From assembly GCA_021731085.1 (NCBI GenBank), contig JAKFYB010000022.1:3395-66467 (forward strand): a DNA stretch of 63,073 nucleotides, read 5' to 3'. Position numbers and translations under genes: made by a program. This DNA comes from Dehalococcoidia bacterium (lineage in GTDB: Bacteria > Chloroflexota > Dehalococcoidia > DSTF01 > JACRBR01). Shown piece after piece: positions 1 to 63,073 of this stretch (position 1 is its first letter; each line of letters starts with the position of its first letter). The notes below the pieces were generated by a model, which was given only the letters and a program-made list of their open reading frames with translations, had not been told where the DNA came from and searched no databases.

Positions 1-2
1 CA

Positions 3-1439
3 CCTCCAGGCGGCCAGCCCGAAATCAAGGGCACGTCCTCCGCCAACATCGACTACATCCAGTTCCAGTGCTCCGGCGTCGACACCTCCGTCGCCATCGG
101 CTTCCAGCCCGCTGGCACCCTCTGCAACCCGCCGAGCGTGACAGAGGTGACGGCTGCGACAATGAACTCACTGGGCTGGGTCTTCTACAACGACGAGACC
201 GACACGATAAGCCCGACGCTCGGCAGCTTCGTGACCGGCCCCGGCACGCCGCCGTACGGCACGGGCAGCGCACAGATCAGTGTCACCGGCACCCAGCGCC
301 GCAACCTTGCGACGCAGGTGGGCGCAGGCACACCGCTGGCGAACATCACGGCCCTACGCTTCCGTACCTACAACCCGTCGGCGGGCAATGGTGGCTCGGC
401 CACACGATCCGCGTACCTGAACTTCAACGTCGACTTCGACGGTAGTGACACCTTCCAGCGACGCTTGGTCTACGTGCCTTCGCAGAACGGCACGGTCGTC
501 CAGAACACCTGGAAGGAATGGGACGCCATCTCAGGCGGCAACGCCCTCTGGCAGTACTCGGGTCCGACCTGGCCCGTGACTGGCCAGCCCGGTACTACGC
601 TAAAGACGTGGTCTCAGATCCTTGCGGACTACCCGCTCGTGCGGATTCGCCCGACCGATGCCTTCGTCGGCCTCCGCGTCGGTGAGCCCTACGCCGATGG
701 CTACACCGAGAACATCGACACCTACACCTTCGGTACCGCCTCGGGCACCACCATCTTCGACTTCGAGAAGAACGATGATGACGCCGACGGCCTCGAGGAC
801 ATCCTGGACAACTGCCCGACCATTAACAACCCGGGCCAGGAAAACACGAATGGCGAACCGATGCCGTTGCCGAAGCCGTACCCGGTCTACGACGATGCGA
901 CGAACCCCGCTGGGGACTTCGTAGGCGACGCCTGCGACAGCGACATCGACGGCGACAACGTGCCCAATCTCATCGAGACAATGCTCGGACTGAGCCCCTT
1001 CATCTGGGACACAGATGGTGACCGCACCAATGACGGCACCGAGATCCAATGCGGCACGAACCCGTTGAGCGCGGTTAGCAACCTCAGCGGACCGGACGCG
1101 GACAACGACCGCTTGCCCGACGCCTGTGAGCCTTCGTACAGCACGAACCCCGCAAATCCTGACTCCGATGGTGACGGGGTACGCGATGGAGTCGAGGTTC
1201 GCTACTGGCTGAGCAACCCGCTCGCCATCAACTCGGATGGAGACGGTTGCCGCGACGGTAGGGAGGTCGCATCGATCAACCACGATAAGACCGTGAACCC
1301 TGCCGATCTCGGGACGATCGCTTCCCTGTTCGGGACGCTCTCGCCTGACTACCGGCCGCTCGACCAGAACGGCGACGGTGTCATTAACCCCGCCGACCTG
1401 GGATTCGTCGCAAGCCAGTACGGTATGTGTACACCGTAG
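3..1439 (+). CDS. Partial secreted protein with thrombospondin type 3 repeats and a C-terminal dockerin-like domain
   Basis: The reading frame is open to the left window edge, so the N-terminus and any signal peptide are missing; 478 residues are visible. The first half is Ser/Thr/Gly-rich and looks like an extracellular beta-sandwich. From about nt 775 there are several Asp-rich calcium-loop motifs of the DADGLED, DIDGDN and DSDGDGVRDG kind, typical of thrombospondin type 3 repeats, with a Cys-Pro motif (DNCPTINNPGQ). The C-terminus carries two similar segments, NPADLGTIASLFG and NPADLGFVASQYG, separated by DQNGDG. This is the duplicated calcium-binding pattern of dockerin type I-like domains. 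It probably acts at or outside the cell surface; its substrate or partner cannot be told. A strong hairpin follows the stop codon. Confidence 0.75.
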   Translation, partial: PPGGQPEIKGTSSANIDYIQFQCSGVDTSVAIGFQPAGTLCNPPSVTEVTAATMNSLGWVFYNDETDTISPTLGSFVTGPGTPPYGTGSAQISVTGTQRRNLATQVGAGTPLANITALRFRTYNPSAGNGGSATRSAYLNFNVDFDGSDTFQRRLVYVPSQNGTVVQNTWKEWDAISGGNALWQYSGPTWPVTGQPGTTLKTWSQILADYPLVRIRPTDAFVGLRVGEPYADGYTENIDTYTFGTASGTTIFDFEKNDDDADGLEDILDNCPTINNPGQENTNGEPMPLPKPYPVYDDATNPAGDFVGDACDSDIDGDNVPNLIETMLGLSPFIWDTDGDRTNDGTEIQCGTNPLSAVSNLSGPDADNDRLPDACEPSYSTNPANPDSDGDGVRDGVEVRYWLSNPLAINSDGDGCRDGREVASINHDKTVNPADLGTIASLFGTLSPDYRPLDQNGDGVINPADLGFVASQYGMCTP

Positions 1440-1464
1440 CTGCAACGTCGAACGATTCCGAAGA

Positions 1465-1495
1465 AAGGGAGGGGGCCAGACTGGCCCCCTCCCTT
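1465..1495 (+). terminator. Hairpin terminator after the TSP3/dockerin gene
   Basis: A perfect 15-bp inverted repeat (AAGGGAGGGGGCCAG and its complement, one central base) starts 25 nt after the stop codon. The 3' side gives only a short T-poor tail, so it is intrinsic-terminator-like rather than canonical. Confidence 0.75.
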
Positions 1496-1740
1496 CGCGT
1501 CAACACCAGCGGAATTTTGTCAGACCAAAGGCGACAATTTGTCGCCCTAATTCCGTTGCCCAGCCTTGGCGTTCGTCCCTACACTCGTTCCAACGGCTCG
1601 CGAGCGCGCACTCAGCCGCCGCTCGCGAGCCGGTTCTCGATATCTCGCCCCCATCCCCTGGGGGAGAATCGCCGCCGGTCTGGACTCGGGGGAGCTGGGC
1701 CGGCGGCACCAACCTACCGCCAACACGACGACGCGGCCCT
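1496..1740. other. Non-coding stretch with two palindromes
   Basis: No convincing gene is seen here. A 17-bp perfect palindrome (GGCGACAA-T-TTGTCGCC) lies at 1530-1546, inside a looser inverted repeat CGGAATT/AATTCCG (1510-1516 and 1549-1555). A second inverted repeat has 13-bp arms CGGCTCGCGAGCG at 1594-1606 and its complement at 1620-1632. The region separates a forward gene end from a reverse gene end, so these are probably transcription-end or structural elements, although the first could be an operator. Confidence 0.45.
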
Positions 1741-2862
1741 TCAGGCCACGTCCCCGAACGACTTGAAGCCGTACGGCAGGTAGGCGCCCAGCGACAAGAA
1801 CTCGAAGATGCCGTGACCGACACCGAGGTCAGCCCCTTCAACGTGAAAATCACAAATCGTCTGCGTGTGCGCGCCGAGCCGGGGAATGACGGACGGATCC
1901 GTGAGATCCCACGACTCGGTCTCGACGACCAGCGGGCCGTGGTACTGCCCGTGTCGCCAGCCGCCGAGATACGAGTACCCACCGCCCGACATGTACAGTG
2001 TCGTCTTAGGCTCCATGCGGATCGCCATCTCCGAACCATCGGCACGCGCTACCTTAAACGAGCCAGCATCGAACAACCTAGAACCACGCTTCAGCGTGAG
2101 GTCATGCGACAGCACCTTCAGCGGCTCTGGCGCTTGGCGCGCGCCGGATGGATACAGCAATTCAGCGGCGGAGTGCCACCGCGAACCATCACCATCCTCA
2201 CTCACCGTGTACATCAGGCAAGCGTCGTCGAACTGGACAGGCGACCACTGCCAGTAGAAGCCACCGAGACCACCGGAGGTGGGCGGAGCCGATGGTGGCT
2301 CGCCACCGCCGACGGGGCGAATGCCCCATGAGTGGTCACGCACACCCCACCAATCTTCCGGATCGAGTTCGATCGTCCTACCGCCCACCGTCAGGGATCC
2401 TGAGATCCGGCCATGCTGCGTCATCCGCGTGTAGTCCATGACCCGCCGCGGTCCAGAAGTCCGCAGGAAGTGCGGCTCCTCGAATGGCGCCGTACGGCCT
2501 TCAAACGTCAGGTCGAACTTCAGGCCAATGTCGTTGTCTTCCGCGTAGATTCTTGAGGTCTGGAGCGGCTTCAGAATCTCGACCCCAAGCGGCCCCACGT
2601 TGGAATCCATCCGGTCAGTGCCCAGCGCGCGTGAAGCGCGCACGGCGTACTGCTTCTTGTTGTCCACGACGATCGTCGCAAACGCATCCATCACGCCGAT
2701 GTTCGGGTACTGGCCGAATGCGAACAGCATGTGCATGCTGCCGTCCTTCGGGTACACGCCATAGAAGTAGCGGTCGTAGAAGTTGCGGTCGCTGGTATAC
2801 ACCTTGTCCATGGTCTCGGGGGTCTGGTGGATCAGGAAGTCGTCCGCTGACGTCAGTGCCAT
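1741..2862 (-). CDS. Uncharacterised lipocalin-like protein (CrtC/AttH-type fold suspected)
   Basis: A 373-residue protein with no signal peptide. The start at 2862 is chosen because GGAG lies 7 nt upstream; an upstream in-frame extension has no such site. It is rich in aromatic residues and beta-strand-like segments. The most distinctive stretch is WWGVRDHSWGIRP near residue 210, a pattern seen in the two-lobed lipocalin-like families around hydroxyneurosporene dehydratase (CrtC) and AttH and in related DUF families. No catalytic assignment is possible; binding or modification of a lipid or terpenoid is a guess from fold family only. It is monocistronic, convergent with the TSP3 gene on its left, and isolated by a terminator from the archaellin-like gene on its right. 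Confidence 0.7.
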   Translation of the reverse strand: MALTSADDFLIHQTPETMDKVYTSDRNFYDRYFYGVYPKDGSMHMLFAFGQYPNIGVMDAFATIVVDNKKQYAVRASRALGTDRMDSNVGPLGVEILKPLQTSRIYAEDNDIGLKFDLTFEGRTAPFEEPHFLRTSGPRRVMDYTRMTQHGRISGSLTVGGRTIELDPEDWWGVRDHSWGIRPVGGGEPPSAPPTSGGLGGFYWQWSPVQFDDACLMYTVSEDGDGSRWHSAAELLYPSGARQAPEPLKVLSHDLTLKRGSRLFDAGSFKVARADGSEMAIRMEPKTTLYMSGGGYSYLGGWRHGQYHGPLVVETESWDLTDPSVIPRLGAHTQTICDFHVEGADLGVGHGIFEFLSLGAYLPYGFKSFGDVA

Positions 2863-2955
2863 GTGTATCTCCGTGTTCAGATTGTCACTCGCTTGCGCCG
2901 CCCATTGTAGGAGGCGGGCGCGCCTCGTCGTAGCAAGGGAGCCGCTGTACACAAA

Positions 2956-2987
2956 GACGGAGGCCCTTCAACACGAGGGCCTCCGTC
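2956..2987 (-). terminator. Intrinsic terminator of the archaellin-like gene
   Basis: A 12-bp perfect stem (GACGGAGGCCCT and its complement) with an 8-nt loop. Read on the minus strand it is followed by TCTTTGTG. It lies 24 nt after the stop of the 3011-3505 gene. Confidence 0.8.
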
Positions 2988-3010
2988 GCGAATTACTACC
3001 GTGAAGTCAT

Positions 3011-3505
3011 CTATCGGCTGAGAACATCCTCGATGATGAGCGTGGGGCCGCCTACTGGCACGAACACCAGGTCGAGCGGGTTGTCCGTCCGAACCGACGA
3101 GTTCGCGGGCAATTCGACGTTGAGCACCGCCTGCTCGCCCGGGTCGAGCACGAGGTCGCTGTTCCCGGCCGTCCACTCGATATCGAAGCCTGCCGGTACG
3201 GCCGCCAGCGCCGTCTCGGCGAGGGCTGTCTCCGCTCGGAGCTTTGCGCCCGCGAGGTCGATCGAGTCGTTGCCACGCACAGAGATCGGCACGACCAGCC
3301 CGACGAGGTCGTCGCCGTTGGCCTCAGTGACGACGGGGCCGTCCACCTGAATCAACGCAGGTAGCTGTGAAGGCGCACTTTCACCTCCGCCCAGACTTCC
3401 GCCGAGCCCAAACGGTGCGAAGAGCCAGAGGCCGAGACCAGCCAGTGAAGCGAACATGACGAGGGAGATGCTGCGGGTGGAGTAGCTGCTGTTACTAAGA
3501 GCCAT
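3011..3505 (-). CDS. Membrane-anchored archaellin-like protein
   Basis: A 164-residue protein with one N-terminal hydrophobic segment (about residues 13-34), then a Gly/Ser linker and a beta-rich domain. The domain resembles the C-terminal half of archaeal flagellins (archaellins): a segment VPISVRGNDSIDL, then GNSDLVLDPGEQAVLNVEL, then a hydrophobic strand ending GGPTLIIED. Archaellins show the same order of a GSD..IDL strand, a GD..L.PGE turn and a P..G..L.I end. The N-terminus lacks the usual class III signal (Lys-Lys-Gly before the hydrophobic stretch), so it may be a membrane-tethered relative and not a filament subunit. It is monocistronic with its own terminator. An alternative is a generic extracellular beta-sandwich protein. 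Confidence 0.5.
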   Translation of the reverse strand: MALSNSSYSTRSISLVMFASLAGLGLWLFAPFGLGGSLGGGESAPSQLPALIQVDGPVVTEANGDDLVGLVVPISVRGNDSIDLAGAKLRAETALAETALAAVPAGFDIEWTAGNSDLVLDPGEQAVLNVELPANSSVRTDNPLDLVFVPVGGPTLIIEDVLSR

Positions 3506-3551
3506 TGCGGGGTGATCCTTGGGGTGGCCTTCACGTCGGCCGGTTCACAGA

Positions 3552-3594
3552 CAAGAACGGCCTGTCAAGAACGGGCGTTTCACGTCAAGAACCG
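3552..3594. repeat. Three direct copies of CAAGAACSG
   Basis: The 9-mer CAAGAACGG occurs at 3552-3560 and 3566-3574, with a one-base variant (CAAGAACCG) at 3586-3594. They lie upstream of the archaellin-like gene and read TTCTTG on its strand. A role as protein-binding sites is possible but unproven. Confidence 0.4.
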
Positions 3595-3679
3595 CAATCC
3601 AGCAGAAATCCTGGCAATCAGATTCGAGGCGTTGCTGTATGAAGCGCCGGATTGGCTCTGCGGAAGCGGCCCGCTAGGC

Positions 3680-4231
3680 TTAGCGAAGCGGGCGACGGAT
3701 GCCGCTGGCGGCTTTGGTGGCGACTTCTGATGCTGAGGCCAGAGACTCCGCTTGAGCCGAGATCGCGTGACAGAGCGCGACTGCCAAGGCGTCCGTCGCG
3801 TTCAGGTCGCCAGGGAGATCCTCGACAGAGAGCTGCAGGCGAAGCATCTCGCGAACCTGCCGCTTATCCCCCTGCCCGTAGCCTGCCACGAGCGACTTAA
3901 TGCGCGCCGGCGCGTAGTGGTGCACCTGAAGTCCAGCGAGCGTGCCCGCGAGCATTGCGACCGTCCGCGCCTCGCCCACCGCCATTGCGGAACGCACGTT
4001 TTCACCGACGAACGGCTCTTCGACAGCCATGACCGTGGGCTGGTGCTTGGCGATTATGTCGCCTAATTCGGAAAAGATGTGCTGTAAGCGTTGTTCGATC
4101 GGCCACTTCGCTGGCGGCGCGATGACGTCGCAAGCGATCGCCTTAGGTTCGGAGGCTACGACGGAAATAAGGCCCCAGCCCGTCACGCGCGTGCCCGGGT
4201 CGATGCCGAGAATGATCGTCGGCTCTGACAT
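3680..4231 (-). CDS. ruvC: Holliday junction resolvase RuvC
   Basis: 183 residues, a normal RuvC length. It is the endonuclease that resolves four-way junctions with RuvAB. The RNase H-like fold is evident: N-terminal strand with catalytic Asp in GIDPGTRVTGWG, the Glu in AVEEPFVG, and the C-terminal acidic motif NATDALAVALCHA supplying the last Asp residues. The ATG at 4231 is preferred; a GTG directly before it is the only alternative. It starts 3 nt after the yebC stop, so the two genes are co-transcribed, the usual yebC-ruvC order. ruvA and ruvB do not follow here; the next gene is on the same strand but separated by about 170 nt. Confidence 0.95.
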   Translation of the reverse strand: MSEPTIILGIDPGTRVTGWGLISVVASEPKAIACDVIAPPAKWPIEQRLQHIFSELGDIIAKHQPTVMAVEEPFVGENVRSAMAVGEARTVAMLAGTLAGLQVHHYAPARIKSLVAGYGQGDKRQVREMLRLQLSVEDLPGDLNATDALAVALCHAISAQAESLASASEVATKAASGIRRPLR

Positions 4232-4234
4232 CAC

Positions 4235-4984
4235 TCAGCTTGCGTAGCCAGCGAGGGCTTCGTCGCTGATGTCCGCGTTGAAGTACACCTTCTGCACGTC
4301 ATCCAACGACTCCAGTTTCTCAACGAGCTTAAGCATCGAGACCGCATCCTTGTCGGCGAGCGCGACCGTTGTTTTGGGTAGGCGCGCGACTTCGGCCGAC
4401 TCGACCTTGTGTCCGCTCCCTTCGAGCGTCTTCTTCACCGACTCCAGGTCGGAGGGCTGTGTGTAAATCTCGACGGCTCCGTCGCTCACAGCGAAATCTT
4501 CGGCGCCAGCGTCGATCGCGGACATCGCGATTTCCTCCGGGTCGCTCCCGTTCGCGACGATGTTGATCAGGCCACGCAGCTCAAAATTCCAGGCGACAGA
4601 CCCTGACTCTCCCATGCTGCCACCGGACCGTGCGAACACGTTGCGCACTTCCGCCACTGTCCGGTTGCGGTTGTCCGTCGCCGCTTCGACGATGATCGCG
4701 GCACCGGCTGGACCGTACCCTTCGTACGTGATCTCTTCGACGTCCGCGCCGTCTCCGCCGCCAGCGCCTTTGGCGATTGCCCGCTGGATGTTGTCCGCGG
4801 GCATGTTGTTTTCCTTCGCCTTCTGAACGACCAACCGTAGACGGAAGTTCGCGTCAGGATCTCCTCCGCCCGCCTTGGCGGCGAGAATGATTTCCTTCGA
4901 CAGTTTGGTAAAGAGCTGGCCGCGCTGCGCGTCAGCGGCGCCCTTCTGTCTCTTGATCGTTGACCATTTTGAGTGGCCTGACAT
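4235..4984 (-). CDS. yebC: YebC/PmpR family protein
   Basis: 249 residues, full length. The N-terminal signature MSGHSKWSTIKRQKG and the downstream NIQRAIAKGAG and YEGYGPAGAA segments are diagnostic of the YebC/TACO1 family. Members have been described as DNA-binding regulators (PmpR) and as factors that help ribosomes translate difficult sequences such as polyprolines. A Shine-Dalgarno AGGAG lies about 10 nt before the ATG. It is first in a two-gene unit with ruvC. Confidence 0.95.
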   Translation of the reverse strand: MSGHSKWSTIKRQKGAADAQRGQLFTKLSKEIILAAKAGGGDPDANFRLRLVVQKAKENNMPADNIQRAIAKGAGGGDGADVEEITYEGYGPAGAAIIVEAATDNRNRTVAEVRNVFARSGGSMGESGSVAWNFELRGLINIVANGSDPEEIAMSAIDAGAEDFAVSDGAVEIYTQPSDLESVKKTLEGSGHKVESAEVARLPKTTVALADKDAVSMLKLVEKLESLDDVQKVYFNADISDEALAGYAS

Positions 4985-5207
4985 GCTGCATCGTCTCCTG
5001 GCTGAAGGCGAACGCCCGGACGTTCCAGTTGCATTCTAACAAAGTGGTCCCGCTGAGCCCTTGCGTCGGTGAACTCCCGTGGGGCACTTCCCTGATTTCG
5101 CAGCGCAGCCAGTCCAAGGGGCCAAACGTAGGCGTCACCCTCATTGTTGGCAATGGTGCTCGCCGACATCCTTTAGAGGCTGAATGGATTCAAAACAGGA
5201 GCACCGC

Positions 5208-6083
5208 ATGTCTTTGCCAAACACCTTCCGACCCTCTCGCCTGATGCTCGGCGCGGGCATGCTGCTCGCCGGAACTGTACTGTTCATCTCACAGACCGGC
5301 GTGGTGCTCGCCCACCACGTGGATCTGTCGGCAACCTCCACCTGCTACGACTTTCGCATCCAGGCGGACTACATTGGCGGCGATGAGTCCCGATTCGCCG
5401 AAGTGCGCGTAAACGGCTCGCTGGTGGAGACGGTTACATTTCCGACTAATACGGAGGAAGCCATCGCCTTCTACGTGCTCGAAGGCCCGCTGCCAACGAA
5501 CACGACGGTAAACGTGCGCATGTACCTCCCGACGAACGGCGCCCCCATCCTCCAGGACGAGGACAGCGTGACGGTCAACAAGGCCGCGACGTGCGCGGCG
5601 CCGACGAACACACCAACAGCAACAGGCACGACGACAAACACTGCCACCGCTACCAACACGCCTGAGGACACGGCAACTCCCCAGCCGACGGACACGCCGA
5701 TACCGACTGAAACGCCGACGGCCTCGTCGACAGAAACACCGACATCAACGAACACGGCGACGATGACGTCGACAAGCGTGCCGGCAACATCGACACCCGA
5801 TGCACCCACAAACACACCCGTGCCGACGAGCACGCCTGACGAACAGACATCCGTGGAGGAATCGCCAACCTACGTCAGTACCGTCGAAGCGCTCCTGCCG
5901 CCAGCCCGCCCTGAAGGCCCCGGCACGAGCGACAACCCACCGAGCGAAACAGCCAGCGGTCTGCCGAACACGGGTAACGGCGCCCAAGGACTTCATGGAA
6001 TCGCTGTCGCTATCGTCTCGGCGATGCTCGCTGCGGTGGGGCTGGCCGTGATTTCGACCGGCATACGACGTCAGGAAGCATAG
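5208..6083 (+). CDS. Secreted Thr/Pro-rich surface protein with an LPNTG sorting signal
   Basis: 291 residues. The start at 5208 has AGGAG 7 nt upstream; an in-frame ATG 24 nt earlier does not. A signal peptide (hydrophobic core about residues 14-33, likely cut after VVLA) is followed by a roughly 100-residue beta-rich domain containing two Cys. Then comes a low-complexity Thr/Pro/Ser stalk of about 90 residues built of TPT, TNT and TET units. The C-terminus has the tripartite cell-wall sorting pattern: LPNTG, a hydrophobic segment of about 20 residues, and a positive tail IRRQEA. This predicts covalent anchoring by a sortase, but no sortase gene is in the window. The ligand of the head domain is unknown. 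A terminator follows. Confidence 0.75.
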   Translation: MSLPNTFRPSRLMLGAGMLLAGTVLFISQTGVVLAHHVDLSATSTCYDFRIQADYIGGDESRFAEVRVNGSLVETVTFPTNTEEAIAFYVLEGPLPTNTTVNVRMYLPTNGAPILQDEDSVTVNKAATCAAPTNTPTATGTTTNTATATNTPEDTATPQPTDTPIPTETPTASSTETPTSTNTATMTSTSVPATSTPDAPTNTPVPTSTPDEQTSVEESPTYVSTVEALLPPARPEGPGTSDNPPSETASGLPNTGNGAQGLHGIAVAIVSAMLAAVGLAVISTGIRRQEA

Positions 6084-6110
6084 CTTCTCAAGAAATACGG
6101 CATCAAACAG

Positions 6111-6137
6111 AAAGGGGAGCCAGCCTGGCTCCTCTTT
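6111..6137 (+). terminator. Intrinsic terminator of the LPNTG gene
   Basis: A 13-nt arm AAAGGGGAGCCAG and its complement surround one base, followed by CTTGTTGC. It lies 27 nt after the stop and also separates the gene from the convergent uvrB. Confidence 0.75.
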
Positions 6138-6160
6138 CTTGTTGCATCGGTGCTGTCGCC

Positions 6161-8242
6161 CTACTTACGCCCGCGCACCGGAGCCCGGCGCTGGTACCGG
6201 CCGGGCTTCGCGCGTGGCCGCTCGCCAAGCGAACCGTACGACGACTGCGCGAACTCATGCAGCGCTGACTCCCCATCGAGCATCGCCTTGCGCAATTCCA
6301 CGACTTGATCCCGAAGGAGCGCCGCTTTCTCGAACTCGAGATTCTTCGACGCCGTTTTCATCTGGTGTTCGAGATCCTTCGTCAGGCGCAGCAGCTCGTC
6401 TTTCGGCAGTGTCTTGACGTTGTACTCGGTCTTCTCTTCGGCGACCTTCTTGATCTGATCCGTGATATCGCGAATCGCCTTCGTAATGCCTTCCGGCGAT
6501 ATCCCGTGCGCTTCGTTGTACGACTGTTGCACGCCTCGGCGACGATTCGTCTCGTCGATCGCGAAGCGCATCGAATCCGTCACCTTGTCCGCATACATGA
6601 TCACGCGACCTTCAACGTGCCTTGCGGCGCGGCCGATCGTTTGGATGAGCGACCCGCCGGACCGCAGATATCCCTCCTTGTCGGCATCGAGGATGCAGAC
6701 AAGGCTCACCTCCGGAAGGTCGAGTCCTTCTCGAAGCAGGTTGATCCCGACGACCACGTCGTACACGCCCAGGCGCAGGTCACGGAGAATTTCGATGCGC
6801 TCCAGCGTGTCGATCTCGCTGTGGAGGTAGTGGGTTCGCACGTCCATCTCTTGCAGGTAGTCCGCGAGATCCTCTGCCATACGCTTCGTCAGCGTTGTCA
6901 CTAGTACGCGCTGCCCCTTCGCCGTGCGCTGCTGCACTTCGTCAAGCAGGTCATCGATCTGGCCTCGTGTCGGCCGCACATCAATGATCGGGTCCAGCAG
7001 CCCTGTCGGCCGGATCACCTGCTGTGCCACCTGCTTGCTCGTCGAAAGTTCGTGCTGGCCTGGCGTCGCCGACACGAACACCACCTGGTTCAGGTGATCC
7101 TCGAATTCGTGGAAGTTCAACGGTCGGTTGTCGAGCGCCGACGGCAGCCGAAATCCGAATTCGACGAGCGTCGTCTTGCGGGCAGTGTCGCCGTGATACA
7201 TGCCTCGCACTTGCGGAATGGCAATGTGCGACTCGTCGATGAACATCAGGAAGTCATCGGGAAAGTAGTCCAGCAACGTCCACGGCGTGCTTCCCGGTGC
7301 GCGGCGTGCCAAATGCCGGCTGTAGTTCTCGATTCCGGAGCAGTAGCCTGCTTCCCGCATCGTCTCCAGGTCGTAGTTCGTGCGCTCCTCAAGGCGCGCG
7401 GCCTCAAGGATCTTGCCCGACGAACGAAATGCCTGCAATTGCTCCCGGAGCTCTATCTCAATATCGTGCATCGCCTCTTCGAGCTTGTCGTGAGACGTCA
7501 CGAAGTGCTTAGCGGGATAAATGTCGATCGAGTCTCGCTCGGCGAGCAGTTCGCCCGTGAGCGGGTCTATCTCGATGATTCGCTCGACCTCATCGCCGAA
7601 GAAGTCGATCCGGACAGCTAGTTCCTCGTACGAGGGCTGGATCGTGATGCTATCGCCGCGCATTCGGAACTTGCCGCGGACAAGGTTGTTGTCGTTACGC
7701 TCGTATTGCATGTCGACGAAGCGGCGCATGATGCGGCTCCGCTCGAACCGCTGTCCCTTCTCCACCTTCACGACGAAGCTCTGATACTCCTCGGGCTCGC
7801 CGAGACCATAGATGCATGATACGGACGCGACGATGACCACGTCCTTACGCTCAAACAGAGCTCGCGTCGCCGCATGCCGCAACTTGTCGATCTCTTCGTT
7901 TATGTCGGAGTCTTTGGCGATATACGTATCCGTGCGCGGGATATACGCCTCGGGCTGGTAGTAGTCGTAGTACGAAACGAAGTACTCGACCGCGTTCTCC
8001 GGAAAGAATTCCTTGAACTCGGCACAAAGCTGCGCCGCCAGCGTACGATTTGGCGCGAGCACGAGCGTCGGTTTGTTGTAGGCCTCGATGACGTTCGCCA
8101 TCGTGAACGTCTTGCCCGACCCGGTGACGCCGAGCAGCGTCTGCGCCCGCTCGCCTGCCCCGAGACCGCGCACGAGCGTCTCGATGGCCTGCGGCTGATC
8201 GCCCGTCGGCTTGAAGTCGGATGTGAGTTTGAAGTCTGGCAA
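6161..8242 (-). CDS. uvrB: UvrABC excision nuclease subunit B
   Basis: 693 residues, normal length. UvrB is the damage-verifying helicase-like subunit of nucleotide excision repair. Visible are the Walker [10 protein letters not shown] near residue 40, the damage-probing beta-hairpin region [12 protein letters not shown] near residue 92, the DEAD-like box MFIDESH near 335, and helicase motifs V/VI with QTIGRAARH. The C-terminal UVR coiled coil that binds UvrC starts around [20 protein letters not shown]. The start is a TTG at 8242: an in-frame stop sits directly upstream, AGGA is just before it, and the protein then begins in the family manner with [17 protein letters not shown]. It is monocistronic and convergent with the LPNTG gene. 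Confidence 0.97.
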
Positions 8243-8355
8243 TCAATCCTCGAAATCGAACACGAGAACACAACAAGAACCCTTCAAGGGTAGCAGCGTC
8301 GTCAAGCCGCAGGTCATCGCTGGTGACGAAGCGTGTCAGCAGATCGGAGGCGTTC

Positions 8356-8673
8356 CTAGTCCAACTCTTCGACATCCTTGAAGTAGCACGCCTTCGCGCC
8401 CGTGTGACAGACCGCGCCGCCGAGCATCTTCACCCGTACCAGCAGCGAGTTGTCTTCGCAGTCCGCCTTGATCGAGCGCACCTCAAGTAGGTCGCCACTC
8501 GTCGCCCCTTTGTGCCAGATTTCCTGGCGGCTTCGCGACCAGAAGACGACCTGGCCCTTCTCCTTCGTCATCTGGAGCGTTTCGGCGCTCATATATCCCA
8601 GCATCAGCACCGTGTTTGTTTCATCGTCCTGTATGACCGCCGGGATCAATCCCTGCGCGTTGTAGGTCAGCAT
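8356..8673 (-). CDS. hisI: Phosphoribosyl-AMP cyclohydrolase
   Basis: 105 residues, the stand-alone HisI form without a HisE domain. It opens the purine ring of phosphoribosyl-AMP in the third step of histidine synthesis. The family signature is present: VVFWSRSRQEIWHKGATSG, then the metal site KADCEDNSLLVRV, then the zinc cysteines in AVCHTGAKACY. GGAG sits 8 nt before the ATG. It follows hisF by 48 nt on the same strand, so the two form a small his unit; the other his genes are elsewhere. Confidence 0.95.
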   Translation of the reverse strand: MLTYNAQGLIPAVIQDDETNTVLMLGYMSAETLQMTKEKGQVVFWSRSRQEIWHKGATSGDLLEVRSIKADCEDNSLLVRVKMLGGAVCHTGAKACYFKDVEELD

Positions 8674-8721
8674 GTAGCTACTCCGTGTGTTGTGAATGGC
8701 AATGTGAATGCAGATAGACGG

Positions 8722-9480
8722 CTACTGGCGCACAGGAACACCGTGCGCCGCCATATGGCGCTTCGTCTCCGCGATCGAATACTCACCGAAGTGAAAAATG
8801 CTAGCGGCAAGAACTGCGTCTGCCTTCCCAGCGACGACGGCATCGACCATGTGCTGCGGGTTGCCACAGCCGCCGCTCGCCACCACCGGCACCTCGACAG
8901 CCTCGCTTATCGAGCGCGTGAGCTGCAGGTCGTAACCGTCCTTGTGGCCGTCGGTATCCATGCTGGTTACGAGCAGTTCACCAGCGCCTAGCCCCACCGC
9001 TTGTTTCGCCCACTCCACGGCGTTGAGGCCGGTTGGCCGCCGCCCACCGTGAGTAAAGACCTCCCACGCGCCCTCCCCGACGGCCTTCGCGTCTATGGCC
9101 ACAACAATGCATTGGGCGCCGAAACGCTCCGAGCACACGCGAATGAGGTCGGGGTTTGCAAGCGCCGCTGTGTTCAGCGATACCTTATCGGCGCCCATCT
9201 CCAGCATCAGGCGCACGTCCGCATCAGTTCGTACACCGCCCCCCACCGTGAACGGAATGAACACCTGGTCAGCGACGGCGGCGATCATGTCGTACACGCT
9301 CGTCCTGTTGTCGCTGGAAGCCGTGATATCCAGGAACACGAGCTCATCAGCCCCCTCCTCGTCGTACAGCTTCGCCATCTCGACCGGGTCGCCAGCGTCA
9401 CGCAGCTCGACAAACGAGATGCCTTTTACGACGCGCCCTTCAGAGACGTCAAAACATGGAATCACGCGCTTGGTGAGCAT
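8722..9480 (-). CDS. hisF: Imidazole glycerol phosphate synthase cyclase subunit
   Basis: 252 residues, full-length TIM barrel. HisF uses ammonia from HisH to close the imidazole ring, producing IGP and AICAR. The two catalytic aspartates are visible in [15 protein letters not shown] (near residue 11) and in IVVAIDAK (near residue 130). The phosphate-binding loops are FTVGGGVRT and VVASGGCGN. The Shine-Dalgarno is weak. It is divergent from the SsuD-like gene with 65 nt between starts. Confidence 0.96.
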
Positions 9481-9545
9481 GCGGTCATGGTAGCAGGCGC
9501 GGCGGGTGCCCTATGCCGACGATCGGCAGCCTCGTACCATGCGGC

Positions 9546-10682
9546 ATGGCCCTCGATATCCACTGGTTCCTCCCCACCACCGGTGATGGCCGGTCAGTGC
9601 TCGACTTCTTCCCCGATCCGTCGAAGAAGCGCAAGTCTCGTGCCCGGGCCGCGGATCTTTCGTACCTGCGCCAGGTCGCCCAGGCCGCCGACCGAACCGG
9701 GTTCACCGGCATCCTCACGCCGACAGGTATCCAGTGCGAGGACGCGTGGCTGATGTCAGCGGCGCTGGCCGCCGACACCGAACGTCTCAAGTACATCGTC
9801 GCGTTCCGGCCTGGGTTTGTATTGCCGACGCTTGCGGCGCAAATGACAGCCACCCTGCAGCGAATAAGCGGTGGCCGCACGCTGATCAACATCGTCACCG
9901 GAGGCGATCCCATCGAGCAGCGCAGCTACGGTGACTTCCTCGATCACGACGCCCGTTACGCTCGGACGGCCGAGTTCGTATCCGTCATGCGAAAGTGCTG
10001 GGGCGATGCCCCATTCGACCATGACGGCCCGCACTACCGCGTCGAACGTGGTGGGCTGCCGGAGCGATTCACGGGCAAGCCACTCGCGGCCGACGACCCG
10101 AACGCCAACCCGCCGCCGTTCTACTTCGGTGGTGCATCCCCCGCAGCAGAGGCAGTCGCTGCTGAGCATGTCGACGTGTCACTCCTCTGGGGCGAACCAC
10201 CGGACTGGGTCGCCGAACGCGTCACGCGTGTGCGAGCGCTCGCAGTAGCGCACAGCCGAACGATGCGATTCGGCATCCGTCTGCACGTCATCGCACGAGA
10301 GCGCTCGTCCGACGCGTGGGCAGAAGCAGAACGGCTGCTCAGGGCGATGCCGCAGGATCAGATAGAGGCGGCGCAGGCGCGCTTCGGCAAACAGGAGTCA
10401 GTCGGCCAACAGCGCATGGTCTCCCTGCACAATGGCAAGCTGGATATGGAGGCGCTCACCGTCGCGCCGAATCTCTGGGCTGGCATCGGACTAGTCCGCG
10501 GAGGCGCTGGCACGGCCCTCGTCGGCGACTACGACGAGGTCGCCGCACGCATCGGCGAATATGCCTCCCTCGGTCTGGATACCTTCATCCTGTCCGGCTA
10601 CCCACACCTCGAGGAGGCGTACACCGTGGGCGAGGAGATCATCCCGCGCCTCGCGGACGTCTCGGCACCGACGATCCCCTGA
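9546..10682 (+). CDS. ssuD: LLM-class flavin-dependent monooxygenase, probable alkanesulfonate monooxygenase
   Basis: 378 residues, the usual SsuD length. The start at 9546 gives MALDIHWFLPTTGDG, which aligns with the N-terminus of SsuD; an upstream in-frame start would add 11 atypical residues. The bacterial-luciferase-like barrel segments TLINIVTGGDP, ARYARTAEFVSVMR and PFYFGGASPAA are characteristic. SsuD oxidises alkanesulfonates with reduced FMN, releasing sulfite for sulfur nutrition. No SsuE reductase or sulfonate ABC transporter is adjacent, so the substrate is less certain than the family. Confidence 0.8.
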   Translation: MALDIHWFLPTTGDGRSVLDFFPDPSKKRKSRARAADLSYLRQVAQAADRTGFTGILTPTGIQCEDAWLMSAALAADTERLKYIVAFRPGFVLPTLAAQMTATLQRISGGRTLINIVTGGDPIEQRSYGDFLDHDARYARTAEFVSVMRKCWGDAPFDHDGPHYRVERGGLPERFTGKPLAADDPNANPPPFYFGGASPAAEAVAAEHVDVSLLWGEPPDWVAERVTRVRALAVAHSRTMRFGIRLHVIARERSSDAWAEAERLLRAMPQDQIEAAQARFGKQESVGQQRMVSLHNGKLDMEALTVAPNLWAGIGLVRGGAGTALVGDYDEVAARIGEYASLGLDTFILSGYPHLEEAYTVGEEIIPRLADVSAPTIP

Positions 10683-10760
10683 AACGACCCGAACTGGGCC
10701 AGGTTCTACTTGACACGCCAGCCGCATCATGCGGAGACGTTCAAGGAGAATCGAGGTCAC

Positions 10761-10964
10761 ATGTTCTCTGACGCCCTACTCAAGTTCTGCATCATTGCGT
10801 CCAACACGCGGGTCCGATCCGAATCCGGTCAGACACTCGCGGAGTACGGCCTGGTGATGTCGGTAATTTCCGTCGCGGTGATGTTCGCCGCGGTCCTCGC
10901 GTTTCGCGAAGCAATTCCCGGCGCTTTCGACAGTGCATCCAAGTGTCTCGACACTGCCTGCTGA
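10761..10964 (+). CDS. Flp-type pilin-like protein
   Basis: 67 residues. A hydrophilic leader of about 20 residues ends in RSESG, followed by QTLAEYGLVMSVISVAVMF, matching the Flp/TadE-type pilin pattern (Gly, then Glu/Tyr-containing start of a long hydrophobic helix). Flp pilins are processed by a prepilin peptidase and assembled by a Tad secretion system. The ATG at 10761 follows GAGGT. It is a solitary gene; no tad genes are in the window. It ends one base before the convergent livF. Confidence 0.75.
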   Translation: MFSDALLKFCIIASNTRVRSESGQTLAEYGLVMSVISVAVMFAAVLAFREAIPGAFDSASKCLDTAC

Positions 10965-10965
10965 T

Positions 10966-11730
10966 CTAAGACTCACCGAGATAGGTCTTGCGCACGCGGT
11001 CGCTCGCGCGCAGTTCCGCAGCCGTTGCTTCCATCGCAATCGTTCCCGATTCGAGAACGTATCCTCGTGACGCGATCTGCAGCGCCATCGACGCGTTCTG
11101 TTCCACCAGCAGGATCGTCGTGCCAGCACGGTTGATGTCGATGATCGTGTTGAAGATCGTCTCTACAAGAACAGGCGACAGACCCATCGACGGCTCGTCG
11201 AGCAGAAGCAGCCGTGGGCGCGCCATGAGCGCGCGACCTATGGCGAGCATCTGCTGCTCGCCGCCGGATAGCGTCCCGCCATCCTGCTTCATGCGCTCCC
11301 TGAGGCGTGGAAAGATCACCGCCACGCGCTCCATGTCTTCAGCAATGCCGCCCTTATCTTTGCGCTGAAATGCGCCCATCTCGAGATTCTCGCGCACGCT
11401 GAGCTGGCTAAAGATCGCGCGTCCCTCGGGCACATGCGAGATCCCGCGCGCCACGATCTTATGCGGTGCCACACTGTCCAACTTCTGCCCCTCGAACGTG
11501 ATCCGGCCCGAGCGCGGCCGCAAAAGGCCTGAAACGGTCCGGAGCGTCGTTGACTTACCCGCGCCGTTCGCGCCAATCAGTGCGACGATCTCACCGGTGT
11601 CGACACGAAGCGTGATCCCCTTGATCGCCATGATCTGCCCATAGCCAGACACGACGTCTTCCACTTCAAGATGCGCGCTTGAAGCCGCCGCGTGCGGGAT
11701 GACGCTGACGTCAGAGCCGTTCGCTGTCAT
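10966..11730 (-). CDS. livF: Branched-chain amino acid ABC transporter ATPase LivF
   Basis: 254 residues. ATPase subunit of a hydrophobic amino acid uptake transporter. Walker A GANGAGKST, ABC signature LSGGEQQML and Walker B LLLLDEPSMGLSP are intact, and the HVPEGRAIFSQLSVREN segment is typical of LivF. Its ATG overlaps the livG stop (ATGA), giving translational coupling. It is last in the livK-H-M-G-F operon. Confidence 0.95.
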   Translation of the reverse strand: MTANGSDVSVIPHAAASSAHLEVEDVVSGYGQIMAIKGITLRVDTGEIVALIGANGAGKSTTLRTVSGLLRPRSGRITFEGQKLDSVAPHKIVARGISHVPEGRAIFSQLSVRENLEMGAFQRKDKGGIAEDMERVAVIFPRLRERMKQDGGTLSGGEQQMLAIGRALMARPRLLLLDEPSMGLSPVLVETIFNTIIDINRAGTTILLVEQNASMALQIASRGYVLESGTIAMEATAAELRASDRVRKTYLGES

Positions 11731-12515
11731 TCGGCGGCTCCACTCTTTAGGTGTCCTGTGCCGAGGTATGCCTCGATCACTCGCTGGTCGTTCTGAACCT
11801 CCGTTGGCGTTCCCATCGCGATCACTTCACCGTGATCGAGCACCGTGATGTACTCGCACACACCCATGACTACGCGCATCTGGTGTTCGATGAGGATGAC
11901 CGTGACGCCAAGCTCGTCGCGCAAACGCCGAATCAAGCCGATCATCGCATCGCTCTCGCCGGGGTTCATGCCAGCAGTCGGCTCGTCCAGGAGGATGAGC
12001 TTGGGCCGAAGGGCGATCGCGCGCGCAATCTCCAGGCGGCGCTGCTCGCCATACGCGAGATTCCGAGCCAGTTCATTCTCACGGCCACCAAGTCCCGCAA
12101 ACCGCAAATGGGCGACCGCCACCTCAACCGCATGCTGCTCAGCGTTTGTTGTCGCAGGTAGCCCGAGAACCGCCGTTGCGATGTTCGTCTGCAAATGCAG
12201 ATGTTGGCCGACAAGCACGTTTTCGATCGCCGTCATGTTCGAGAACAGGCGAATGTTCTGAAATGTCCGGCTAATGCCCGCGGCCGCAATGCGATGCAGC
12301 GGCAGTCCATCGACGCGACTCCCCCGAAACCAGATCTCGCCTGAAGTCGGCTTGTAGAAGCCTGTGAGCAGATTGAACAGCGTCGTCTTTCCGGCGCCGT
12401 TGGGGCCGATCACGCCGACGATCGATGACTCCTCCACATCGAGGCTCACGCCATTGAGCGCCGTCAGGCCCTGAAATCGGCGCGATACGTCACGGACGGA
12501 GAGTATCGGCGCCAT
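11727..12515 (-). CDS. livG: Branched-chain amino acid ABC transporter ATPase LivG
   Basis: 262 residues. Second ATPase of the transporter. Walker A is GPNGAGKTT, the ABC signature is the LivG-typical LAYGEQRRLEIARA, and Walker B is LILLDEPTAGMNP. The HRIAAAGISRTFQNIRLF segment is also a LivG hallmark. It starts immediately after the livM stop. Confidence 0.95.
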   Translation of the reverse strand: MAPILSVRDVSRRFQGLTALNGVSLDVEESSIVGVIGPNGAGKTTLFNLLTGFYKPTSGEIWFRGSRVDGLPLHRIAAAGISRTFQNIRLFSNMTAIENVLVGQHLHLQTNIATAVLGLPATTNAEQHAVEVAVAHLRFAGLGGRENELARNLAYGEQRRLEIARAIALRPKLILLDEPTAGMNPGESDAMIGLIRRLRDELGVTVILIEHQMRVVMGVCEYITVLDHGEVIAMGTPTEVQNDQRVIEAYLGTGHLKSGAAE

Positions 12516-13772
12516 CTACGTTGCCATCTCTTCCTGCAGCAGGTCCGCCTCGCGAAACTCCGCCACTCGCCGCTTCGAGGGCAAGAAGCCTTCAGGCCGC
12601 AACACCATCACCGCAACGAGCGCGGCGCCGAAGATCACGAGGCGGTAGTCCTGCCCGATGTTGTCGAGGTGTATCGCCCAGAAATTGATGCTGAAATCAC
12701 GCAATACATCCGGCAGCCCAATAACAAGCAGCGCGCCCAACAGGATGCCGCGGACGTTACCCATTCCACCGATGATCACGACCGCCAGCACGTTGATACT
12801 GATCTCGAGACTGAAGTCCGGCGGAAAGACGCTCCCCTGCTTCGCGGCGATGACCACGCCGCCGACACCACCAATCGCCGCACCCATCGCGAACGCTAGA
12901 AGCTTGTAGACCGTAGTGTCGATACCCATCGCCGATGCGACGTCCTCATCCTCACGGATAGCCTCCCACGCGCGCCCCACGCGGGAGTTGCGGATGCGCT
13001 CGGCCGCAAACACGGCGATGAGCGCAAGAACTAGCACTACGAGATAGAGCTCGTACGCGGTGTCCAGTTCGCGGCCGAAGAACGGCGGCTTGGGAAGCAA
13101 GAACATGCCGCGGGGGCCTCCCGTGTAGTAGTCCTCCGTCGTCAGGAGGATGCGGATGATCTCCCCAAACCCAAGTGTGACGATTGCCAGATAATCCCCA
13201 CGGAGGCGAAGCACGGGAATGCCCAGCAACACGCCGATAAGTGCCGCCAGCACCAGAGCCATCGGCAAGACTGCCCAGAACGTCAGGCCCACGTCCCACG
13301 TTTGCGCCCACTCCGATGCTCCGGCATCTGGCGCGGTGATTAGCGCGTAGAGGTACGCGCCAACTGCGAAGAAGGCCACGAAACCGAGATCGAGCAGCCC
13401 CGCGTAGCCGACGACGACATTCAGGCCGATGCCGAGCAGCGTAAATAGCGCGACATTGAACATGATGTTCTGTTCGAAGCTGTTCATGTCCGTCGGTAGC
13501 AGAGCAAGCGTCAGGGCGAGGATCGCGACGCCAATGAGGCTATCGCTGATCCGCAGCAGGACGTATAGCGCGACGAGGATGATCAAGAACGTCATCCTCG
13601 TCCCGAAGAACGTGGGAGCAAGGGCCGCGGCGGCGCCCAACACGGGCATCAGTGCATAAGGCCCGAACCGGAAGACGTTCGCGCCTGCCGGAGTCTCACG
13701 AAAACGCGCGAGCGCTTCTCGGTACGGCGCGGAAGTAAGTGGCCGCGGCAGATGTTGACGCCAGCCAGGCAT
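12516..13772 (-). CDS. livM: Branched-chain amino acid ABC transporter permease LivM
   Basis: 418 residues with about nine membrane helices. The EAA-like loop EDEDVASAMGIDTTVYKLLAFA and the segments LLGIGLNVVVGYAGLLDLG and LRGDYLAIVTLGFGE identify LivM. The start at 13772 lies 2 nt after the livH stop; a farther upstream start would lie inside livH. Residues 1-45 form a hydrophilic N-terminal tail longer than usual. Confidence 0.93.
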   Translation of the reverse strand: MPGWRQHLPRPLTSAPYREALARFRETPAGANVFRFGPYALMPVLGAAAALAPTFFGTRMTFLIILVALYVLLRISDSLIGVAILALTLALLPTDMNSFEQNIMFNVALFTLLGIGLNVVVGYAGLLDLGFVAFFAVGAYLYALITAPDAGASEWAQTWDVGLTFWAVLPMALVLAALIGVLLGIPVLRLRGDYLAIVTLGFGEIIRILLTTEDYYTGGPRGMFLLPKPPFFGRELDTAYELYLVVLVLALIAVFAAERIRNSRVGRAWEAIREDEDVASAMGIDTTVYKLLAFAMGAAIGGVGGVVIAAKQGSVFPPDFSLEISINVLAVVIIGGMGNVRGILLGALLVIGLPDVLRDFSINFWAIHLDNIGQDYRLVIFGAALVAVMVLRPEGFLPSKRRVAEFREADLLQEEMAT

Positions 13773-13774
13773 CG

Positions 13775-14686
13775 CTATGCCCGCCTGTCTTCGCGTTTTC
13801 CGAGGAAGCCCCACGGACGAAAGATGAGCACCGCCACCAGCAGAACGAACGCAACAACATCCTTGTACTGCGCGCCAAACAGCTTCGTCGTGTAAGCCTC
13901 CGAGAGCCCCAGGAAGTAGCCGCCGAGCATCGCGCCAGGAACGCTACCGATACCACCGAGGACGGCGGCGGTGAATGCCTTGATGCCGGGAATAAAACCC
14001 ATGCCCGCGGCCGCATTGCCAACGTACATCCCGTAGCAAACACCCGTCGCGCCAGCCAGCGCCGCGCCAGCTACGAACGTCAGCACGATCGTCCGATCCA
14101 CGTCGATGCCCATCAGCGCTGCGGTGTCGCGATCCTCAGCGACCGCACGTATCGCCGTACCTGTCTTCGTGCGCTGGATGAAGAGGTACAGCCCAACCAT
14201 GAACAGGATCGACATGCCGATCAGAAACAGCTTGATGTAGCTCACCGAGACATCGCCAATCTCGATGCTGCCATCCGGAAACACGTCGGGATACACCTCG
14301 CGGCGTGCGTTGGTGTAGCGGAGCATAACGTTGCGCAGAAAGATGGACACACCGATCGCGCTGATCAGGGGCGCGAGACGTGGGGCATGCCTCAGCGGCC
14401 GATAGGCGATGCGCTCCATGAGCACGGCGAGAACAACGGCGACCACAATCCCCATGAAGATCGCCGCGGTGATCGTCAGCGAAGGTAGATCCTCATTGAG
14501 GCTGGTGTGATCCTGGAACCCTTGCAGCGTGTAGACGCCGGCAAACGCGCCCATCATGAACAGCTCGCCGTGGGCGAAGTTGATCATCCGCAGGACGCCG
14601 TAGACGAGCGTGTATCCGAGAGCGATGCAGGCGTAGACGCCGCCGAGCGTAATACCGTCGATCGTGAGCTGGATCCACTGCTCCAA
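13775..14686 (-). CDS. livH: Branched-chain amino acid ABC transporter permease LivH
   Basis: 303 residues, about eight membrane helices. The N-terminus EQWIQLTIDGITLGGVYAC and INFAHGELFMMGAF are typical of LivH, as is the EAA loop AVAEDRDTAALMGIDVDR. The start is a TTG at 14686 with a GGAGG-type site about 10 nt upstream; no ATG gives the family N-terminus. It is separated from livK by a hairpin. Confidence 0.93.
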   Translation of the reverse strand: MEQWIQLTIDGITLGGVYACIALGYTLVYGVLRMINFAHGELFMMGAFAGVYTLQGFQDHTSLNEDLPSLTITAAIFMGIVVAVVLAVLMERIAYRPLRHAPRLAPLISAIGVSIFLRNVMLRYTNARREVYPDVFPDGSIEIGDVSVSYIKLFLIGMSILFMVGLYLFIQRTKTGTAIRAVAEDRDTAALMGIDVDRTIVLTFVAGAALAGATGVCYGMYVGNAAAGMGFIPGIKAFTAAVLGGIGSVPGAMLGGYFLGLSEAYTTKLFGAQYKDVVAFVLLVAVLIFRPWGFLGKREDRRA

Positions 14687-14710
14687 GCCCCTGCCCTCCG
14701 CTAACGCGAT

Positions 14711-14738
14711 GCGGGAGGCCGCACGAGCGGCCTCCCGC
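14711..14738 (-). terminator. Hairpin between livK and livH
   Basis: A 12-bp GC-rich stem (GCGGGAGGCCGC and complement) with a 4-nt loop, lacking a U-tract on either strand. Its place after the binding-protein gene suggests a partial terminator or an mRNA-stabilising hairpin that lets livK be expressed above the permease genes. Confidence 0.65.
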
Positions 14739-14768
14739 GATCACATTGTTGTTGCCGAGGCAACCGTC

Positions 14769-16037
14769 CTAGTTGAGCTCGACGAGCACGCCACCCGTGA
14801 CCTGATCCACGCGGTTAATTGCGCCGACAGCAAGATCCCGGTCTCCGTTGTCGAGGAACTCAACCGTCCCGGTCGCGCCGTTCTCGAGCGTGATGCCCTT
14901 CACAGCGGCGATGAGGTCGTCCTGGTTAATCTCCAGATCTCCGTCCGAGTTGACGGTGGCAACCTGCTCGATCGCGTTCAACAGAACGTTCACGCCGTCG
15001 TAAGTGAAGTCCGTGAATTGCGTGCCCGCGTCCTCACCGTACTCGGCAATGTACTTCGCGATGAACTCGTCGAAGTTGGTCTCAAGCGCCTGGGGACCAC
15101 GGCTAACGTACGCACCCTCTGCCGCCTCGCCTGCCTGATCAATGAAGTCCTGATCCGCGATGCCGTCGGCGCCCATGAATGCGCCCTCGTATCCGGCATC
15201 CCCAAGCTGGCGCACCAGCGCGGCGCCCTCGGCGATGTATCCACCGAAGACGACCATCTCGGGGCTCTCACCGGTGATCGTCGTCACGACCGCGCTGTAG
15301 TCCTGCTCGCCCACGGTAACGACCTCGCGGGACGCGACAGTTCCACCGAGCTCCGTGAACGATGTTTCGAACACATCCATCAAACCCTTGCCGTATGTGC
15401 TCTGGTCATCGACGAGCACGACGTTGGTCAGGTTGAGTTCGTTGTAGACGAACTTCGCCATCTCTTCGCCCTGAACATCGTCGTTCCACGCTGTACGAGC
15501 AAGATTGGTCGCGCCCTGAGCCGTAACGCTCGTGTTCGTTGCGGAGGTCGTGATGACGACGATGTTCTCAGCCCCATAGTCGTCCAGGGCAGCTACGGCC
15601 CCGCCGGAACACATCGGACCGATCACAGCGACGACTTCAGCCGCAATCAGTTGCTGAGCAGCGGCCTCGGAGCCCGGGCCGGAGCACAAGTCATCAGCAA
15701 TCACGTTCTCAATCGAGAATCCTTCGATGTCTGGTCGCTCCGAAAGCGCCAGGAGCGCTGCATCACGGATGGGGATACCAAGCTCCGCCGCGTCAGTCGT
15801 CAGCGTTGTGCTGATGCCAATCTTGATGCTTTCGCCTGCACTGATCGTGATGGTCTCGCCGCCACCCGCGGGTTGTGTCGCTCCGCTGGTCGCGGCGGAC
15901 GTCGCTGCGGGCGTTTCATCCCCGCCATCGTCGCCGTCGTCATCGTCGCTGCATGCTGCCGCAAACAACGCCAATCCTGTCACCGCGACAGCCATCAACG
16001 GCCAACGGTACCAAGCCTTCTTGCTTTCCATACGCAT
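14769..16037 (-). CDS. livK: Branched-chain amino acid ABC transporter substrate-binding lipoprotein
   Basis: 422 residues. The start at 16037 has GGAGGG at good spacing. A signal peptide ends in the lipobox LFAAAC, followed by an acidic Asp-rich stretch and a Thr/Ala/Gly linker, as in lipoproteins of single-membraned bacteria. The periplasmic-binding-protein type 1 domain starts at SIKIGISTTLTTDAAELG and contains AVIGPMCSGGAVAA and VVLVDDQSTYGKGL. It captures a branched-chain or related amino acid for LivHMGF; the exact ligand cannot be read from sequence. The first gene of the liv operon. The ribosome site lies in the loop of a small AGAGAT/ATCTCT hairpin (16038-16060). Confidence 0.92.
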   Translation of the reverse strand: MRMESKKAWYRWPLMAVAVTGLALFAAACSDDDDGDDGGDETPAATSAATSGATQPAGGGETITISAGESIKIGISTTLTTDAAELGIPIRDAALLALSERPDIEGFSIENVIADDLCSGPGSEAAAQQLIAAEVVAVIGPMCSGGAVAALDDYGAENIVVITTSATNTSVTAQGATNLARTAWNDDVQGEEMAKFVYNELNLTNVVLVDDQSTYGKGLMDVFETSFTELGGTVASREVVTVGEQDYSAVVTTITGESPEMVVFGGYIAEGAALVRQLGDAGYEGAFMGADGIADQDFIDQAGEAAEGAYVSRGPQALETNFDEFIAKYIAEYGEDAGTQFTDFTYDGVNVLLNAIEQVATVNSDGDLEINQDDLIAAVKGITLENGATGTVEFLDNGDRDLAVGAINRVDQVTGGVLVELN

Positions 16038-16131
16038 AGAGATTCCCTCCTCAGATCTCTCGTTTCCACGATGCCAGCTTGGCATCATGCCCAGACCAAT
16101 TATCCGCCGCTTCCAGCGCGAGTCAATCCCG

Positions 16132-16623
16132 TTATGTAGCAACTGCCGCGAATTCGCCCCCTGTTAGCTTCAACGCAACATCCAGCGCTAGCGGAAAGAT
16201 CACCGTCGCCGTGCCGCCGGCGAGCCATATCTCCTCGAATCGCTGGAAGCTCTCATCGACGAGTGCAGGCAGAGCGGTCGTCGATCCGAAAGGACTCACG
16301 CCCCCAACCTCATAGCCAGTCAGATCCAACACCTGCTCGCTGGTCGCCATTTTCACCTGCTTCCGCCCTACACCGAAGCGCGCTGCCAACAAGCGATCAT
16401 CCAATCGTCGATCGCCGGACACAAGAACAAGCATTGGCGCCGCGCTGACATACACAACAAGCGTCTTCACGATCTGCCCGAGCGCGCACCCGGCAGCGGC
16501 CGCTGCCTGTTCCGCCGTATGTGTACTGTGGTCGCTCGTGATGATCTGGGGATGGCATCCATGGCTCGCGAGAGCCGCTAGAACGCGCGACACACGCTCG
16601 TCGTTGGAGTCTTGTCCTGCCAT
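16132..16623 (-). CDS. YbaK/EbsC-family aminoacyl-tRNA deacylase
   Basis: 163 residues, typical for the YbaK/ProX-like editing domain. The conserved lysine lies in GQIVKTLVVYV, and the C-terminal GGVSPFGSTTALPALVDES matches the family. Members hydrolyse mischarged tRNAs such as Cys-tRNA(Pro) in the cytoplasm. The exact tRNA substrate cannot be assigned. It sits between ctaB and livK on the same strand, but with no link in function; it starts 15 nt downstream of the ctaB stop and may be co-transcribed with ctaAB. Confidence 0.88.
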   Translation of the reverse strand: MAGQDSNDERVSRVLAALASHGCHPQIITSDHSTHTAEQAAAAAGCALGQIVKTLVVYVSAAPMLVLVSGDRRLDDRLLAARFGVGRKQVKMATSEQVLDLTGYEVGGVSPFGSTTALPALVDESFQRFEEIWLAGGTATVIFPLALDVALKLTGGEFAAVAT

Positions 16624-16638
16624 GGGTGTAGGGGCCGG

Positions 16639-17586
16639 CTAACCGAGCAACAACTGATCCGCCGCGACGGCGACGAACAGAAGTGCCAGATAGTAAATTG
16701 ACGTCTTGAAGACGGACATCGCGCGCGACGGCTCCTGGGATGTGTGCAGCCGCCAGGTCTGGTAGACGAACGCGCCGCCAAGCCCGACCGCAGCGGCTCC
16801 ATAGATCCACGACACGGACCCCGTAAGCAGCAACGCCAGCGAGACTGGCAGGAGGACGATGGCGTACATCAGCATCTGGCGCGTCGTTGATTCGAGCGTT
16901 GCAACAACCGGAAGCATAGGCACATCGGCGCGCCCATAGTCTTCCTTGTACTTGATAGCCAGCGCCCAGAAGTGTGGCGGCGTCCAGAAGAACACGATTG
17001 CGAAAAGGATTACGGCCTCAATCGAAACCGTGCCCGTTACCGCGGCCCAACCGACCATTGGCGGAAATGCGCCAGCGGCACCCCCGATTACGATGTTCTG
17101 CGGCGTAGTGCGCTTAAGCCAGAGCGTGTAGATGAACACGTAGAACGCCGTTGCAGAAATAGCCAGCGTCGCCGCCAGCAGGTTCGACGTCGACCACAAA
17201 AGTGCGAATGCTGCAATCTCTAACGCAAGCGCAAACGCCAAAGCCGACCGTGGTTCAAGCATCCCCATCGGCAACGGACGACCCTGCGTACGGTGCATCA
17301 GCGCGTCGATGTCCCTGTCGACAACGCAGTTGATCGCGTTCGCGCCACCAGCCGCCAGCGTTCCGCCGACAACCGTCGCGACCATCAGCCACAGTGACGG
17401 CATCCCCTGCTCGGCGAGAATCATCGCCGGAACGGTCGTGATCAGCAGCAGACTGATAATGCGCGGCTTCGTTAGCGCGATGTATGCGCGGACTTTCTTG
17501 CCCGCGCCAACGGACGCGTCCGGAGGGGTGAGGCTCCGTTCAACGCGCACGCGCGAAACGGGGCGATCAGTCGTCAACGCGCCCAT
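16639..17586 (-). CDS. ctaB: Protoheme IX farnesyltransferase (heme O synthase)
   Basis: 315 residues with about nine membrane helices. CtaB attaches a farnesyl group to heme B, giving heme O. The first Asp-rich motif NCVVDRDIDALMHRT and the second near YKEDYGRADVPML bind the prenyl diphosphate through magnesium, and TKPRII marks the N-terminal helix. The ATG at 17586 overlaps the end of ctaA by 13 nt, so the pair is translationally coupled. Heme O is passed to CtaA for the oxidase encoded at 43-46 kb. Confidence 0.96.
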   Translation of the reverse strand: MGALTTDRPVSRVRVERSLTPPDASVGAGKKVRAYIALTKPRIISLLLITTVPAMILAEQGMPSLWLMVATVVGGTLAAGGANAINCVVDRDIDALMHRTQGRPLPMGMLEPRSALAFALALEIAAFALLWSTSNLLAATLAISATAFYVFIYTLWLKRTTPQNIVIGGAAGAFPPMVGWAAVTGTVSIEAVILFAIVFFWTPPHFWALAIKYKEDYGRADVPMLPVVATLESTTRQMLMYAIVLLPVSLALLLTGSVSWIYGAAAVGLGGAFVYQTWRLHTSQEPSRAMSVFKTSIYYLALLFVAVAADQLLLG

Positions 17587-18521
17587 TCGGTCTCCTTGCG
17601 TTGAGGCGCACCCCGACCCGCGGCCTCTGTTTCGTTCCCGGGAAGGTAGAAAGCGAGCACACTCACGGCCACCAAGGTACACCAGAGGAGCGCAGCCAGC
17701 GTCAAGTGAGCGATCACCACGCCAGCAGCGAGTTCGGTCCAGATGTTCGCCGCACCGACCAGCGCTTGAACGACGTACGCCGCAGCTGCAACCACCGTCA
17801 GCCAAACCAGAAGCGGCCGCGCGCGGCGCTGCTCGACAGCCAAATACAACAACGCAAGTATCTCGATACCTAGGACGCCCGCGATAGCCCGATGGGCGAA
17901 ATGCAACCCAACATCGCTGTCCCCGCCGGGAACCAACGATCCGTTGCACAGCGGCCAGCCACTGCAGGCCAGAGACGCCTCCGTGCCGCTCATGTACGAG
18001 CCCATGACGAGCGTGACGAACGCCGTCGCCGCCGTCACCATCGCCAGCCGGTTGAAAAAGCTCCCCTCGCTGGATTGGGCCGCCTCGTGCCCCAGCGACC
18101 TCATACGCGAAATGATAAACGTCGTGATCATCACACCCATGAAGCTCATGGCTGTGGCCAGATGCAGCGCCACAATCTCAGGCGGCAGTTCGTTCACCAC
18201 GGTGATTCCGCCGAGAATGATCTGCCACAACAGGAGCACCCCCGCGCTAAACGAAAGCCAGAAAACTAGCGGGTGCTTGCGCTCCGTCTTGAATGCGAAG
18301 TACGTCACGCCTAGAAACAGGACGCCGACAACCGCGGCAACCGTTCGATGCGAAAACTCGATAAGGGTGTGTTTTTCTGCCTTCGGGATGAGCTTGCCGT
18401 GGCAGGTCGGCCAATCGGGGCAGCCCAAACCTGAATCTGTCGCGCGTACCGTCCCACCGACCGCCACGAGCACGAACGTCGTGACAATAGTGATGAGCAA
18501 CAGCCGCTGGAACCACGTCAT
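17574..18521 (-). CDS. ctaA: Heme A synthase
   Basis: 315 residues from the ATG at 18521, which gives the usual short N-terminus before helix 1; an upstream GTG would add 24 residues. CtaA oxidises the C8 methyl of heme O to a formyl. It has eight helices in two related four-helix halves. Each half carries a paired-cysteine loop (GLGCPDWPTC and ASLACSGWPLC) and heme-ligand histidines (FSHRTVAA, LHLATA, FAHRAIAG, AHLTLAA). It overlaps ctaB and is divergent from the zinc dehydrogenase gene. Confidence 0.96.
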   Translation of the reverse strand: MTWFQRLLLITIVTTFVLVAVGGTVRATDSGLGCPDWPTCHGKLIPKAEKHTLIEFSHRTVAAVVGVLFLGVTYFAFKTERKHPLVFWLSFSAGVLLLWQIILGGITVVNELPPEIVALHLATAMSFMGVMITTFIISRMRSLGHEAAQSSEGSFFNRLAMVTAATAFVTLVMGSYMSGTEASLACSGWPLCNGSLVPGGDSDVGLHFAHRAIAGVLGIEILALLYLAVEQRRARPLLVWLTVVAAAAYVVQALVGAANIWTELAAGVVIAHLTLAALLWCTLVAVSVLAFYLPGNETEAAGRGAPQRKETEWAR

Positions 18522-18642
18522 GAAGAAGGCCACCCGGCCTGAACGCCTTGCGTTGGAGGCGATTGTTACGCCTATCACAATTACCATGAGCACCCTTGCC
18601 GGGCAAGGATTCCAGGCCGATCTGCGCGACGTGAGACCGTCC

Positions 18643-18670
18643 TTGACGCTCGAAAGTGCCGGGATATCAT
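18643..18670 (+). promoter_or_regulatory. Sigma-70-type promoter of the zinc dehydrogenase gene
   Basis: TTGACG (18643-18648), a 16-nt spacer and TATCAT (18665-18670), each one base from consensus, 42 nt before the ATG. Confidence 0.65.
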
Positions 18671-18711
18671 CACGTCATCACGCAGGATTCCGCATGCTCT
18701 GAAAGGACTCC

Positions 18712-19833
18712 ATGACGATGGCGACAGGCAAAGCAGCAATTCTTCTCGGGCCCGGCAAAGGCTACGAGATCCAGGAGTTCGACGTCCCCACGCCAGAGCC
18801 GGAAGGCGTCGTCATCAAGGTGTCGATGGGCGGCATTTGCGGCTCCGACCTGCACATCTGGCGCGGCGACTCGCCCGTGTTCGCCGCGATGGCCGGCAAC
18901 GTCGCAGGTCACGAAATGACCGGCCGCGTACACTCGCTCGGTTCTGCGGTGACCACCGACTCGCTCGGGCGTCCCCTGAAGGAAGGCGATCGCGTCTGCT
19001 ATGCCTACTTCTACCACTGCGGACGCTGCTATCAGTGCAACCGGTCCGAGTTCGCCGTCTGCCCCAACAAGCTCATGACGATGGGCCCGGGACCGGTAAG
19101 CCGCTTCAGCGGCGCGTACGGTGAGTACTACTACCTCAAGCCCGGTGGAAAGATCTTCAAGGTGCCGGACGAAGTCACCGACGAAATAGCCACACCTGTG
19201 AACTGCGCGCTCTCGCAAGTTACCTACGGCCTCACGAAGGCCGGCATGCGGTACGGCGACACCGTCGCCATCCAGGGCGCTGGTGGACTCGGCCTGAACG
19301 CCATCGCCGTCGCGAAGGAGATGGGCGCTGACGCCGTCATCGCCATCGACGGCGTCCCAAGCAGGCTTGATCTCGCCAAGCGCTTTGGCGCGGACGAGGT
19401 CATCGACATCAGCCAGATGACGGAGCCCGCCGACCGGATCAACAAGGTGAAGCAACTCACCGGCAACCGCGGCGCCGACATCGTCGTCGAAGTCGTCGGC
19501 CTCCCTGCCGTCGTGCCGGAGGGCCTGCAGATGCTGCGCGAAGGCGGAACCTACCTCGAGATGGGCAACATCTCCTTCGGCGCGACGACGACTATCGACC
19601 CCTCACAGTTGGTCTGGGGCTCGAAGCGCATCGTCGGCGCGATCATGTACGACCCCTGGGTCATCCCCGAAGCGCTCGACTTCCTCGTCCGCACGAAGAA
19701 CAAATACCCGCACGGCGATGTCGTCTCGCACAAGTTCAAGCTCGACGACATCAACGATGCATTCACCAACAGCGAGTGGCAGACCAGCGGCGACGCAACG
19801 AAAGTGAATCGCGCAGCGATCATCATGAACTAG
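18712..19833 (+). CDS. Zinc-dependent medium-chain alcohol/polyol dehydrogenase
   Basis: 373 residues. The catalytic zinc ligands are in GGICGSDLHIW (Cys) and AGHEMTGRV (His-Glu), and the structural zinc is bound by four Cys in HCGRCYQCNRSEFAVC. The Rossmann motif GAGGLGLNAIAVA is followed by an acidic VIAIDG strand end, which favours NAD over NADP. The family oxidises alcohols, polyols or threonine; the substrate is not deducible. AAAGGA precedes the ATG. It is monocistronic with a good promoter, divergent from ctaA. Confidence 0.9.
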   Translation: MTMATGKAAILLGPGKGYEIQEFDVPTPEPEGVVIKVSMGGICGSDLHIWRGDSPVFAAMAGNVAGHEMTGRVHSLGSAVTTDSLGRPLKEGDRVCYAYFYHCGRCYQCNRSEFAVCPNKLMTMGPGPVSRFSGAYGEYYYLKPGGKIFKVPDEVTDEIATPVNCALSQVTYGLTKAGMRYGDTVAIQGAGGLGLNAIAVAKEMGADAVIAIDGVPSRLDLAKRFGADEVIDISQMTEPADRINKVKQLTGNRGADIVVEVVGLPAVVPEGLQMLREGGTYLEMGNISFGATTTIDPSQLVWGSKRIVGAIMYDPWVIPEALDFLVRTKNKYPHGDVVSHKFKLDDINDAFTNSEWQTSGDATKVNRAAIIMN

Positions 19834-19908
19834 CAGGAGCTGTCTCGCGCGTCCTGACGAAGGCGGCCTCAACACGCCCAAACGACTGCAACCAGTGACC
19901 TGTGCGCG

Positions 19909-20541
19909 TTACCCGCCTGCTGGCGCGGTCGGCTCGATGATGAACGACGCAATACGATCCGGCGATAGCAGTTCGGACACGTTCGCGCAGTCGTTCTGAA
20001 GCCACACAACGCGGCCGTCGAGAATGTGCATCGACACACCCTTCGGCGTCCCATCGACACGCGATCCGGTAGCGAACACGGCCACCGCCGTCGCCCCAAA
20101 GCCCCCACCGAACGTCCCCTCACCGTAATTCGGCACGTACACGGCCAGCAGAGTGGGGTCGTCTGGCGCGAGGGACAAACGGAACGCGTCGGGCACCGTC
20201 TCGGGCCGGACCCACGCGTTCGTGCAGGATGAACCGGCGAGAACCTCGACTTCGGTCCCAGGCTCTTCGTCCTCACGGCACTCAGGCTCTTCGCCGGCTG
20301 CGCCGATCGGACCACAGGGCCTGGTCTGGTAGCCAGTGAGGCCCGCCAGTTCGATGTCATTCCGCGCCAGCGCTTCGATGATCACCTGGTCGAGCGAGGG
20401 GTCGTTCGTGGAGACGGCGAGCGTCGCTTGCGGCTCTGGCTCGGTCGTTCGGACAGTCGTCGTCGTCCCATCATCGCTGCACGCAGCAGCAAGGCACGCG
20501 AATCCAAGCACGGTGATGCCAATGATGATTGAACGAAACAT
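19909..20541 (-). CDS. Hypothetical lipoprotein
   Basis: 210 residues. A short signal peptide ends in the lipobox LAAAC, then SDDG and a Thr-rich linker. Four or more further Cys (around RPCGPIGAAGEEPEC, GSSCTN and QNDCANV) suggest disulfides outside the membrane. No family is recognised. Its 3' end is convergent with the dehydrogenase gene. The ferredoxin gene lies 69 nt upstream on the same strand, so co-transcription is possible. Confidence 0.75.
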   Translation of the reverse strand: MFRSIIIGITVLGFACLAAACSDDGTTTTVRTTEPEPQATLAVSTNDPSLDQVIIEALARNDIELAGLTGYQTRPCGPIGAAGEEPECREDEEPGTEVEVLAGSSCTNAWVRPETVPDAFRLSLAPDDPTLLAVYVPNYGEGTFGGGFGATAVAVFATGSRVDGTPKGVSMHILDGRVVWLQNDCANVSELLSPDRIASFIIEPTAPAGG

Positions 20542-20610
20542 CGCGTGAGTATATCGGCAGTCACGTCGCGTGGCAGCACTGACGCGAAGCGCGTCCCTAC
20601 GACGTAGGGC

Positions 20611-21120
20611 CTATGCCGTAGCTTCGGCGAGTTCCTTCTTGCCCTTCTTCGGCGCCGGTTCCGGCTCCTCGGGCCATGCCATCCTTTTGAGCATCTCCCG
20701 CGGCGGATCGATATAGATCGCGCCCCAGCCGCATGCATCCTCACATAGCCGACAACCGGTGCACTTCTTCTCGTTCAGCACGGCGATGCCGTAGAAGTCA
20801 CCGACGACGCGATCCGGCTCGCCAAGGTCCAGCGCTTCGAATGGGCAAATCTGAATGCACAGCTCGCAGCCCGAGCCGATGCAGTTGTCCTCGACGACGA
20901 TGGCCTTCGGCCACTCCTTGCGCGGAAACGTCCGGCAGATGTCGCCCATGTCGTCCAGAATCGCCTCTGGCGGACAGACGACGCCGCAAGCGCCACAGTC
21001 GATGCACAGCGATTCGTCGATGACGTGCACGACGTTTCTCGTGCCGGTGATGGCATCCGTCGGGCAGCGCTTGGTGCAAGCCGTGCATCCGATGCAGGTG
21101 TCAACAATCGTATAGGCCAC
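20611..21120 (-). CDS. Ferredoxin-like protein with four predicted [4Fe-4S] sites
   Basis: 169 residues. Four cysteine motifs are seen: CIGCTACTKRCP, CIDCGACGVVCP, a spaced CIGSGCELCIQICP, and CTGCRLCEDACG. The first two form a classic 2[4Fe-4S] ferredoxin; the last two form a second pair separated by a roughly 30-residue insert. The C-terminus is a charged Lys/Glu tail. It is likely a soluble electron carrier or the electron-wiring subunit of an oxidoreductase; its partner is unknown. The start is a GTG with AAGGAG upstream. It is divergent from glutamate dehydrogenase. Confidence 0.85.
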   Translation of the reverse strand: MAYTIVDTCIGCTACTKRCPTDAITGTRNVVHVIDESLCIDCGACGVVCPPEAILDDMGDICRTFPRKEWPKAIVVEDNCIGSGCELCIQICPFEALDLGEPDRVVGDFYGIAVLNEKKCTGCRLCEDACGWGAIYIDPPREMLKRMAWPEEPEPAPKKGKKELAEATA

Positions 21121-21158
21121 GCAAGGCTCCTTCTCGAAGCGGCTTGGTCAACTCGTTG

Positions 21159-21188
21159 AGTATAGGCATAGCTTCATTTCAGCGCCAA
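21159..21188 (-). promoter_or_regulatory. Promoter of the ferredoxin gene
   Basis: On the minus strand, TTGGCG (21183-21188), an 18-nt spacer and TATACT (21159-21164), 39 nt before the GTG. Confidence 0.55.
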
Positions 21189-21198
21189 GAAACGCAAT

Positions 21199-21227
21199 TT
21201 GACCTCAGATTCCCTAGGGAATATCTC
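21199..21227 (+). promoter_or_regulatory. Promoter with internal palindrome before glutamate dehydrogenase
   Basis: TTGACC (21199-21204) and TATCTC (21222-21227) with a 17-nt spacer. The 14-bp perfect palindrome ATTCCCTAGGGAAT (21209-21222) fills the spacer, the expected place for a repressor or spacer-type activator site. The -10 match is weak. Confidence 0.5.
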
Positions 21228-21283
21228 CGTCCCTACGCATATTCGACCAGAGCTCGCGCGTCGAACATCCTCTGAGGTGCCCG

Positions 21284-22582
21284 ATGACGCAACCACAGCC
21301 CGCCCATCAGCCAGCGACGATTCTGCCCTTCCGCCCGCCCGTGGCTGGCAACAATGCGTGGGTGGATGCCGGCGCTTACCTCGAGCGCGCCGCCAGCCAG
21401 ATCGGCCTCGAATCCGAGATTCTGCTTCTGCTGCGCTCGCCCTTCCGCGAGATGCATGTGGAAGTGCCTGTGCGGCTCGACAACGGCAAGCTCGCTGTCT
21501 TCTCCGGCTACCGTGTGCAGCACAACGGAGCTCGCGGCCCGTATAAGGGCGGCATCCGCTTTCATCCCGACGTTGATCTCGACGAGATCCGCGCGCTTGC
21601 TGCCCTGATGACGTGGAAGTGCGCGCTTGTAGATGTGCCGTTTGGCGGCGCGAAGGGCGGCGTCCACTGCGACCCCTCGACGATGAGCGAGGGCGAACTG
21701 AACCGCCTCGCCCGCCGCTACATGCAGAACATCTCCCACATCCTCGGCGTAACGCGCGACATCCCCGCGCCCGACATGGGCACGAACGCCCACACGATGG
21801 CGTGGATGATGGACGCGTACGGTTCGGCGAACGGCTACACCCCTGGCATCGTCACCGGCAAGCCCGTCGAACTCGGCGGTTCTTACGGCCGCGAGTCCGC
21901 CACCGGCCGCGGCGCCGTCATCGTCCTCTCGGAACTCTGCCGCGAGCTGGGTGCTGCGCCCGCCGACATGCGCGTCGTCGTGCAGGGTTACGGCAACGTT
22001 GGCGCATGGACGGCGCGTCTCGCGCACGAGGCTGGATTCAAGATCGTCGCGCTCGGTGACGTACACGGCGCCTGCTACAGCGACGACGGCATCGACGTGC
22101 CGGCGGTGGACGCATGGCTCGCCGAAGGAAACGCGTTGTCGCAGTTCCCCGGGACGGAGCACGTGCCGCCGTCCGAAATCGTCACGCTGCCGTGTGATGT
22201 GCTTGTGCCCGCAGCGACCGGCGAGGTCATCCACACCGGAAACGTACGCGGCGTCCGAGCGCGCATCATCGTTGAGGCCGCCAACCATCCGATCACGCTT
22301 GCGGCGGAGCCGGTGCTCGCCAAGCACGACGTGACCGTGCTACCGGACATCCTTGCGAACGCGGGCGGCGTTATCGTCTCGTACTTCGAGTGGACACAGA
22401 ACATCCAGCAGTTTCGCTGGCCGGAGGAGCGCGTGAACGACGAGCTCCGCACACGCATGATGGCGGCCTATGCCGCCGTCCGCGAGGAGTCTGCCGCGAA
22501 CAGCGTCACCATGCGCGAGGCCGCGTACGCCATCGCCCTGAAGCGCGTCGCCCAGGCGATCCGGCTCCGGGGCTTTGTGTAG
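21284..22582 (+). CDS. gdhA: Glu/Leu/Phe/Val family dehydrogenase, probable glutamate dehydrogenase
   Basis: 432 residues, the length of hexameric NAD(P)-dependent glutamate dehydrogenases. It interconverts glutamate with 2-oxoglutarate and ammonia. The substrate region shows GPYKGGIRFHP and the catalytic lysine segment VPFGGAKGGV, followed by the Asp in DIPAPDMGTN. The Rossmann motif is VVQGYGNVGAWTA. GAGGTG precedes the ATG. The symbol is given with the caution that leucine or valine dehydrogenase specificity cannot be excluded, although the length and motifs favour glutamate. Confidence 0.88.
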   Translation: MTQPQPAHQPATILPFRPPVAGNNAWVDAGAYLERAASQIGLESEILLLLRSPFREMHVEVPVRLDNGKLAVFSGYRVQHNGARGPYKGGIRFHPDVDLDEIRALAALMTWKCALVDVPFGGAKGGVHCDPSTMSEGELNRLARRYMQNISHILGVTRDIPAPDMGTNAHTMAWMMDAYGSANGYTPGIVTGKPVELGGSYGRESATGRGAVIVLSELCRELGAAPADMRVVVQGYGNVGAWTARLAHEAGFKIVALGDVHGACYSDDGIDVPAVDAWLAEGNALSQFPGTEHVPPSEIVTLPCDVLVPAATGEVIHTGNVRGVRARIIVEAANHPITLAAEPVLAKHDVTVLPDILANAGGVIVSYFEWTQNIQQFRWPEERVNDELRTRMMAAYAAVREESAANSVTMREAAYAIALKRVAQAIRLRGFV

Positions 22583-22640
22583 ACTCCCAAAAAAGACGGA
22601 CGATCGAACTCGGCAGGTTGTCGAGAGAAAGGCGGTTCTC

Positions 22641-23120
22641 ATGCCGCACAAAAGAGATGCGGTCTCGTACGGCCGATCGATGCGCCTCTCCTTTTTCGCT
22701 GTGTCCTTGCTTTCCTCGCTCTTTGTTGCGTGCAGCTTCAGTTTCAGTGTTGGTGACGTGCCCGGCGAGATCTACGGCGACCCTGAATTCGATGACGTGG
22801 TTCTTGCGACGGAACTGGATGACACTTCCAAAGAACCAACCACCGTTGTGACGGCGTTTCCAACCGACGTGAAGGAGATGTTCGCGGCGATTAAGGCCAA
22901 GAACGTTCCAGCCGCGTCAGAGTTCCGTTTTCGCTGGCTCGAGGGGAACCAACAAGTTGCGAGCCTCAGGATCGACGTGCCGGTGGATTTGCTGGACAAC
23001 TGGGTGTACGGATCGATCGAACCGACCGAGGATGTGCCGGTCGGCGACGACTACACCGTCGAAGTCTTCTTCAACGACGAACTGATCTCCACAGCAAGTT
23101 TCAGCGTCGTTAGTCGGTAG
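22641..23120 (+). CDS. Hypothetical lipoprotein
   Basis: 159 residues. The signal sequence MRLSFFAVSLLSSLFVAC is preceded by a 13-residue charged stretch if the ATG at 22641 is used; that start has AAAGGCGG upstream, but the ATG at 22680 is also possible. The lipobox is LFVAC. The mature part is a beta-rich acidic domain with an FRFRWLEGNQQVAS strand, reminiscent of Ig-like extracellular domains. No function is assigned. It follows the glutamate dehydrogenase gene by 58 nt and its stop is 8 nt from the convergent pyrK. Confidence 0.7.
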   Translation: MPHKRDAVSYGRSMRLSFFAVSLLSSLFVACSFSFSVGDVPGEIYGDPEFDDVVLATELDDTSKEPTTVVTAFPTDVKEMFAAIKAKNVPAASEFRFRWLEGNQQVASLRIDVPVDLLDNWVYGSIEPTEDVPVGDDYTVEVFFNDELISTASFSVVSR

Positions 23121-23128
23121 TCGATCAG

Positions 23129-23971
23129 CTACCACACGTCTCTGATGTCGAAGCGCGGGCCGTCTTTGCAGACGAGCTTCATCTTTCGGCCGCCGCGCAC
23201 GCGCACATCGACGGCGCATCCGTAGCAGATGCCCGTGCCGCAACCCATGCGCTCTTCAAGCAGCACCTGCACCGGCCGCCGCACCCTCGCCTTGCGCGCA
23301 ACCCCGGCCATCGCCTCCATCATGACGTTGGGGCCACAGGCGAACGCCTGGTCGCACCACTCGAGCAGTTCACCGAAAGGCTCCGTCACGAACCCCTTGC
23401 GCCCTGCCGAACCATCGTCCGTTGTGACGACGATCTCTACCTGCGGAGGCAGCATAGACGCGGGGAAGATCAGCGACTCGTTGCGCGCGCCGACGACCAT
23501 GGTCACGTTGAGCCCACGCGCGCAGGCGTCCTCCGCCAGCCAGACGAGCGGCGCGACACCGATGCCACCCGCAACCAACAGCAGGTTCCCCGCGTTGCGA
23601 TCGATCTCGTAGCCGTTGCCGAGCGGCCCCCACGCATACACGCGGTCGCCCGGATTGCAGTTCGCGAGCCACGCCGTGCCGCGCCCTACCACGTCGTACA
23701 GGATGCCCCACTCCTGGCCGGTGGTGGTGGTGCGGACGCGATAGTACGACATCGGGCGCGGGAGCAGTGGGTCGGCATCTATCGTGGACGTTGGATGTTG
23801 GATGTTGGATGTTGGATCGCCGGCCGCGTACGACGCGTCGTCGCAGCAACGGAGCATGATGAACTGCCCGGGCTGCGCACCCGCCGCGAGCTCCGGCGCG
23901 CTGAACCACGTTTCGTACACGTCGCCGTAGAGGCGGCGCGTCTCCGTTACGGTGGCGTATCCGATGTTCAC
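23129..23971 (-). CDS. pyrK: Dihydroorotate dehydrogenase electron transfer subunit
   Basis: 280 residues. PyrK passes electrons from type 1B dihydroorotate dehydrogenase to NAD through FAD and a [2Fe-2S] cluster. The FAD motif is RPMSYYRV, the nucleotide motif is [14 protein letters not shown], and the cluster cysteines are in [15 protein letters not shown] with a fourth in [12 protein letters not shown] start overlaps the carB stop (GTGA), so it is coupled as the last gene of the pyr operon. An insert near residues 45-66 is encoded partly by a 7-bp tandem repeat. No pyrD lies in the window. Confidence 0.9.
23790..23817 (-). repeat. Four tandem copies of a 7-bp repeat inside pyrK
   Basis: GTTGGAT is repeated exactly four times. 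On the coding strand it encodes part of the segment [10 protein letters not shown], between the FAD-domain strand FIMLRC and DPLLPRPMS. Gain or loss of one unit would shift the reading frame; three units would keep it. Confidence 0.9.
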
Positions 23972-26900
23972 GCCCGCTGCCCTTCAGCGCGCGTGCCTTC
24001 GCGGTACTCCTGAATCGGACGCACCTGGTACGCGACGGAACCGCCGCGCGACAGCGTCGCTGTCAGTGCTTCAACTGCCGCGCGCGCGGTGTCGATGCTG
24101 GTGAAGCACGGAATACGCTTTTCCGTCGCCGCTCGCCTGATGTAGAAACCATCGCGCAATGTGCCGGTGTAGCGGCCCTCAGGCGTGTTGATCACGCACG
24201 ACACTGTGCCGTCCTGAATCACGTCTACGACGTTTGGATGCCCGCCGCTCAAACCCTTCTCCACTGTCGATACCGGAAGGCCGAGGGCCGAAATAAATGC
24301 CGCGGTCCCATCTGTGGCGTACAGCGTGAATCCGGCCTCGTGCAGGGCGCGAATCGTCGGCAGCATCTCCGTCTTGTGGCGATCAGCGACGCTGAGCAGC
24401 ACGCCTCCCTGCGGCTTGAGCGCAAGATCGGCAGACATCAACGCCTTCGTCAGCGCTGCGGGAAAGTCGATGTCGACGCCCATAACCTCGCCCGTCGACT
24501 TCATCTCCGGACCGAGATACGTGTCGACGCCGATGAGCTTCGACATCGAGAATACCGGCGCCTTCACGGCGACCAGATTTCGCCGCGGCCACAAACCGCC
24601 TTCGTAGCCCTGCTGTTCGAGCGATGTGCCGAGCATGATGTTCACAGCGAGTTCGACCATCGGCACGCCGGTCACTTTCGAGAGAAACGGCACCGTGCGC
24701 GAACCGCGAGGGTTTACTTCGATCACGTAGATATCCGACGCGCCCGTCCTCGCCGGATCGTCGCTCGGCATGATCACGTACTGCACGTTGACCAATCCAC
24801 GCGCTTCGATCGCCAACCCGATGCGCGTCGTGTAGTCGACGATCGTGTCCACTTCGTCGGCCGTCAGATGGATGCCCGGATATACGGCCATCGAATCGCC
24901 GGAATGTACGCCGGCACGCTCGATGTGCTCCATGATGCCAGGGATAAGGACGCGCTCGCCGTCGCATATCGCGTCGACCTCAACTTCCTTCCCTTCGAGA
25001 TATTTGTCGATAAGAATAGGCTTTCCATCAGCTACGTCAGCCGCTTCCTTCGCGAATCTGGCGAGCTCTGTCGGGTTCTGGACGATTTCCATCGCCCTAC
25101 CGCCCAGCACGTAGCTCGGCCGCACGAGCACCGGATATCCCAGCCGTTCCGCTGTCAGAATTGCGTCCTCGACGTTGGTCACGGCCGCGCCCGGCGGCTG
25201 AGGCACGCCGATGCCCGACAGGAACTCCTCGAACCGCCTGCGGTCCTCCGCAAGGTCAATCGTTTCGTTTGACGACCCGATGATCGGCAGATTGGCGTTA
25301 TGTAATGGCCCTGCGAGATTGATCGCCGTCTGACCGCCGAACTGCACGATCGATGGAGGCGGCTCTCCTCCACCTTCGGCACCCGCGCCCGCCTCATTGG
25401 CGATGATGTCGCGAATCGACTCCTCGTCCAGCGGCTCGAAGTACAGCCGATCGCTCGTGTCGAAGTCCGTCGAGACCGTTTCCGGGTTCGAGTTCACCAT
25501 GATCGATTGATAGCCGGCCTTGCCGAGCGCCCATGCCGCCTGCACCGAGCAGTAGTCGAACTCGATGCCCTGCCCGATGCGTATCGGCCCGCTGCCTATG
25601 ACGAGCGCCTTCTTGCCGGGCTCGGCGATCGCCTCGTTCTCCTGCTCGTACGTCGAGTAGAAGTACGGCGTCGCCGCGTCGAACTCTGCGGCGCACGTGT
25701 CGACCATCTTGTACACCGGCCGGATGTCCCACTCCTCACGCAGCGCCCGCACCTGCTCGGGCAGCCGGTCGCTCAGCGTCGCGATCTGCTTGTCCGAGAA
25801 CGACATGCGTTTCGCTGCTCTCAGCAGATCCGGCGTGAGCGACTCGGATAGCAGGCGCTTCTCCATGTTCACGATGTTCGTGAGCTTGTGCAGGAACCAC
25901 ATATCGACGCCTGTACTGCGTGACAGTGCTAGCAAGTCCGCACCTCGCCGTAAGGCGGCCATAATCGACCATAGTCGCTCATCCGTCGGGTGCATGGGAC
26001 GCTCGACGGCATTGTCCTGCCAGCCGGCGTCCTCCCACAACAACGAACGCCCACCCACTTCAAGCGAACGCACCGCCTTCTGCAGCGCGCCCTCGAATGA
26101 GCGATCGACGGCCATCACTTCGCCCGTGGCCTTCATCTGCGTGCCGAGCGTACGGTCGCCGAACTGGAACTTGTCGAAGGGCCAGCGCGGGATCTTCACC
26201 ACGACGTAGTCCAGAGCGGGCTCGAATGCCGCCGTCGTTTTCTGCGTGACGGCGTTTGGGATCTGGTCGAGCGTCTTGCCGATCGCGATCTTCGCCGCCA
26301 CGCGCGCGATCGGGTATCCCGTCGCTTTGCTGGCGAGCGCTGACGACCGCGACACGCGCGGGTTCACTTCGATCACAAAGTACGGCGGCAGCGTCGCTCC
26401 TGCGGGCACGTCCCAGGGTGTTGTTTCGGGGTTCGGCGCCAGCGCGAGTTGCACGTTGCAGCCGCCCTCGATGCCCAGCTTCGTGATGATCTTGAGCGAC
26501 GCCGACCGGAGCATCTGGTACTCCTTGTCCGGCAGCGTCTGGCTCGGCGCGACGACGATGCTGTCGCCCGTGTGGACGCCCATTGCGTCGAAGTTCTCCA
26601 TGTTGCAGACGGTGATGACGTTGCCCGCGCTGTCGCGCATGACCTCGTACTCGACCTCTTTCCAGCCGAGCAGTGACTGCTCGACGAGCACCTGACCGAT
26701 GGGACTCGCTTCGATGCCGGTGCCGACAATGCGCCGGTACTCCTCGACCGAGTACGCAACGCCGCCGCCCGTGCCACCAAGCGTGTACGCGGGCCGGATG
26801 ATCGCGGGCAGACCAACAAGCTTTAGCGCCTCTACCGCTTGTTCGTCATTCGTGACGATCATCGACTGCGGCGTTGGTTCGCCGATCTCGTCGAGCATCG

Positions 26901-27291
26901 CGCGAAACAGCTCGCGGTCCTCGGCCGTGCGTATGGCTTCGAGCGGCGTGCCAAGCAAGCGCACGTTGAAGCGCTCGAGGACGCCAGCCTCATGCAGCTT
27001 CACGGCCATGTTGAGGCCTGTCTGGCCACCGAGCGTCGGCAGCAGGCCATCCGGGCGTTCGCGTTCGATGATGCGCGTGATGACGTCGACATCGATCGGC
27101 TCGATGTAGACGATGTCCGCGACGTCCTCGTCCGTCATGATTGTCGCCGGATTGGAGTTCACGAGGACGGACGTCACGCCCTCCTCGCGCATCGCTTTAC
27201 ACGCCTGCGTGCCGGCGTAGTCGAACTCGGCTGCCTGGCCAATGACGATCGGCCCGGAGCCGATGATGAGCACCTTCTTCGGCTTGTTCAC
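23968..27291 (-). CDS. carB: Carbamoyl phosphate synthase large subunit
   Basis: 1107 residues, full length. CarB makes carbamoyl phosphate from bicarbonate, two ATP and ammonia delivered by CarA. The two homologous halves each start with the same nucleotide-fold motif ([22 protein letters not shown] and [20 protein letters not shown], trimmed here) and contain an ATP-grasp domain. The C-terminal part from about residue 950 is the allosteric MGS-like domain. The GTG at 27291 is chosen because GGAGGA precedes it and the protein then begins NKPKKVL in the family manner. Three small genes separate it from carA. Confidence 0.97.
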
Positions 27292-27385
27292 GAATGTCCT
27301 CCACCGATGTGGCAACGGCGGCGTCCACAGTAGAGGCGGCCCGCCATGGCCGCCTGCACCTTCGAGGAATTCGTCCACATGCAGG

Positions 27386-27880
27386 TCATCGGCGCCTCGC
27401 GATCGAACGCTCGCGTTCCGCGCGCTGCGTCGGGAGCACCTGGGTGCCAGCAAGGTTTCCGGCGATGACGAACGCAATCGCGAAGGCAGCGCCCATTGCG
27501 ATCGCGAACGACACCGGCACCGGAATCGGTGTCGATGTCAACATGAAGGCGAGGGTGGCATTGGCGACTGCAGCGATTGCAAATCCGAGCGCGTAGCCCG
27601 GCCACTCCGTTATCCAGTCGCCCGACCACCGCCAGCAGAAGAACGCGAACGCTACTCCAGCCCCAGTCGTGACAACCGCAACCGCCCAGCCACCCAGACC
27701 GTAAAGCAGTGCTTCCCCGCGGTTGTCGTCCCACAACACGAACAACAGGGCGGTCGCCGTAGCGAAGATCACCGGCCCTGCGAGAATAGCCATGGCCGCG
27801 ACTACTTGCCCGCCATACGCCAGGCGGCCGTATACGTCGATACGGCGCAACACCTCATCGAGACGAAGGTCGCTGGTCAC
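27386..27880 (-). CDS. Hypothetical four-helix membrane protein
   Basis: 164 residues from a GTG start. A short amphipathic N-terminus ([14 protein letters not shown]) precedes about four hydrophobic helices, and the C-terminus is strongly basic. No family is recognised. It lies between the GNAT gene (54 nt) and carB (94 nt) inside the pyr operon. The spacer before carB contains a GGCGGCC hairpin (27335-27354). The start is uncertain because no good ribosome site is seen. Confidence 0.6.
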
Positions 27881-27934
27881 GATGGCTCACAATCCAAACA
27901 ATCGCGCGCTTCAACGCGTCGCGCCAAACTGTCG

Positions 27935-28408
27935 CTACACAAGCGGCAGTTCAAATCGCGCCTCCGGGTTGTAGATGGGCACCAACGCCCCGATGCTGCT
28001 GAGAAACGCCAGCGCCGTCTCGTTGTCCTGCGGCAGGCGACCGCGGATACGTGTGTAGCCCTTGTCGCGCGCGAACCCGAGCGCGTACTCGGCCAGCGAT
28101 GTGCCGATGCCCTTGCGCCGCGTCTCGGGCAGCAGCCAGACGCCGAGCACTACCGTGTCCGGCTCGAAGGTGTTGTAGTCGAGCGCAGCGAATCCGACGA
28201 CCTTGCCGTCGATGATCGCGAGAAACGCGCCGCCCTCACCGCCCATGCGGGATAGCCACGTGCGCACTTCGTCTGGCGATAGCGCGCGCTCGAAGGCGAC
28301 GGGGTCCGGCTCCTTCACCACCTCCGTGATGACGGATGAGATCTCTGCAGCGTCGTTGATGTTCGCCTGGCGGTACGTCGGTTCGGCCTGGATGTTGGTT
28401 TCAGCCAT
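27935..28408 (-). CDS. GNAT family N-acetyltransferase
   Basis: 157 residues. The acetyl-CoA site is the motif LLPETRRKGIGTSLAEYAL, matching R/Q-x-x-G-x-G/A. The preceding strand VVGFAALDYN and following helix fit a standard GNAT fold. The start at 28408 has AGGAGG at ideal spacing and overlaps the upstream gene by 8 nt. The substrate is unknown. It is embedded in the pyr operon between carA and carB. Confidence 0.85.
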   Translation of the reverse strand: MAETNIQAEPTYRQANINDAAEISSVITEVVKEPDPVAFERALSPDEVRTWLSRMGGEGGAFLAIIDGKVVGFAALDYNTFEPDTVVLGVWLLPETRRKGIGTSLAEYALGFARDKGYTRIRGRLPQDNETALAFLSSIGALVPIYNPEARFELPLV

Positions 28409-28844
28409 TGGAGCCTCCTGAGCTCTTGTCACCCTCCCAGGGTGCGAACTCTTTCATTCTTGGCATCCTCTGTATCGCGCCACCATCGGCGCGAATGAAC
28501 TCAATCTCAACCAACCTTTGCGCCCGTGTAAAGCAGAGGAGCATTACTGGGACACCGTCTTCGTCCGGAGCAGTTAAGTCAATCTGCAATTGCTCAGGCC
28601 ATTCCGCTTGTTGTCTGCACTCGAAGTCAATGCGCCTATAGTCGCCTACATCGCTCGCTGTCCATCGCACCGCGGTCGTCGAAAGGTTCGAGACCCAGTC
28701 GACATCCTCGGGTGGAAATCGCTGGAACAACTCAGTCAAGACCGCGCGCTCCTCCTCTTTGAGAGGGCGCCAGTCCTCGACGATGAGATACCCGCCGTCG
28801 TCGCGCGCTTGCTCAGAATCTGTCATCGCCTGTACGCCACTCAT
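28401..28844 (-). CDS. Uncharacterised small acidic protein
   Basis: 147 residues, soluble, acidic. It contains LIVEDWRPLKEEERAVLTEL near the N-terminus and QRLVEIEFIRADGG near the C-terminus, resembling small DUF families (DUF6984-like) of unknown function. The ATG is one base after the carA stop, so translation is probably coupled; an internal ATG at 28826 is an alternative. It overlaps the GNAT gene downstream. Confidence 0.7.
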   Translation of the reverse strand: MSGVQAMTDSEQARDDGGYLIVEDWRPLKEEERAVLTELFQRFPPEDVDWVSNLSTTAVRWTASDVGDYRRIDFECRQQAEWPEQLQIDLTAPDEDGVPVMLLCFTRAQRLVEIEFIRADGGAIQRMPRMKEFAPWEGDKSSGGSNG

Positions 28845-28845
28845 T

Positions 28846-29934
28846 CTACGCTTTCACCGCCTCTACCATCTTCAGGAAGTCGTCGAACAGGTACATGCTG
28901 TCGTGCGGGCCCGGTGACGCCTCCGAGTGGTACTGGATCGTCATCAGCGGCTCGCGGGTGTGGCGCAGACCCTCGACCGTGCCGTCATTCAGGTTGCGGT
29001 GGCTGACCTCAATGTCCGCCGCCAGGCCGTCCTCGTCGATAGCGTAGCCGTGGTTTTGGGCCGTAACGTACACACGGCCGGACTTCTCGTCGCGCACGGG
29101 GTGATTGGCACCGCGATGTCCGAACTTGAGCTTGAACGACTTCGCGCCAAACGCCTCGCCGACGACCTGGTGGCCGAGGCAGATGCCCATCATTGGCACT
29201 TTCCCGACGAGCTTGCGCGCCGTCTCGACCGCGTACCCGAGAAGCGCAGGGTCGCCAGGCCCCGGAGACAGCAACACGCCATCCGGGTTCATCGCCAGGA
29301 TGTCGTCCGCTGTCGTGTCGCAGGGCACCGCAGTCGGGCGGCATCCGAGCTTATGCAGCGTGCGCAGAATGTTGTACTTCACGCCGAGGTCTAGGACGAC
29401 GACGCGTGGGCCGTGCGTTCGCTCCTCGTCCGGATACGCGTACGGACGGCGCGTGCTCACCCACGGCACGAGATCGGTCGCGCCGTAGCGTGGAAGGTCG
29501 CGCAATCGCGCGAGCGCCTGCTCTTTGGTCTCGTCGTGCGTCACCGTGCCCATCATCACGCCACCTGCGCGAAGCTTGCGCGTCAGAGCACGCGTATCGA
29601 CGCCCGAGATGCCGGGTATGCCATTCTCGGTGAGGTAGTCGTGCAGCGTCATCTTCGAGCGCCAGTGCACGGGCGTGTCGCACTCTTCGCGCACGACGAA
29701 CGCACGCACCTGGATACGTCGCGACTCGATGTCGTCGCTGTTGATGCCGTAGTTGCCCTGCAGCGGGTACGTCATCACGAGAATCTGCTCGGCGAATGAC
29801 GGGTCGGTCAGCGCCTCCTGATATCCAGTCATGCCCGTACAGAACACCACCTCGCCGTGCGAGTGCGTCGACGCGCCCAGCGCTTCGCCGGTGAACACCG
29901 TCCCGTCCTCGAGTACGAGCAACGCGCTAGCCAA
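28846..29934 (-). CDS. carA: Carbamoyl phosphate synthase small subunit
   Basis: 362 residues. CarA is the glutaminase that supplies ammonia to CarB. The class I amidotransferase triad is visible: nucleophile Cys in GICLGHQVVGE, and His-Glu in QYHSEASPGP. The N-terminal domain carries FCTGMTGYQEALTDPS. The start is a TTG at 29934: GGAGGTG lies 8 nt upstream and the protein begins ASALLVLEDGTVF as in the family. It overlaps the pyrC stop by 8 nt. Confidence 0.96.
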   Translation of the reverse strand: MASALLVLEDGTVFTGEALGASTHSHGEVVFCTGMTGYQEALTDPSFAEQILVMTYPLQGNYGINSDDIESRRIQVRAFVVREECDTPVHWRSKMTLHDYLTENGIPGISGVDTRALTRKLRAGGVMMGTVTHDETKEQALARLRDLPRYGATDLVPWVSTRRPYAYPDEERTHGPRVVVLDLGVKYNILRTLHKLGCRPTAVPCDTTADDILAMNPDGVLLSPGPGDPALLGYAVETARKLVGKVPMMGICLGHQVVGEAFGAKSFKLKFGHRGANHPVRDEKSGRVYVTAQNHGYAIDEDGLAADIEVSHRNLNDGTVEGLRHTREPLMTIQYHSEASPGPHDSMYLFDDFLKMVEAVKA

Positions 29935-31261
29935 CGAGCACCTCCGCTCGATCCACGCGCACGCCGCCGACGTACGTCGCGACAACGGCGCCCTTCAGCG
30001 CGACGCCATCGATCGGCGTATTCTTCCCTTTCGACGCGAAGGACGCCGCATCGACGACCCACTCCGCGTCCGGATCCAGCAGCACGAAGTCCGCCGGCGC
30101 GCCCACGTCCAGCGTGCCGATGCCCGGCGCGAAGCGGTCAAGGCCGAGCGCGCGCACAGGGCCGATCGTCAGGCGCTCTATTAACGTTTCGAGGCTGATC
30201 TTCTGTTCGTGCACAAGTCGCATGCACAGGCCGAACGCCGTCTCAAGGCCGCTGATGCCGAACGCGGCGTCGTCGAACTCGCACAGCTTTTCGATGACGG
30301 CGTGCGGCGCGTGGTCCGTCGCGATGCAGTCGATCGTGCCGTCCGCGAGGCCTGCGACGCAGGCTTCGACGTCGTCGGCCGAGCGCAGCGGTGGGTTTAC
30401 CTTGGCGTTCGTGTCGTACATCAGGTCCCAGCCGCCGTGCGCGCCGAACGCCACGAGTTCGTCCGTCAGCGTCAGGTGATGCGGTGTGACTTCGGCCGTC
30501 ACGCGCACCCCTCGCGCCTTCCCCGCACGTATCGCCTCGATCGCGCCGCGCGTGCTGACGTGGGCGATGTGTACGTGCGCGCCCGTCGCTTCCGCGAGCG
30601 CGATGTCACGCGCGACGGCAGCGCCCTCCGCCGCGGACGGCGCGCCACGCAGCCCCAGCCGCGTCGACACCCATCCTTCGTGCATGACGGCGTCATGTGC
30701 GAGTGAGGGATCTTCGCAGTGGTCGATGATCGCCAGCCCGAGGCCGTTCGCATACTCGAGCGCGCGCCGCATCAGCGTCGCGTCGTACACCGGCGCGCCG
30801 TCGTCGGAGAACGCCACGCAGCCTGCCGCCGCGAGGTCGCCCATCTCCGCCAGGTCCGTTCCCTTGCGCCCCTTACTTACGGCGCCGATCGGCAGGACGC
30901 GCACGGCCGCACGGGCGTCAGCCTCGCGCCGCACGTGCTCGACGATCGATGCGTTGTCCATCGCCGGCTCGGTGTTTGGCATCGCACACACCGTCGTGAA
31001 GCCACCCCGCGCCGCAGCTCGCGTGCCCGAAGCTATGTCTTCCTTGTACTCCAGGCCCGGCTCGCGCAGATGCGTGTGCAAATCGACGAACCCGGGTGCG
31101 ACGATGAGCCCCTTCGCGTCGATCTCACGCGCACCATCGACAACGATGTCCTTCGCGACTGCCGAGATGCGCCCGTCCTCGAGAAGGACGCCGAGCAATT
31201 CGCTCTTTCCGGTCGCAGGACCGAAAATGCCGCCACCGAGGATAACGATGCGCTCAGTCAT
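29927..31261 (-). CDS. pyrC: Dihydroorotase
   Basis: 444 residues, class I dihydroorotase of the amidohydrolase superfamily. It closes carbamoyl aspartate to dihydroorotate. The metal ligands are in VDLHTHLREPG, further His in IIDHCED and HIAHVST, and the last Asp in IATDHAPH. The family segment GGFTTVCAMPNTEP is present. Two ATGs stand in tandem; the second (31261) is better spaced from GGAGGA. It overlaps the upstream small membrane gene and carA. Confidence 0.96.
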   Translation of the reverse strand: MTERIVILGGGIFGPATGKSELLGVLLEDGRISAVAKDIVVDGAREIDAKGLIVAPGFVDLHTHLREPGLEYKEDIASGTRAAARGGFTTVCAMPNTEPAMDNASIVEHVRREADARAAVRVLPIGAVSKGRKGTDLAEMGDLAAAGCVAFSDDGAPVYDATLMRRALEYANGLGLAIIDHCEDPSLAHDAVMHEGWVSTRLGLRGAPSAAEGAAVARDIALAEATGAHVHIAHVSTRGAIEAIRAGKARGVRVTAEVTPHHLTLTDELVAFGAHGGWDLMYDTNAKVNPPLRSADDVEACVAGLADGTIDCIATDHAPHAVIEKLCEFDDAAFGISGLETAFGLCMRLVHEQKISLETLIERLTIGPVRALGLDRFAPGIGTLDVGAPADFVLLDPDAEWVVDAASFASKGKNTPIDGVALKGAVVATYVGGVRVDRAEVLVG

Positions 31262-31490
31262 CATTCCTCCGCAACGCACGATTCCAGAACACGAAGAGCG
31301 CTGCTCCTGGCGCGAGCGCCAAAACCGCGAGGAATGTGTATTCACCTAAGTTCCCCGCGTCGTTCGTCCCTCTCGCGATGAGAAACATGATTCCCAGCAG
31401 CAAGAGCCAGAACAGGTAGGCACCCGTGCAGGCGAGCAACACCAGCCCGAGCAGGAACGGAGTTTTCACCTCCGGCGCTCGCTCGCTCAC
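31254..31490 (-). CDS. Small two-helix membrane protein in the pyr operon
   Basis: 78 residues from a GTG that overlaps the pyrB stop (GTGA), with AAGGGGG 5 nt upstream. Two hydrophobic helices (PFLLGLVLLACTGAYLFW onward, and YTFLAVLALAPGAALFVFW) flank a short polar loop, and the tail is basic. It ends 8 nt inside pyrC. No family is recognised. Overlaps on both sides make it a genuine operon member; a role in uracil or aspartate handling is only a guess. Confidence 0.75.
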   Translation of the reverse strand: MSERAPEVKTPFLLGLVLLACTGAYLFWLLLLGIMFLIARGTNDAGNLGEYTFLAVLALAPGAALFVFWNRALRRNDD

Positions 31491-32524
31491 AGCGCCCCCT
31501 TGGCGGCGGCCTTCGCTGCCTTTGTGCTGTTCCGCGTCAACAGCCACAGCACCGCCATCCGCACCGCAACGCCGTTCGTCACCTGCTCCTCGACCCGCGA
31601 CTGTAGACCGTGCGCGACCTCGTGGCTGATCTCGACGCCTTCGTTCATCGGACCTGGGTGCATCACGAGCGCGCCCGGCTTCGCTCGCGCCACCCGCTCG
31701 CCATTCACCTGGTACAGCCGCGAGTACTCACGCACGCCCGGCACGTAGCCACCCTGCATGCGCTCGTTCTGTATGCGCAGGGCCATCACAACGTCAGCGT
31801 CCACAACGGCCTTGTCCAGATCGGTCTCGACACGAACCCGCGGTAGATGGCCTTCCAGCGCCTCGCCCAGCCGCGCCGGCACGAGGGTCGGCGGCGCGCA
31901 CACCACCACCTCGGCCCCCATCGTCGTCAGCGCCCACGCGTTCGAGCGCGCAACGCGCGAGTGCAGCAGGTCGCCGACGATCACCACCTTGCGCCCGCGC
32001 ACGTCTCCGAGCGCCCCGCGCATCGTGTAGAGGTCGAGCAGCGCCTGCGTCGGATGCGCGTGCGTGCCGTCGCCGGCGTTCACGACGCTGCACTGGCCCG
32101 TCCGCGCTGCAAGATACGGTCCGCCCGACCGGTTGTGCCGCATGATGAGCACGTCCGCCCCAACGGCCTGGAGCGTCTTTACCGTATCGACCAGCGACTC
32201 ACCCTTCGAAACGCTGCTTCCCGACGCCGAGATGTTGATGACGTCTGCGCCCAATATCTTGCCCGCAAGTTCGAACGAACTGCGCGTGCGTGTGCTGTTC
32301 TCATAGAACAGCGTGAAGATCGTCGTGCCGCGCAGCGCCGGCACACGCGGCACCTCGCGCGAAAGCACTTCCTTCATCGTGTCCGTCGTACGCATGACGA
32401 GATCCAGCTCTTCGACTGTGAAGTCGTCGAGGTCAAGCAGATGCCTCCGCTGCCAGCCGCCGTCATCAGTGGATGGGGCGGCGAACGGCGCTGGCACGAC
32501 GTCGGCTCGAGTTTCCGTCGTCAT
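31487..32524 (-). CDS. pyrB: Aspartate carbamoyltransferase catalytic subunit
   Basis: 345 residues. PyrB joins carbamoyl phosphate and aspartate. The carbamoyl phosphate site is [15 protein letters not shown], followed by [11 protein letters not shown] and the [11 protein letters not shown] motif. The aspartate-side loop is LRIQNERM. Length is about 30 residues above the minimum because of an N-terminal extension before [10 protein letters not shown] and a basic Ala/Lys tail. No regulatory PyrI is adjacent. Its ATG overlaps the pyrR stop (ATGA). Confidence 0.97.
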
Positions 32525-33072
32525 CGGCCCACCTCAACTTTCTCACCGACTGTGACCCGCACGTACTCTTCACCGTCACTCTCGTTGAGGCGGACCTGCA
32601 CGTTGTCCGCCCGCGATGTCGGAATGTTCTTGCCCACAAAGTCCGCCCGTATCGGCAGCTCGCGATGGCCGCGGTCAACGAGCACCGCAAGCTGAATGCG
32701 TCGTGGCCGTCCGTAGTCAATGAGCGCATCGAGCGCGGCCCGCACTGTACGCCCCGTGTACAGCACGTCATCGACCAGCACGATCTTCTTTCCGGCAACT
32801 TCAGGCAGGTCGCTCGGCTGGATGCTCACAGTCGCGCCGCGTTCCGTCAGATCGTCGCGGTAGAGACCGACATCCAGCGACCCAATCGGCACTTCCACCC
32901 GCTCGAACTCGGCGATAGCTGCCGCGATGCGATGCGCAAGCGGCACACCGCGCGTTCGCATGCCGACGAAAACCAGGTCGTCAGTCCCACGATTATTCTC
33001 GACGATCTCGTGCGCGATGCGGGTGACGGCGCGCCGGATATCGTCCGGAGACATGATGTTGGATTCGGACAT
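32521..33072 (-). CDS. pyrR: Bifunctional pyrimidine operon regulator/uracil phosphoribosyltransferase
   Basis: 183 residues. PyrR binds UMP and then pyr leader RNA to shut the operon down; it can also convert uracil and PRPP to UMP. The PRPP loop is [16 protein letters not shown], and [13 protein letters not shown] is the N-terminal family motif. The start at 33072 is preferred over the preceding TTG. Its ribosome site AAGGGGG is part of the 3' arm of the hairpin upstream. It is first in the operon, so it is autoregulated through the leader. Confidence 0.96.
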
Positions 33073-33078
33073 CAAAAA

Positions 33079-33107
33079 GCCCCCTTTCCGGCGATCCGGA
33101 TGGAGGC
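33079..33107 (-). terminator. Attenuator terminator hairpin before pyrR
   Basis: On the minus strand GCCTCC pairs with GGGGGC (6 bp, one G-U) and, inside, TCCGG pairs with CCGGA (5 bp) around the loop ATCG. Five U residues (33074-33078) follow directly, abutting the ATG. The 3' arm also contains the pyrR Shine-Dalgarno, so the same hairpin could block both elongation and ribosome binding. Confidence 0.7.
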
Positions 33108-33165
33108 AATCTTCAAAGCTATGTGCGCAGACTCAGACCAGCCGTGGTGGCAGTTCATCGCAGTA

Positions 33166-33198
33166 CCTTTCCGGCCTCGCGGGACCGGGATTAAAGGG
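33166..33198 (-). promoter_or_regulatory. PyrR-binding loop in the pyr operon leader RNA
   Basis: On the minus strand the element runs from CCCTTTAATCCCGG through the apical GTCCCGCGAGGC to CCGGAAAGG. The CCCTTT/AAAGG and CCGG/CCGG arms pair, leaving a loop with the GTCC-G-GAGGC core known from PyrR anti-antiterminators. GAGGC is complementary to GCCTC in the downstream terminator arm, giving a plausible switch in which PyrR binding frees the terminator. Confidence 0.72.
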
Positions 33199-33230
33199 AC
33201 GTGTCGCGACGCTCTCAGGCGTCTCGACCA

Positions 33231-33259
33231 ATGGTAGATCGATACCACCTCAACTTCAA
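33231..33259 (-). promoter_or_regulatory. Candidate promoter of the pyr operon
   Basis: On the minus strand, TTGAAG (33254-33259), a 17-nt spacer and TACCAT (33231-33236). Transcription would start about 150 nt before pyrR, upstream of the PyrR-binding loop. A small GACGC/GCGTC hairpin (33208-33223) begins the leader. Confidence 0.45.
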
Positions 33260-33365
33260 CTCGCCTGAGTGACTCTGGCACACGTTGACATATCGCACGA
33301 CGTGACCGCCCTCGCCGCTCTGTACTATGTGCGGGAGGAGGCGCGTCGGAACGCGTGCCGGAACG

Positions 33366-35864
33366 ATGGATCGCGTCACGCTGGCAATCACCCACGTCAT
33401 CCGCCGCTGGCCGGCCCAGATCGTCGCCGCTGCGATGGTCGCGGCCTTCGCGCTCTCGTGGGGCATTCCGCGCCTCGAGTTCCAGACCGGCCAGGACACG
33501 CTCCTCGACCCCTCCAGCAAGATCTCGCAGGACAACGCGCGGTTCCAGAAGCAATTCGGCAGCGACCCGATGATCGTGCTGTTCGAGACGCCGCTCTGCG
33601 GTGCGGACGAGCCCGCGTGCGCACGGCTCCCGATCACCCAGCTCTTCGCACCCACAAACCAGGCGGAGCTCCGCCGCTTCGAAGCCGACCTCTCGGCTAC
33701 TGGCAACTACCACAGCATCATCTCGCCGCTCGCCATCCTCGAGTTCGCGCAGACCCAGATCCAGCAACGCATGGTCTCGCAGCCGGCAAAACTCGCCGCC
33801 GACGTCGAAGCAGCGATGGAGACCGCTCGCGCAGCGGCTGAAGCACGCGGCGAAACGACAGAGCAACAAGAAGCCGCTGCAATCGAGGCCAAACGTGTTG
33901 TCGAGGACGCCTTTCAGGCCGAGTTCGGCGCCGACGCCACGCGTTTCCTCGCGATCTCCGACCGCACGCTTGAAAACCCGGAGTTCATCGAGTTCGTGAT
34001 TCACGGTGCGGACGGCGAGCTACGCCCGGACATCCGCGGCATCTTCCCCGACGATCACTCCGCGCTCATGGTCGTCCGCCCGAACGGCAACCTCACCATC
34101 GACGAAGGAGCTGAAGTCTCGTCGTTCGTAGCGGACACGATAGATGGCTACACCTTCGACGGCGTCACCCCACTCGTCTCCGGCCCGCCATTACTCATCA
34201 AGGAAATCAACGACGGCATGAAGCGCGCGATGGGCCTCATGGCCGTGCTCGCCGTGATCATCATGACTGTCGTGCTGTTCGCAGTGTTTCGCGCGCGGTG
34301 GCGGCTTCTGTCGTTGCCTGCTGTTCTCGTCGGTTGCATCGCGGGCTTCGGGTTGATGGGGTTCCTCGGCATCCCGCTCACGATGGTGACCATCTCCGGC
34401 CTCCCTATTCTCATCGGCCTCGGCGTCGACTTCGCGATACAGGTGCACAGCAGGCTTGAGGAGGAGACCTTCGCGTCGAACTCTGCTGACGTTGGTCTCG
34501 ACCGCACGTTCGTAGCGCTTGGGCCAGCGCTCGCCGTCGCCGCTTTGGCGGCGTGTATCGGCTTCATCGTGCTGCATTTGTCCGAAGTGCCAATGATCCG
34601 TGACTTCGGCACGATGCTCGCCGTCGGTTCGATCATGGTGTTCGTCTGGAGCATCGCGCTCATTAGCGGCGTCGTTTACCTCCGCGAACGCAAGCGCCTC
34701 GACACAGTCCCTCAGCCGCGCGCGCGCATCGAAGTCGAGCGCCTCGTCGGCAGCATCACATCAGCAACGGTGGGCCGCCTCGCGCCGATCGCCCTCGTCG
34801 CGATCGCCGTCGCCGGCGTAGGACTCTGGATGAGCCGCCGGATCCCCACCGAGACCGATCCGGAAAAGTTCGTCGCGTCGGACAGTTCCGTCCTCCGCGA
34901 TCTCGATCACGTGCGCAGCGTCGTCGGTTCCACCAGCGAGCTTAGCCTGCTAATCGAGACATCCGCCGATGCGACCATCACCGGCCAGGCCATCCTCACA
35001 TGGCTCTACGAATTCGAGACGCGTCAGCTCGCCGCGCACCCGTCGCTCCAGCGCTCGAACAGCATTGCGACCCTCACGCAGCGCACGTCCGGCGCGTCGC
35101 CAACCACGGACGCCGCGGACACTGCGCTGGCAACCGCGCCCGAGGCGCTTGTCGTGAGCGTCCTCAACGACGATCGCACGATGGCCTCAATCGTCTATCA
35201 GATCGGTGATGGCGCTTCGCTCGCCGAACGTGAATCGCTAACCGACGACATCCTCGCCGACGCGACTCCGCCACCAGGCGTGACCGTCGCGCCTGCGGGC
35301 ATCGCCGTCGTAGGCGCCGCATCCGTCGACGCCCTCAGCAGCAATCGCGATCTCATGTCGCTCGTTGCCGTCGCTGCGATCTTTATCGCATTGCTCATCG
35401 CATTCCGCAGTCCGGTAAAGGCTGTGCTTCCCCTGCTACCCGTGATCCTCGCGTTGGGAGCATCGTCGATGGTCTTCTACGTCAGCGGTATGTCTTACAG
35501 CCCGCTCACATCCATATCAGGCCCGCTGATCATTGCGATGGGCACAGAGTTCAACATCCTTCTGATGTCGCGGTACCACGAGGAGCGTGCTGCTGGCCTC
35601 GCCCCACGGCCGGCCATGTCGAAGGCCAGCCTACGCATCGGCCGAGCAATCGCCGCATCAGGCCTGACCGTGATGGGCGGATTCGCAGTGCTCGCCTTCA
35701 GTAACTTCCCGCTTCTCAGCAACTTCGGCATCGTCACGACCGTCAACGTCGGCGTGTCGCTGCTCAGCACGCTCATCCTCCTCCCGCCGCTCCTCGTTTG
35801 GGCGGACGAATCCCAGCGGCGGGACAAGCCGCTTCCCAGCGTGGAGCAAATGACGTCGCCTTGA
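33366..35864 (+). CDS. RND/MMPL-family membrane transporter
   Basis: 832 residues in two related halves. Each half has one N-terminal helix, a large extracytoplasmic domain (about residues 40-280 and 480-640) and a block of five to six helices. The first block includes ITLPILIGLGVDF-like residues (SGLPILIGLGVDFAIQVHSR) and the second SGPLIIAMGTEFNILLMSR; the acidic residue in each is where RND proteins carry proton relay. Relatives include MmpL lipid exporters and HpnN. The cargo is unknown; lipid or hydrophobic molecules are likely. It stands alone, divergent from pyrR. Confidence 0.85.
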   Translation: MDRVTLAITHVIRRWPAQIVAAAMVAAFALSWGIPRLEFQTGQDTLLDPSSKISQDNARFQKQFGSDPMIVLFETPLCGADEPACARLPITQLFAPTNQAELRRFEADLSATGNYHSIISPLAILEFAQTQIQQRMVSQPAKLAADVEAAMETARAAAEARGETTEQQEAAAIEAKRVVEDAFQAEFGADATRFLAISDRTLENPEFIEFVIHGADGELRPDIRGIFPDDHSALMVVRPNGNLTIDEGAEVSSFVADTIDGYTFDGVTPLVSGPPLLIKEINDGMKRAMGLMAVLAVIIMTVVLFAVFRARWRLLSLPAVLVGCIAGFGLMGFLGIPLTMVTISGLPILIGLGVDFAIQVHSRLEEETFASNSADVGLDRTFVALGPALAVAALAACIGFIVLHLSEVPMIRDFGTMLAVGSIMVFVWSIALISGVVYLRERKRLDTVPQPRARIEVERLVGSITSATVGRLAPIALVAIAVAGVGLWMSRRIPTETDPEKFVASDSSVLRDLDHVRSVVGSTSELSLLIETSADATITGQAILTWLYEFETRQLAAHPSLQRSNSIATLTQRTSGASPTTDAADTALATAPEALVVSVLNDDRTMASIVYQIGDGASLAERESLTDDILADATPPPGVTVAPAGIAVVGAASVDALSSNRDLMSLVAVAAIFIALLIAFRSPVKAVLPLLPVILALGASSMVFYVSGMSYSPLTSISGPLIIAMGTEFNILLMSRYHEERAAGLAPRPAMSKASLRIGRAIAASGLTVMGGFAVLAFSNFPLLSNFGIVTTVNVGVSLLSTLILLPPLLVWADESQRRDKPLPSVEQMTSP

Positions 35865-35895
35865 CCGACCGCATCCATCGCCTAACCTTCCCCGC

Positions 35896-36879
35896 ATGAC
35901 CGAAACAATGCTCGCCCTACGCCTGAAGTCGCTCGATGGCCCCGACGCCCTTGCTGTCGAGACCGTCCCGATCCCGGTCGCTGGCCCGAACCAGATCCTG
36001 ATCGACGTCCATGCCGCGGGTGTCGGCTTCCCCGACCTGCTAATGACACAGGGCCGCTACCAGTTCCGCCCCGAGCCGCCCTTCAGCCCCGGCATCGAGA
36101 TCGCCGGTGTTGTGCGCACTGCTCCCGCCGACTCCGCGCTCAAGCCGGGCGACCGCGTCGTCGCCAACGCACCGCTAGGCGGCTGGGCGGAGGTCGCCGT
36201 CGCTTCGCCGAACGTCGCGTTCCCCATCCCGGACGGCATGTCGTTCGAGCAAGCGACGAGCATGGTGAACTACCAGACAGCCGTGTTTGCGCTCCTCGAA
36301 CGCGGCGCCATCAAGGAGGGCGAGACCGTCCTTATCCAGGGCGCCGCCGGTGGTACCGGAACGTCCGCAATCGAAATCGCGCGCGCGTACGGCGCAACCG
36401 TAATCGCGATCGCGCGCGGCGAAGACAAACTGCGCGTCTGCAAGGACCTCGGAGCCGAACACGCGATCGAAGCGACGGGCGACTGGCTCGCCGAGGTCAA
36501 GACCATCACCAGCAACAAGGGTGTGGACATCGTGTACGACCCCGTCGGCGGCGACCGCTTTCTCGACAGCGTCCGCGCGATGGCCGTCGGCGGACGCTTG
36601 CTGGTAATTGGGTTCGCGGGCGGCGCCATTCCCGAAATCAAGATCAATCGCCTGCTGCTCCGTAACACGTCGCTCATCGGCGCCGCCTGGGGCGAGTGGA
36701 TTCGCCACGACCCCGCCATGCCCCGGCGCATCGGCATCGAGCTCGACCGCCTGTTCGCTGCCGGCAAGATCAACCCGCTCGTCGGCAAATCATTCGCGCT
36801 GGCCGACGGCGCGGAAGCCCTGCGAGAGATCGCCGAACGGCGCGCAGTCGGCAAGATCGTCCTCAAGATCCGCGTCTAG
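35896..36879 (+). CDS. Zinc-free quinone oxidoreductase-like medium-chain dehydrogenase
   Basis: 327 residues. A GroES-like N-terminal domain with FPDLLMTQGRYQ and a Rossmann domain with QGAAGGTGTSAIEIARA, the AxxGGxGxxA motif of NADPH:quinone reductases. Zinc-binding Cys and His are absent, which separates it from the zinc dehydrogenase at 18.7 kb. It likely reduces quinones or enones with NADPH; the physiological substrate is unknown. It follows the RND gene by 31 nt and may be co-transcribed. Confidence 0.88.
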   Translation: MTETMLALRLKSLDGPDALAVETVPIPVAGPNQILIDVHAAGVGFPDLLMTQGRYQFRPEPPFSPGIEIAGVVRTAPADSALKPGDRVVANAPLGGWAEVAVASPNVAFPIPDGMSFEQATSMVNYQTAVFALLERGAIKEGETVLIQGAAGGTGTSAIEIARAYGATVIAIARGEDKLRVCKDLGAEHAIEATGDWLAEVKTITSNKGVDIVYDPVGGDRFLDSVRAMAVGGRLLVIGFAGGAIPEIKINRLLLRNTSLIGAAWGEWIRHDPAMPRRIGIELDRLFAAGKINPLVGKSFALADGAEALREIAERRAVGKIVLKIRV

Positions 36880-36932
36880 CCGCCGACCAGCCCTCGCGGG
36901 ACGCACGCGCACCCACCGCATACAATCCGGTG

Positions 36933-38087
36933 ATGCGGATTGCCATCGACGCGACTTCCGTCCCGCCCAACCCCGCGGGCGCCGGCGTCTACGCCCTCGA
37001 ACTCGTGCGGGCGATGGCCAAGCGCGACCGGCGCGACGGCTACGCGCTGTTCACCCGCACCAGGCTCCTCGACGAAGCCACTGCCGCCCGCAAGAACTGG
37101 CTCGTCGAACGCGTCAGCGGCGGCCGCGTCCGCAGATTGCTTTGGGAGCAGACCAGCCTTGGTGCGCGCCTCGCGGATCTCGGTATCGACATCCTTCACT
37201 CAACGCATCACACGCTGCCTTTGCGTCGAACGCGTGCGCGGCGCGTCGTCACCATCCACGACGTCACGTTCTTCCGCATTCCCGAGCGATACCCGCCGCT
37301 ACGTCGCCTCTACTTCCAGACGATCACGCGGCTCTCAGCGCGCGTGGCCGACGCCATCATCGTCCCGTCGAACGCCGTCCGCGACGACGTGATCCGCACG
37401 TTGAGCGCGGCGCCTGGAACGGTCCACACGGTGTACGAGGCAGCCGGCCCGCAGTTCGAACTCATGGGACGCGACGAGGCCTCCTCAGTCGCCGCCGGGT
37501 ACGGCCTTCAGGCTCCGTACATCCTCAGCGTCGGCAGCCTCGAACCAGGAAAGAACCGGGCACGGCTGTTCCAGGCCCTGCGCGAACTCGGTGACGACGG
37601 CATCCACCCGCCCCTGGCCATCGTCGGGCAGAAGGCGTGGCGCTATGAGGAGGAGCAGGCGCTCGTCTACAAGCTCGGGCTAGGCAAGCAAGTCCGATAT
37701 CTCGACTACGTCCCCGCTGCCGACCTGCCCGCGCTCTACAACGCCGCCACGATGTTCGCCTTCCCGTCGCTATACGAAGGCTTTGGACTGCCCGTCATAG
37801 AAGCGATGGCGTGCGGTGTACCTGTCCTCACGTCGAACATCTCCGCGACGGCCGAAGTTGCAGCTGATGCCGCAGTTCTGGTCGACCCGCTCAGTGTCGG
37901 CGAGATCAGGGAAGGCCTGCGCGGCCTCCTCGAAGATTCGATAGTCCGTGACCACTACGCGCGCCGGGGGCGGGCGCGGGCAGCGCAGTTCTCCTGGCGG
38001 CGCGCAGCGGATGAAACTCACGCCGTCTACGAGCGCGTCCTGCTCGGCGTGCCGGCGTCACAAGCTCGAGAATCAGCGGCCGTCTGA
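36933..38087 (+). CDS. Glycosyltransferase family 4 protein
   Basis: 384 residues, GT-B fold. The N-terminal half starts MRIAIDATSVPPNPAGAGVY with the glycine-rich donor-side loop, and the C-terminal half has the nucleotide-sugar site LYEGFGLPVIEAMACG (the E-x7-E motif). DILHSTHHTLP and VTIHDVTFFRIPERYP are typical of mannosyltransferase-like members. It transfers a sugar from a nucleotide donor to an envelope glycan or lipid; specificity is unknown. It shares one base with the next gene (TGATG), so they act together. Confidence 0.9.
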   Translation: MRIAIDATSVPPNPAGAGVYALELVRAMAKRDRRDGYALFTRTRLLDEATAARKNWLVERVSGGRVRRLLWEQTSLGARLADLGIDILHSTHHTLPLRRTRARRVVTIHDVTFFRIPERYPPLRRLYFQTITRLSARVADAIIVPSNAVRDDVIRTLSAAPGTVHTVYEAAGPQFELMGRDEASSVAAGYGLQAPYILSVGSLEPGKNRARLFQALRELGDDGIHPPLAIVGQKAWRYEEEQALVYKLGLGKQVRYLDYVPAADLPALYNAATMFAFPSLYEGFGLPVIEAMACGVPVLTSNISATAEVAADAAVLVDPLSVGEIREGLRGLLEDSIVRDHYARRGRARAAQFSWRRAADETHAVYERVLLGVPASQARESAAV

Positions 38088-38965
38088 TGCCCGACGCCAC
38101 TCACCCAAAGGTCGACGTCTCCGTCATCATCGTGACCTACAACTCAGGCGATGTGCTGGCCCGCTGCCTCGACTCGTTGCGCGCACACACAAGTGGTGTC
38201 TTGTTCGAGATCATCATCGTCGACAACGCGTCTCGCGATCGGACTTGGCTGGGCGTGGCCGAAAACGACCCGCGCGTCCGCATCCTGCATCTGTCGCGGA
38301 ACGGTGGCCTCTCAGCCGCCATAAACGCTGGCGTAGCAGCGTCATCAAGCACCTACATCATGCAGCTCAATCCGGACACCCACATCAATCACGATGCGTT
38401 AGCGCTGCTCGTCACGTATCTTCGCGAGCACCCGGATGTTGGCGTCGCGGCGCCCCGCCTTCTGAATGACGATGGTTCGCTCCAACTCTCGTGCCGCGCC
38501 TTCCCGGGCTACGCGACTGCCCTCTTCGGCCGCTACTCGTTGCTCACCCGCCTCTGGCCAGGGAACCCGATCTCAAAGCGCTACCTCATGACCGGGTTCG
38601 ACCATTCACGCGCTGCGGATGTCGATTGGGTCAGCGGCGCCGCCTTCATGTTCCCGCGCGCCACCCACGACCAAATCGGCGGCTGGGATCCCGGCTTCTT
38701 CCTCTTCAGTGAGGACGTCGACTTCTGCAAGCGCGTCCACGAAGCTGGCCTCCGCGTTGTCTATGTCCCCGATGCCACGGTGTTCCACACGATCGGCATC
38801 AGCGAGCGGCCAAGCACCCGCGCCATCATCGAGCGACACCGAAGCATGTGGCGGTACTACCGCAAGCACGCGAGGAAAACCCCCCTCCAGGACATCTTCA
38901 CCGCCCCTGCCATCGCCATCCGCTGCACGTTTGCTCTTGGCCGCCGCCTGCTCTCGCGCGCATAA
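38087..38965 (+). CDS. Glycosyltransferase family 2 protein
   Basis: 292 residues, GT-A fold. VSVIIVTYNSGDVLARCL and IIIVDNASRD form the nucleotide-binding start; the DxD-like site is QLNPDTHIN; the acceptor-side motif is FFLFSEDVDFCKRVHEAG. The pattern resembles WbbL-type rhamnosyltransferases. With the preceding GT4 it probably extends a surface polysaccharide or glycolipid. The C-terminus is a basic helix that may touch the membrane. Confidence 0.9.
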   Translation: MPDATHPKVDVSVIIVTYNSGDVLARCLDSLRAHTSGVLFEIIIVDNASRDRTWLGVAENDPRVRILHLSRNGGLSAAINAGVAASSSTYIMQLNPDTHINHDALALLVTYLREHPDVGVAAPRLLNDDGSLQLSCRAFPGYATALFGRYSLLTRLWPGNPISKRYLMTGFDHSRAADVDWVSGAAFMFPRATHDQIGGWDPGFFLFSEDVDFCKRVHEAGLRVVYVPDATVFHTIGISERPSTRAIIERHRSMWRYYRKHARKTPLQDIFTAPAIAIRCTFALGRRLLSRA

Positions 38966-39028
38966 ACCATCTCCCGACAATCTTGCTCCCGACGCGACAG
39001 TGGTTGACGCCTGGGCCCACTACGTTGC

Positions 39029-39056
39029 GTTTGGAGGAACCTCGCTTCCTCCAAAC
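39029..39056 (+). promoter_or_regulatory. Hairpin upstream of the vWA gene
   Basis: A 10-bp stem GTTTGGAGGA/TCCTCCAAAC with an 8-nt loop, 21 nt before the vWA start and 63 nt after the glycosyltransferase stop. It has no U-tract. It could be a terminator of the glycosyltransferase unit or a leader hairpin. Confidence 0.5.
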
Positions 39057-39077
39057 ACAGCGATAGGAGCACCGCAA

Positions 39078-39791
39078 ATGTCCACCGAACTCACACCCAA
39101 GAACGACGCTCTCGCCGGCATTCCATCCGGCGCTGGCGACATCCACGTCTACTTCATCCTCGACCGCTCCGGCTCCATGCAAGGCAGCGAAGCCGACGTC
39201 ATCGGCGGATTCAACTCCTTCATCGCCACGCTGCGTTCGCAGTCAAACCTTGGCGCTTGCACGATCTCGGCCACGCGATTCGACAACGTCGTCGAGCACT
39301 TCTGGCAGCGACTCGCGCTCGACGACGTGCCGACGATGGACGCGACGCACTTTGCCCCACGCGGCTCGACCGCCCTGCTCGACGCCGTCGGCGAAACGCT
39401 GTCGTCGATCGACGACGACCCCAACGACCGCTTCCTCGCCATCATCCACACCGATGGCCAGGAGAACGCTTCCCGGGAATGGACGACGGACAAGATCCGC
39501 GCCCTCATCGGTAAGTACAAGGCGCGTGGTAATTGGTCTTTCGCCTTCTTCGGCGCAGACACCGACGCCTGGACGGCCGCCGAGGCCTTCGGCATGGATC
39601 GCAGCGACACGATGGCTTACGCCAAGTCGCGCACGACCGAAGCCTACGCGGCCAACGCGCGCGTCGTCTCGAACTGGCGTGCCGACCCGACGCTGCGTTC
39701 GAGCAAGACCTTCGGCGAGAGCACAAAGGCCGTGCAGGACAACCCCGACCTGACCGACGAGGAGATCGCCCGCATCCTCAAGGAGGAGTAA
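39078..39791 (+). CDS. Stand-alone von Willebrand factor A domain protein
   Basis: 237 residues, no signal peptide or membrane segment, so cytoplasmic. The metal-ion-dependent adhesion site is complete: FILDRSGSMQGS (DxSxS), the Thr in PRGSTALLDAV and the Asp in IIHTDGQENAS. The C-terminal third (from about residue 175) is a charged region. Similar stand-alone vWA proteins occur with stress and tellurite-resistance-type systems, but no partner gene is present. AGGAG lies 8 nt before the ATG. Confidence 0.88.
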   Translation: MSTELTPKNDALAGIPSGAGDIHVYFILDRSGSMQGSEADVIGGFNSFIATLRSQSNLGACTISATRFDNVVEHFWQRLALDDVPTMDATHFAPRGSTALLDAVGETLSSIDDDPNDRFLAIIHTDGQENASREWTTDKIRALIGKYKARGNWSFAFFGADTDAWTAAEAFGMDRSDTMAYAKSRTTEAYAANARVVSNWRADPTLRSSKTFGESTKAVQDNPDLTDEEIARILKEE

Positions 39792-39938
39792 TCGCGGCAC
39801 CTCAGAATGCTTGATGGCTTCACGCGCTGCCTAGCCTCTAACCGTCTCCGTAGGTAGGATGTGACGGCTTTCACAGGGAAGCCGGTTGGAGGGTAAGCGG
39901 CCGAAGGTCGGTCGTGTCTGTAGCCTGCGCAGGTGAGC

Positions 39939-40919
39939 ATGGAGTACGTACAAACAGTCCTCGCACAGGTGGCGGCCACGCGGGTCGCTGATGCAGATAA
40001 GCTCTTCTCCGAGCTTGAGTCGCACCGAGCGATAGCTTCGACAATGCGGGGATTCCAGGGAATGCGGGTGAGTCGCACCGCCCACCCTGAAGGCAACCTG
40101 CAGGTCGTCGTTGAGACCCGCTGGTCCAACAACAACAATATGGTCGACTACTCCTCGGCCACCGAAAACGCGCAGACCATCATCGAAAAGCACCAGGACA
40201 TCCTGGTCCCGGGCAGCATCGAAACCCACCGCCTCCAGTCTGAGGGCGGCGAGGTTGCCGAATCGGCGCCCCACTTCTACGACCGGCTCGCTCTGGCGCT
40301 CTTCGTCCCGCTAGGCGTGCTCGCGTTCACCCTTGTCGCCGTCTACGGCCTGTCCCGAATCTACCTCGCACTTCCAACAGCCGGGGCCTCGATTATGGCT
40401 ATCGTGGTCGCCGTGATCATCCTCGGCCTTAGCTTCTACTTTGTCTCGAACCCGAAGGCCCCACGCTGGCAGTGGATCGGCGTCGCCGTCATAGGCGTTG
40501 CCGCGCTGGGCATCGGGGGCACGGTCGCTGGCATCGTCGACGAGAACGAAGACCACCACGCCGAAGGCGGCGAGCCTACGGCTCCACCAGCCAACGAAAC
40601 GCCAACCACACCAGGCGCCACCGTAATCGTTATGACAGACAACGCTTTTGAGCAGACCACCCTCACAATCCCCGGTGGAGCCGAAACCGTCATCGAAGTC
40701 CAAAACGAGGGCGCGGCCATCCACAACGTCCACGTCGCAGGACCCGACGGCTTCGGTGGCGACGGCGTCTGCCGTGCCGGCGCACCCGGCTGCTCCGCAC
40801 CGCCCAGCATCCGTGCTGGCCAAGCAGGCACGATCACGTTAAACCTGCCACCCGGCACCTACGATTACCGATGCGATTTCCACATCGCGGAGATGACCGG
40901 GGTCCTAACCGTCCAGTAG
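39939..40919 (+). CDS. Fusion of an ABM-like domain, three membrane helices and a cupredoxin domain
   Basis: 326 residues. Residues 1 to about 95 look like a dimeric alpha/beta barrel of the antibiotic-biosynthesis-monooxygenase type (FQGMRVSRTAHPEGNLQVVVETRW). Three hydrophobic helices follow (about 112-140, 146-168 and 174-195). After a Pro/Thr linker comes a cupredoxin domain with candidate type 1 copper ligands: His in AAIHNVHVAG, and Cys, His and Met in YRCDFHIAEM. The cupredoxin should face outside and the ABM domain inside. The start at 39939 has AGGTGA just upstream; a GTG six bases earlier is possible. Its place 400 nt from the oxidase genes suggests a link to copper or respiration, but this is inference. 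Confidence 0.8.
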   Translation: MEYVQTVLAQVAATRVADADKLFSELESHRAIASTMRGFQGMRVSRTAHPEGNLQVVVETRWSNNNNMVDYSSATENAQTIIEKHQDILVPGSIETHRLQSEGGEVAESAPHFYDRLALALFVPLGVLAFTLVAVYGLSRIYLALPTAGASIMAIVVAVIILGLSFYFVSNPKAPRWQWIGVAVIGVAALGIGGTVAGIVDENEDHHAEGGEPTAPPANETPTTPGATVIVMTDNAFEQTTLTIPGGAETVIEVQNEGAAIHNVHVAGPDGFGGDGVCRAGAPGCSAPPSIRAGQAGTITLNLPPGTYDYRCDFHIAEMTGVLTVQ

Positions 40920-40950
40920 ATTCGCTTTGCAGCAGTCACGACTGACGTAG

Positions 40951-41142
40951 CGCGGGCTTTTCAGCCCGCGTTTGTCGCTTTCCGTGGATTCGAGTCCAAC
41001 GCGGCCGGAGCCCCGGGTTTCAGCCCGCGCTTTCGTTTCCGTCGAATCGAGTCCACGTGGCCGGAGCCCCGGGTTTCAGCCCGCGCTTTCGTTTCCGTCA
41101 ATTCGAGTCGGACGTGGCCGGAGCGCGGGCTTTCAGCCCGCG
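40951..41142. repeat. Four tandem-like copies of a 56-59 bp palindromic repeat
   Basis: This fills most of the 387-nt gap before ctaG. Each unit has a core related to CGCGGGCTTTCAGCCCGCG (perfect 8-bp stems at 40951-40970 and 41124-41142, decayed in the middle two) and a spacer with TTTCCGTC-AATTCGAGTC and GTGGCCGGAG. Core-to-core distances are 59, 56 and 57 bp. The same core recurs at 49.1-49.2 kb. Confidence 0.85.
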
Positions 41143-41306
41143 TCTTCGGTTGCTCAAAACGCGGTAGTGGCCTGAAGAGACAGCCGAGGCGGTTGTTTCG
41201 CCGGTCCGCTGCGGGCGGGCACAACTTGGCAACCCTGTCCGCGTGAAAGAGATCACATCCAAGTCTGCCCTGCTAGTGAGGGTTTGCATCACCGTACAGC
41301 TCGCGC

Positions 41307-42191
41307 CTACGGCCGCGGCGTCCCGCCCGTGAGCCCCATCGACTCCAGCTCTTCCTCGACATCCCGCCACGGCGGGCCCTTGGACTCGCGCTCTTCCTTC
41401 GCGAACCACTGGAAAAAGATGACGGTGATAAAGCCCCAAAGGATGATGCTGCCCATCATCTTCATGACGCCGCCAGCGATCTGTTGGTCCTCGACGGCCG
41501 TGATGCCCCACATGCGCGGCGCCTGGGCATAGAAGTCGTATACGACGCCATTCGCGAACGTGACGAAGGCCGCCACGACGGTCGGAATCAACGACTGCAC
41601 GAACAGGTAGGCCATCCGCAACGGTGGGCTCAGGCGCGGCAGTTCCGGAACGTTGCTGAGAATCGGCCACCACATCAGCATCGCCGACATGACGAGCGCC
41701 GCGTGCACGAAGAAGTGGAACCAGTGCGTCTCCAGTGAGAAGTTCACGACTTCCGGCAAGTGCGTCACGACCTGCAGCGCATTGAAGACGCCGAACGCGA
41801 CAATCGGATGCGTGATGACCTTCGCGACCGGCATCACGCCGCGCTGCCGAAGCAAAGCCTGCCACATCCACGCCGGAATGCCGGCAAGCAGCAACGGCGC
41901 CGAGACCATGATGAAGACCGTGTGCTGAAACATATGCGCTGTCAGCAGGTACTGCTCGCTGATGTCATGGATCGGCGTGCCTGCGACCAGATACAGCGAC
42001 AGTACGCCGGAGCAGTACAGCAGCACCTGGCTGCGCTTCACGCGGCCCGCGTCCGAGAGCGTCTCGCGCAACATCGTGATGGCGTAGAAGTAGCCCGCAA
42101 GCAGCACGATGCAGAGCAGCACGACGTCCGGGTGGGCGTGCCATCCGAACTTGTACGGGCCGTCCGCTGCATGAAGGAGAAGTCCGAGCAT
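41307..42191 (-). CDS. ctaG: Cytochrome c oxidase assembly factor CtaG (caa3 type)
   Basis: 294 residues, seven to eight membrane helices. The family segments AHMFQHTVFIMVSAPLLLAG and HFFVHAALVMSAMLMWWPIL carry conserved His residues thought to handle copper. CtaG of this type is needed for oxidase copper-centre assembly in Bacillus-like systems. The ATG at 42191 is chosen over a TTG 24 nt upstream; neither has a strong ribosome site. It is the last gene of the cox cluster, 114 nt after coxD. Confidence 0.9.
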   Translation of the reverse strand: MLGLLLHAADGPYKFGWHAHPDVVLLCIVLLAGYFYAITMLRETLSDAGRVKRSQVLLYCSGVLSLYLVAGTPIHDISEQYLLTAHMFQHTVFIMVSAPLLLAGIPAWMWQALLRQRGVMPVAKVITHPIVAFGVFNALQVVTHLPEVVNFSLETHWFHFFVHAALVMSAMLMWWPILSNVPELPRLSPPLRMAYLFVQSLIPTVVAAFVTFANGVVYDFYAQAPRMWGITAVEDQQIAGGVMKMMGSIILWGFITVIFFQWFAKEERESKGPPWRDVEEELESMGLTGGTPRP

Positions 42192-42305
42192 GATTAGAGT
42201 CTGCTTTCGCGGCAAGGAGCGCGTGATGGCAAAGCACTGGACGATTGCTCAGGCCGCGGCTTCCGTGCCTGCCTGCGAAGCTGACGCGCTCCGCCGGCCG
42301 CTTGG

Positions 42306-42719
42306 CTAGATCAGACTACCACCCAGCGTCGACAGCGCGACGGCAAACACCGCCGTGGCGAGGGCGAATCCCGTCACGAAAATCACTGTGAACAGCTTGC
42401 TATCGAACTTCAGGTGCATGAAAAACGACATGACGATGACGAACTTCGCGGCTGAAGCAATAACAAGGATGGGGATCAACAACGCCCGCTCGATCTCTAT
42501 ATAGAACAGCGCCACTTCGAACGCCGTGATCGCGCCAAGCGTGAGCCCGATGCGGATGTACTCTGCATCGCCGGGGTGATGGCTCTCCGTCTTTACGGTC
42601 GCCGCGTTTGCTCGCGCCGGCAGTGCGCCGGCCAGAAGCGGAACGGCCATGCCGACCAGGCCGAACGCGAGGAAGACGGCCCCAAAGAGCAATTCCGGGT
42701 TTTCGAGAAACGTCTTCAT
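42306..42719 (-). CDS. coxD: Cytochrome c oxidase subunit IV-like protein
   Basis: 137 residues. One helix near the N-terminus, a 30-residue polar stretch, then three helices with FFMHLKFDSKLFTVIFVTG, the pattern of prokaryotic subunit IV (COX4_pro). It stabilises the oxidase core. Its first 25 residues resemble the neighbouring 44-residue protein (MKTFLENPELLFGAVFL against MKEFFENPEMLLGSPFL). Confidence 0.85.
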   Translation of the reverse strand: MKTFLENPELLFGAVFLAFGLVGMAVPLLAGALPARANAATVKTESHHPGDAEYIRIGLTLGAITAFEVALFYIEIERALLIPILVIASAAKFVIVMSFFMHLKFDSKLFTVIFVTGFALATAVFAVALSTLGGSLI

Positions 42720-42725
42720 ATCCCT

Positions 42726-42860
42726 CTAGCTCCGTCCGCTCGGGTTTGGGTTGATCCAGTACATGAGGACGACTCCCACGGCGACGATGAGCCCCACCGC
42801 ACCAATGATCAAGAAGGGCGAACCGAGCAGCATTTCCGGATTCTCGAAAAATTCCTTCAT
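42726..42860 (-). CDS. 44-residue single-helix protein between coxC and coxD
   Basis: The translation begins MKEFFENPEMLLGSPFLIIG, continues with one membrane helix and ends WINPNPSGRS. GGGGGA lies about 7 nt before the ATG; the gene starts 9 nt after the coxC stop and ends 6 nt before the coxD start. The N-terminal half closely matches that of CoxD, pointing to a partial duplication. A small oxidase subunit comparable to the tiny subunits of other heme-copper oxidases is likely. Confidence 0.8.
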   Translation of the reverse strand: MKEFFENPEMLLGSPFLIIGAVGLIVAVGVVLMYWINPNPSGRS

Positions 42861-42869
42861 GCGATCCCC

Positions 42870-43478
42870 CTACGCCGGCTCAACAAGGTAAACCAGCGTG
42901 AAGATGACGATCCAGACGATGTCGACGAAGTGCCAGTACAGGCCAGCGATCTCGAGCGGCAGCGGATCGTCGGGTGAGACGCGCCCCTTGTACGACGCTG
43001 CCCACATCGACAGGAGGATGAGGATGCCAACCGTCACGTGCGCGCCGTGGAATCCGGTGAGCACGAAGAACGTCGTGCCGAAGAGGTTGGTGTCGAGGTG
43101 CAACCCTTCGCGATAGAAGTGCGTGAACTCGTACGCCTGGCCACCGACGAAGGAAATGCCGAGCAGCGCCGTACAGAGCAGCCAGATGCGCATGTTGCGC
43201 AGGTTCCCTTGCTGCAGCGCAGACAACGCTAGCACCATGCTGAGACTGCTCATTAGCAGGACGAAAGAGGATATCGACGTGAAGGGAATGTCGAACAGGT
43301 CCTTTGGATAGGGCCCGACGACGCTGTTGTCGCGGTAGAGCAAGTATGCAGCGATGAACGACCCGAAGAACAGGCACTCGGAACCCAGGAACAGCCACAT
43401 CAGCAGCTTGCGGTTGTCCAGACCCGTGTTCGTCGCGAGGTGATCGCTGTGTCCGCCCGCGGGCAATGCGTGTGCCAC
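42870..43478 (-). CDS. coxC: Cytochrome c oxidase subunit III
   Basis: 202 residues with five helices, the short bacterial form. LLMWLFLGSECLFFGSFIAAY, GLHLDTNLFGTTFFVLTGFHGAHV and GLYWHFVDIVWIVIF are characteristic (the last includes the conserved Trp-His-Phe). It stabilises subunit I and its proton uptake. The start is a GTG with AGAGGAG upstream, 2 nt after the coxA stop. Confidence 0.95.
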   Translation of the reverse strand: MAHALPAGGHSDHLATNTGLDNRKLLMWLFLGSECLFFGSFIAAYLLYRDNSVVGPYPKDLFDIPFTSISSFVLLMSSLSMVLALSALQQGNLRNMRIWLLCTALLGISFVGGQAYEFTHFYREGLHLDTNLFGTTFFVLTGFHGAHVTVGILILLSMWAASYKGRVSPDDPLPLEIAGLYWHFVDIVWIVIFTLVYLVEPA

Positions 43479-43480
43479 CG

Positions 43481-45490
43481 CTACTCCTCTTCCGTCGCGG
43501 GCTCCAGCGCCCAGCCGTAGATACCAATCGTAATGATTGCAGCGCCGATCGCTATGAGCGGGCGCATCCAGACGTAGAGGGGCTCACCGCCCATCCAGTC
43601 CGGCACCGCACCGGAGTCGCGACAGTACACGAGGCCAAGCCCGAGGATCGGGAAGCCGAGTGCGGCGATGAAGGGCATGATGGACGGCGACGGCAGGTGG
43701 ATGCCGTGGCCGTCATCACCGTGGTCATCATCCGGTACACCTGGCTCACCACCGTGCGGCCGCTCAGCGACCATGGCAGCGCCCGCAGGAATCGGAATCG
43801 CCCGTCCCTCTGCGTCCTCGGCGTACTTGCTGTGCCAGAAGGAATCGAGGGAGTGAACCTGCGGAATCGTCTTGAAGTTGTACGGCGGCACCGGCGAAGG
43901 CAACGACCACTCAAGCGTGCGTGCGTCCCACGGGTCGTCGCCGCTCGGCTCGCCGTTCCGCACGCTCTTTATGAAGTTGATGATGAACACGAGCACGCCG
44001 AGCGCGATCGTGAAGGCTCCCAGCGTCGCGAGCCCATTCCAGAGTTCCCAGCCGTACTCGTCGGGGTACGTCTGGATACGGCGCGGCATGCCCATCAGGC
44101 CGGCGACCATCATCGGCTGGAAGGTAAGGTTGAATCCGATGAAGAGCAGCCAAAAATTGAGCTGGCCGAGCTTCTCGCTCAACATCTTGCCGGTGAACTT
44201 CGGGAACCAGTAGTAGATGCCGCCGAACAGCGCGAAGATGGCGCCACCGAAGAGCACTTGGTGGAAGTGCGCGACGATGTAGTACGTGTCCTGCTGCTGG
44301 TAGTCCGACGGCACAATCGAGTGCGTCACGCCCGTCAGCCCACCGATCGTGAACATTGCGATGAAGCCGACGGCGAAATAGAACGGCGTCTTCAGTTCGA
44401 TCCGCCCGCCCCACATCGTCGCCATCCAGTTGAAGATCTTGATGCCCGTCGGGACGGCGATCATGATCGTCGCAATGCCGAAGGCGCTGTTCGCGACGGT
44501 GCCGAGCCCCGTCGTGTACATGTGGTGCGCCCAGACACCCCACGACATGAAGCCAATGGCCACACCTGAGAACACGACGAACGGATAGCCGAACAGCGGC
44601 TTCTTGCTGAACACCGGCAGAATCTCGGACACGATGCCCATCGCCGGCAAGATGAGAATGTAGACCTCCGGGTGCCCGAAGAGCCAGAACATATGCTGCC
44701 AGAGCAGCGGCGTCCCACCGGCGGCAGCATTGAAGAAGTTGGCGCTGAACAGCCGGTCGAACATCAGCTCGAACAGGGCGACGGCGATGACGGGCATCGC
44801 GAAGATAATCAAGAACGACGTCACGAGGGTCATCCACACGAACACCGGCATGCGGAAGAGCGTCATGCCCGGCGCACGCATGTTCAGGATCGTGACGATG
44901 AAGTTGAATCCACCGGCCAGCGACGCAATGCCCAGAATCTGCAGCCCGAGCATCCAGAAGTCGATGCCGTGGTCGCTGCTGTACTGCTTCAGCGTCAGCG
45001 GCGCGTAACCGAACCAACCGCCCTGCGCGGCACCCAGCTCGCCCTTCAGGATGTTTCCGCCGAGGAAGAAGCTGAGGTTGATGAAGATACCGCCGGCCAG
45101 GAACACCCAGAACGAGAAGGCGTTCATGCGCGGGAAGGCGACGTCACGAGCGCCGATCATCAACGGGATCAGCAGATTGAAGAAGGCGTTCGACATCGGC
45201 ATCACGACGAGGAAGACCATTGTCGTGCCGTGCATCGTGAACAGACGGTTGTACTGGTCCGGGTTGAGGAACTCCTGGTTCGGCGCGGCGAGTTGGATTC
45301 GGATGAGCAGCGCTTCCACGCCACCGATTAGGAAGAACAGGAACGCCGACACGCCGTACATGATGCCGATGCGCTTGTGGTCGACGGTCGCGATCCAGCT
45401 CCAGACGCCGTTGTAGGTCCCGGCGGACGAGCGCATGTCCTTCATCGCCTGCGCGAACGTGGTCCGTTTCGGAGCGTACGTTGCAGCCAT
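43481..45490 (-). CDS. coxA: Cytochrome c oxidase subunit I
   Basis: 669 residues, with 12 core helices plus a C-terminal extension containing two more. It holds heme a and the heme a3/CuB site and pumps protons. The low-spin heme ligand is in FTMHGTTMVF; CuB ligands and the cross-linked Tyr are in GHPEVYILILP; two more CuB His are in VWAHHMY; heme ligands are in VAHFHQVLFGG. Gln follows the HFH where Tyr is usual, a tolerated position. The K-channel Lys is in PTGIKIFNW. A His/Asp-rich linker (about 595-610) precedes the extension. It starts 5 nt after the coxB stop. Confidence 0.97.
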   Translation of the reverse strand: MAATYAPKRTTFAQAMKDMRSSAGTYNGVWSWIATVDHKRIGIMYGVSAFLFFLIGGVEALLIRIQLAAPNQEFLNPDQYNRLFTMHGTTMVFLVVMPMSNAFFNLLIPLMIGARDVAFPRMNAFSFWVFLAGGIFINLSFFLGGNILKGELGAAQGGWFGYAPLTLKQYSSDHGIDFWMLGLQILGIASLAGGFNFIVTILNMRAPGMTLFRMPVFVWMTLVTSFLIIFAMPVIAVALFELMFDRLFSANFFNAAAGGTPLLWQHMFWLFGHPEVYILILPAMGIVSEILPVFSKKPLFGYPFVVFSGVAIGFMSWGVWAHHMYTTGLGTVANSAFGIATIMIAVPTGIKIFNWMATMWGGRIELKTPFYFAVGFIAMFTIGGLTGVTHSIVPSDYQQQDTYYIVAHFHQVLFGGAIFALFGGIYYWFPKFTGKMLSEKLGQLNFWLLFIGFNLTFQPMMVAGLMGMPRRIQTYPDEYGWELWNGLATLGAFTIALGVLVFIINFIKSVRNGEPSGDDPWDARTLEWSLPSPVPPYNFKTIPQVHSLDSFWHSKYAEDAEGRAIPIPAGAAMVAERPHGGEPGVPDDDHGDDGHGIHLPSPSIMPFIAALGFPILGLGLVYCRDSGAVPDWMGGEPLYVWMRPLIAIGAAIITIGIYGWALEPATEEE

Positions 45491-45494
45491 TACA

Positions 45495-46292
45495 CTATTC
45501 TCCCGCCGCCGCTACAGGCTCTTCTGGCAAGAATTCCTCTTCGCATGCAGGTGTCTCGAATGCCGGTAGACACGCGACGTACCGATCGTACGTCTCGCGC
45601 GGCACTACTTCCACCACGATGGGCATCTCGGCATGGCCGAGGCCACAGAACTCGGCGCACTGTCCGTGGAACGTGCCGATCTCATTGCCGACGAACCACA
45701 TATGATTCGTTCGCCCCGGCATCACGTCCGTCTTGCCAGCGAGCTTTGGCACCCAGAACGAATGGATAACGTTGTCGGAGTGGAGACGCAGGCCGACGTT
45801 CTGGTCGACGGGGATGTACATGGGGTCGCCGAAGGGGCCTTCCACAGATGACCCGTCCTCAAGCGGATAGCCGTAATTCCACTGCCACTGGACGCCGTAT
45901 ACATCGACGATGATCGCATCATCGGGCGTGTTACCCAGCTTGACGATGCCCGTCACCACGAGCGGGACGAAGGCGAACAGGACGAGTGCCGGAGCGATCG
46001 ACCAGCCAATCTCGAGCACGTTGTTGCCATGGACCTGCTTCGGCAGACGGTCGTCGCCCTTCTTCTTGCGGAACCTGAGGACGATGAAAACGCAGCCAAG
46101 CTGGACGAAGAAGAAGACGGCGAGGGCGGGCCACATGGCGTAGAGGAACCAGCGCTTCTGATCGTCAGCGATCTCGCCGGCGGGTGCGAACGTGTTCTGG
46201 GGGCTCGAGAAGACCTCACAGCCCGACAAAAGAAACGCCAGCCCTCCAAGGAGGCTGACGAAGAGAAGGCGGGAAGCCAGGGATCTGTTCAC
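45495..46292 (-). CDS. coxB: Cytochrome c oxidase subunit II, lipoprotein
   Basis: 265 residues. A lipobox LLSGC suggests lipid anchoring, then two transmembrane helices and a cupredoxin domain. The CuA site is complete: His in HSDNVIHSFWVP and the pattern CAEFCGLGHAEM. The electron entry aromatic patch YGVQWQWNYGY is present. There is no fused cytochrome c domain, so a separate cytochrome c or cupredoxin must donate electrons. The start is a GTG with GAGGTGAGGG upstream. First gene of the operon. Confidence 0.96.
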   Translation of the reverse strand: MNRSLASRLLFVSLLGGLAFLLSGCEVFSSPQNTFAPAGEIADDQKRWFLYAMWPALAVFFFVQLGCVFIVLRFRKKKGDDRLPKQVHGNNVLEIGWSIAPALVLFAFVPLVVTGIVKLGNTPDDAIIVDVYGVQWQWNYGYPLEDGSSVEGPFGDPMYIPVDQNVGLRLHSDNVIHSFWVPKLAGKTDVMPGRTNHMWFVGNEIGTFHGQCAEFCGLGHAEMPIVVEVVPRETYDRYVACLPAFETPACEEEFLPEEPVAAAGE

Positions 46293-46354
46293 TTACCCTC
46301 ACCTCAATGCCACAGAGCGCCCGCACTGCACCCTCTGGCTTCGAATCCGGCGCC

Positions 46355-46383
46355 AGTATCGCCCTACAGATACGCACGGTCAA
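46355..46383 (-). promoter_or_regulatory. Promoter of the cox operon
   Basis: On the minus strand, TTGACC (46378-46383), a 17-nt spacer and GATACT (46355-46360), about 63 nt before the coxB GTG. Confidence 0.6.
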
Positions 46384-46482
46384 GCCTTAGTGACGCCGTG
46401 CACAAATGCTGCCATGGCCGTCGATCTCTACGAAATTGCGGCCATGCAGCTACACTTCCCCCCACCAGGAGTCACGCACACC

Positions 46483-46959
46483 ATGAACGACCCCCGCATT
46501 CCGACGATTCGCGATTCTATCCGGCTCAACTTCACCGAGACGGAGGCGCTCCTGAACCGCCTGTCGCCCGACGACCTCGCTCGCACGGCGGCAAACGGAT
46601 GGACGGTGGGGCAGCTCGCGGGGCACGTCGCAGTGTCGCCGTCATCGGCGATCTACGTGCTCAAGCGCCTGCGCAACGGGGGCAACGCCACCGTCCCGTC
46701 GTTCCTCTCGTGGGCGCCCGCGCTACGAAACTGGTTCATCACTCGCCGCTACAAGAGCGCGACGACGGCGCAGATGCTGCAGACGGCCAACGACGCGCGC
46801 GATGAGCTGCTCGTATGGGTGGACACGATCGAGCACGGCGAGCTGGATCGCTCGGGCGAGGTGTTTGGTTCGGGCAAGCAGACCCTGTCCAACTTCCTCG
46901 ACTACATCCTGGAGCACGGGCGGGAGCACCGTGGGGAGATCGAGGCGGCGCTCGCGTAA
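46483..46959 (+). CDS. DinB/maleylpyruvate isomerase-like four-helix protein
   Basis: 158 residues. The first helix includes FTETEALLNRLSPDDLAR, and TVGQLAGHVAVS supplies the first His of the usual DinB metal triad; the second and third His are in LEHGREHRGEIEAAL. Such proteins often act as thiol-dependent transferases or isomerases, commonly with bacillithiol or mycothiol; the reaction here is unknown. The ATG at 46483 follows AGGAG at long spacing; two upstream in-frame ATGs are alternatives. It is divergent from coxB. Confidence 0.8.
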   Translation: MNDPRIPTIRDSIRLNFTETEALLNRLSPDDLARTAANGWTVGQLAGHVAVSPSSAIYVLKRLRNGGNATVPSFLSWAPALRNWFITRRYKSATTAQMLQTANDARDELLVWVDTIEHGELDRSGEVFGSGKQTLSNFLDYILEHGREHRGEIEAALA

Positions 46960-46973
46960 GTCTCGCGCGCGCC

Positions 46974-46998
46974 GACGGGCGTGGGCGCCCGTCCTCCT
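46974..46998 (+). repeat. 25-bp palindromic repeat, copy 1
   Basis: GACGGGCG and CGCCCGTC pair around TGGG, followed by CTCCT. It lies 15 nt after the DinB-like gene and may act as its terminator. A copy differing at two bases is at 47704-47728. Confidence 0.6.
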
Positions 46999-47141
46999 CG
47001 CGGTCATTTAACGGAAAGTACGCACGACGTAGCTACGTGAGGCCACCACTGAGGACGCTTTCGGCGTAGACTATCGCTCCGAGAGAGGCGCTGCGCCGAA
47101 GCCACCCGAGGGCGCACGCGTGCCAAGCGAGGAAGAAGGAT

Positions 47142-47678
47142 ATGTCTCGTAACGTCATCTGCATTTCGAGGACCATCGGCGCGGCCGGCGAAGAGCTGGG
47201 CAAGGTCGTAGCCGAGAAGCTCGGCTATCGCTACGTCGACGAAGAGATCGTCGACCGCGCGGCCGCTGTCGCCGGCGTGTCGCCACAGGTCATCGCTCAC
47301 GCAGAGCGCTCGGACGGTGCCGCGACGTATTCGGAGTCGATCGAACAGGTGATCCGCGAAACCGCCGAGGAGGGCGACGTCGTGATCGTCGCGCACGGCG
47401 CAAGCATTCCGCTCTCCGGACGCGCCGAGGTGCTGCGCGTGCTCGTGACGGCGTCACCGGAATCGCGCGCGACGCGTCTCGCGAAGGTTGACTCGATCGA
47501 CGGCGCGGCGGCAGCGAAGGCAGTCGCGGAATCAGACAGCGCGCGTACGCAGTACTTCGAGCGTGTATATGGTGTGAAGGAAGAGCTACCGACGAACTAC
47601 GACGTCACCGTGAACACCGATACGGTGTCGATCGAAAAGGCGGCGCGGCTCGTGATGCAGGCGGCGCTCACGCTCTAG
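47142..47678 (+). CDS. Cytidylate kinase-like family protein
   Basis: 178 residues, similar to the Cytidylate_kin2 family. The N-terminal VICISRTIGAAGEELGKVVAEKLG replaces the canonical P-loop: the glycine-rich loop is present but without the usual GKS/T, as is common in this family. YRYVDEEIVDRAA follows. The C-terminal half has VLVTASPESRATRLAK in the position of the lid. Nucleotide kinase activity is plausible but unproven. GAAGAAGGA precedes the ATG. It is flanked on both sides by the 25-bp repeat. Confidence 0.8.
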   Translation: MSRNVICISRTIGAAGEELGKVVAEKLGYRYVDEEIVDRAAAVAGVSPQVIAHAERSDGAATYSESIEQVIRETAEEGDVVIVAHGASIPLSGRAEVLRVLVTASPESRATRLAKVDSIDGAAAAKAVAESDSARTQYFERVYGVKEELPTNYDVTVNTDTVSIEKAARLVMQAALTL

Positions 47679-47703
47679 GGTCGACTTTGTGACCGGCGAA
47701 CCC

Positions 47704-47728
47704 GACGGGCGAGGGCGCCCGCCCTCCT
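47704..47728 (+). repeat. 25-bp palindromic repeat, copy 2
   Basis: GACGGGCGAGGGCGCCCGCC followed by CTCCT; it differs from the copy at 46974 at two positions. It lies between the stops of two convergent genes. Confidence 0.6.
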
Positions 47729-47732
47729 GGCT

Positions 47733-48986
47733 CTAGCGGGCAGCGATCCGCAGCACCGACCCCGTGAAGTAATCCAGCATGTACAGATTGCCATCCGGCA
47801 GCATCCGCAGGTTGCTGGAGCAGCCGCCGGAAACGATGCGGTCGTACTCGAACGGGTCGTCCGTGATCGGATACCAGTGCAGCGCGCCGCCGCGGTGGAA
47901 CTGACAGTAGAAGAGATCCCCGTCGAACTCGGCGAGCGTCCCGCGATAGACGGCCATCCCCGCCAGCCCCAGCGACTCGTAGTATGTGATCATCGGCGTC
48001 TCGATCGTCTCGTCGCCCTTGAGCGACGTCGCCGGCCAGCCGTAGTTCGCGCCTGGCCGCAGCACATGCACCGTGTCGTAGCCGATGTGACCGTTGTCGA
48101 CGAGGTACATCGGCCCCTCCGGGTCGACCGCGACGCCGAAAGGATTGCGCAGGCCGTAGGCATAGATGCGTGGGTCGGCGCCCGGCGTGTTCACGAAGGG
48201 ATTGTCCGGCGGCGCCTCGCCCGTCTTCGTGATGCGCAAGATCTTGCCGACGATGCTGTCGAGCTTCTGCGCGTCGCCGTTCGCGTCGTGGTCGCCAACG
48301 CCAACGAGCAGCGTGCCATCGTTCATCCACGCCAGCGATCCGCCGATGTGGCAGCAGATGGGCTTCAACGGGATCTCGAGCAGCGTGTCCTCGTAGACGC
48401 CGTTGCCCTTGCCGTCATCGCGAATGCGAACGAGCTTCGTCACGCGCTCGCCGTCGCTCGAAGCGCCTGAGTAATACAGCAGCATCGAGAGGAACTTCCC
48501 CTGCTCTTTCGGCTCGACGATGAGCCCGACAAGGCCAAGCTCCGTGACGAAGCCGGGCTCTGCTTCAACGTGCAGGTCGGGCACGACATAGAACGGCTTG
48601 TCCAGTAGGATGCCGCCGTACACGGAACGCACGGCGCCCGTGAACTGCTCGGTGATGAAGATGCGGCCATCAGTGTGACCATCGAGCGCCGTCGGCCCGT
48701 CGATACCGGACGCAACGTGCTCGATACGGGCGCCTTCAGGCAACCCCACGTACGAGTACGGAGGATCGCGCGTGGGAGGCTCGCGCGTCGGCGAAGGTGT
48801 CAGATCGTCGCTGGAAGATGCGGTGATTGAACCGGCCAGGACCTCGCTCGCGTTGCCGGCCTCGGCATCGTCGCCAGCGGCATCATCGTCGAGGAGGATC
48901 ACGGTGAATAGGACAACGAGCGCCCCGGCGAGGAAGCCGGCGACGACGAGCAGCGGGACGCGCAGGCGCGCGATGGCGTCAGTCAC
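47733..48986 (-). CDS. Membrane-anchored PQQ-dependent sugar dehydrogenase-like beta-propeller protein
   Basis: 417 residues. One N-terminal helix (about 8-31) is followed by a Ser/Thr/Pro linker and a six-bladed propeller of the glucose/sorbosone dehydrogenase type. Family segments are DGRIFITEQFTGAVR, GSLAWMNDGTLLVGVGDHD, RIYAYGLRNPFGVAVDPEG, and GANYGWPATS. Members oxidise sugars with PQQ outside the cytoplasm, but many relatives are untested. The GTG start at 48986 lacks a clear ribosome site. It is monocistronic. Confidence 0.85.
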   Translation of the reverse strand: MTDAIARLRVPLLVVAGFLAGALVVLFTVILLDDDAAGDDAEAGNASEVLAGSITASSSDDLTPSPTREPPTRDPPYSYVGLPEGARIEHVASGIDGPTALDGHTDGRIFITEQFTGAVRSVYGGILLDKPFYVVPDLHVEAEPGFVTELGLVGLIVEPKEQGKFLSMLLYYSGASSDGERVTKLVRIRDDGKGNGVYEDTLLEIPLKPICCHIGGSLAWMNDGTLLVGVGDHDANGDAQKLDSIVGKILRITKTGEAPPDNPFVNTPGADPRIYAYGLRNPFGVAVDPEGPMYLVDNGHIGYDTVHVLRPGANYGWPATSLKGDETIETPMITYYESLGLAGMAVYRGTLAEFDGDLFYCQFHRGGALHWYPITDDPFEYDRIVSGGCSSNLRMLPDGNLYMLDYFTGSVLRIAAR

Positions 48987-49123
48987 GCGTGCAAGCTAGT
49001 GGATTCTGGGGTCGAAGCTCAAGCCTTCTTGACACGTTATAGGGTGCCGAGTGCCGAGAACGGATGCCACAGAGGAGCCTGGACGTTCGCGGGTGGACGA
49101 TGGACGGTAGATACGATGCTGTA

Positions 49124-49300
49124 GCGCGGGCCTTCAGCCCGCGCGGTGTTTTACGCCGCATTCGCACGGTACACCGCGACGGTTCCTTGTCCACGGAGCG
49201 CGGGCTTTCGAGCCCGCGCGTTCTCGCTGCCATCACGAGTTGTCGCCGTTGACGCCCGAGCGCGCGGATTCCACCAGTACCCGCGGAGCTTCAGCTCCGC
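49124..49300. repeat. Three dispersed palindromes in a 630-nt gene-free region
   Basis: The region 48987-49616 holds no supported gene. GCGCGGGC-CTTCA-GCCCGCGC lies at 49124-49144, CGCGGGCT-TTCG-AGCCCGCG at 49199-49218, and GCGGAGCT-TC-AGCTCCGC at 49283-49300. The first two share the core of the 40.95-41.14 kb cluster, so this is one repeat family with at least two locations. Confidence 0.8.
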
Positions 49301-49490
49301 CGCGCTGTTTGCCCTTGTGACGCCACCTGTCTGACCTTCATACCTTGGGGAGTCGGACGCGGGCTCCAACTGGTCCGACGGTCGAACTTCGACAGACTGA
49401 CGACTGACGAGATCCCCACGCCTTGATCGCCTCCACAACCCGAGGCACCCACACACCCCGTGCGAAAGCAAACCGGCCTCAAGCCAAGCT

Positions 49491-49515
49491 CCCCTCTCCA
49501 CTGCGTGGAGAGGGG
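49491..49515. repeat. 11-bp inverted repeat hairpin
   Basis: CCCCTCTCCAC and GTGGAGAGGGG around TGC, followed by CCGGGGTGAGG. This hairpin type recurs between genes in many GC-rich bacterial genomes. It lies about 100 nt downstream of the methyltransferase end and could serve as its terminator. Confidence 0.6.
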
Positions 49516-49616
49516 CCGGGGTGAGGTGCCCCACGCGACAGCGCCACCAGAACCTCACAAGGATCCCGTTCGATCCTCTGTGCCTCTGTGTTTTCTTCCG
49601 GCGACCGGCGACTGAG

Positions 49617-50342
49617 CTACACCCGCTTCCTGCCGACCGCCAACAAATTCACTCGAAGATTCTTCAGCGCATCAAACCGATTCACCACCCGCTCGAACGC
49701 CACCCCCGCCGCGTACGTCGGCGTGCTGAACGCCAGGTACTCCGGCTCCGTCTCGAACTGGTACAGCTGCTCGACCTCCATGCCCGCGCGCTCGTACAGC
49801 GATCGCATGCGCACAGCGGTGTTCGCCTTGTACGCCACCGGAAAGATGTCGTGCGCATCGACGCCACGCCACTGGTTAAACTTCAAGTGGAACGAGTGCG
49901 GCAGCAGCGCCGAGCTGACGGTGACATAGTGCCAGCGGTTCGGTGTCAGGATCAGCAGCCGCCCGCCCGGCTTCAGCACCCGCGACAGCTCGCCGAAGAC
50001 GCGCTCAGGCTGCGTCAGGTGCTCGGCGACGTGACTGCTGATGGCGATGTCGAATGTCGCATCGCGAAACGGCAGCGCACCGAGATCCGCTCGCGCCGCC
50101 GCGTCGATGTTGCCGTTCCCCTTCGGCTCAGTCGTCACATCGATGCCGACGATGCGATCGGGACGCTGATCGGCGTCGAAGTGGTACTGGAACACACGCC
50201 CGGAGCCGCAGCCGGCGTCGAGCATGACATCGCCCGCGTGCACGTGCTCATGGATGACGTCGGAAAAGCGATCGTACATCCCGCGAAAGTGCGGCGGGTA
50301 GAATCGCTCGCGCAGCTCTGTCTTACGGAAGCGGGGTTTCAT
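49617..50342 (-). CDS. Class I SAM-dependent methyltransferase
   Basis: 241 residues. Motif I VMLDAGCGSGRVFQYHF binds S-adenosylmethionine; the following acidic position is VGIDVTTEP; motif IV region is FDIAISSHVAEHL; and VLKPGGRLLILTPNR is the usual post-motif strand. It is of the Methyltransf_11 (UbiE-like) type. The C-terminal half (WRGVDAHDIFPVAYKAN) resembles glycan or lipid methyltransferases. The substrate is unknown. The ATG at 50342 is chosen; a GTG 21 nt upstream is possible. Confidence 0.9.
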   Translation of the reverse strand: MKPRFRKTELRERFYPPHFRGMYDRFSDVIHEHVHAGDVMLDAGCGSGRVFQYHFDADQRPDRIVGIDVTTEPKGNGNIDAAARADLGALPFRDATFDIAISSHVAEHLTQPERVFGELSRVLKPGGRLLILTPNRWHYVTVSSALLPHSFHLKFNQWRGVDAHDIFPVAYKANTAVRMRSLYERAGMEVEQLYQFETEPEYLAFSTPTYAAGVAFERVVNRFDALKNLRVNLLAVGRKRV

Positions 50343-50377
50343 CGCTAGGCATTGTAGATGCACGTGCGTTCGTGGCG

Positions 50378-50926
50378 TTAGAACGGGTACACCACGACAC
50401 GTTGAGGGTTGTCATCGTCGCCCACGACTGGCCTGGACATGTCGACGGTGACTGAGCCAGTGTTTGAAACGACGCATTGCCCTGTGTCGAGGCCGCTATG
50501 CGCGGGACCGAACACGCGGACGCCGGCCTTCGTGAACGTCGATCCGTGGCAAGGACAGCGAAAGCAATTCGGCCAATCTCGCGCGATGGAGGGCACGACA
50601 TCCGGCCCTTTGACAGAACAATTCAGATGCGGACACCGAATCGACAGCGCGACCAGACCACCAGGGCCTTCGTCGATGAACTCTTGTGTTGGGCCTCCGC
50701 TCTTCTCATCAGGTTCGAGATTCACGAGATAGAATCTGCCCGCTGGATGGAACAGCGGATCGCCGCCCGGTTCGGGAACTTCGCCCGGTGCAACGGTGAA
50801 GCGTGCCGGGTCGTCAAGCTTTGGATAGATGAACCGGATGAACGTGAATCCGGCGGCCACTACCATCCCGCCAACCGCCGACCAGAATCCGAACTTCAGA
50901 AGGCTTCGGCGCGGCATTTGCTCCAT
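50378..50926 (-). CDS. Membrane-anchored Rieske [2Fe-2S] protein (Rieske 1)
   Basis: 182 residues. MPRRSLLKFGFWSAVGG forms a twin-arginine-like N-terminal anchor, so the cluster domain should be exported folded. Rieske ligands are in IRCPHLNC and FRCPCHGSTF (two Cys and two His, plus the disulfide Cys pair typical of bc-complex Rieske proteins). The start lies 2 nt after the upstream stop, suggesting coupling; an ATG at 50917 is an alternative. It is the last gene of the PadR-linked operon. Confidence 0.88.
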   Translation of the reverse strand: MEQMPRRSLLKFGFWSAVGGMVVAAGFTFIRFIYPKLDDPARFTVAPGEVPEPGGDPLFHPAGRFYLVNLEPDEKSGGPTQEFIDEGPGGLVALSIRCPHLNCSVKGPDVVPSIARDWPNCFRCPCHGSTFTKAGVRVFGPAHSGLDTGQCVVSNTGSVTVDMSRPVVGDDDNPQRVVVYPF

Positions 50927-50928
50927 AG

Positions 50929-51318
50929 TCAAAGTGGCCACACGAACGCGAACGCCGCGACCATCACGGCGACCGCCAGCGCACCCAACGCAACCAGCAG
51001 CGCAACTGGCGGCATATTCCGCACTCGATGCCGTTCGAGCATCAATGCGCCTGCTGGTTGCACCAGTGGCTTGCGCAGCGGCGTCGTGCCGCGGGATGCC
51101 CGCATCGAGACGCCAACATCTTCCGGCGCGCCTAGTTCGCGCATCGCAGCGACCAGCGCATCGTCAGGTGACAGGCCCTGCAGTTCGTGGTCGCGCGCTG
51201 ACTCACGGATGTGCGCGCGCAATTCGTCTCGCGCTGCCTGCTGTTCTGCCAACGAGCCGCCCATCGCCCACGACATCTCGTTGAGATACGCATCGACGGC
51301 GCGTTCCGAAGGCGTCAT
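50929..51318 (-). CDS. Small single-helix membrane protein with a PadR-associated N-terminal domain
   Basis: 129 residues. The N-terminal part MTPSERAVDAYLNEMSW through LRAHIRESARD and DDALVAAMRELGAPEDVG looks like the short helical domain that precedes permeases or anti-sigma-like proteins next to PadR regulators. One membrane helix (about 103-127) ends the protein. Its ATG overlaps the padR stop (ATGA). It may sense or transmit a signal to PadR; this is inference from context. Confidence 0.7.
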   Translation of the reverse strand: MTPSERAVDAYLNEMSWAMGGSLAEQQAARDELRAHIRESARDHELQGLSPDDALVAAMRELGAPEDVGVSMRASRGTTPLRKPLVQPAGALMLERHRVRNMPPVALLVALGALAVAVMVAAFAFVWPL

Positions 51319-51656
51319 TTCGCGCCTCCGTCGAGCACCTTGCCCATCACCTTCGCAAACGCCGACCACTCGACGCGCTTCGTCTTCAGCTCCGCGCGAC
51401 CTGCCGGCGTGATCTCGTAGCGCTTGCGGCTCGGCGTGCCCGTCGACTGCTCCCACTCGCCCGCGATCATGCCGCGGTGTTCGAGCCGATGCAGGATTGG
51501 ATACAGGACGCCCTGCCCGAGCTGCAGCGCGTCGTCGGAGCGGCGCTTCATTTCCTTCGCGATCTGGTAGCCGTGCAGCGGCCCTTCGTCGAGAATCGCC
51601 AGAACGACAGTGGCCGTATTGCCCTTCAGCAGCTCGCGGTCGAAGCGCTCAGCCAT
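51315..51656 (-). CDS. PadR family transcriptional regulator
   Basis: 113 residues, the compact PadR form. The winged-helix segment ATVVLAILDEGPLHGYQIAKEM and wing LGQGVLYPILHRLEHRGMI are diagnostic; KRYEITPAGRAEL ends the wing and a C-terminal helix provides dimerisation. The start is one base after the Rieske 2 stop (TGACATG). A long palindrome over the operon promoter is the expected self-regulated operator. Confidence 0.93.
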   Translation of the reverse strand: MAERFDRELLKGNTATVVLAILDEGPLHGYQIAKEMKRRSDDALQLGQGVLYPILHRLEHRGMIAGEWEQSTGTPSRKRYEITPAGRAELKTKRVEWSAFAKVMGKVLDGGAK

Positions 51657-51657
51657 G

Positions 51658-52284
51658 TCAGGCAGGGTACCGAACAGCAAGACGCGGATTGTCGTTCGTA
51701 CCGCGCCGGATCTTGCCCGTCTGCACGACAATCCCCTCCTTCGTGACCTCGATCTCCACCGTGTCCATCGCCCGAATCGCGGGCCCGCGCACCAGCGCGC
51801 CCGCCCGCGTGTACGTCGAACCGTGACAGTTGCAGTTGAACATGCCTTTGCGTTTGAGCGGGTCGTTGGGCGACACGAAGTCAGCCTTCCACGGCACGGT
51901 GCAGCCCAGGTGCGGGCACTTCTGCCACAGCGCCAGCAGCCCGCCCGCGGACGGCTCCGTGTTCGACGCAACTCGTCCCTCATCAGGCAGAAGGTTCACC
52001 AGAAGGAAGTGCCCTTCGATGACAGGCAGCGGCGGCCCGCCAGGAGCGGGAATCCGACTCGCAGGCACCGCGACAGGCAACCCAAACCCCGAAAGTCCGC
52101 GCGGATACAGCGTGTTGATCAGCGTCGCCCCGATCCCGCCCATAGTCGCGAAGAGCGCAGCAAAGACCCCGAACTTCAACACGCCCCGCCGCGTCACTCC
52201 CGTCGCAGCACGCTCCCGAACCTCGACAATCGGGATCACCTCCCCCACCGCCGTGCGCCCATCATTCACCTGAATCGAAGTCAT
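51658..52284 (-). CDS. Membrane-anchored Rieske [2Fe-2S] protein (Rieske 2)
   Basis: 208 residues. The twin-arginine-like anchor TRRGVLKFGVFAALFATMG starts at about residue 31, after a 30-residue N-terminal tail. Ligands are in WQKCPHLGCTV and FNCNCHGSTY. The overall shape matches the Rieske protein of cytochrome bc or b6f-type complexes, and the RRxxLKFG and CPHLxC segments match Rieske 1, implying duplication. AAGGAGG precedes the ATG. No cytochrome b or c1 gene is in the window. Confidence 0.9.
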   Translation of the reverse strand: MTSIQVNDGRTAVGEVIPIVEVRERAATGVTRRGVLKFGVFAALFATMGGIGATLINTLYPRGLSGFGLPVAVPASRIPAPGGPPLPVIEGHFLLVNLLPDEGRVASNTEPSAGGLLALWQKCPHLGCTVPWKADFVSPNDPLKRKGMFNCNCHGSTYTRAGALVRGPAIRAMDTVEIEVTKEGIVVQTGKIRRGTNDNPRLAVRYPA

Positions 52285-52300
52285 CGCTGCCTCCTTAGTC

Positions 52301-52338
52301 GCATATAGATAGCATATCTATCTATATGCCAAAGACAA
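52301..52338 (-). promoter_or_regulatory. Promoter with PadR-type operator for the double-Rieske operon
   Basis: A palindrome with perfect 12-bp arms GCATATAGATAG and CTATCTATATGC separated by CATAT (52301-52329). On the minus strand TTGTCT (52333-52338), a 16-nt spacer and TATGCT (52311-52316) form a promoter whose -10 lies in the palindrome centre. This A/T-rich stretch is strikingly unlike its GC-rich surroundings. Binding by the PadR encoded two genes downstream would block transcription. Confidence 0.75.
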
Positions 52339-52460
52339 CCCCTCTCCTTCGAGCCTAAGTCCTCCAACCGGCGGCCGAAACCATCACCCCTGTCTCTTCC
52401 TCGTGAAATTGTTATGTCGCGCACCGACTCTGCCCACTCGCCACGCTCGCATGCGCTACA

Positions 52461-52476
52461 TGTTTCACGTGAAGCA
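52461..52476. other. parS-like ParB-binding site, copy 1
   Basis: TGTTTCACGTGAAGCA, 15 of 16 matches to the universal chromosomal parS palindrome. The bases after it, TCACCATTTGCCG, resemble those after copy 2. Confidence 0.75.
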
Positions 52477-52640
52477 TCACCATTTGCCGATCTGCTCCAG
52501 CCCCAGGCGTAAGCACCCCCACACCCGCTATTCACCTCTAACCGCGACCACACCTCGCTCTGCGAGCCTGTGCGCCGCCTTCTGCGACTCTGCGTCGGGA
52601 TACAGTTCTCGGAGCAAGGCGCTCCCTCGTGCCCGATGTA

Positions 52641-52656
52641 TGTTTCACGTGAAACA
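52641..52656. other. parS-like ParB-binding site, copy 2
   Basis: TGTTTCACGTGAAACA, a perfect 16-bp palindrome and an exact match to the universal parS consensus. It is 180 bp from copy 1. Confidence 0.88.
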
Positions 52657-52671
52657 TCACCATCTAGCGGT

Positions 52672-52700
52672 TTCGCCACGCCGCGCCGAGCTGCTATACT
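52672..52700 (+). promoter_or_regulatory. Promoter of the rpsB operon
   Basis: TATACT (52695-52700) is one base from the -10 consensus; a weak -35 TTCGCC (52672-52677) lies 17 nt upstream. The start would give a leader of about 70 nt. Confidence 0.5.
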
Positions 52701-52723
52701 CACCCCGAACTGAGACACCGTAG

Positions 52724-52765
52724 TCCGGACGCTGGGGCCAAAGCGGCCCCAAATCTATGTCCGGA
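52724..52765 (+). promoter_or_regulatory. Structured leader before rpsB
   Basis: An outer 7-bp stem TCCGGAC (52724-52730) / GTCCGGA (52759-52765) encloses an inner 7-bp stem TGGGGCC/GGCCCCA (52733-52751). The outer stem touches the GGAAGG next to the ribosome site. Autoregulation by ribosomal protein S2 is possible. Confidence 0.5.
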
Positions 52766-52778
52766 AGGATTGGAGCCC

Positions 52779-53672
52779 ATGGTTACTGAGACCGCCCCTT
52801 CGCCGTCCCCATCGTCCGTCTCGATGAAAGCCCTCCTCGAAGCTGGCGTCCACTTCGGACACCAGACTCACCGTTGGGACCCGAGGATGAAGCGCTACAT
52901 CTTCACCGAGCGCAACGGCATCCACATCATCGATCTCCAGCAGACCGTCCCCCTGCTCAAGCAGGCGATGGACTTCTGCCGCACCCTGTCCTCGAACGGC
53001 CAGACGGTGCTCTTCGTGGGCACGAAGAAGCAGGCGCAAGAGTCAATCGAGGTAGAGGCAACGCGCGCGAACGCGTCGTACGTGACGACGCGCTGGCTCG
53101 GCGGCACGCTGACCAACTTCCAGACGATCGAGAAGCGCATCGACTATCTGGTGCAGCTCGAAGACCGCTACCAGCGCGGCGAGCTGAGCCTTCTCATAAA
53201 GAAGGAAGCCGGCAAGCTCATCCAGGAGATGGAGAAGATGAACCGCTACTTCGGCGGCATCAAGAACATGCGACGCCTGCCCGGCGCGCTGTTCATCGTC
53301 GACCCGCCGATGGAGCGCATTGCCGTCACGGAAGCGAACCGCATGGGCATCCCGATCATCGCCATGTGCGACACCAACTCGAATCCGGACGAGATCGACT
53401 TCCCCATCCCGTCGAATGACGACGCAATCCGCGCCGTGAAGCTCATCGCCAGCAAGATCTCCGACGCCCTGATCGAAGGGCACAACTTACAGGGCTACGC
53501 ATCTGAAGCGGACACAGCCGAAGGCCTCGATGTCGCGTCGTTCGCAGCATCCGGTCGTTTCTCGGCTTCGCCAGACGATCCGAGCCCAGCGGCTCCCGAG
53601 CCTGAACCAACTCCGGAGCCTGCGGCGGCAGCGCCAGCACCCGCCTCCGAAGCGCCGCCGACCGAAGCCTAG
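52779..53672 (+). CDS. rpsB: 30S ribosomal protein S2
   Basis: 297 residues. [27 protein letters not shown] is the S2 signature region (only its first part is needed: [12 protein letters not shown]), with [22 protein letters not shown] and [15 protein letters not shown] downstream. About 60 Ala/Pro/Glu-rich residues extend the C-terminus beyond the usual end and are probably disordered. The start at 52779 has GGAAGGATTGGAG upstream. First gene of the translation/lipid cluster. Confidence 0.97.
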
Positions 53673-53696
53673 TGTCGGCAGCACCACTGAGTTATC

Positions 53697-53713
53697 GAGG
53701 GCGACTCGCCCTC
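53697..53713 (+). other. Short hairpin between rpsB and tsf
   Basis: A 7-bp stem GAGGGCG/CGCCCTC with a 3-nt loop and no U-tract. It is probably an mRNA-stability or partial-attenuation hairpin. Confidence 0.4.
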
Positions 53714-53736
53714 ACGTGTGTGGAAGGAAGATTCCG

Positions 53737-54243
53737 TTGCCAGCGACAGCAGAAGACGTAAAGAAGCTTCGAGAACTTTCCGGTGCGGGCATCATGGAGT
53801 GCAAGAAAGCACTCGATGAGAGCGGAGGCGATGTCGAAAAGGCGGTGAAGTTTCTCCGCGAGAACGGCATCGCAATGGCCGACAAGAAGTCGAGCCGCGA
53901 GACCAGCCAGGGCATCATCGACTCCTACATCCACGCGGGCGGCCGCATCGGCGTGCTCGTCGAAGTGAACTGCGAGACGGACTTCGTCGCGCGCACCGAC
54001 GCCTTCAAGGCGCTCGTGCACGACGTCGCGATGCAGATCGCCGGTATCCCGACGACGCTCGTCATCAACGAAGAAGACTTACCGGCCGACGCTGAAGGTT
54101 CACCCGAGGAGACGGTGCTTCTGAAGCAGTCCTTCATCAAGGACTCCTCTAAGAGCATCGAAGACCTCGTGAAGGCGACAATCGCGACGACCGGCGAGAA
54201 CATCCGCATCCGGCGGTTCACACGATTCGAGCTCGGCCGATAG
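53737..54243 (+). CDS. tsf: Elongation factor Ts
   Basis: 168 residues, the short form; E. coli EF-Ts is about 283. The N-terminal UBA-like helix region VKKLRELSGAGIMECKKAL and the core VLVEVNCETDFVARTDAF are diagnostic, and GENIRIRRFTRFEL ends the core. EF-Ts exchanges GDP on EF-Tu. The start is a TTG with GGAAGGA 8 nt upstream; no in-frame ATG is near. The dimerisation coiled coil of longer forms is missing, as in several deep-branching phyla. Confidence 0.95.
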   Translation: MPATAEDVKKLRELSGAGIMECKKALDESGGDVEKAVKFLRENGIAMADKKSSRETSQGIIDSYIHAGGRIGVLVEVNCETDFVARTDAFKALVHDVAMQIAGIPTTLVINEEDLPADAEGSPEETVLLKQSFIKDSSKSIEDLVKATIATTGENIRIRRFTRFELGR

Positions 54244-54252
54244 GAGCGCCCC

Positions 54253-55002
54253 ATGGCGAAAGGCCCCTATAAGCGCGTCATGTTCAAGGTCAGCGGCGAG
54301 GCGCTCGTCGGTGAGCGCGCGTTCGGCATCGATCCGCCGACTGTCAACGGCATTGCGGAACAGATCAAAGCAGCCAGCGATCTCGGTATCGAGATCGCTG
54401 TTGTTGTTGGCGGCGGGAACTTCTGGCGTGGCGCCGAGGCCAGCCAGTTCGGCATGGATCGCGCGACGGCCGACTACGCCGGCATGCTCGCGACGGTGAT
54501 CAGCGCTCTCGCCCTGCAGGACGCCATCGAGAAAGCCGGCGCCGATGTCCGCACCCAAACGGCCATCCCCATCCAGTCCGTCGCGGAGCCCTACATCCGG
54601 CGTCGCGCGATGCGCCACCTCGAGAAGGGGCGCGTCGTCATCTTCGCCGGCGGAACAGGCAATCCATTTATGACAACCGACACCGCCGCCGCTCTCCGCG
54701 CGATTGAGATCGAGGCGGAGGTGCTGCTCATCGCGAAGAACCGCGTCGACGGTGTCTACGACGCCGACCCGCGGAAGGTGCCGACAGCGCGGAAGTTCAC
54801 CCGCCTGTCGTACATGGACGCACTGAGCCGACGGCTCGAAGTTATGGACAGCACGGCGCTCACGCTGTGCATGGACAACCTCCTACCCATCATCGTGTTC
54901 GACGTCGGCGCACCGAACGGGATCCTCAACGCGGCGCGCGGAACGAGCGATGGCACGCAAGTCGGAGAGGACGAGACCGTCATCGACGCCGCCGCCGTTT
55001 AG
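54253..55002 (+). CDS. pyrH: UMP kinase
   Basis: 249 residues, amino-acid-kinase fold. It phosphorylates UMP to UDP, downstream of the pyr operon product. [11 protein letters not shown] is the phosphate loop, [11 protein letters not shown] the second glycine-rich motif, [18 protein letters not shown] the UMP site, and [14 protein letters not shown] follows. AGGAG precedes the ATG; the gene starts 9 nt after tsf. Confidence 0.97.
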
Positions 55003-55081
55003 GCCAGCGCACAGCGGCGATCGTGCCCGTCGGCGTCTTGTACCATGGGCCGTTGGAGCCACGCCAAGGAGTTGTCGCCGG

Positions 55082-55639
55082 ATGATCGAAGAGACCCTGA
55101 CAGATACCGAACACCGCATGCAAAGCGCCGTGGACGCCGTCGACCGCGAACTCAACGCAATCCGCACCGGCCGCGCCCGACCGCAGCTCGTCGAATCCCT
55201 GAAGGTCGAGTACTACGGCACGCCAACGCCCCTGAACCAAATGGCGACCATCAACGCCCCCGAACCGCGCATGATCACGATCCAGCCGTTCGACAAGACG
55301 CAACTGGGGGCCATCGACAAGGCCATCCAGAAGTCAGACCTGGGCCTGACGCCGACGAACGACGGCAACATCATCCGGCTCGTGATTCCTGCCCTCACCG
55401 AAGACCGCCGCAAAGAGCTCGTGAAGCAAGTCCACAAGAAGATAGAAGACGGGCGCGTCGCCGTGCGCAACGTCCGGCGTGACTCACTCGACCACTTGCG
55501 CAAGGCCCAACACGCCAAGGAAATCACCGACGACGACGAGAAGCGTGCGCAGGACCGGCTCCAGAAGGTCACCGACAAGTTCGTCTCAATCGTCGACCAG
55601 CGCGGCCAGGCGAAGGAAAAGGAGCTGCTCGAGGTGTGA
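55082..55639 (+). CDS. frr: Ribosome recycling factor
   Basis: 185 residues, normal length. It splits post-termination ribosomes with EF-G. LNAIRTGRARPQLVES, NAPEPRMITIQPFDK and RKELVKQVHKKIEDGRVAVRNVRRD are RRF hallmarks. AAGGAG lies 10 nt before the ATG. It follows pyrH by 79 nt in the conserved tsf-pyrH-frr order. Confidence 0.97.
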   Translation: MIEETLTDTEHRMQSAVDAVDRELNAIRTGRARPQLVESLKVEYYGTPTPLNQMATINAPEPRMITIQPFDKTQLGAIDKAIQKSDLGLTPTNDGNIIRLVIPALTEDRRKELVKQVHKKIEDGRVAVRNVRRDSLDHLRKAQHAKEITDDDEKRAQDRLQKVTDKFVSIVDQRGQAKEKELLEV

Positions 55640-55689
55640 GGTGACGTCCGGGCGCACGCGCTCGGGACTTCTTGCACGGAGCGTTTGCG

Positions 55690-56550
55690 ATGGCGCCACG
55701 ACTGCTCCGCCGAACACCGAAGGTCGAATCGCCCAACCAGGCGATTAACGGCACACGACCCTCTATCGATGCCCCCAGGCCGAAGCCCAGGCGCCCCGCA
55801 CACGTCCCTCGACACGTCGCGATCATCATGGACGGCAACGGCCGCTGGGCGAAGGAGCGCGGCCTCTCCCGCCAGAAGGGCCATCGCGCCGGCGCCGAAA
55901 ACATCCGCCGCGCCATCCGCGCAGCCGGCGAACGTGGTGTCGAAGTCCTCACCCTGTACGCCTTCTCCACAGAAAATTGGACGCGGCCTCGCGCTGAGGT
56001 GAGCGCGCTTATTCGCCTCATCCCTCGCTTTCTCAAGAGCGAACTCAAGGAGCTGCATGAGAACGGCGTGAGGCTCGTACACATTGGCGATCTGAGCGCC
56101 CTCGACAACAACATCCGCAAGCAAGTCGTTGACGCGATCGAACTGACGAAGAACAACCGCCGCATGACAGTCGCACTAGCGTTTAGCTACGGTGGCCGCG
56201 CGGAGATCGCGCACGCCGTGCAGCGCATCGTCGCTGACAAGATCCCGGTATCGAAGATCGATGAGGACACCGTCGCGCGATATCTGTACACCGCGTCGAT
56301 CGGCGATCCCGACCTCGTCGTGCGTACGGCGGGCGAGATGCGACTCTCGAACTTCCTCCTCTGGCAGTCGGCGTACGCGGAGTTCTACTCCACGCCAACG
56401 TTCTGGCCCGACTTCGACGGCGACGCTATCGACCTGGCACTCGAGGCGTACGCGCAGCGAGTGCGCAAGTTCGGTGATGTGGCGCCGAAGGTAGAGAAGG
56501 CCCCGAAGTCATCGGTCGGCCGTGGCAACGGCGCGAAGCCGGCCAGGTGA
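55690..56550 (+). CDS. uppS: Undecaprenyl diphosphate synthase (isoprenyl transferase)
   Basis: 286 residues. It builds the C55 carrier lipid for cell-wall and glycan synthesis from isopentenyl units. HVAIIMDGNGRWAKERGL carries the catalytic Asp, LTLYAFSTENWTRP and DLVVRTAGEMRLSNFLLWQ are further family blocks, although Ser-Gly is more usual at SGE before RLSNF. An extra basic/Pro N-terminus of about 45 residues precedes the core. GGAG lies 8 nt before the ATG at 55690. Confidence 0.95.
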   Translation: MAPRLLRRTPKVESPNQAINGTRPSIDAPRPKPRRPAHVPRHVAIIMDGNGRWAKERGLSRQKGHRAGAENIRRAIRAAGERGVEVLTLYAFSTENWTRPRAEVSALIRLIPRFLKSELKELHENGVRLVHIGDLSALDNNIRKQVVDAIELTKNNRRMTVALAFSYGGRAEIAHAVQRIVADKIPVSKIDEDTVARYLYTASIGDPDLVVRTAGEMRLSNFLLWQSAYAEFYSTPTFWPDFDGDAIDLALEAYAQRVRKFGDVAPKVEKAPKSSVGRGNGAKPAR

Positions 56551-56557
56551 CGCACCC

Positions 56558-57367
56558 GTGTTAGCACAACGAGTTGCAAGCGCGGCCGCGGGCATCCCCA
56601 TCATCTTGCTGATCATTTGGTTTGGAGGTCCGTGGTATGCGGCTGCAGTAGCGGCCGCCCTCGCCTTCGCGACGATCGAATTTCAGCACGCGCAGGGCCG
56701 TGAATGGGCGGATCCGGTTGCGATCCTCATCGCAGCCGTGGTGGCCGGCGTCGCCGTCGGCGCGTACATCGGCGGCATCGAGTGGCTGGCGTGGCTTGCT
56801 GCCGGAGCCATCATCCCGGCCCTCGCCGTCATCGCGAGTCCCGTCGACGACGACCTGCCACGCGCGCTCGTCTGGACGGTCGGTGGAGTCTTCTACGTCG
56901 GCGTCCTCGGCAGTGCGATGATCTTGCTGCGGGAGATCGAGTTCGACGGCCGGAGTTGGGTGTACGTGACACTGCTCGGGACGTTCGCAACGGACACGGC
57001 GGCATACTTCACCGGCCGCGCGATCGGCCGCACGCCGCTCGCGCCAGCAATCAGCCCGAAGAAGACGGTCGAAGGCTTCTTCGGCGGCTGGCTCGGCGGA
57101 TTCGCCGCCGTCATGGCGGCGGCATACGCCTTTCGCCAGTGGGACGACCTCTTCTTTGATCCGTGGCAGATCGTCGTCATCGCCATCACGTTGCCACTCG
57201 CCGCCGCAGCCGGTGATCTCGTCGAGTCGGCGATGAAGCGCGCCCGCCACATCAAGGACGCGAGCGAACTCATCCCTGGCCACGGCGGCGTCCTCGACCG
57301 CCTGGACTCGATCTTGTTCACGTTTCCGTCGGTGTACCTCTTCGTGGAGTTTGTGGTCCTCCGCTAG
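56558..57367 (+). CDS. cdsA: Phosphatidate cytidylyltransferase
   Basis: 269 residues, about eight membrane helices. It makes CDP-diacylglycerol, the branch point of phospholipid synthesis. The signature is near the C-terminus: GDLVESAMKRARHIKDAS and PGHGGVLDRLDS, with SPKKTVEGFFGG before it. The GTG at 56558 lies 7 nt after the uppS stop with AGGTGA upstream; an earlier GTG at 56522 inside uppS is possible. Confidence 0.95.
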   Translation: MLAQRVASAAAGIPIILLIIWFGGPWYAAAVAAALAFATIEFQHAQGREWADPVAILIAAVVAGVAVGAYIGGIEWLAWLAAGAIIPALAVIASPVDDDLPRALVWTVGGVFYVGVLGSAMILLREIEFDGRSWVYVTLLGTFATDTAAYFTGRAIGRTPLAPAISPKKTVEGFFGGWLGGFAAVMAAAYAFRQWDDLFFDPWQIVVIAITLPLAAAAGDLVESAMKRARHIKDASELIPGHGGVLDRLDSILFTFPSVYLFVEFVVLR

Positions 57368-57635
57368 CCAGGCTCAGGTGCGTCGTCACCCACCACAGAC
57401 TGACAGCGCCCACGACGCTTGGAGTCATACCAACACCGATCGTGATGGCCGCGGGAAAGTCGAGCGCGAGGGCCAGGTACATGATCAGGAGCAGGAAGTA
57501 GCCCATCATGCCACCAATCATCAAGCAGATCGGAACCAGAGCGGCTACCAGAACTCCAAACAGCACCCTTCCCATCAAGTCCAGCGTTGATCGCGCTGGC
57601 AGGGCTGCACAAGCCGAGCGATTCACGCCGAGCAT
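57318..57635 (-). CDS. Possible small membrane protein antisense to the cdsA end
   Basis: 105 residues from the ATG at 57635. Two to three strongly hydrophobic helices (from GRVLFGVLVAALVPICLM to VGAVSLWW) and a short basic tail. It fills the otherwise empty 350-nt space between cdsA and dxr, and its last 50 nt overlap cdsA on the other strand. No family is recognised and no clear ribosome site is seen; the start is uncertain. Confidence 0.5.
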   Translation of the reverse strand: MLGVNRSACAALPARSTLDLMGRVLFGVLVAALVPICLMIGGMMGYFLLLIMYLALALDFPAAITIGVGMTPSVVGAVSLWWVTTHLSLASGGPQTPRRGTPTET

Positions 57636-57720
57636 AGTCGAGGCCGAAGCCAGACAGACAACTCCGACGCGCGCATCGTTGCGAGATGAAGGTTCTTGGC
57701 CTGTGTCATACTGACGACCG

Positions 57721-58893
57721 ATGGTACAGACCCTCACCCGCATCGCTGTCCTGGGCTCTACGGGCTCCGTTGGACGGCAGACTCTCGACGTCATACGGCA
57801 GCATCCTGAACGGCTGAAGGTCGTCGGGCTGGCCGGCGGCAACAACACGACCCTCCTCGAAGATCAGTGCCGCGAGTTCAAGCCGACGCTCGTCGCATGT
57901 TCGGACGCGAATTTGCACATGACGATCAAGGCCTCCGCCGGTGCGAAGGCGCGCTGGGCGCCGATGGAGGAGATGGCGGCCCATCCCGATGTCGATGTTG
58001 TGCTGATCGCGACCGTCGGCGCTGCCGGCTTGTCGGCGACGCTGTCGGCGTTGCGTGCGGGCAAGGCCGTCGCTCTCGCGAACAAGGAAGTGCTGGTGAT
58101 GGCCGGCGACATCATCACACGTGAGGCTGCGCGCGGTCGCGCGGAGTTACGTCCCGTGGACAGCGAACACTCCGCCATCTGGCAATGCCTCTGGGGCGAG
58201 GACATCGCTTCGGTCGAAAAGCTGATCCTGACTGCGTCCGGCGGCGCGTTTCGCGACAAGCCCCTGCGCGACCTCGACCACGTGACGCCGCGCGAGGCGC
58301 TGCGCCACCCAACGTGGGACATGGGGCGCAAGATCACGATTGATTCGGCCACGCTGATGAACAAGGGCTTCGAGGCGATCGAGGCACGCTGGCTGTTCAA
58401 CATTCCGATGGAACGCATCGAGGTCGTCATGCACCGCGAGAGCATCGTGCACTCGTTCGTCGAGTTTGCTGACGGCAGCGTGAAGGCACAGCTCGGCGAG
58501 CCAGACATGCGCCTCCCGATCCAATGCGCACTGACCTACCCCGACCGCATTGAAGGCGCAGGCGTGCCGAGACTAAACCTGGCGCGCACCAAGGCCCTCC
58601 ACTTTGAGGCGCCGGAGATGAGCCGGTTCCCGTGCCTACGCCTCGCGCTGGAAGCTGGGACGAAGGGCGGCTCGTGGCCGGCGGTGCTGGCCGGCGCGGA
58701 CGAGATAGCCGTCGAGCAGTTCGCGTTGGGTGCGATCGGCTTCATGGATATCCCTAAGGTTGTCGATGCGGCGCTATCGGCGCACGATGGGCAGGCCGAT
58801 CCTGACTTAGAGGCGATTCTGGCGGCGGACGCCTGGTCGCGGGTGTTCGCACTCGACAGGTGCAGCGCCCTGCAACCTGCGGGTCGGCGCTGA
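57721..58893 (+). CDS. dxr: 1-deoxy-D-xylulose 5-phosphate reductoisomerase
   Basis: 390 residues. Second step of the MEP isoprenoid pathway: it rearranges and reduces DXP to MEP with NADPH. NADPH loop is VLGSTGSVGRQTLDV; metal and substrate residues are in PVDSEHSAIWQ, TASGGAFRDKPL, NKGFEAIEARWLF and VMHRESIVHSFVEF. The ATG has no strong Shine-Dalgarno, so a leaderless or separately promoted transcript is possible. Confidence 0.96.
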   Translation: MVQTLTRIAVLGSTGSVGRQTLDVIRQHPERLKVVGLAGGNNTTLLEDQCREFKPTLVACSDANLHMTIKASAGAKARWAPMEEMAAHPDVDVVLIATVGAAGLSATLSALRAGKAVALANKEVLVMAGDIITREAARGRAELRPVDSEHSAIWQCLWGEDIASVEKLILTASGGAFRDKPLRDLDHVTPREALRHPTWDMGRKITIDSATLMNKGFEAIEARWLFNIPMERIEVVMHRESIVHSFVEFADGSVKAQLGEPDMRLPIQCALTYPDRIEGAGVPRLNLARTKALHFEAPEMSRFPCLRLALEAGTKGGSWPAVLAGADEIAVEQFALGAIGFMDIPKVVDAALSAHDGQADPDLEAILAADAWSRVFALDRCSALQPAGRR

Positions 58894-59015
58894 GTTCTAC
58901 TGAGTCCACGGGAGGACGCCTGAACGTAGTATCTATATGGAAGGCCGCGGCAAGCTCGCGGCGTGTGGCGCTCGTTGAAGCGGGCGCCTGAATTGTGTAA
59001 GGCAGAGGACACGCT

Positions 59016-60464
59016 TTGAACCCGGAAATCCTCTTCTACTCCATCGTCCCGTTTTTCGGCATCCTCCTGGGCCTGATCGTCATCCACGAGGCTGCCCACT
59101 ACGTCACCGCGAAGATGTTCGGCGTGAAGGTGCTGGAAGCCGGCATCGGCCTCCCTCCGCGGGTCTGGGGATTCCGCTGGCACGACACCGACTACACGCT
59201 GAACCTCATTCCGCTCGGCGCCTTCGTTCGGATGCTCGGCGAAGAGGATCCGAACGCAGAGGACCCCGACGCGCCCGTCGATCCTGACGCACCACAGCGC
59301 GCACCGGGCGAGATGAATCCGGAGTCGCTCGCCGCCAAGCCGAAGTGGCAGCGCGCGATCATCATCGGTTCCGGCGCCTTCATCAACTTCGTCGCGGCCG
59401 TCGTGCTGTTCGCGATCGCGGGCATGATTCCACACGACGTTTCGATCGGCGGGGCACAGATTGCGTCCGTCGCGCCAGGCAGCCCTGCGGAGCAGGGCGG
59501 TCTGCTCGCCGGCGACCAAATCCTGTCGGTGAATGGACGAACGGTCGAGAACACGGGCGACGCCGGCTATCTCATTCGCCTTAACCAGGGCAGGAACATC
59601 GACTTCGAAGTTAAGCGCATCGACCCCCGCGAGGGCTCGCAAGTCATGCGGATCGAAAACGTGTACGCGCGATGGGATCCGCAGCCGCATGTCGATGAGT
59701 GCGGAGTCGAACACCAGCAAGGTCCGACAGGCATTTCGATTGGCGGCGTACAGGTCGAGCCTGTTAGCTGGACGAAGGAAGAGCTTGTTGACCTCAAAGA
59801 ATCGCAGACGACGGCGGCGCGCAAGTACCAGAGCCTTGTCGTGCCGGGTTCGCCCGCGTTCTGCTTCGGCGGCGCGGACTTCGGCTTCCGCGGACTGAGT
59901 GCCGCCCAGTGCTCTGTCCTCGGTGAGGAGGAGCAGGCCGCCGCGAAAGCACTCCAGGCGGACGTGTTCCCCAACGCGCAGGACCCGTGCTACGTCTTCG
60001 AGCCGCCGACCAACTACGTCGCCAAGACCGAGAAGGAATCGCTGAACCCGATCGACGCCTTCACCGAAGGCGTCCGGCTCAGCTTTGAGTCCGTGATCCT
60101 GACCCGTAACCAGATCTGGGTACTCATCCGCGGCTTCAACGGCAGCTCGCCCATCACGGGGCCGGTCGGCATCGCGCAGGTCACCGGCGAGGTTGTCGAT
60201 CAGGCGGGCTGGCTTCCGCTTCTCACGTTGGCAGCCTCGATCAGCATGAGCCTCGCGCTGTTCAACGCCCTGCCCCTCCCGATGGTCGACGGTGGGAGGC
60301 TGTTCTTCATATTCATAGAGTTCATACGCGGCGGTAAACGCATCGCACCCGAAAAGGAGGCGATGGTACACTTTGTAGGATTCGTGGCGCTGATCCTATT
60401 TGCGCTCGTCGTCACGTACTTCGACATCATGCGTATCGTTGGTGGAGACAGCATTCTGAGATGA
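59016..60464 (+). CDS. rseP: Site-2 protease family zinc metalloprotease
   Basis: 482 residues, longer than the usual 350-450. The zinc site HEAAH is in helix 1 (VIHEAAHYVTAKMFGV), and the second active-site motif is NALPLPMVDGGRLFF. A PDZ domain lies around residues 145-210 (GSPAEQGGLLAGDQILSVNGR). An additional region with six or so Cys (about 230-345) lies between PDZ and the last helices; it is unusual for the family. These proteases cut membrane proteins such as anti-sigma factors. TTG start with GAGGA upstream. Confidence 0.92.
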   Translation: MNPEILFYSIVPFFGILLGLIVIHEAAHYVTAKMFGVKVLEAGIGLPPRVWGFRWHDTDYTLNLIPLGAFVRMLGEEDPNAEDPDAPVDPDAPQRAPGEMNPESLAAKPKWQRAIIIGSGAFINFVAAVVLFAIAGMIPHDVSIGGAQIASVAPGSPAEQGGLLAGDQILSVNGRTVENTGDAGYLIRLNQGRNIDFEVKRIDPREGSQVMRIENVYARWDPQPHVDECGVEHQQGPTGISIGGVQVEPVSWTKEELVDLKESQTTAARKYQSLVVPGSPAFCFGGADFGFRGLSAAQCSVLGEEEQAAAKALQADVFPNAQDPCYVFEPPTNYVAKTEKESLNPIDAFTEGVRLSFESVILTRNQIWVLIRGFNGSSPITGPVGIAQVTGEVVDQAGWLPLLTLAASISMSLALFNALPLPMVDGGRLFFIFIEFIRGGKRIAPEKEAMVHFVGFVALILFALVVTYFDIMRIVGGDSILR

Positions 60465-61594
60465 TGAGCCCGCGACGGAAGTCCAAGCCCGTATTCGTCG
60501 GCGATGTACAGGTCGGCGGAGACGCGCCGATCGCCGTCCAGTCGATGTGCGCGACGATCACCGAGAACGTCGACGCCGCCATTGCGCAGCTCGATCAGCT
60601 CAAGGAAGCCGGCTGCGACATCGTGCGCATCGCTGTGCCGGACAGAGCCGCCGCCGATGCACTGCCCGAGATCGTCCGCCGGAAGCCATTGCCGATCATC
60701 GCCGACATCCACTTCGACTACCGCTGGGCACTCGCCGCCATCGACGCCGGCTTCGATGGCTTGCGTCTCAACCCCGGCAACATCCGCGATGCCGAGAAAG
60801 TGACCCTCGTCGCGAAGAAGGCGAAGGAACGCGGCATGCCGATTCGGATCGGCGTAAACGCGGGTTCGCTGCCACCGATCCGCGCGCTTGCGGACGGCGA
60901 GATGCCACCTTCCCTGCCGGACCGCATGGTCGAGGCGGCGCTCTGGGAGATCAAGGTCCTGAACGAGGCAGACTTCGACGACATCAAGATCTCGATGAAG
61001 GCGTTCGATGTGCCGACGATGGTCGAGGCATACCGCCGCCTCGCGGCGATGGTGCCGTATCCGCTGCACCTCGGTGTCACGGAAGCAGGCACGCCGCGCG
61101 CTGGTTCGGTGCGCAGCGCGATCGGGATCGGTATCCTGCTGTCGGAAGGCATCGGCGACACGATCCGCGTTTCGCTCGCAGCTGATCCGATCGAGGAAGT
61201 GCCCATCTGCTGGGACATCCTCAACACGCTGAACCTACGCAAGCGCGGCGCTACGCTCGTCGCCTGCCCGACATGCGGTCGCATTGAGATCGAGCTTATT
61301 CCCCTAGCGAACAAAGTAGAGGAGCACTTCACGAAGCGCGGCCGCATCCTGACCGTTGCCGTGATGGGCTGCGTCGTCAACGGGCCCGGTGAAGCGAAGA
61401 TGGCCGATCTCGGCATCGCCGGCGGAAAGGGCCGCGGCGTCATCTTCCGCAAGGGCGAGATCGTGAAGACGGTCGACGAGCCGGACTTCATGAGCGCCCT
61501 CATCGAAGAAGGTGAGAAGATCATCGCAGAGATGGATGCAGGGACGTATACGCCGGTCAACGAGACATTGATCCCGCTGATGGAAGTGAAGTAG
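60461..61594 (+). CDS. ispG: 4-hydroxy-3-methylbut-2-enyl diphosphate synthase
   Basis: 377 residues, the two-domain bacterial form. It reduces ME-cPP to HMBPP in the MEP pathway using a [4Fe-4S] cluster. Cluster ligands are CPTCGR and GCVVNGPGEAK. The barrel has VFVGDVQVGGDAPIAVQSM, DIHFDYRWAL and LRLNPGNIRD. Its ATG overlaps the rseP stop (ATGA), so the pair is coupled. Electrons probably come from ferredoxin or flavodoxin. Confidence 0.96.
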   Translation: MMSPRRKSKPVFVGDVQVGGDAPIAVQSMCATITENVDAAIAQLDQLKEAGCDIVRIAVPDRAAADALPEIVRRKPLPIIADIHFDYRWALAAIDAGFDGLRLNPGNIRDAEKVTLVAKKAKERGMPIRIGVNAGSLPPIRALADGEMPPSLPDRMVEAALWEIKVLNEADFDDIKISMKAFDVPTMVEAYRRLAAMVPYPLHLGVTEAGTPRAGSVRSAIGIGILLSEGIGDTIRVSLAADPIEEVPICWDILNTLNLRKRGATLVACPTCGRIEIELIPLANKVEEHFTKRGRILTVAVMGCVVNGPGEAKMADLGIAGGKGRGVIFRKGEIVKTVDEPDFMSALIEEGEKIIAEMDAGTYTPVNETLIPLMEVK

Positions 61595-61664
61595 CGTCCG
61601 TACGTTGTGGGGTCTAGGTTGCAGGGGTCGCCATTCGGCGGCCCTTCCTGTTACGGTTTCTGGC

Positions 61665-62597
61665 ATGCCACCCAAGAAGAAGGCGGCCGTCCCCGTTACG
61701 CTCTCGCGGCTCAGAATCGTCGCACTCGGCGATGAGGATGCATTTCGCGAACTTGTCGTCGAACTGCTCGCGTCCAACGACCGTCTGACGCGAGAGGCCG
61801 CGCTCGACGCACTGGTGGAGCGCCCGTTGCCTGAGCTCCGTCCGCAGCTTCGTGAGTTGTACGACACGCTGACTGGCGACCCCGGCAAGTTCGATCCGGG
61901 AGGCCATCTCCGCATCAAGATCGCCCAGTTGATTCTGGTATTCGAGGATCGTCGCGACACGGATCTCGGGCTACATGCGGCGGCCACGTACGAGACGTCA
62001 ATGGGCGTTGACAGCACTGGTAACTTGCGCGCACTCGGGTTACAGATTGTGGCTGTCACAGAGCCGGATCTGTTTCCTTACATTGGCGTTGAACACGTCG
62101 ATGACGCGAGTGAGTTTTCGCCGGAGCCGTCGAACACGGCCATCCAGCTTCTCGCGGCTACCGGAAATCAGCTCTCGGTGTATCAATGGCTTCTCAGCGG
62201 GTGGCGCGATCCGGGGCTGATCGAGCATGCGCTAGACCTCCTGGATGATGTGCCTTCGATGATCATGTCCCGATGCATCGCACGCCTCACGCGCGACGCG
62301 CTCGCGAAGGAAGATGAGCCGCTCCTTACGAAGCTTGCTGAGACCATCGTCGAGCGTGAGCTTGAGGACTCGTACGACGCTCTTGGCCGCATCATCCGCG
62401 CGCCCATCAGCAAGGAGCTCCATAGCTATCTCGCGCTCCTCCTCGCTGGCACGAACCGGCCACCACTGCTCGCGATCCTCAGCGAGCATCTCGAACACGA
62501 CATCCGGGGGCGGCCTGCTATCCTCGATGCGCTACGCGTGCGCACCACGCCGGAGCAGCAGGCGATCATCGACGCGTGGGAGCGAGACCATGGTTGA
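61665..62597 (+). CDS. Uncharacterised alpha-helical (HEAT-like) protein
   Basis: 310 residues, all-helical prediction. Repeating helix pairs such as DAFRELVVELLASNDRLTREAALDALVE and GLIEHALDLLDDVPSMIMS resemble degenerate HEAT/ARM repeats, which bind proteins. A Lys-rich start MPPKKKAAVP suggests nucleic acid or protein contact. No enzyme motifs. It lies 70 nt after ispG and overlaps the next gene by 8 nt. Confidence 0.7.
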   Translation: MPPKKKAAVPVTLSRLRIVALGDEDAFRELVVELLASNDRLTREAALDALVERPLPELRPQLRELYDTLTGDPGKFDPGGHLRIKIAQLILVFEDRRDTDLGLHAAATYETSMGVDSTGNLRALGLQIVAVTEPDLFPYIGVEHVDDASEFSPEPSNTAIQLLAATGNQLSVYQWLLSGWRDPGLIEHALDLLDDVPSMIMSRCIARLTRDALAKEDEPLLTKLAETIVERELEDSYDALGRIIRAPISKELHSYLALLLAGTNRPPLLAILSEHLEHDIRGRPAILDALRVRTTPEQQAIIDAWERDHG

Positions 62598-63073
62598 ACC
62601 GACACTGTTCGTGCCCGGCGCATACTGGACGTCCGAACGCGCGCGCGTCTCGTTCCAAGCACTTTCGGCAGTCGTGAACACTGACGAGACGCGTGCGCTC
62701 TTTCGCACAATTGCTGAAGCGACGGCCGAGTCCGGTGATCCCGCCGCGGCGTCGGCCTCTTTCGCGCCGAGCACGACCGTTGAGACCGCTCCGGCAACAG
62801 CAGTCACGCGCGACGGCTGTGTTTTTCGAAGGGCCAGCGTCGCCGACATCCCGGCGCTTGTGCCGCTGATTGTGTCCGGTGACCTGCCACCGTTCTTTCT
62901 CGAGCCCGTCATCGATGGATTTCTCGTTATTGAGCACGAGGGCCGTCTCGTCGGAGCCGGCGGCCTCGAGTTCTACGGCGACGACGCCGTCATCCGCAGC
63001 GTCGTCGTCGATCCCGCGGCGCGTGGGCTAGGCCTCGGGCTGGACATCGGTCGGTTGGTCGAAGAGGACGCGT
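62590..63073 (+). CDS. Partial GNAT family acetyltransferase
   Basis: 161 residues are visible; the gene runs off the right edge. About 75 residues of low-similarity helical and Ala-rich sequence precede a GNAT domain starting CVFRRASVADIPALVPLI. The acetyl-CoA site is SVVVDPAARGLGLGLDIGR, and the LVGAGGLEFYGDDAVIRS strand pair resembles ArsN2-like or amino-acid N-acetyltransferases. It overlaps the preceding gene (ATG inside its last codons), so the two are coupled. Confidence 0.82.
   Translation, partial: MVEPTLFVPGAYWTSERARVSFQALSAVVNTDETRALFRTIAEATAESGDPAAASASFAPSTTVETAPATAVTRDGCVFRRASVADIPALVPLIVSGDLPPFFLEPVIDGFLVIEHEGRLVGAGGLEFYGDDAVIRSVVVDPAARGLGLGLDIGRLVEEDA

Follow-up and report, generated by a model that had tools for sequence, protein, structure and literature searches.

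Chromosomal parS, the site bound by ParB in the ParABS systems of B. subtilis, Caulobacter, Streptomyces and Myxococcus, has a 16-bp palindromic core, TGTTNCACGTGAAACA, and at the high end up to 20–23 such sites have been counted near the origin (PMC7333895). The position of the sites matters in the model bacteria: in P. aeruginosa parS is needed within a zone of ~650 kb around oriC (PMC5098823), Caulobacter accommodates additional parS sites mostly in the neighbourhood of its native cluster (PMC5815017), and in B. subtilis strong parS sites placed far apart lead to collisions of SMC (PMC8357415). The genome studied here resembles these systems in the 16-bp core, in a canonical ParB and an SMC, and in one array of sites at jag/pfkB; unlike their clusters, it has ~36 copies, spread through at least 36% of its length, and unlike their parS, the copies have a common lineage-specific asymmetric flank. 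Two other kinds of element invite comparison. The Noc-binding sites (NBS) of Firmicutes are likewise dispersed sites for a ParB-family protein, but the core found here is that of parS. The REP/BIME repeats are similar in having a short palindrome with a one-sided flank and in being intergenic, dispersed and grouped in small arrays, but here the palindrome is exactly parS and the members of an array have the same orientation.

The window (the whole analyzed stretch of 63,073 nucleotides) lies within contig C19 of a 3.58-Mb draft bin of 52 contigs (96.6% complete, 0.9% contamination). It contains two matches to the parS palindrome, one of 16/16 and one of 15/16 (Table 1), whose starts are 180 bp apart, and no third match with up to three mismatches; at the same threshold, shuffled windows yielded 0.12 matches on average and two matches in 1 of 100 shuffles. 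The exact palindrome, the 15/16 copy at exactly this distance and the gene-free location were all described correctly in the original prediction, as was the conservation of one flank: both cores continue downstream with the identical ATCACCAT. We found that the upstream side is conserved as well, albeit more weakly (CTCGCATGCGCTACA at site a, CTCGTGCCCGATGTA at site b), and that the two extended elements point the same way, with flank scores of 29.5 forward vs -25.0 reverse for site a and 28.2 vs -22.7 for site b. A reading of the sites as structured RNA was discarded, with no match to any Rfam family.

Table 1. Features at the site pair in the window (positions of the window; gene calls are our own)
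Feature	Position	Strand	Remarks
parS-like site a	52461..52476	+	TGTTTCACGTGAAGCA, 15/16 match
parS site b	52641..52656	+	TGTTTCACGTGAAACA, exact 16/16
Extended asymmetric element, site a	52446..52484	+	CTCGCATGCGCTACA-core-TCACCATT; orientation same as site b
Extended asymmetric element, site b	52626..52664	+	CTCGTGCCCGATGTA-core-TCACCATC
Intergenic gap with both sites	52285..52778	.	494 bp, divergent flanking genes
Rieske-type iron-sulfur protein gene	51658..52284	-	one side of the gap
rpsB (30S ribosomal protein S2)	52779..53672	+	followed by tsf, pyrH, frr
Promoter-like hexamers ahead of rpsB	52673..52700	+	TCGCCA-16-TATACT, consensus match only
106-aa ORF across both sites	52403..52723	+	likely spurious

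The 106-aa ORF that spans both sites would read MFHVKHH twice; it is likely a by-product of the sites, and as such a trap for automatic annotation. We also observed that the end of C19 just past the 3' end of the window overlaps an end of contig C16 by exactly 85 bases, which suggests that the two contigs are probably adjacent in the genome.

The search of the whole genome for the 16-mer, which the original prediction had recommended, revealed 29 exact copies, 7 with one mismatch and 5 with two mismatches, and the reversed-pattern control gave 0 matches. Grouped into loci separated by more than 5 kb, the 36 copies with up to one mismatch amount to 17 loci distributed over 14 contigs; uniform placement of 17 loci would occupy 13.0 contigs on average, and at most 14 with a probability of 0.84. 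The copies are thus indistinguishable from an even scatter across the genome, an outcome that the original prediction had itself named as one that would speak against origin-proximity, and its suggestion that the pair gives a clue to map position has to be given up: sites scattered genome-wide give no ground for putting the window close to the origin. The smallest arc holding all sites in any contig order is at least 1.297 Mb, or 36% of the genome, assuming a single circular chromosome; four contig junctions could be closed by end overlap. Four copies stand between jag and pfkB on contig C18, at the place where a genome of the same genus, G001, has its own origin-locus site, and this array, together with the ~0.75 Mb spanned by the native sites of B. 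subtilis (PMC8357415), could be taken to indicate an ordinary origin-proximal cluster in a large origin domain. We consider this very unlikely in view of the arc and of the fit of the 17 loci to uniform scatter, on which ground the origin-proximal cluster was rejected, and of the different appearance of two high-count genomes of the phylum that are truly clustered (G356, with 16 of its 18 sites in ~9 kb, and G350, with ~22 of 27 in a stretch of 20 kb). The contig with dnaA, C42, contains no site at all, and none was found in this genome at the PQQ-repeat lipoprotein gene ahead of yidC, the origin-locus parS place of the family. In the relatives (L034, L036, L041) that family site lies at or in the 5' end of the lipoprotein gene, where it reads VSRET.

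By our own gene calls, 33 of the 36 sites are intergenic, although 80% of the examined sequence is coding. Of the 21 intergenic gaps of known context, 11 lie between tandem genes, 6 between convergent and 4 between divergent ones. The intergenic preference, and the promoter-like hexamers that begin 17 bp past site b, ahead of rpsB, would suit a role other than that of a centromere, as the operator of a transcription factor or as a promoter element controlled by ParB. This we regard as highly improbable, since six of the 21 gaps are convergent, the genes flanking the sites are unrelated, and orientation and distance to gene starts vary, so that the gene context lacks the consistency expected of a promoter element; moreover, the core is exactly that of parS and a ParB is present. 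The linkage to rpsB that had been called noteworthy is real in this genome but carries no meaning: it is one of 17 loci, and no site was found near rpsB within four mismatches in any of 16 relatives, so an rpsB-specific association was rejected. The directional flank could also be thought of as a polar, replication-oriented signal of the KOPS/FRS kind. Its orientation agrees with GC skew (as a proxy of replication direction) at 9 of 18 loci (P = 1.0), and with orientation bias absent we rejected this possibility, to which we attach almost no probability.

Alignment of all copies defines an 18-bp core, A-TGTTTCACGTGAAACA-T, accompanied by an asymmetric flank, one side of which reads TCRCCAY and the other, in most copies, CTCGCACGCGATGC; a looser GGCACTC occurs ~36 bp out from the core. 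Most copies have the lineage-specific form CTCGCACGCGATGCA-parS-TCACCAT and are intergenic, and only the core is invariant. Neighbouring sites separated by 82–239 bp point the same way without exception, across spacers pieced together from other intergenic repeats; local duplication is thus the probable origin of pairs such as that of the window. The long common flank, the same-orientation pairs and the spacers made of other repeat modules would also be expected of a mobile intergenic repeat that happens to carry a parS core, is bound by ParB without gain to the cell, and is recent enough for its copies to be undecayed; the asymmetry of the flank would agree with a REP-like route, in which a transposase of the IS200/IS605 type copies a hairpin together with a one-sided flank. 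We hold such passive hitchhiking to be possible, if on the whole unlikely, because at about a third of the sites the flanks are near-random (leave-one-out scores down to -10) and the cores exact, and intermediate cores are missing. In a scan of ~0.95 Mb with the core masked, 22 of the best flank matches enclose a core with no more than two mismatches, cores with 3–6 are absent, and the remaining flank matches have cores with at least 7 mismatches, as by chance; a genome-wide flank pattern (up to two mismatches), which reaches only the closest flank type, gave seven matches, every one with an exact core. Neither of these searches, the masked-core scan and the genome-wide flank pattern, found a half-decayed core. 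Flanks that drift while cores stay favour selection on the core, albeit the copies were first searched for by this core, so that its constancy partly reflects ascertainment.

The genome encodes one canonical ParB, P0001, on contig C29 (L007:1357-2295), and with it the presence of a parB gene, whose absence the original prediction would have taken as evidence against parS, is settled. P0001 aligns to solved Spo0J/ParB structures, shares 64% identity with the ParB whose gene adjoins parA in G001, and has as its nearest named relative the ParB of bacterium HR29 (52%), which the NCBI taxonomy leaves unclassified. An SMC is encoded as a frame of 1278 aa (C12:58967-62644). With a canonical ParB and an SMC both encoded in the genome, the sites are best identified as parS, as had been proposed; the exact core and its occurrence in relatives at the origin-proximal yidC/jag/parA locus support it further. 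The residues of Caulobacter ParB that contact parS include Q162, R173, N178 and R204 (PMC7383237), and P0001 has the equal residues. In the larger contact set Q162/G170/K171/S172/R173/N178/G201/R204 all are present except G201, which is Ser, and K171 is Arg, as in the ParB of most relatives. Since Gly201 has been stated to be absolutely conserved in ParB (PMC7383237), the Ser at its position is a point against the copies as loading sites for P0001. A Noc site was rejected on account of the wrong core and the wrong specificity residues: P0001 has Arg173 and the ParB N-terminus LGRGLSALIP rather than the Noc specificity set QKKR, with R/S/S/S at Q173/K179/K184/R201. With outgroups from the family, P0001 shows 36–41 unique changes vs 15–19 in the ParB of G001 (chi-square 5.3–12.1), an excess that is weaker with two order-level outgroups (chi-square 1.5 and 3.6), and RpsB shows no such difference from its G001 counterpart; by these counts, P0001 is evolving faster than its same-genus counterpart. 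A further protein with a ParB_N domain is encoded on contig C43 (L189) beside a gene resembling the small subunit of phage terminase, and this contig is probably a prophage.

The P0001 gene stands alone, adjoining neither parA nor any parS site. No ParA ortholog was found in the draft genome, and all seven relatives searched have one. In G001 the gene order is pfkB-parA-parB, and C18 breaks inside pfkB at its start (L022:1-321), just where parA-parB follow in G001; no contig end carries the remainder of pfkB. We do not claim a loss of ParA because C18 ends at the expected place of parA, which may lie in the gap beyond. P0001 also keeps the N-terminal motif GLGRGLSALIP, which contacts ParA, and firm loss was dropped on these grounds.

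The 29 exact copies are the top count in a sample of 400 genomes of the phylum, the next being 27, and the 17 other genomes of the same order have 0–3 exact copies, except G004 with 10. G004, of a different genus in the same family (L038-L046), resembles the genome under study in having many exact cores on many contigs, but with a different flank: most of its non-origin exact sites are followed by a one-sided parS-TWNGTTCT-like sequence, and parA is at the usual locus. Such a second flank in another genus is what hitchhiking on a mobile repeat would lead one to expect. The opposite is suggested by G103, G144 and G331, which likewise have many dispersed exact sites on many contigs but without a long common flank, and in which about half of the sites examined are within genes. 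G144 and G331 are two species of one genus (g69) with 17–22 exact parS sites, and one site in cysS (L280:1501, L283:1501) occupies a matching place in both, which supports the retention of a non-origin site. G103 presents a cluster of seven exact sites on its contig C34 (L272:3289-7125) in addition to eleven scattered single sites, and some flanks in this cluster are self-complementary, e.g. AGCAAGCGTTCAGATA. A literature search found no report of dispersed parS in Chloroflexota, the Livny 2007 survey being outside that search.

We consider it rather probable that the copies are a true parS set, spread by an intergenic repeat and kept as distributed loading sites for ParB and SMC. According to this explanation, the window pair would be one locus of a dispersed, genome-wide set, and the single canonical ParB would most likely nucleate on each core, load as a CTP-dependent clamp and recruit SMC, so that the entry points of ParB and SMC would be spread over the chromosome rather than concentrated at the origin. 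What spread appears to have been a short intergenic module made up of core and asymmetric flank, with local duplications of ~160–240 bp producing same-orientation pairs like that of the window and purifying selection retaining the 16–18 bp core while the flanks drifted. The benefit of distributed loading is not obvious, because parS sites far apart are harmful or non-functional in B. subtilis, Caulobacter and P. aeruginosa. A bolder proposal is a "holocentric-like" distributed centromere, in which the spread of the parS repeat, the break-up of the parAB operon, the rapid evolution of ParB and the possible loss of ParA would belong together; we regard it as doubtful. If true, it would mean that segregation no longer depends on pulling a single origin cluster.

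The reasons for the clustering of parS sites and the constraints on their spread have been described as an open question (PMC7333895), and in model bacteria the engineered dispersal of parS causes disruption (PMC5815017, PMC5098823, PMC8357415). The genome under study and several other Chloroflexota are natural exceptions to origin clustering, and as such they allow a direct test of whether the loading of ParB and SMC can be decentralized, and of the changes in ParB, ParA and SMC with which this would go.
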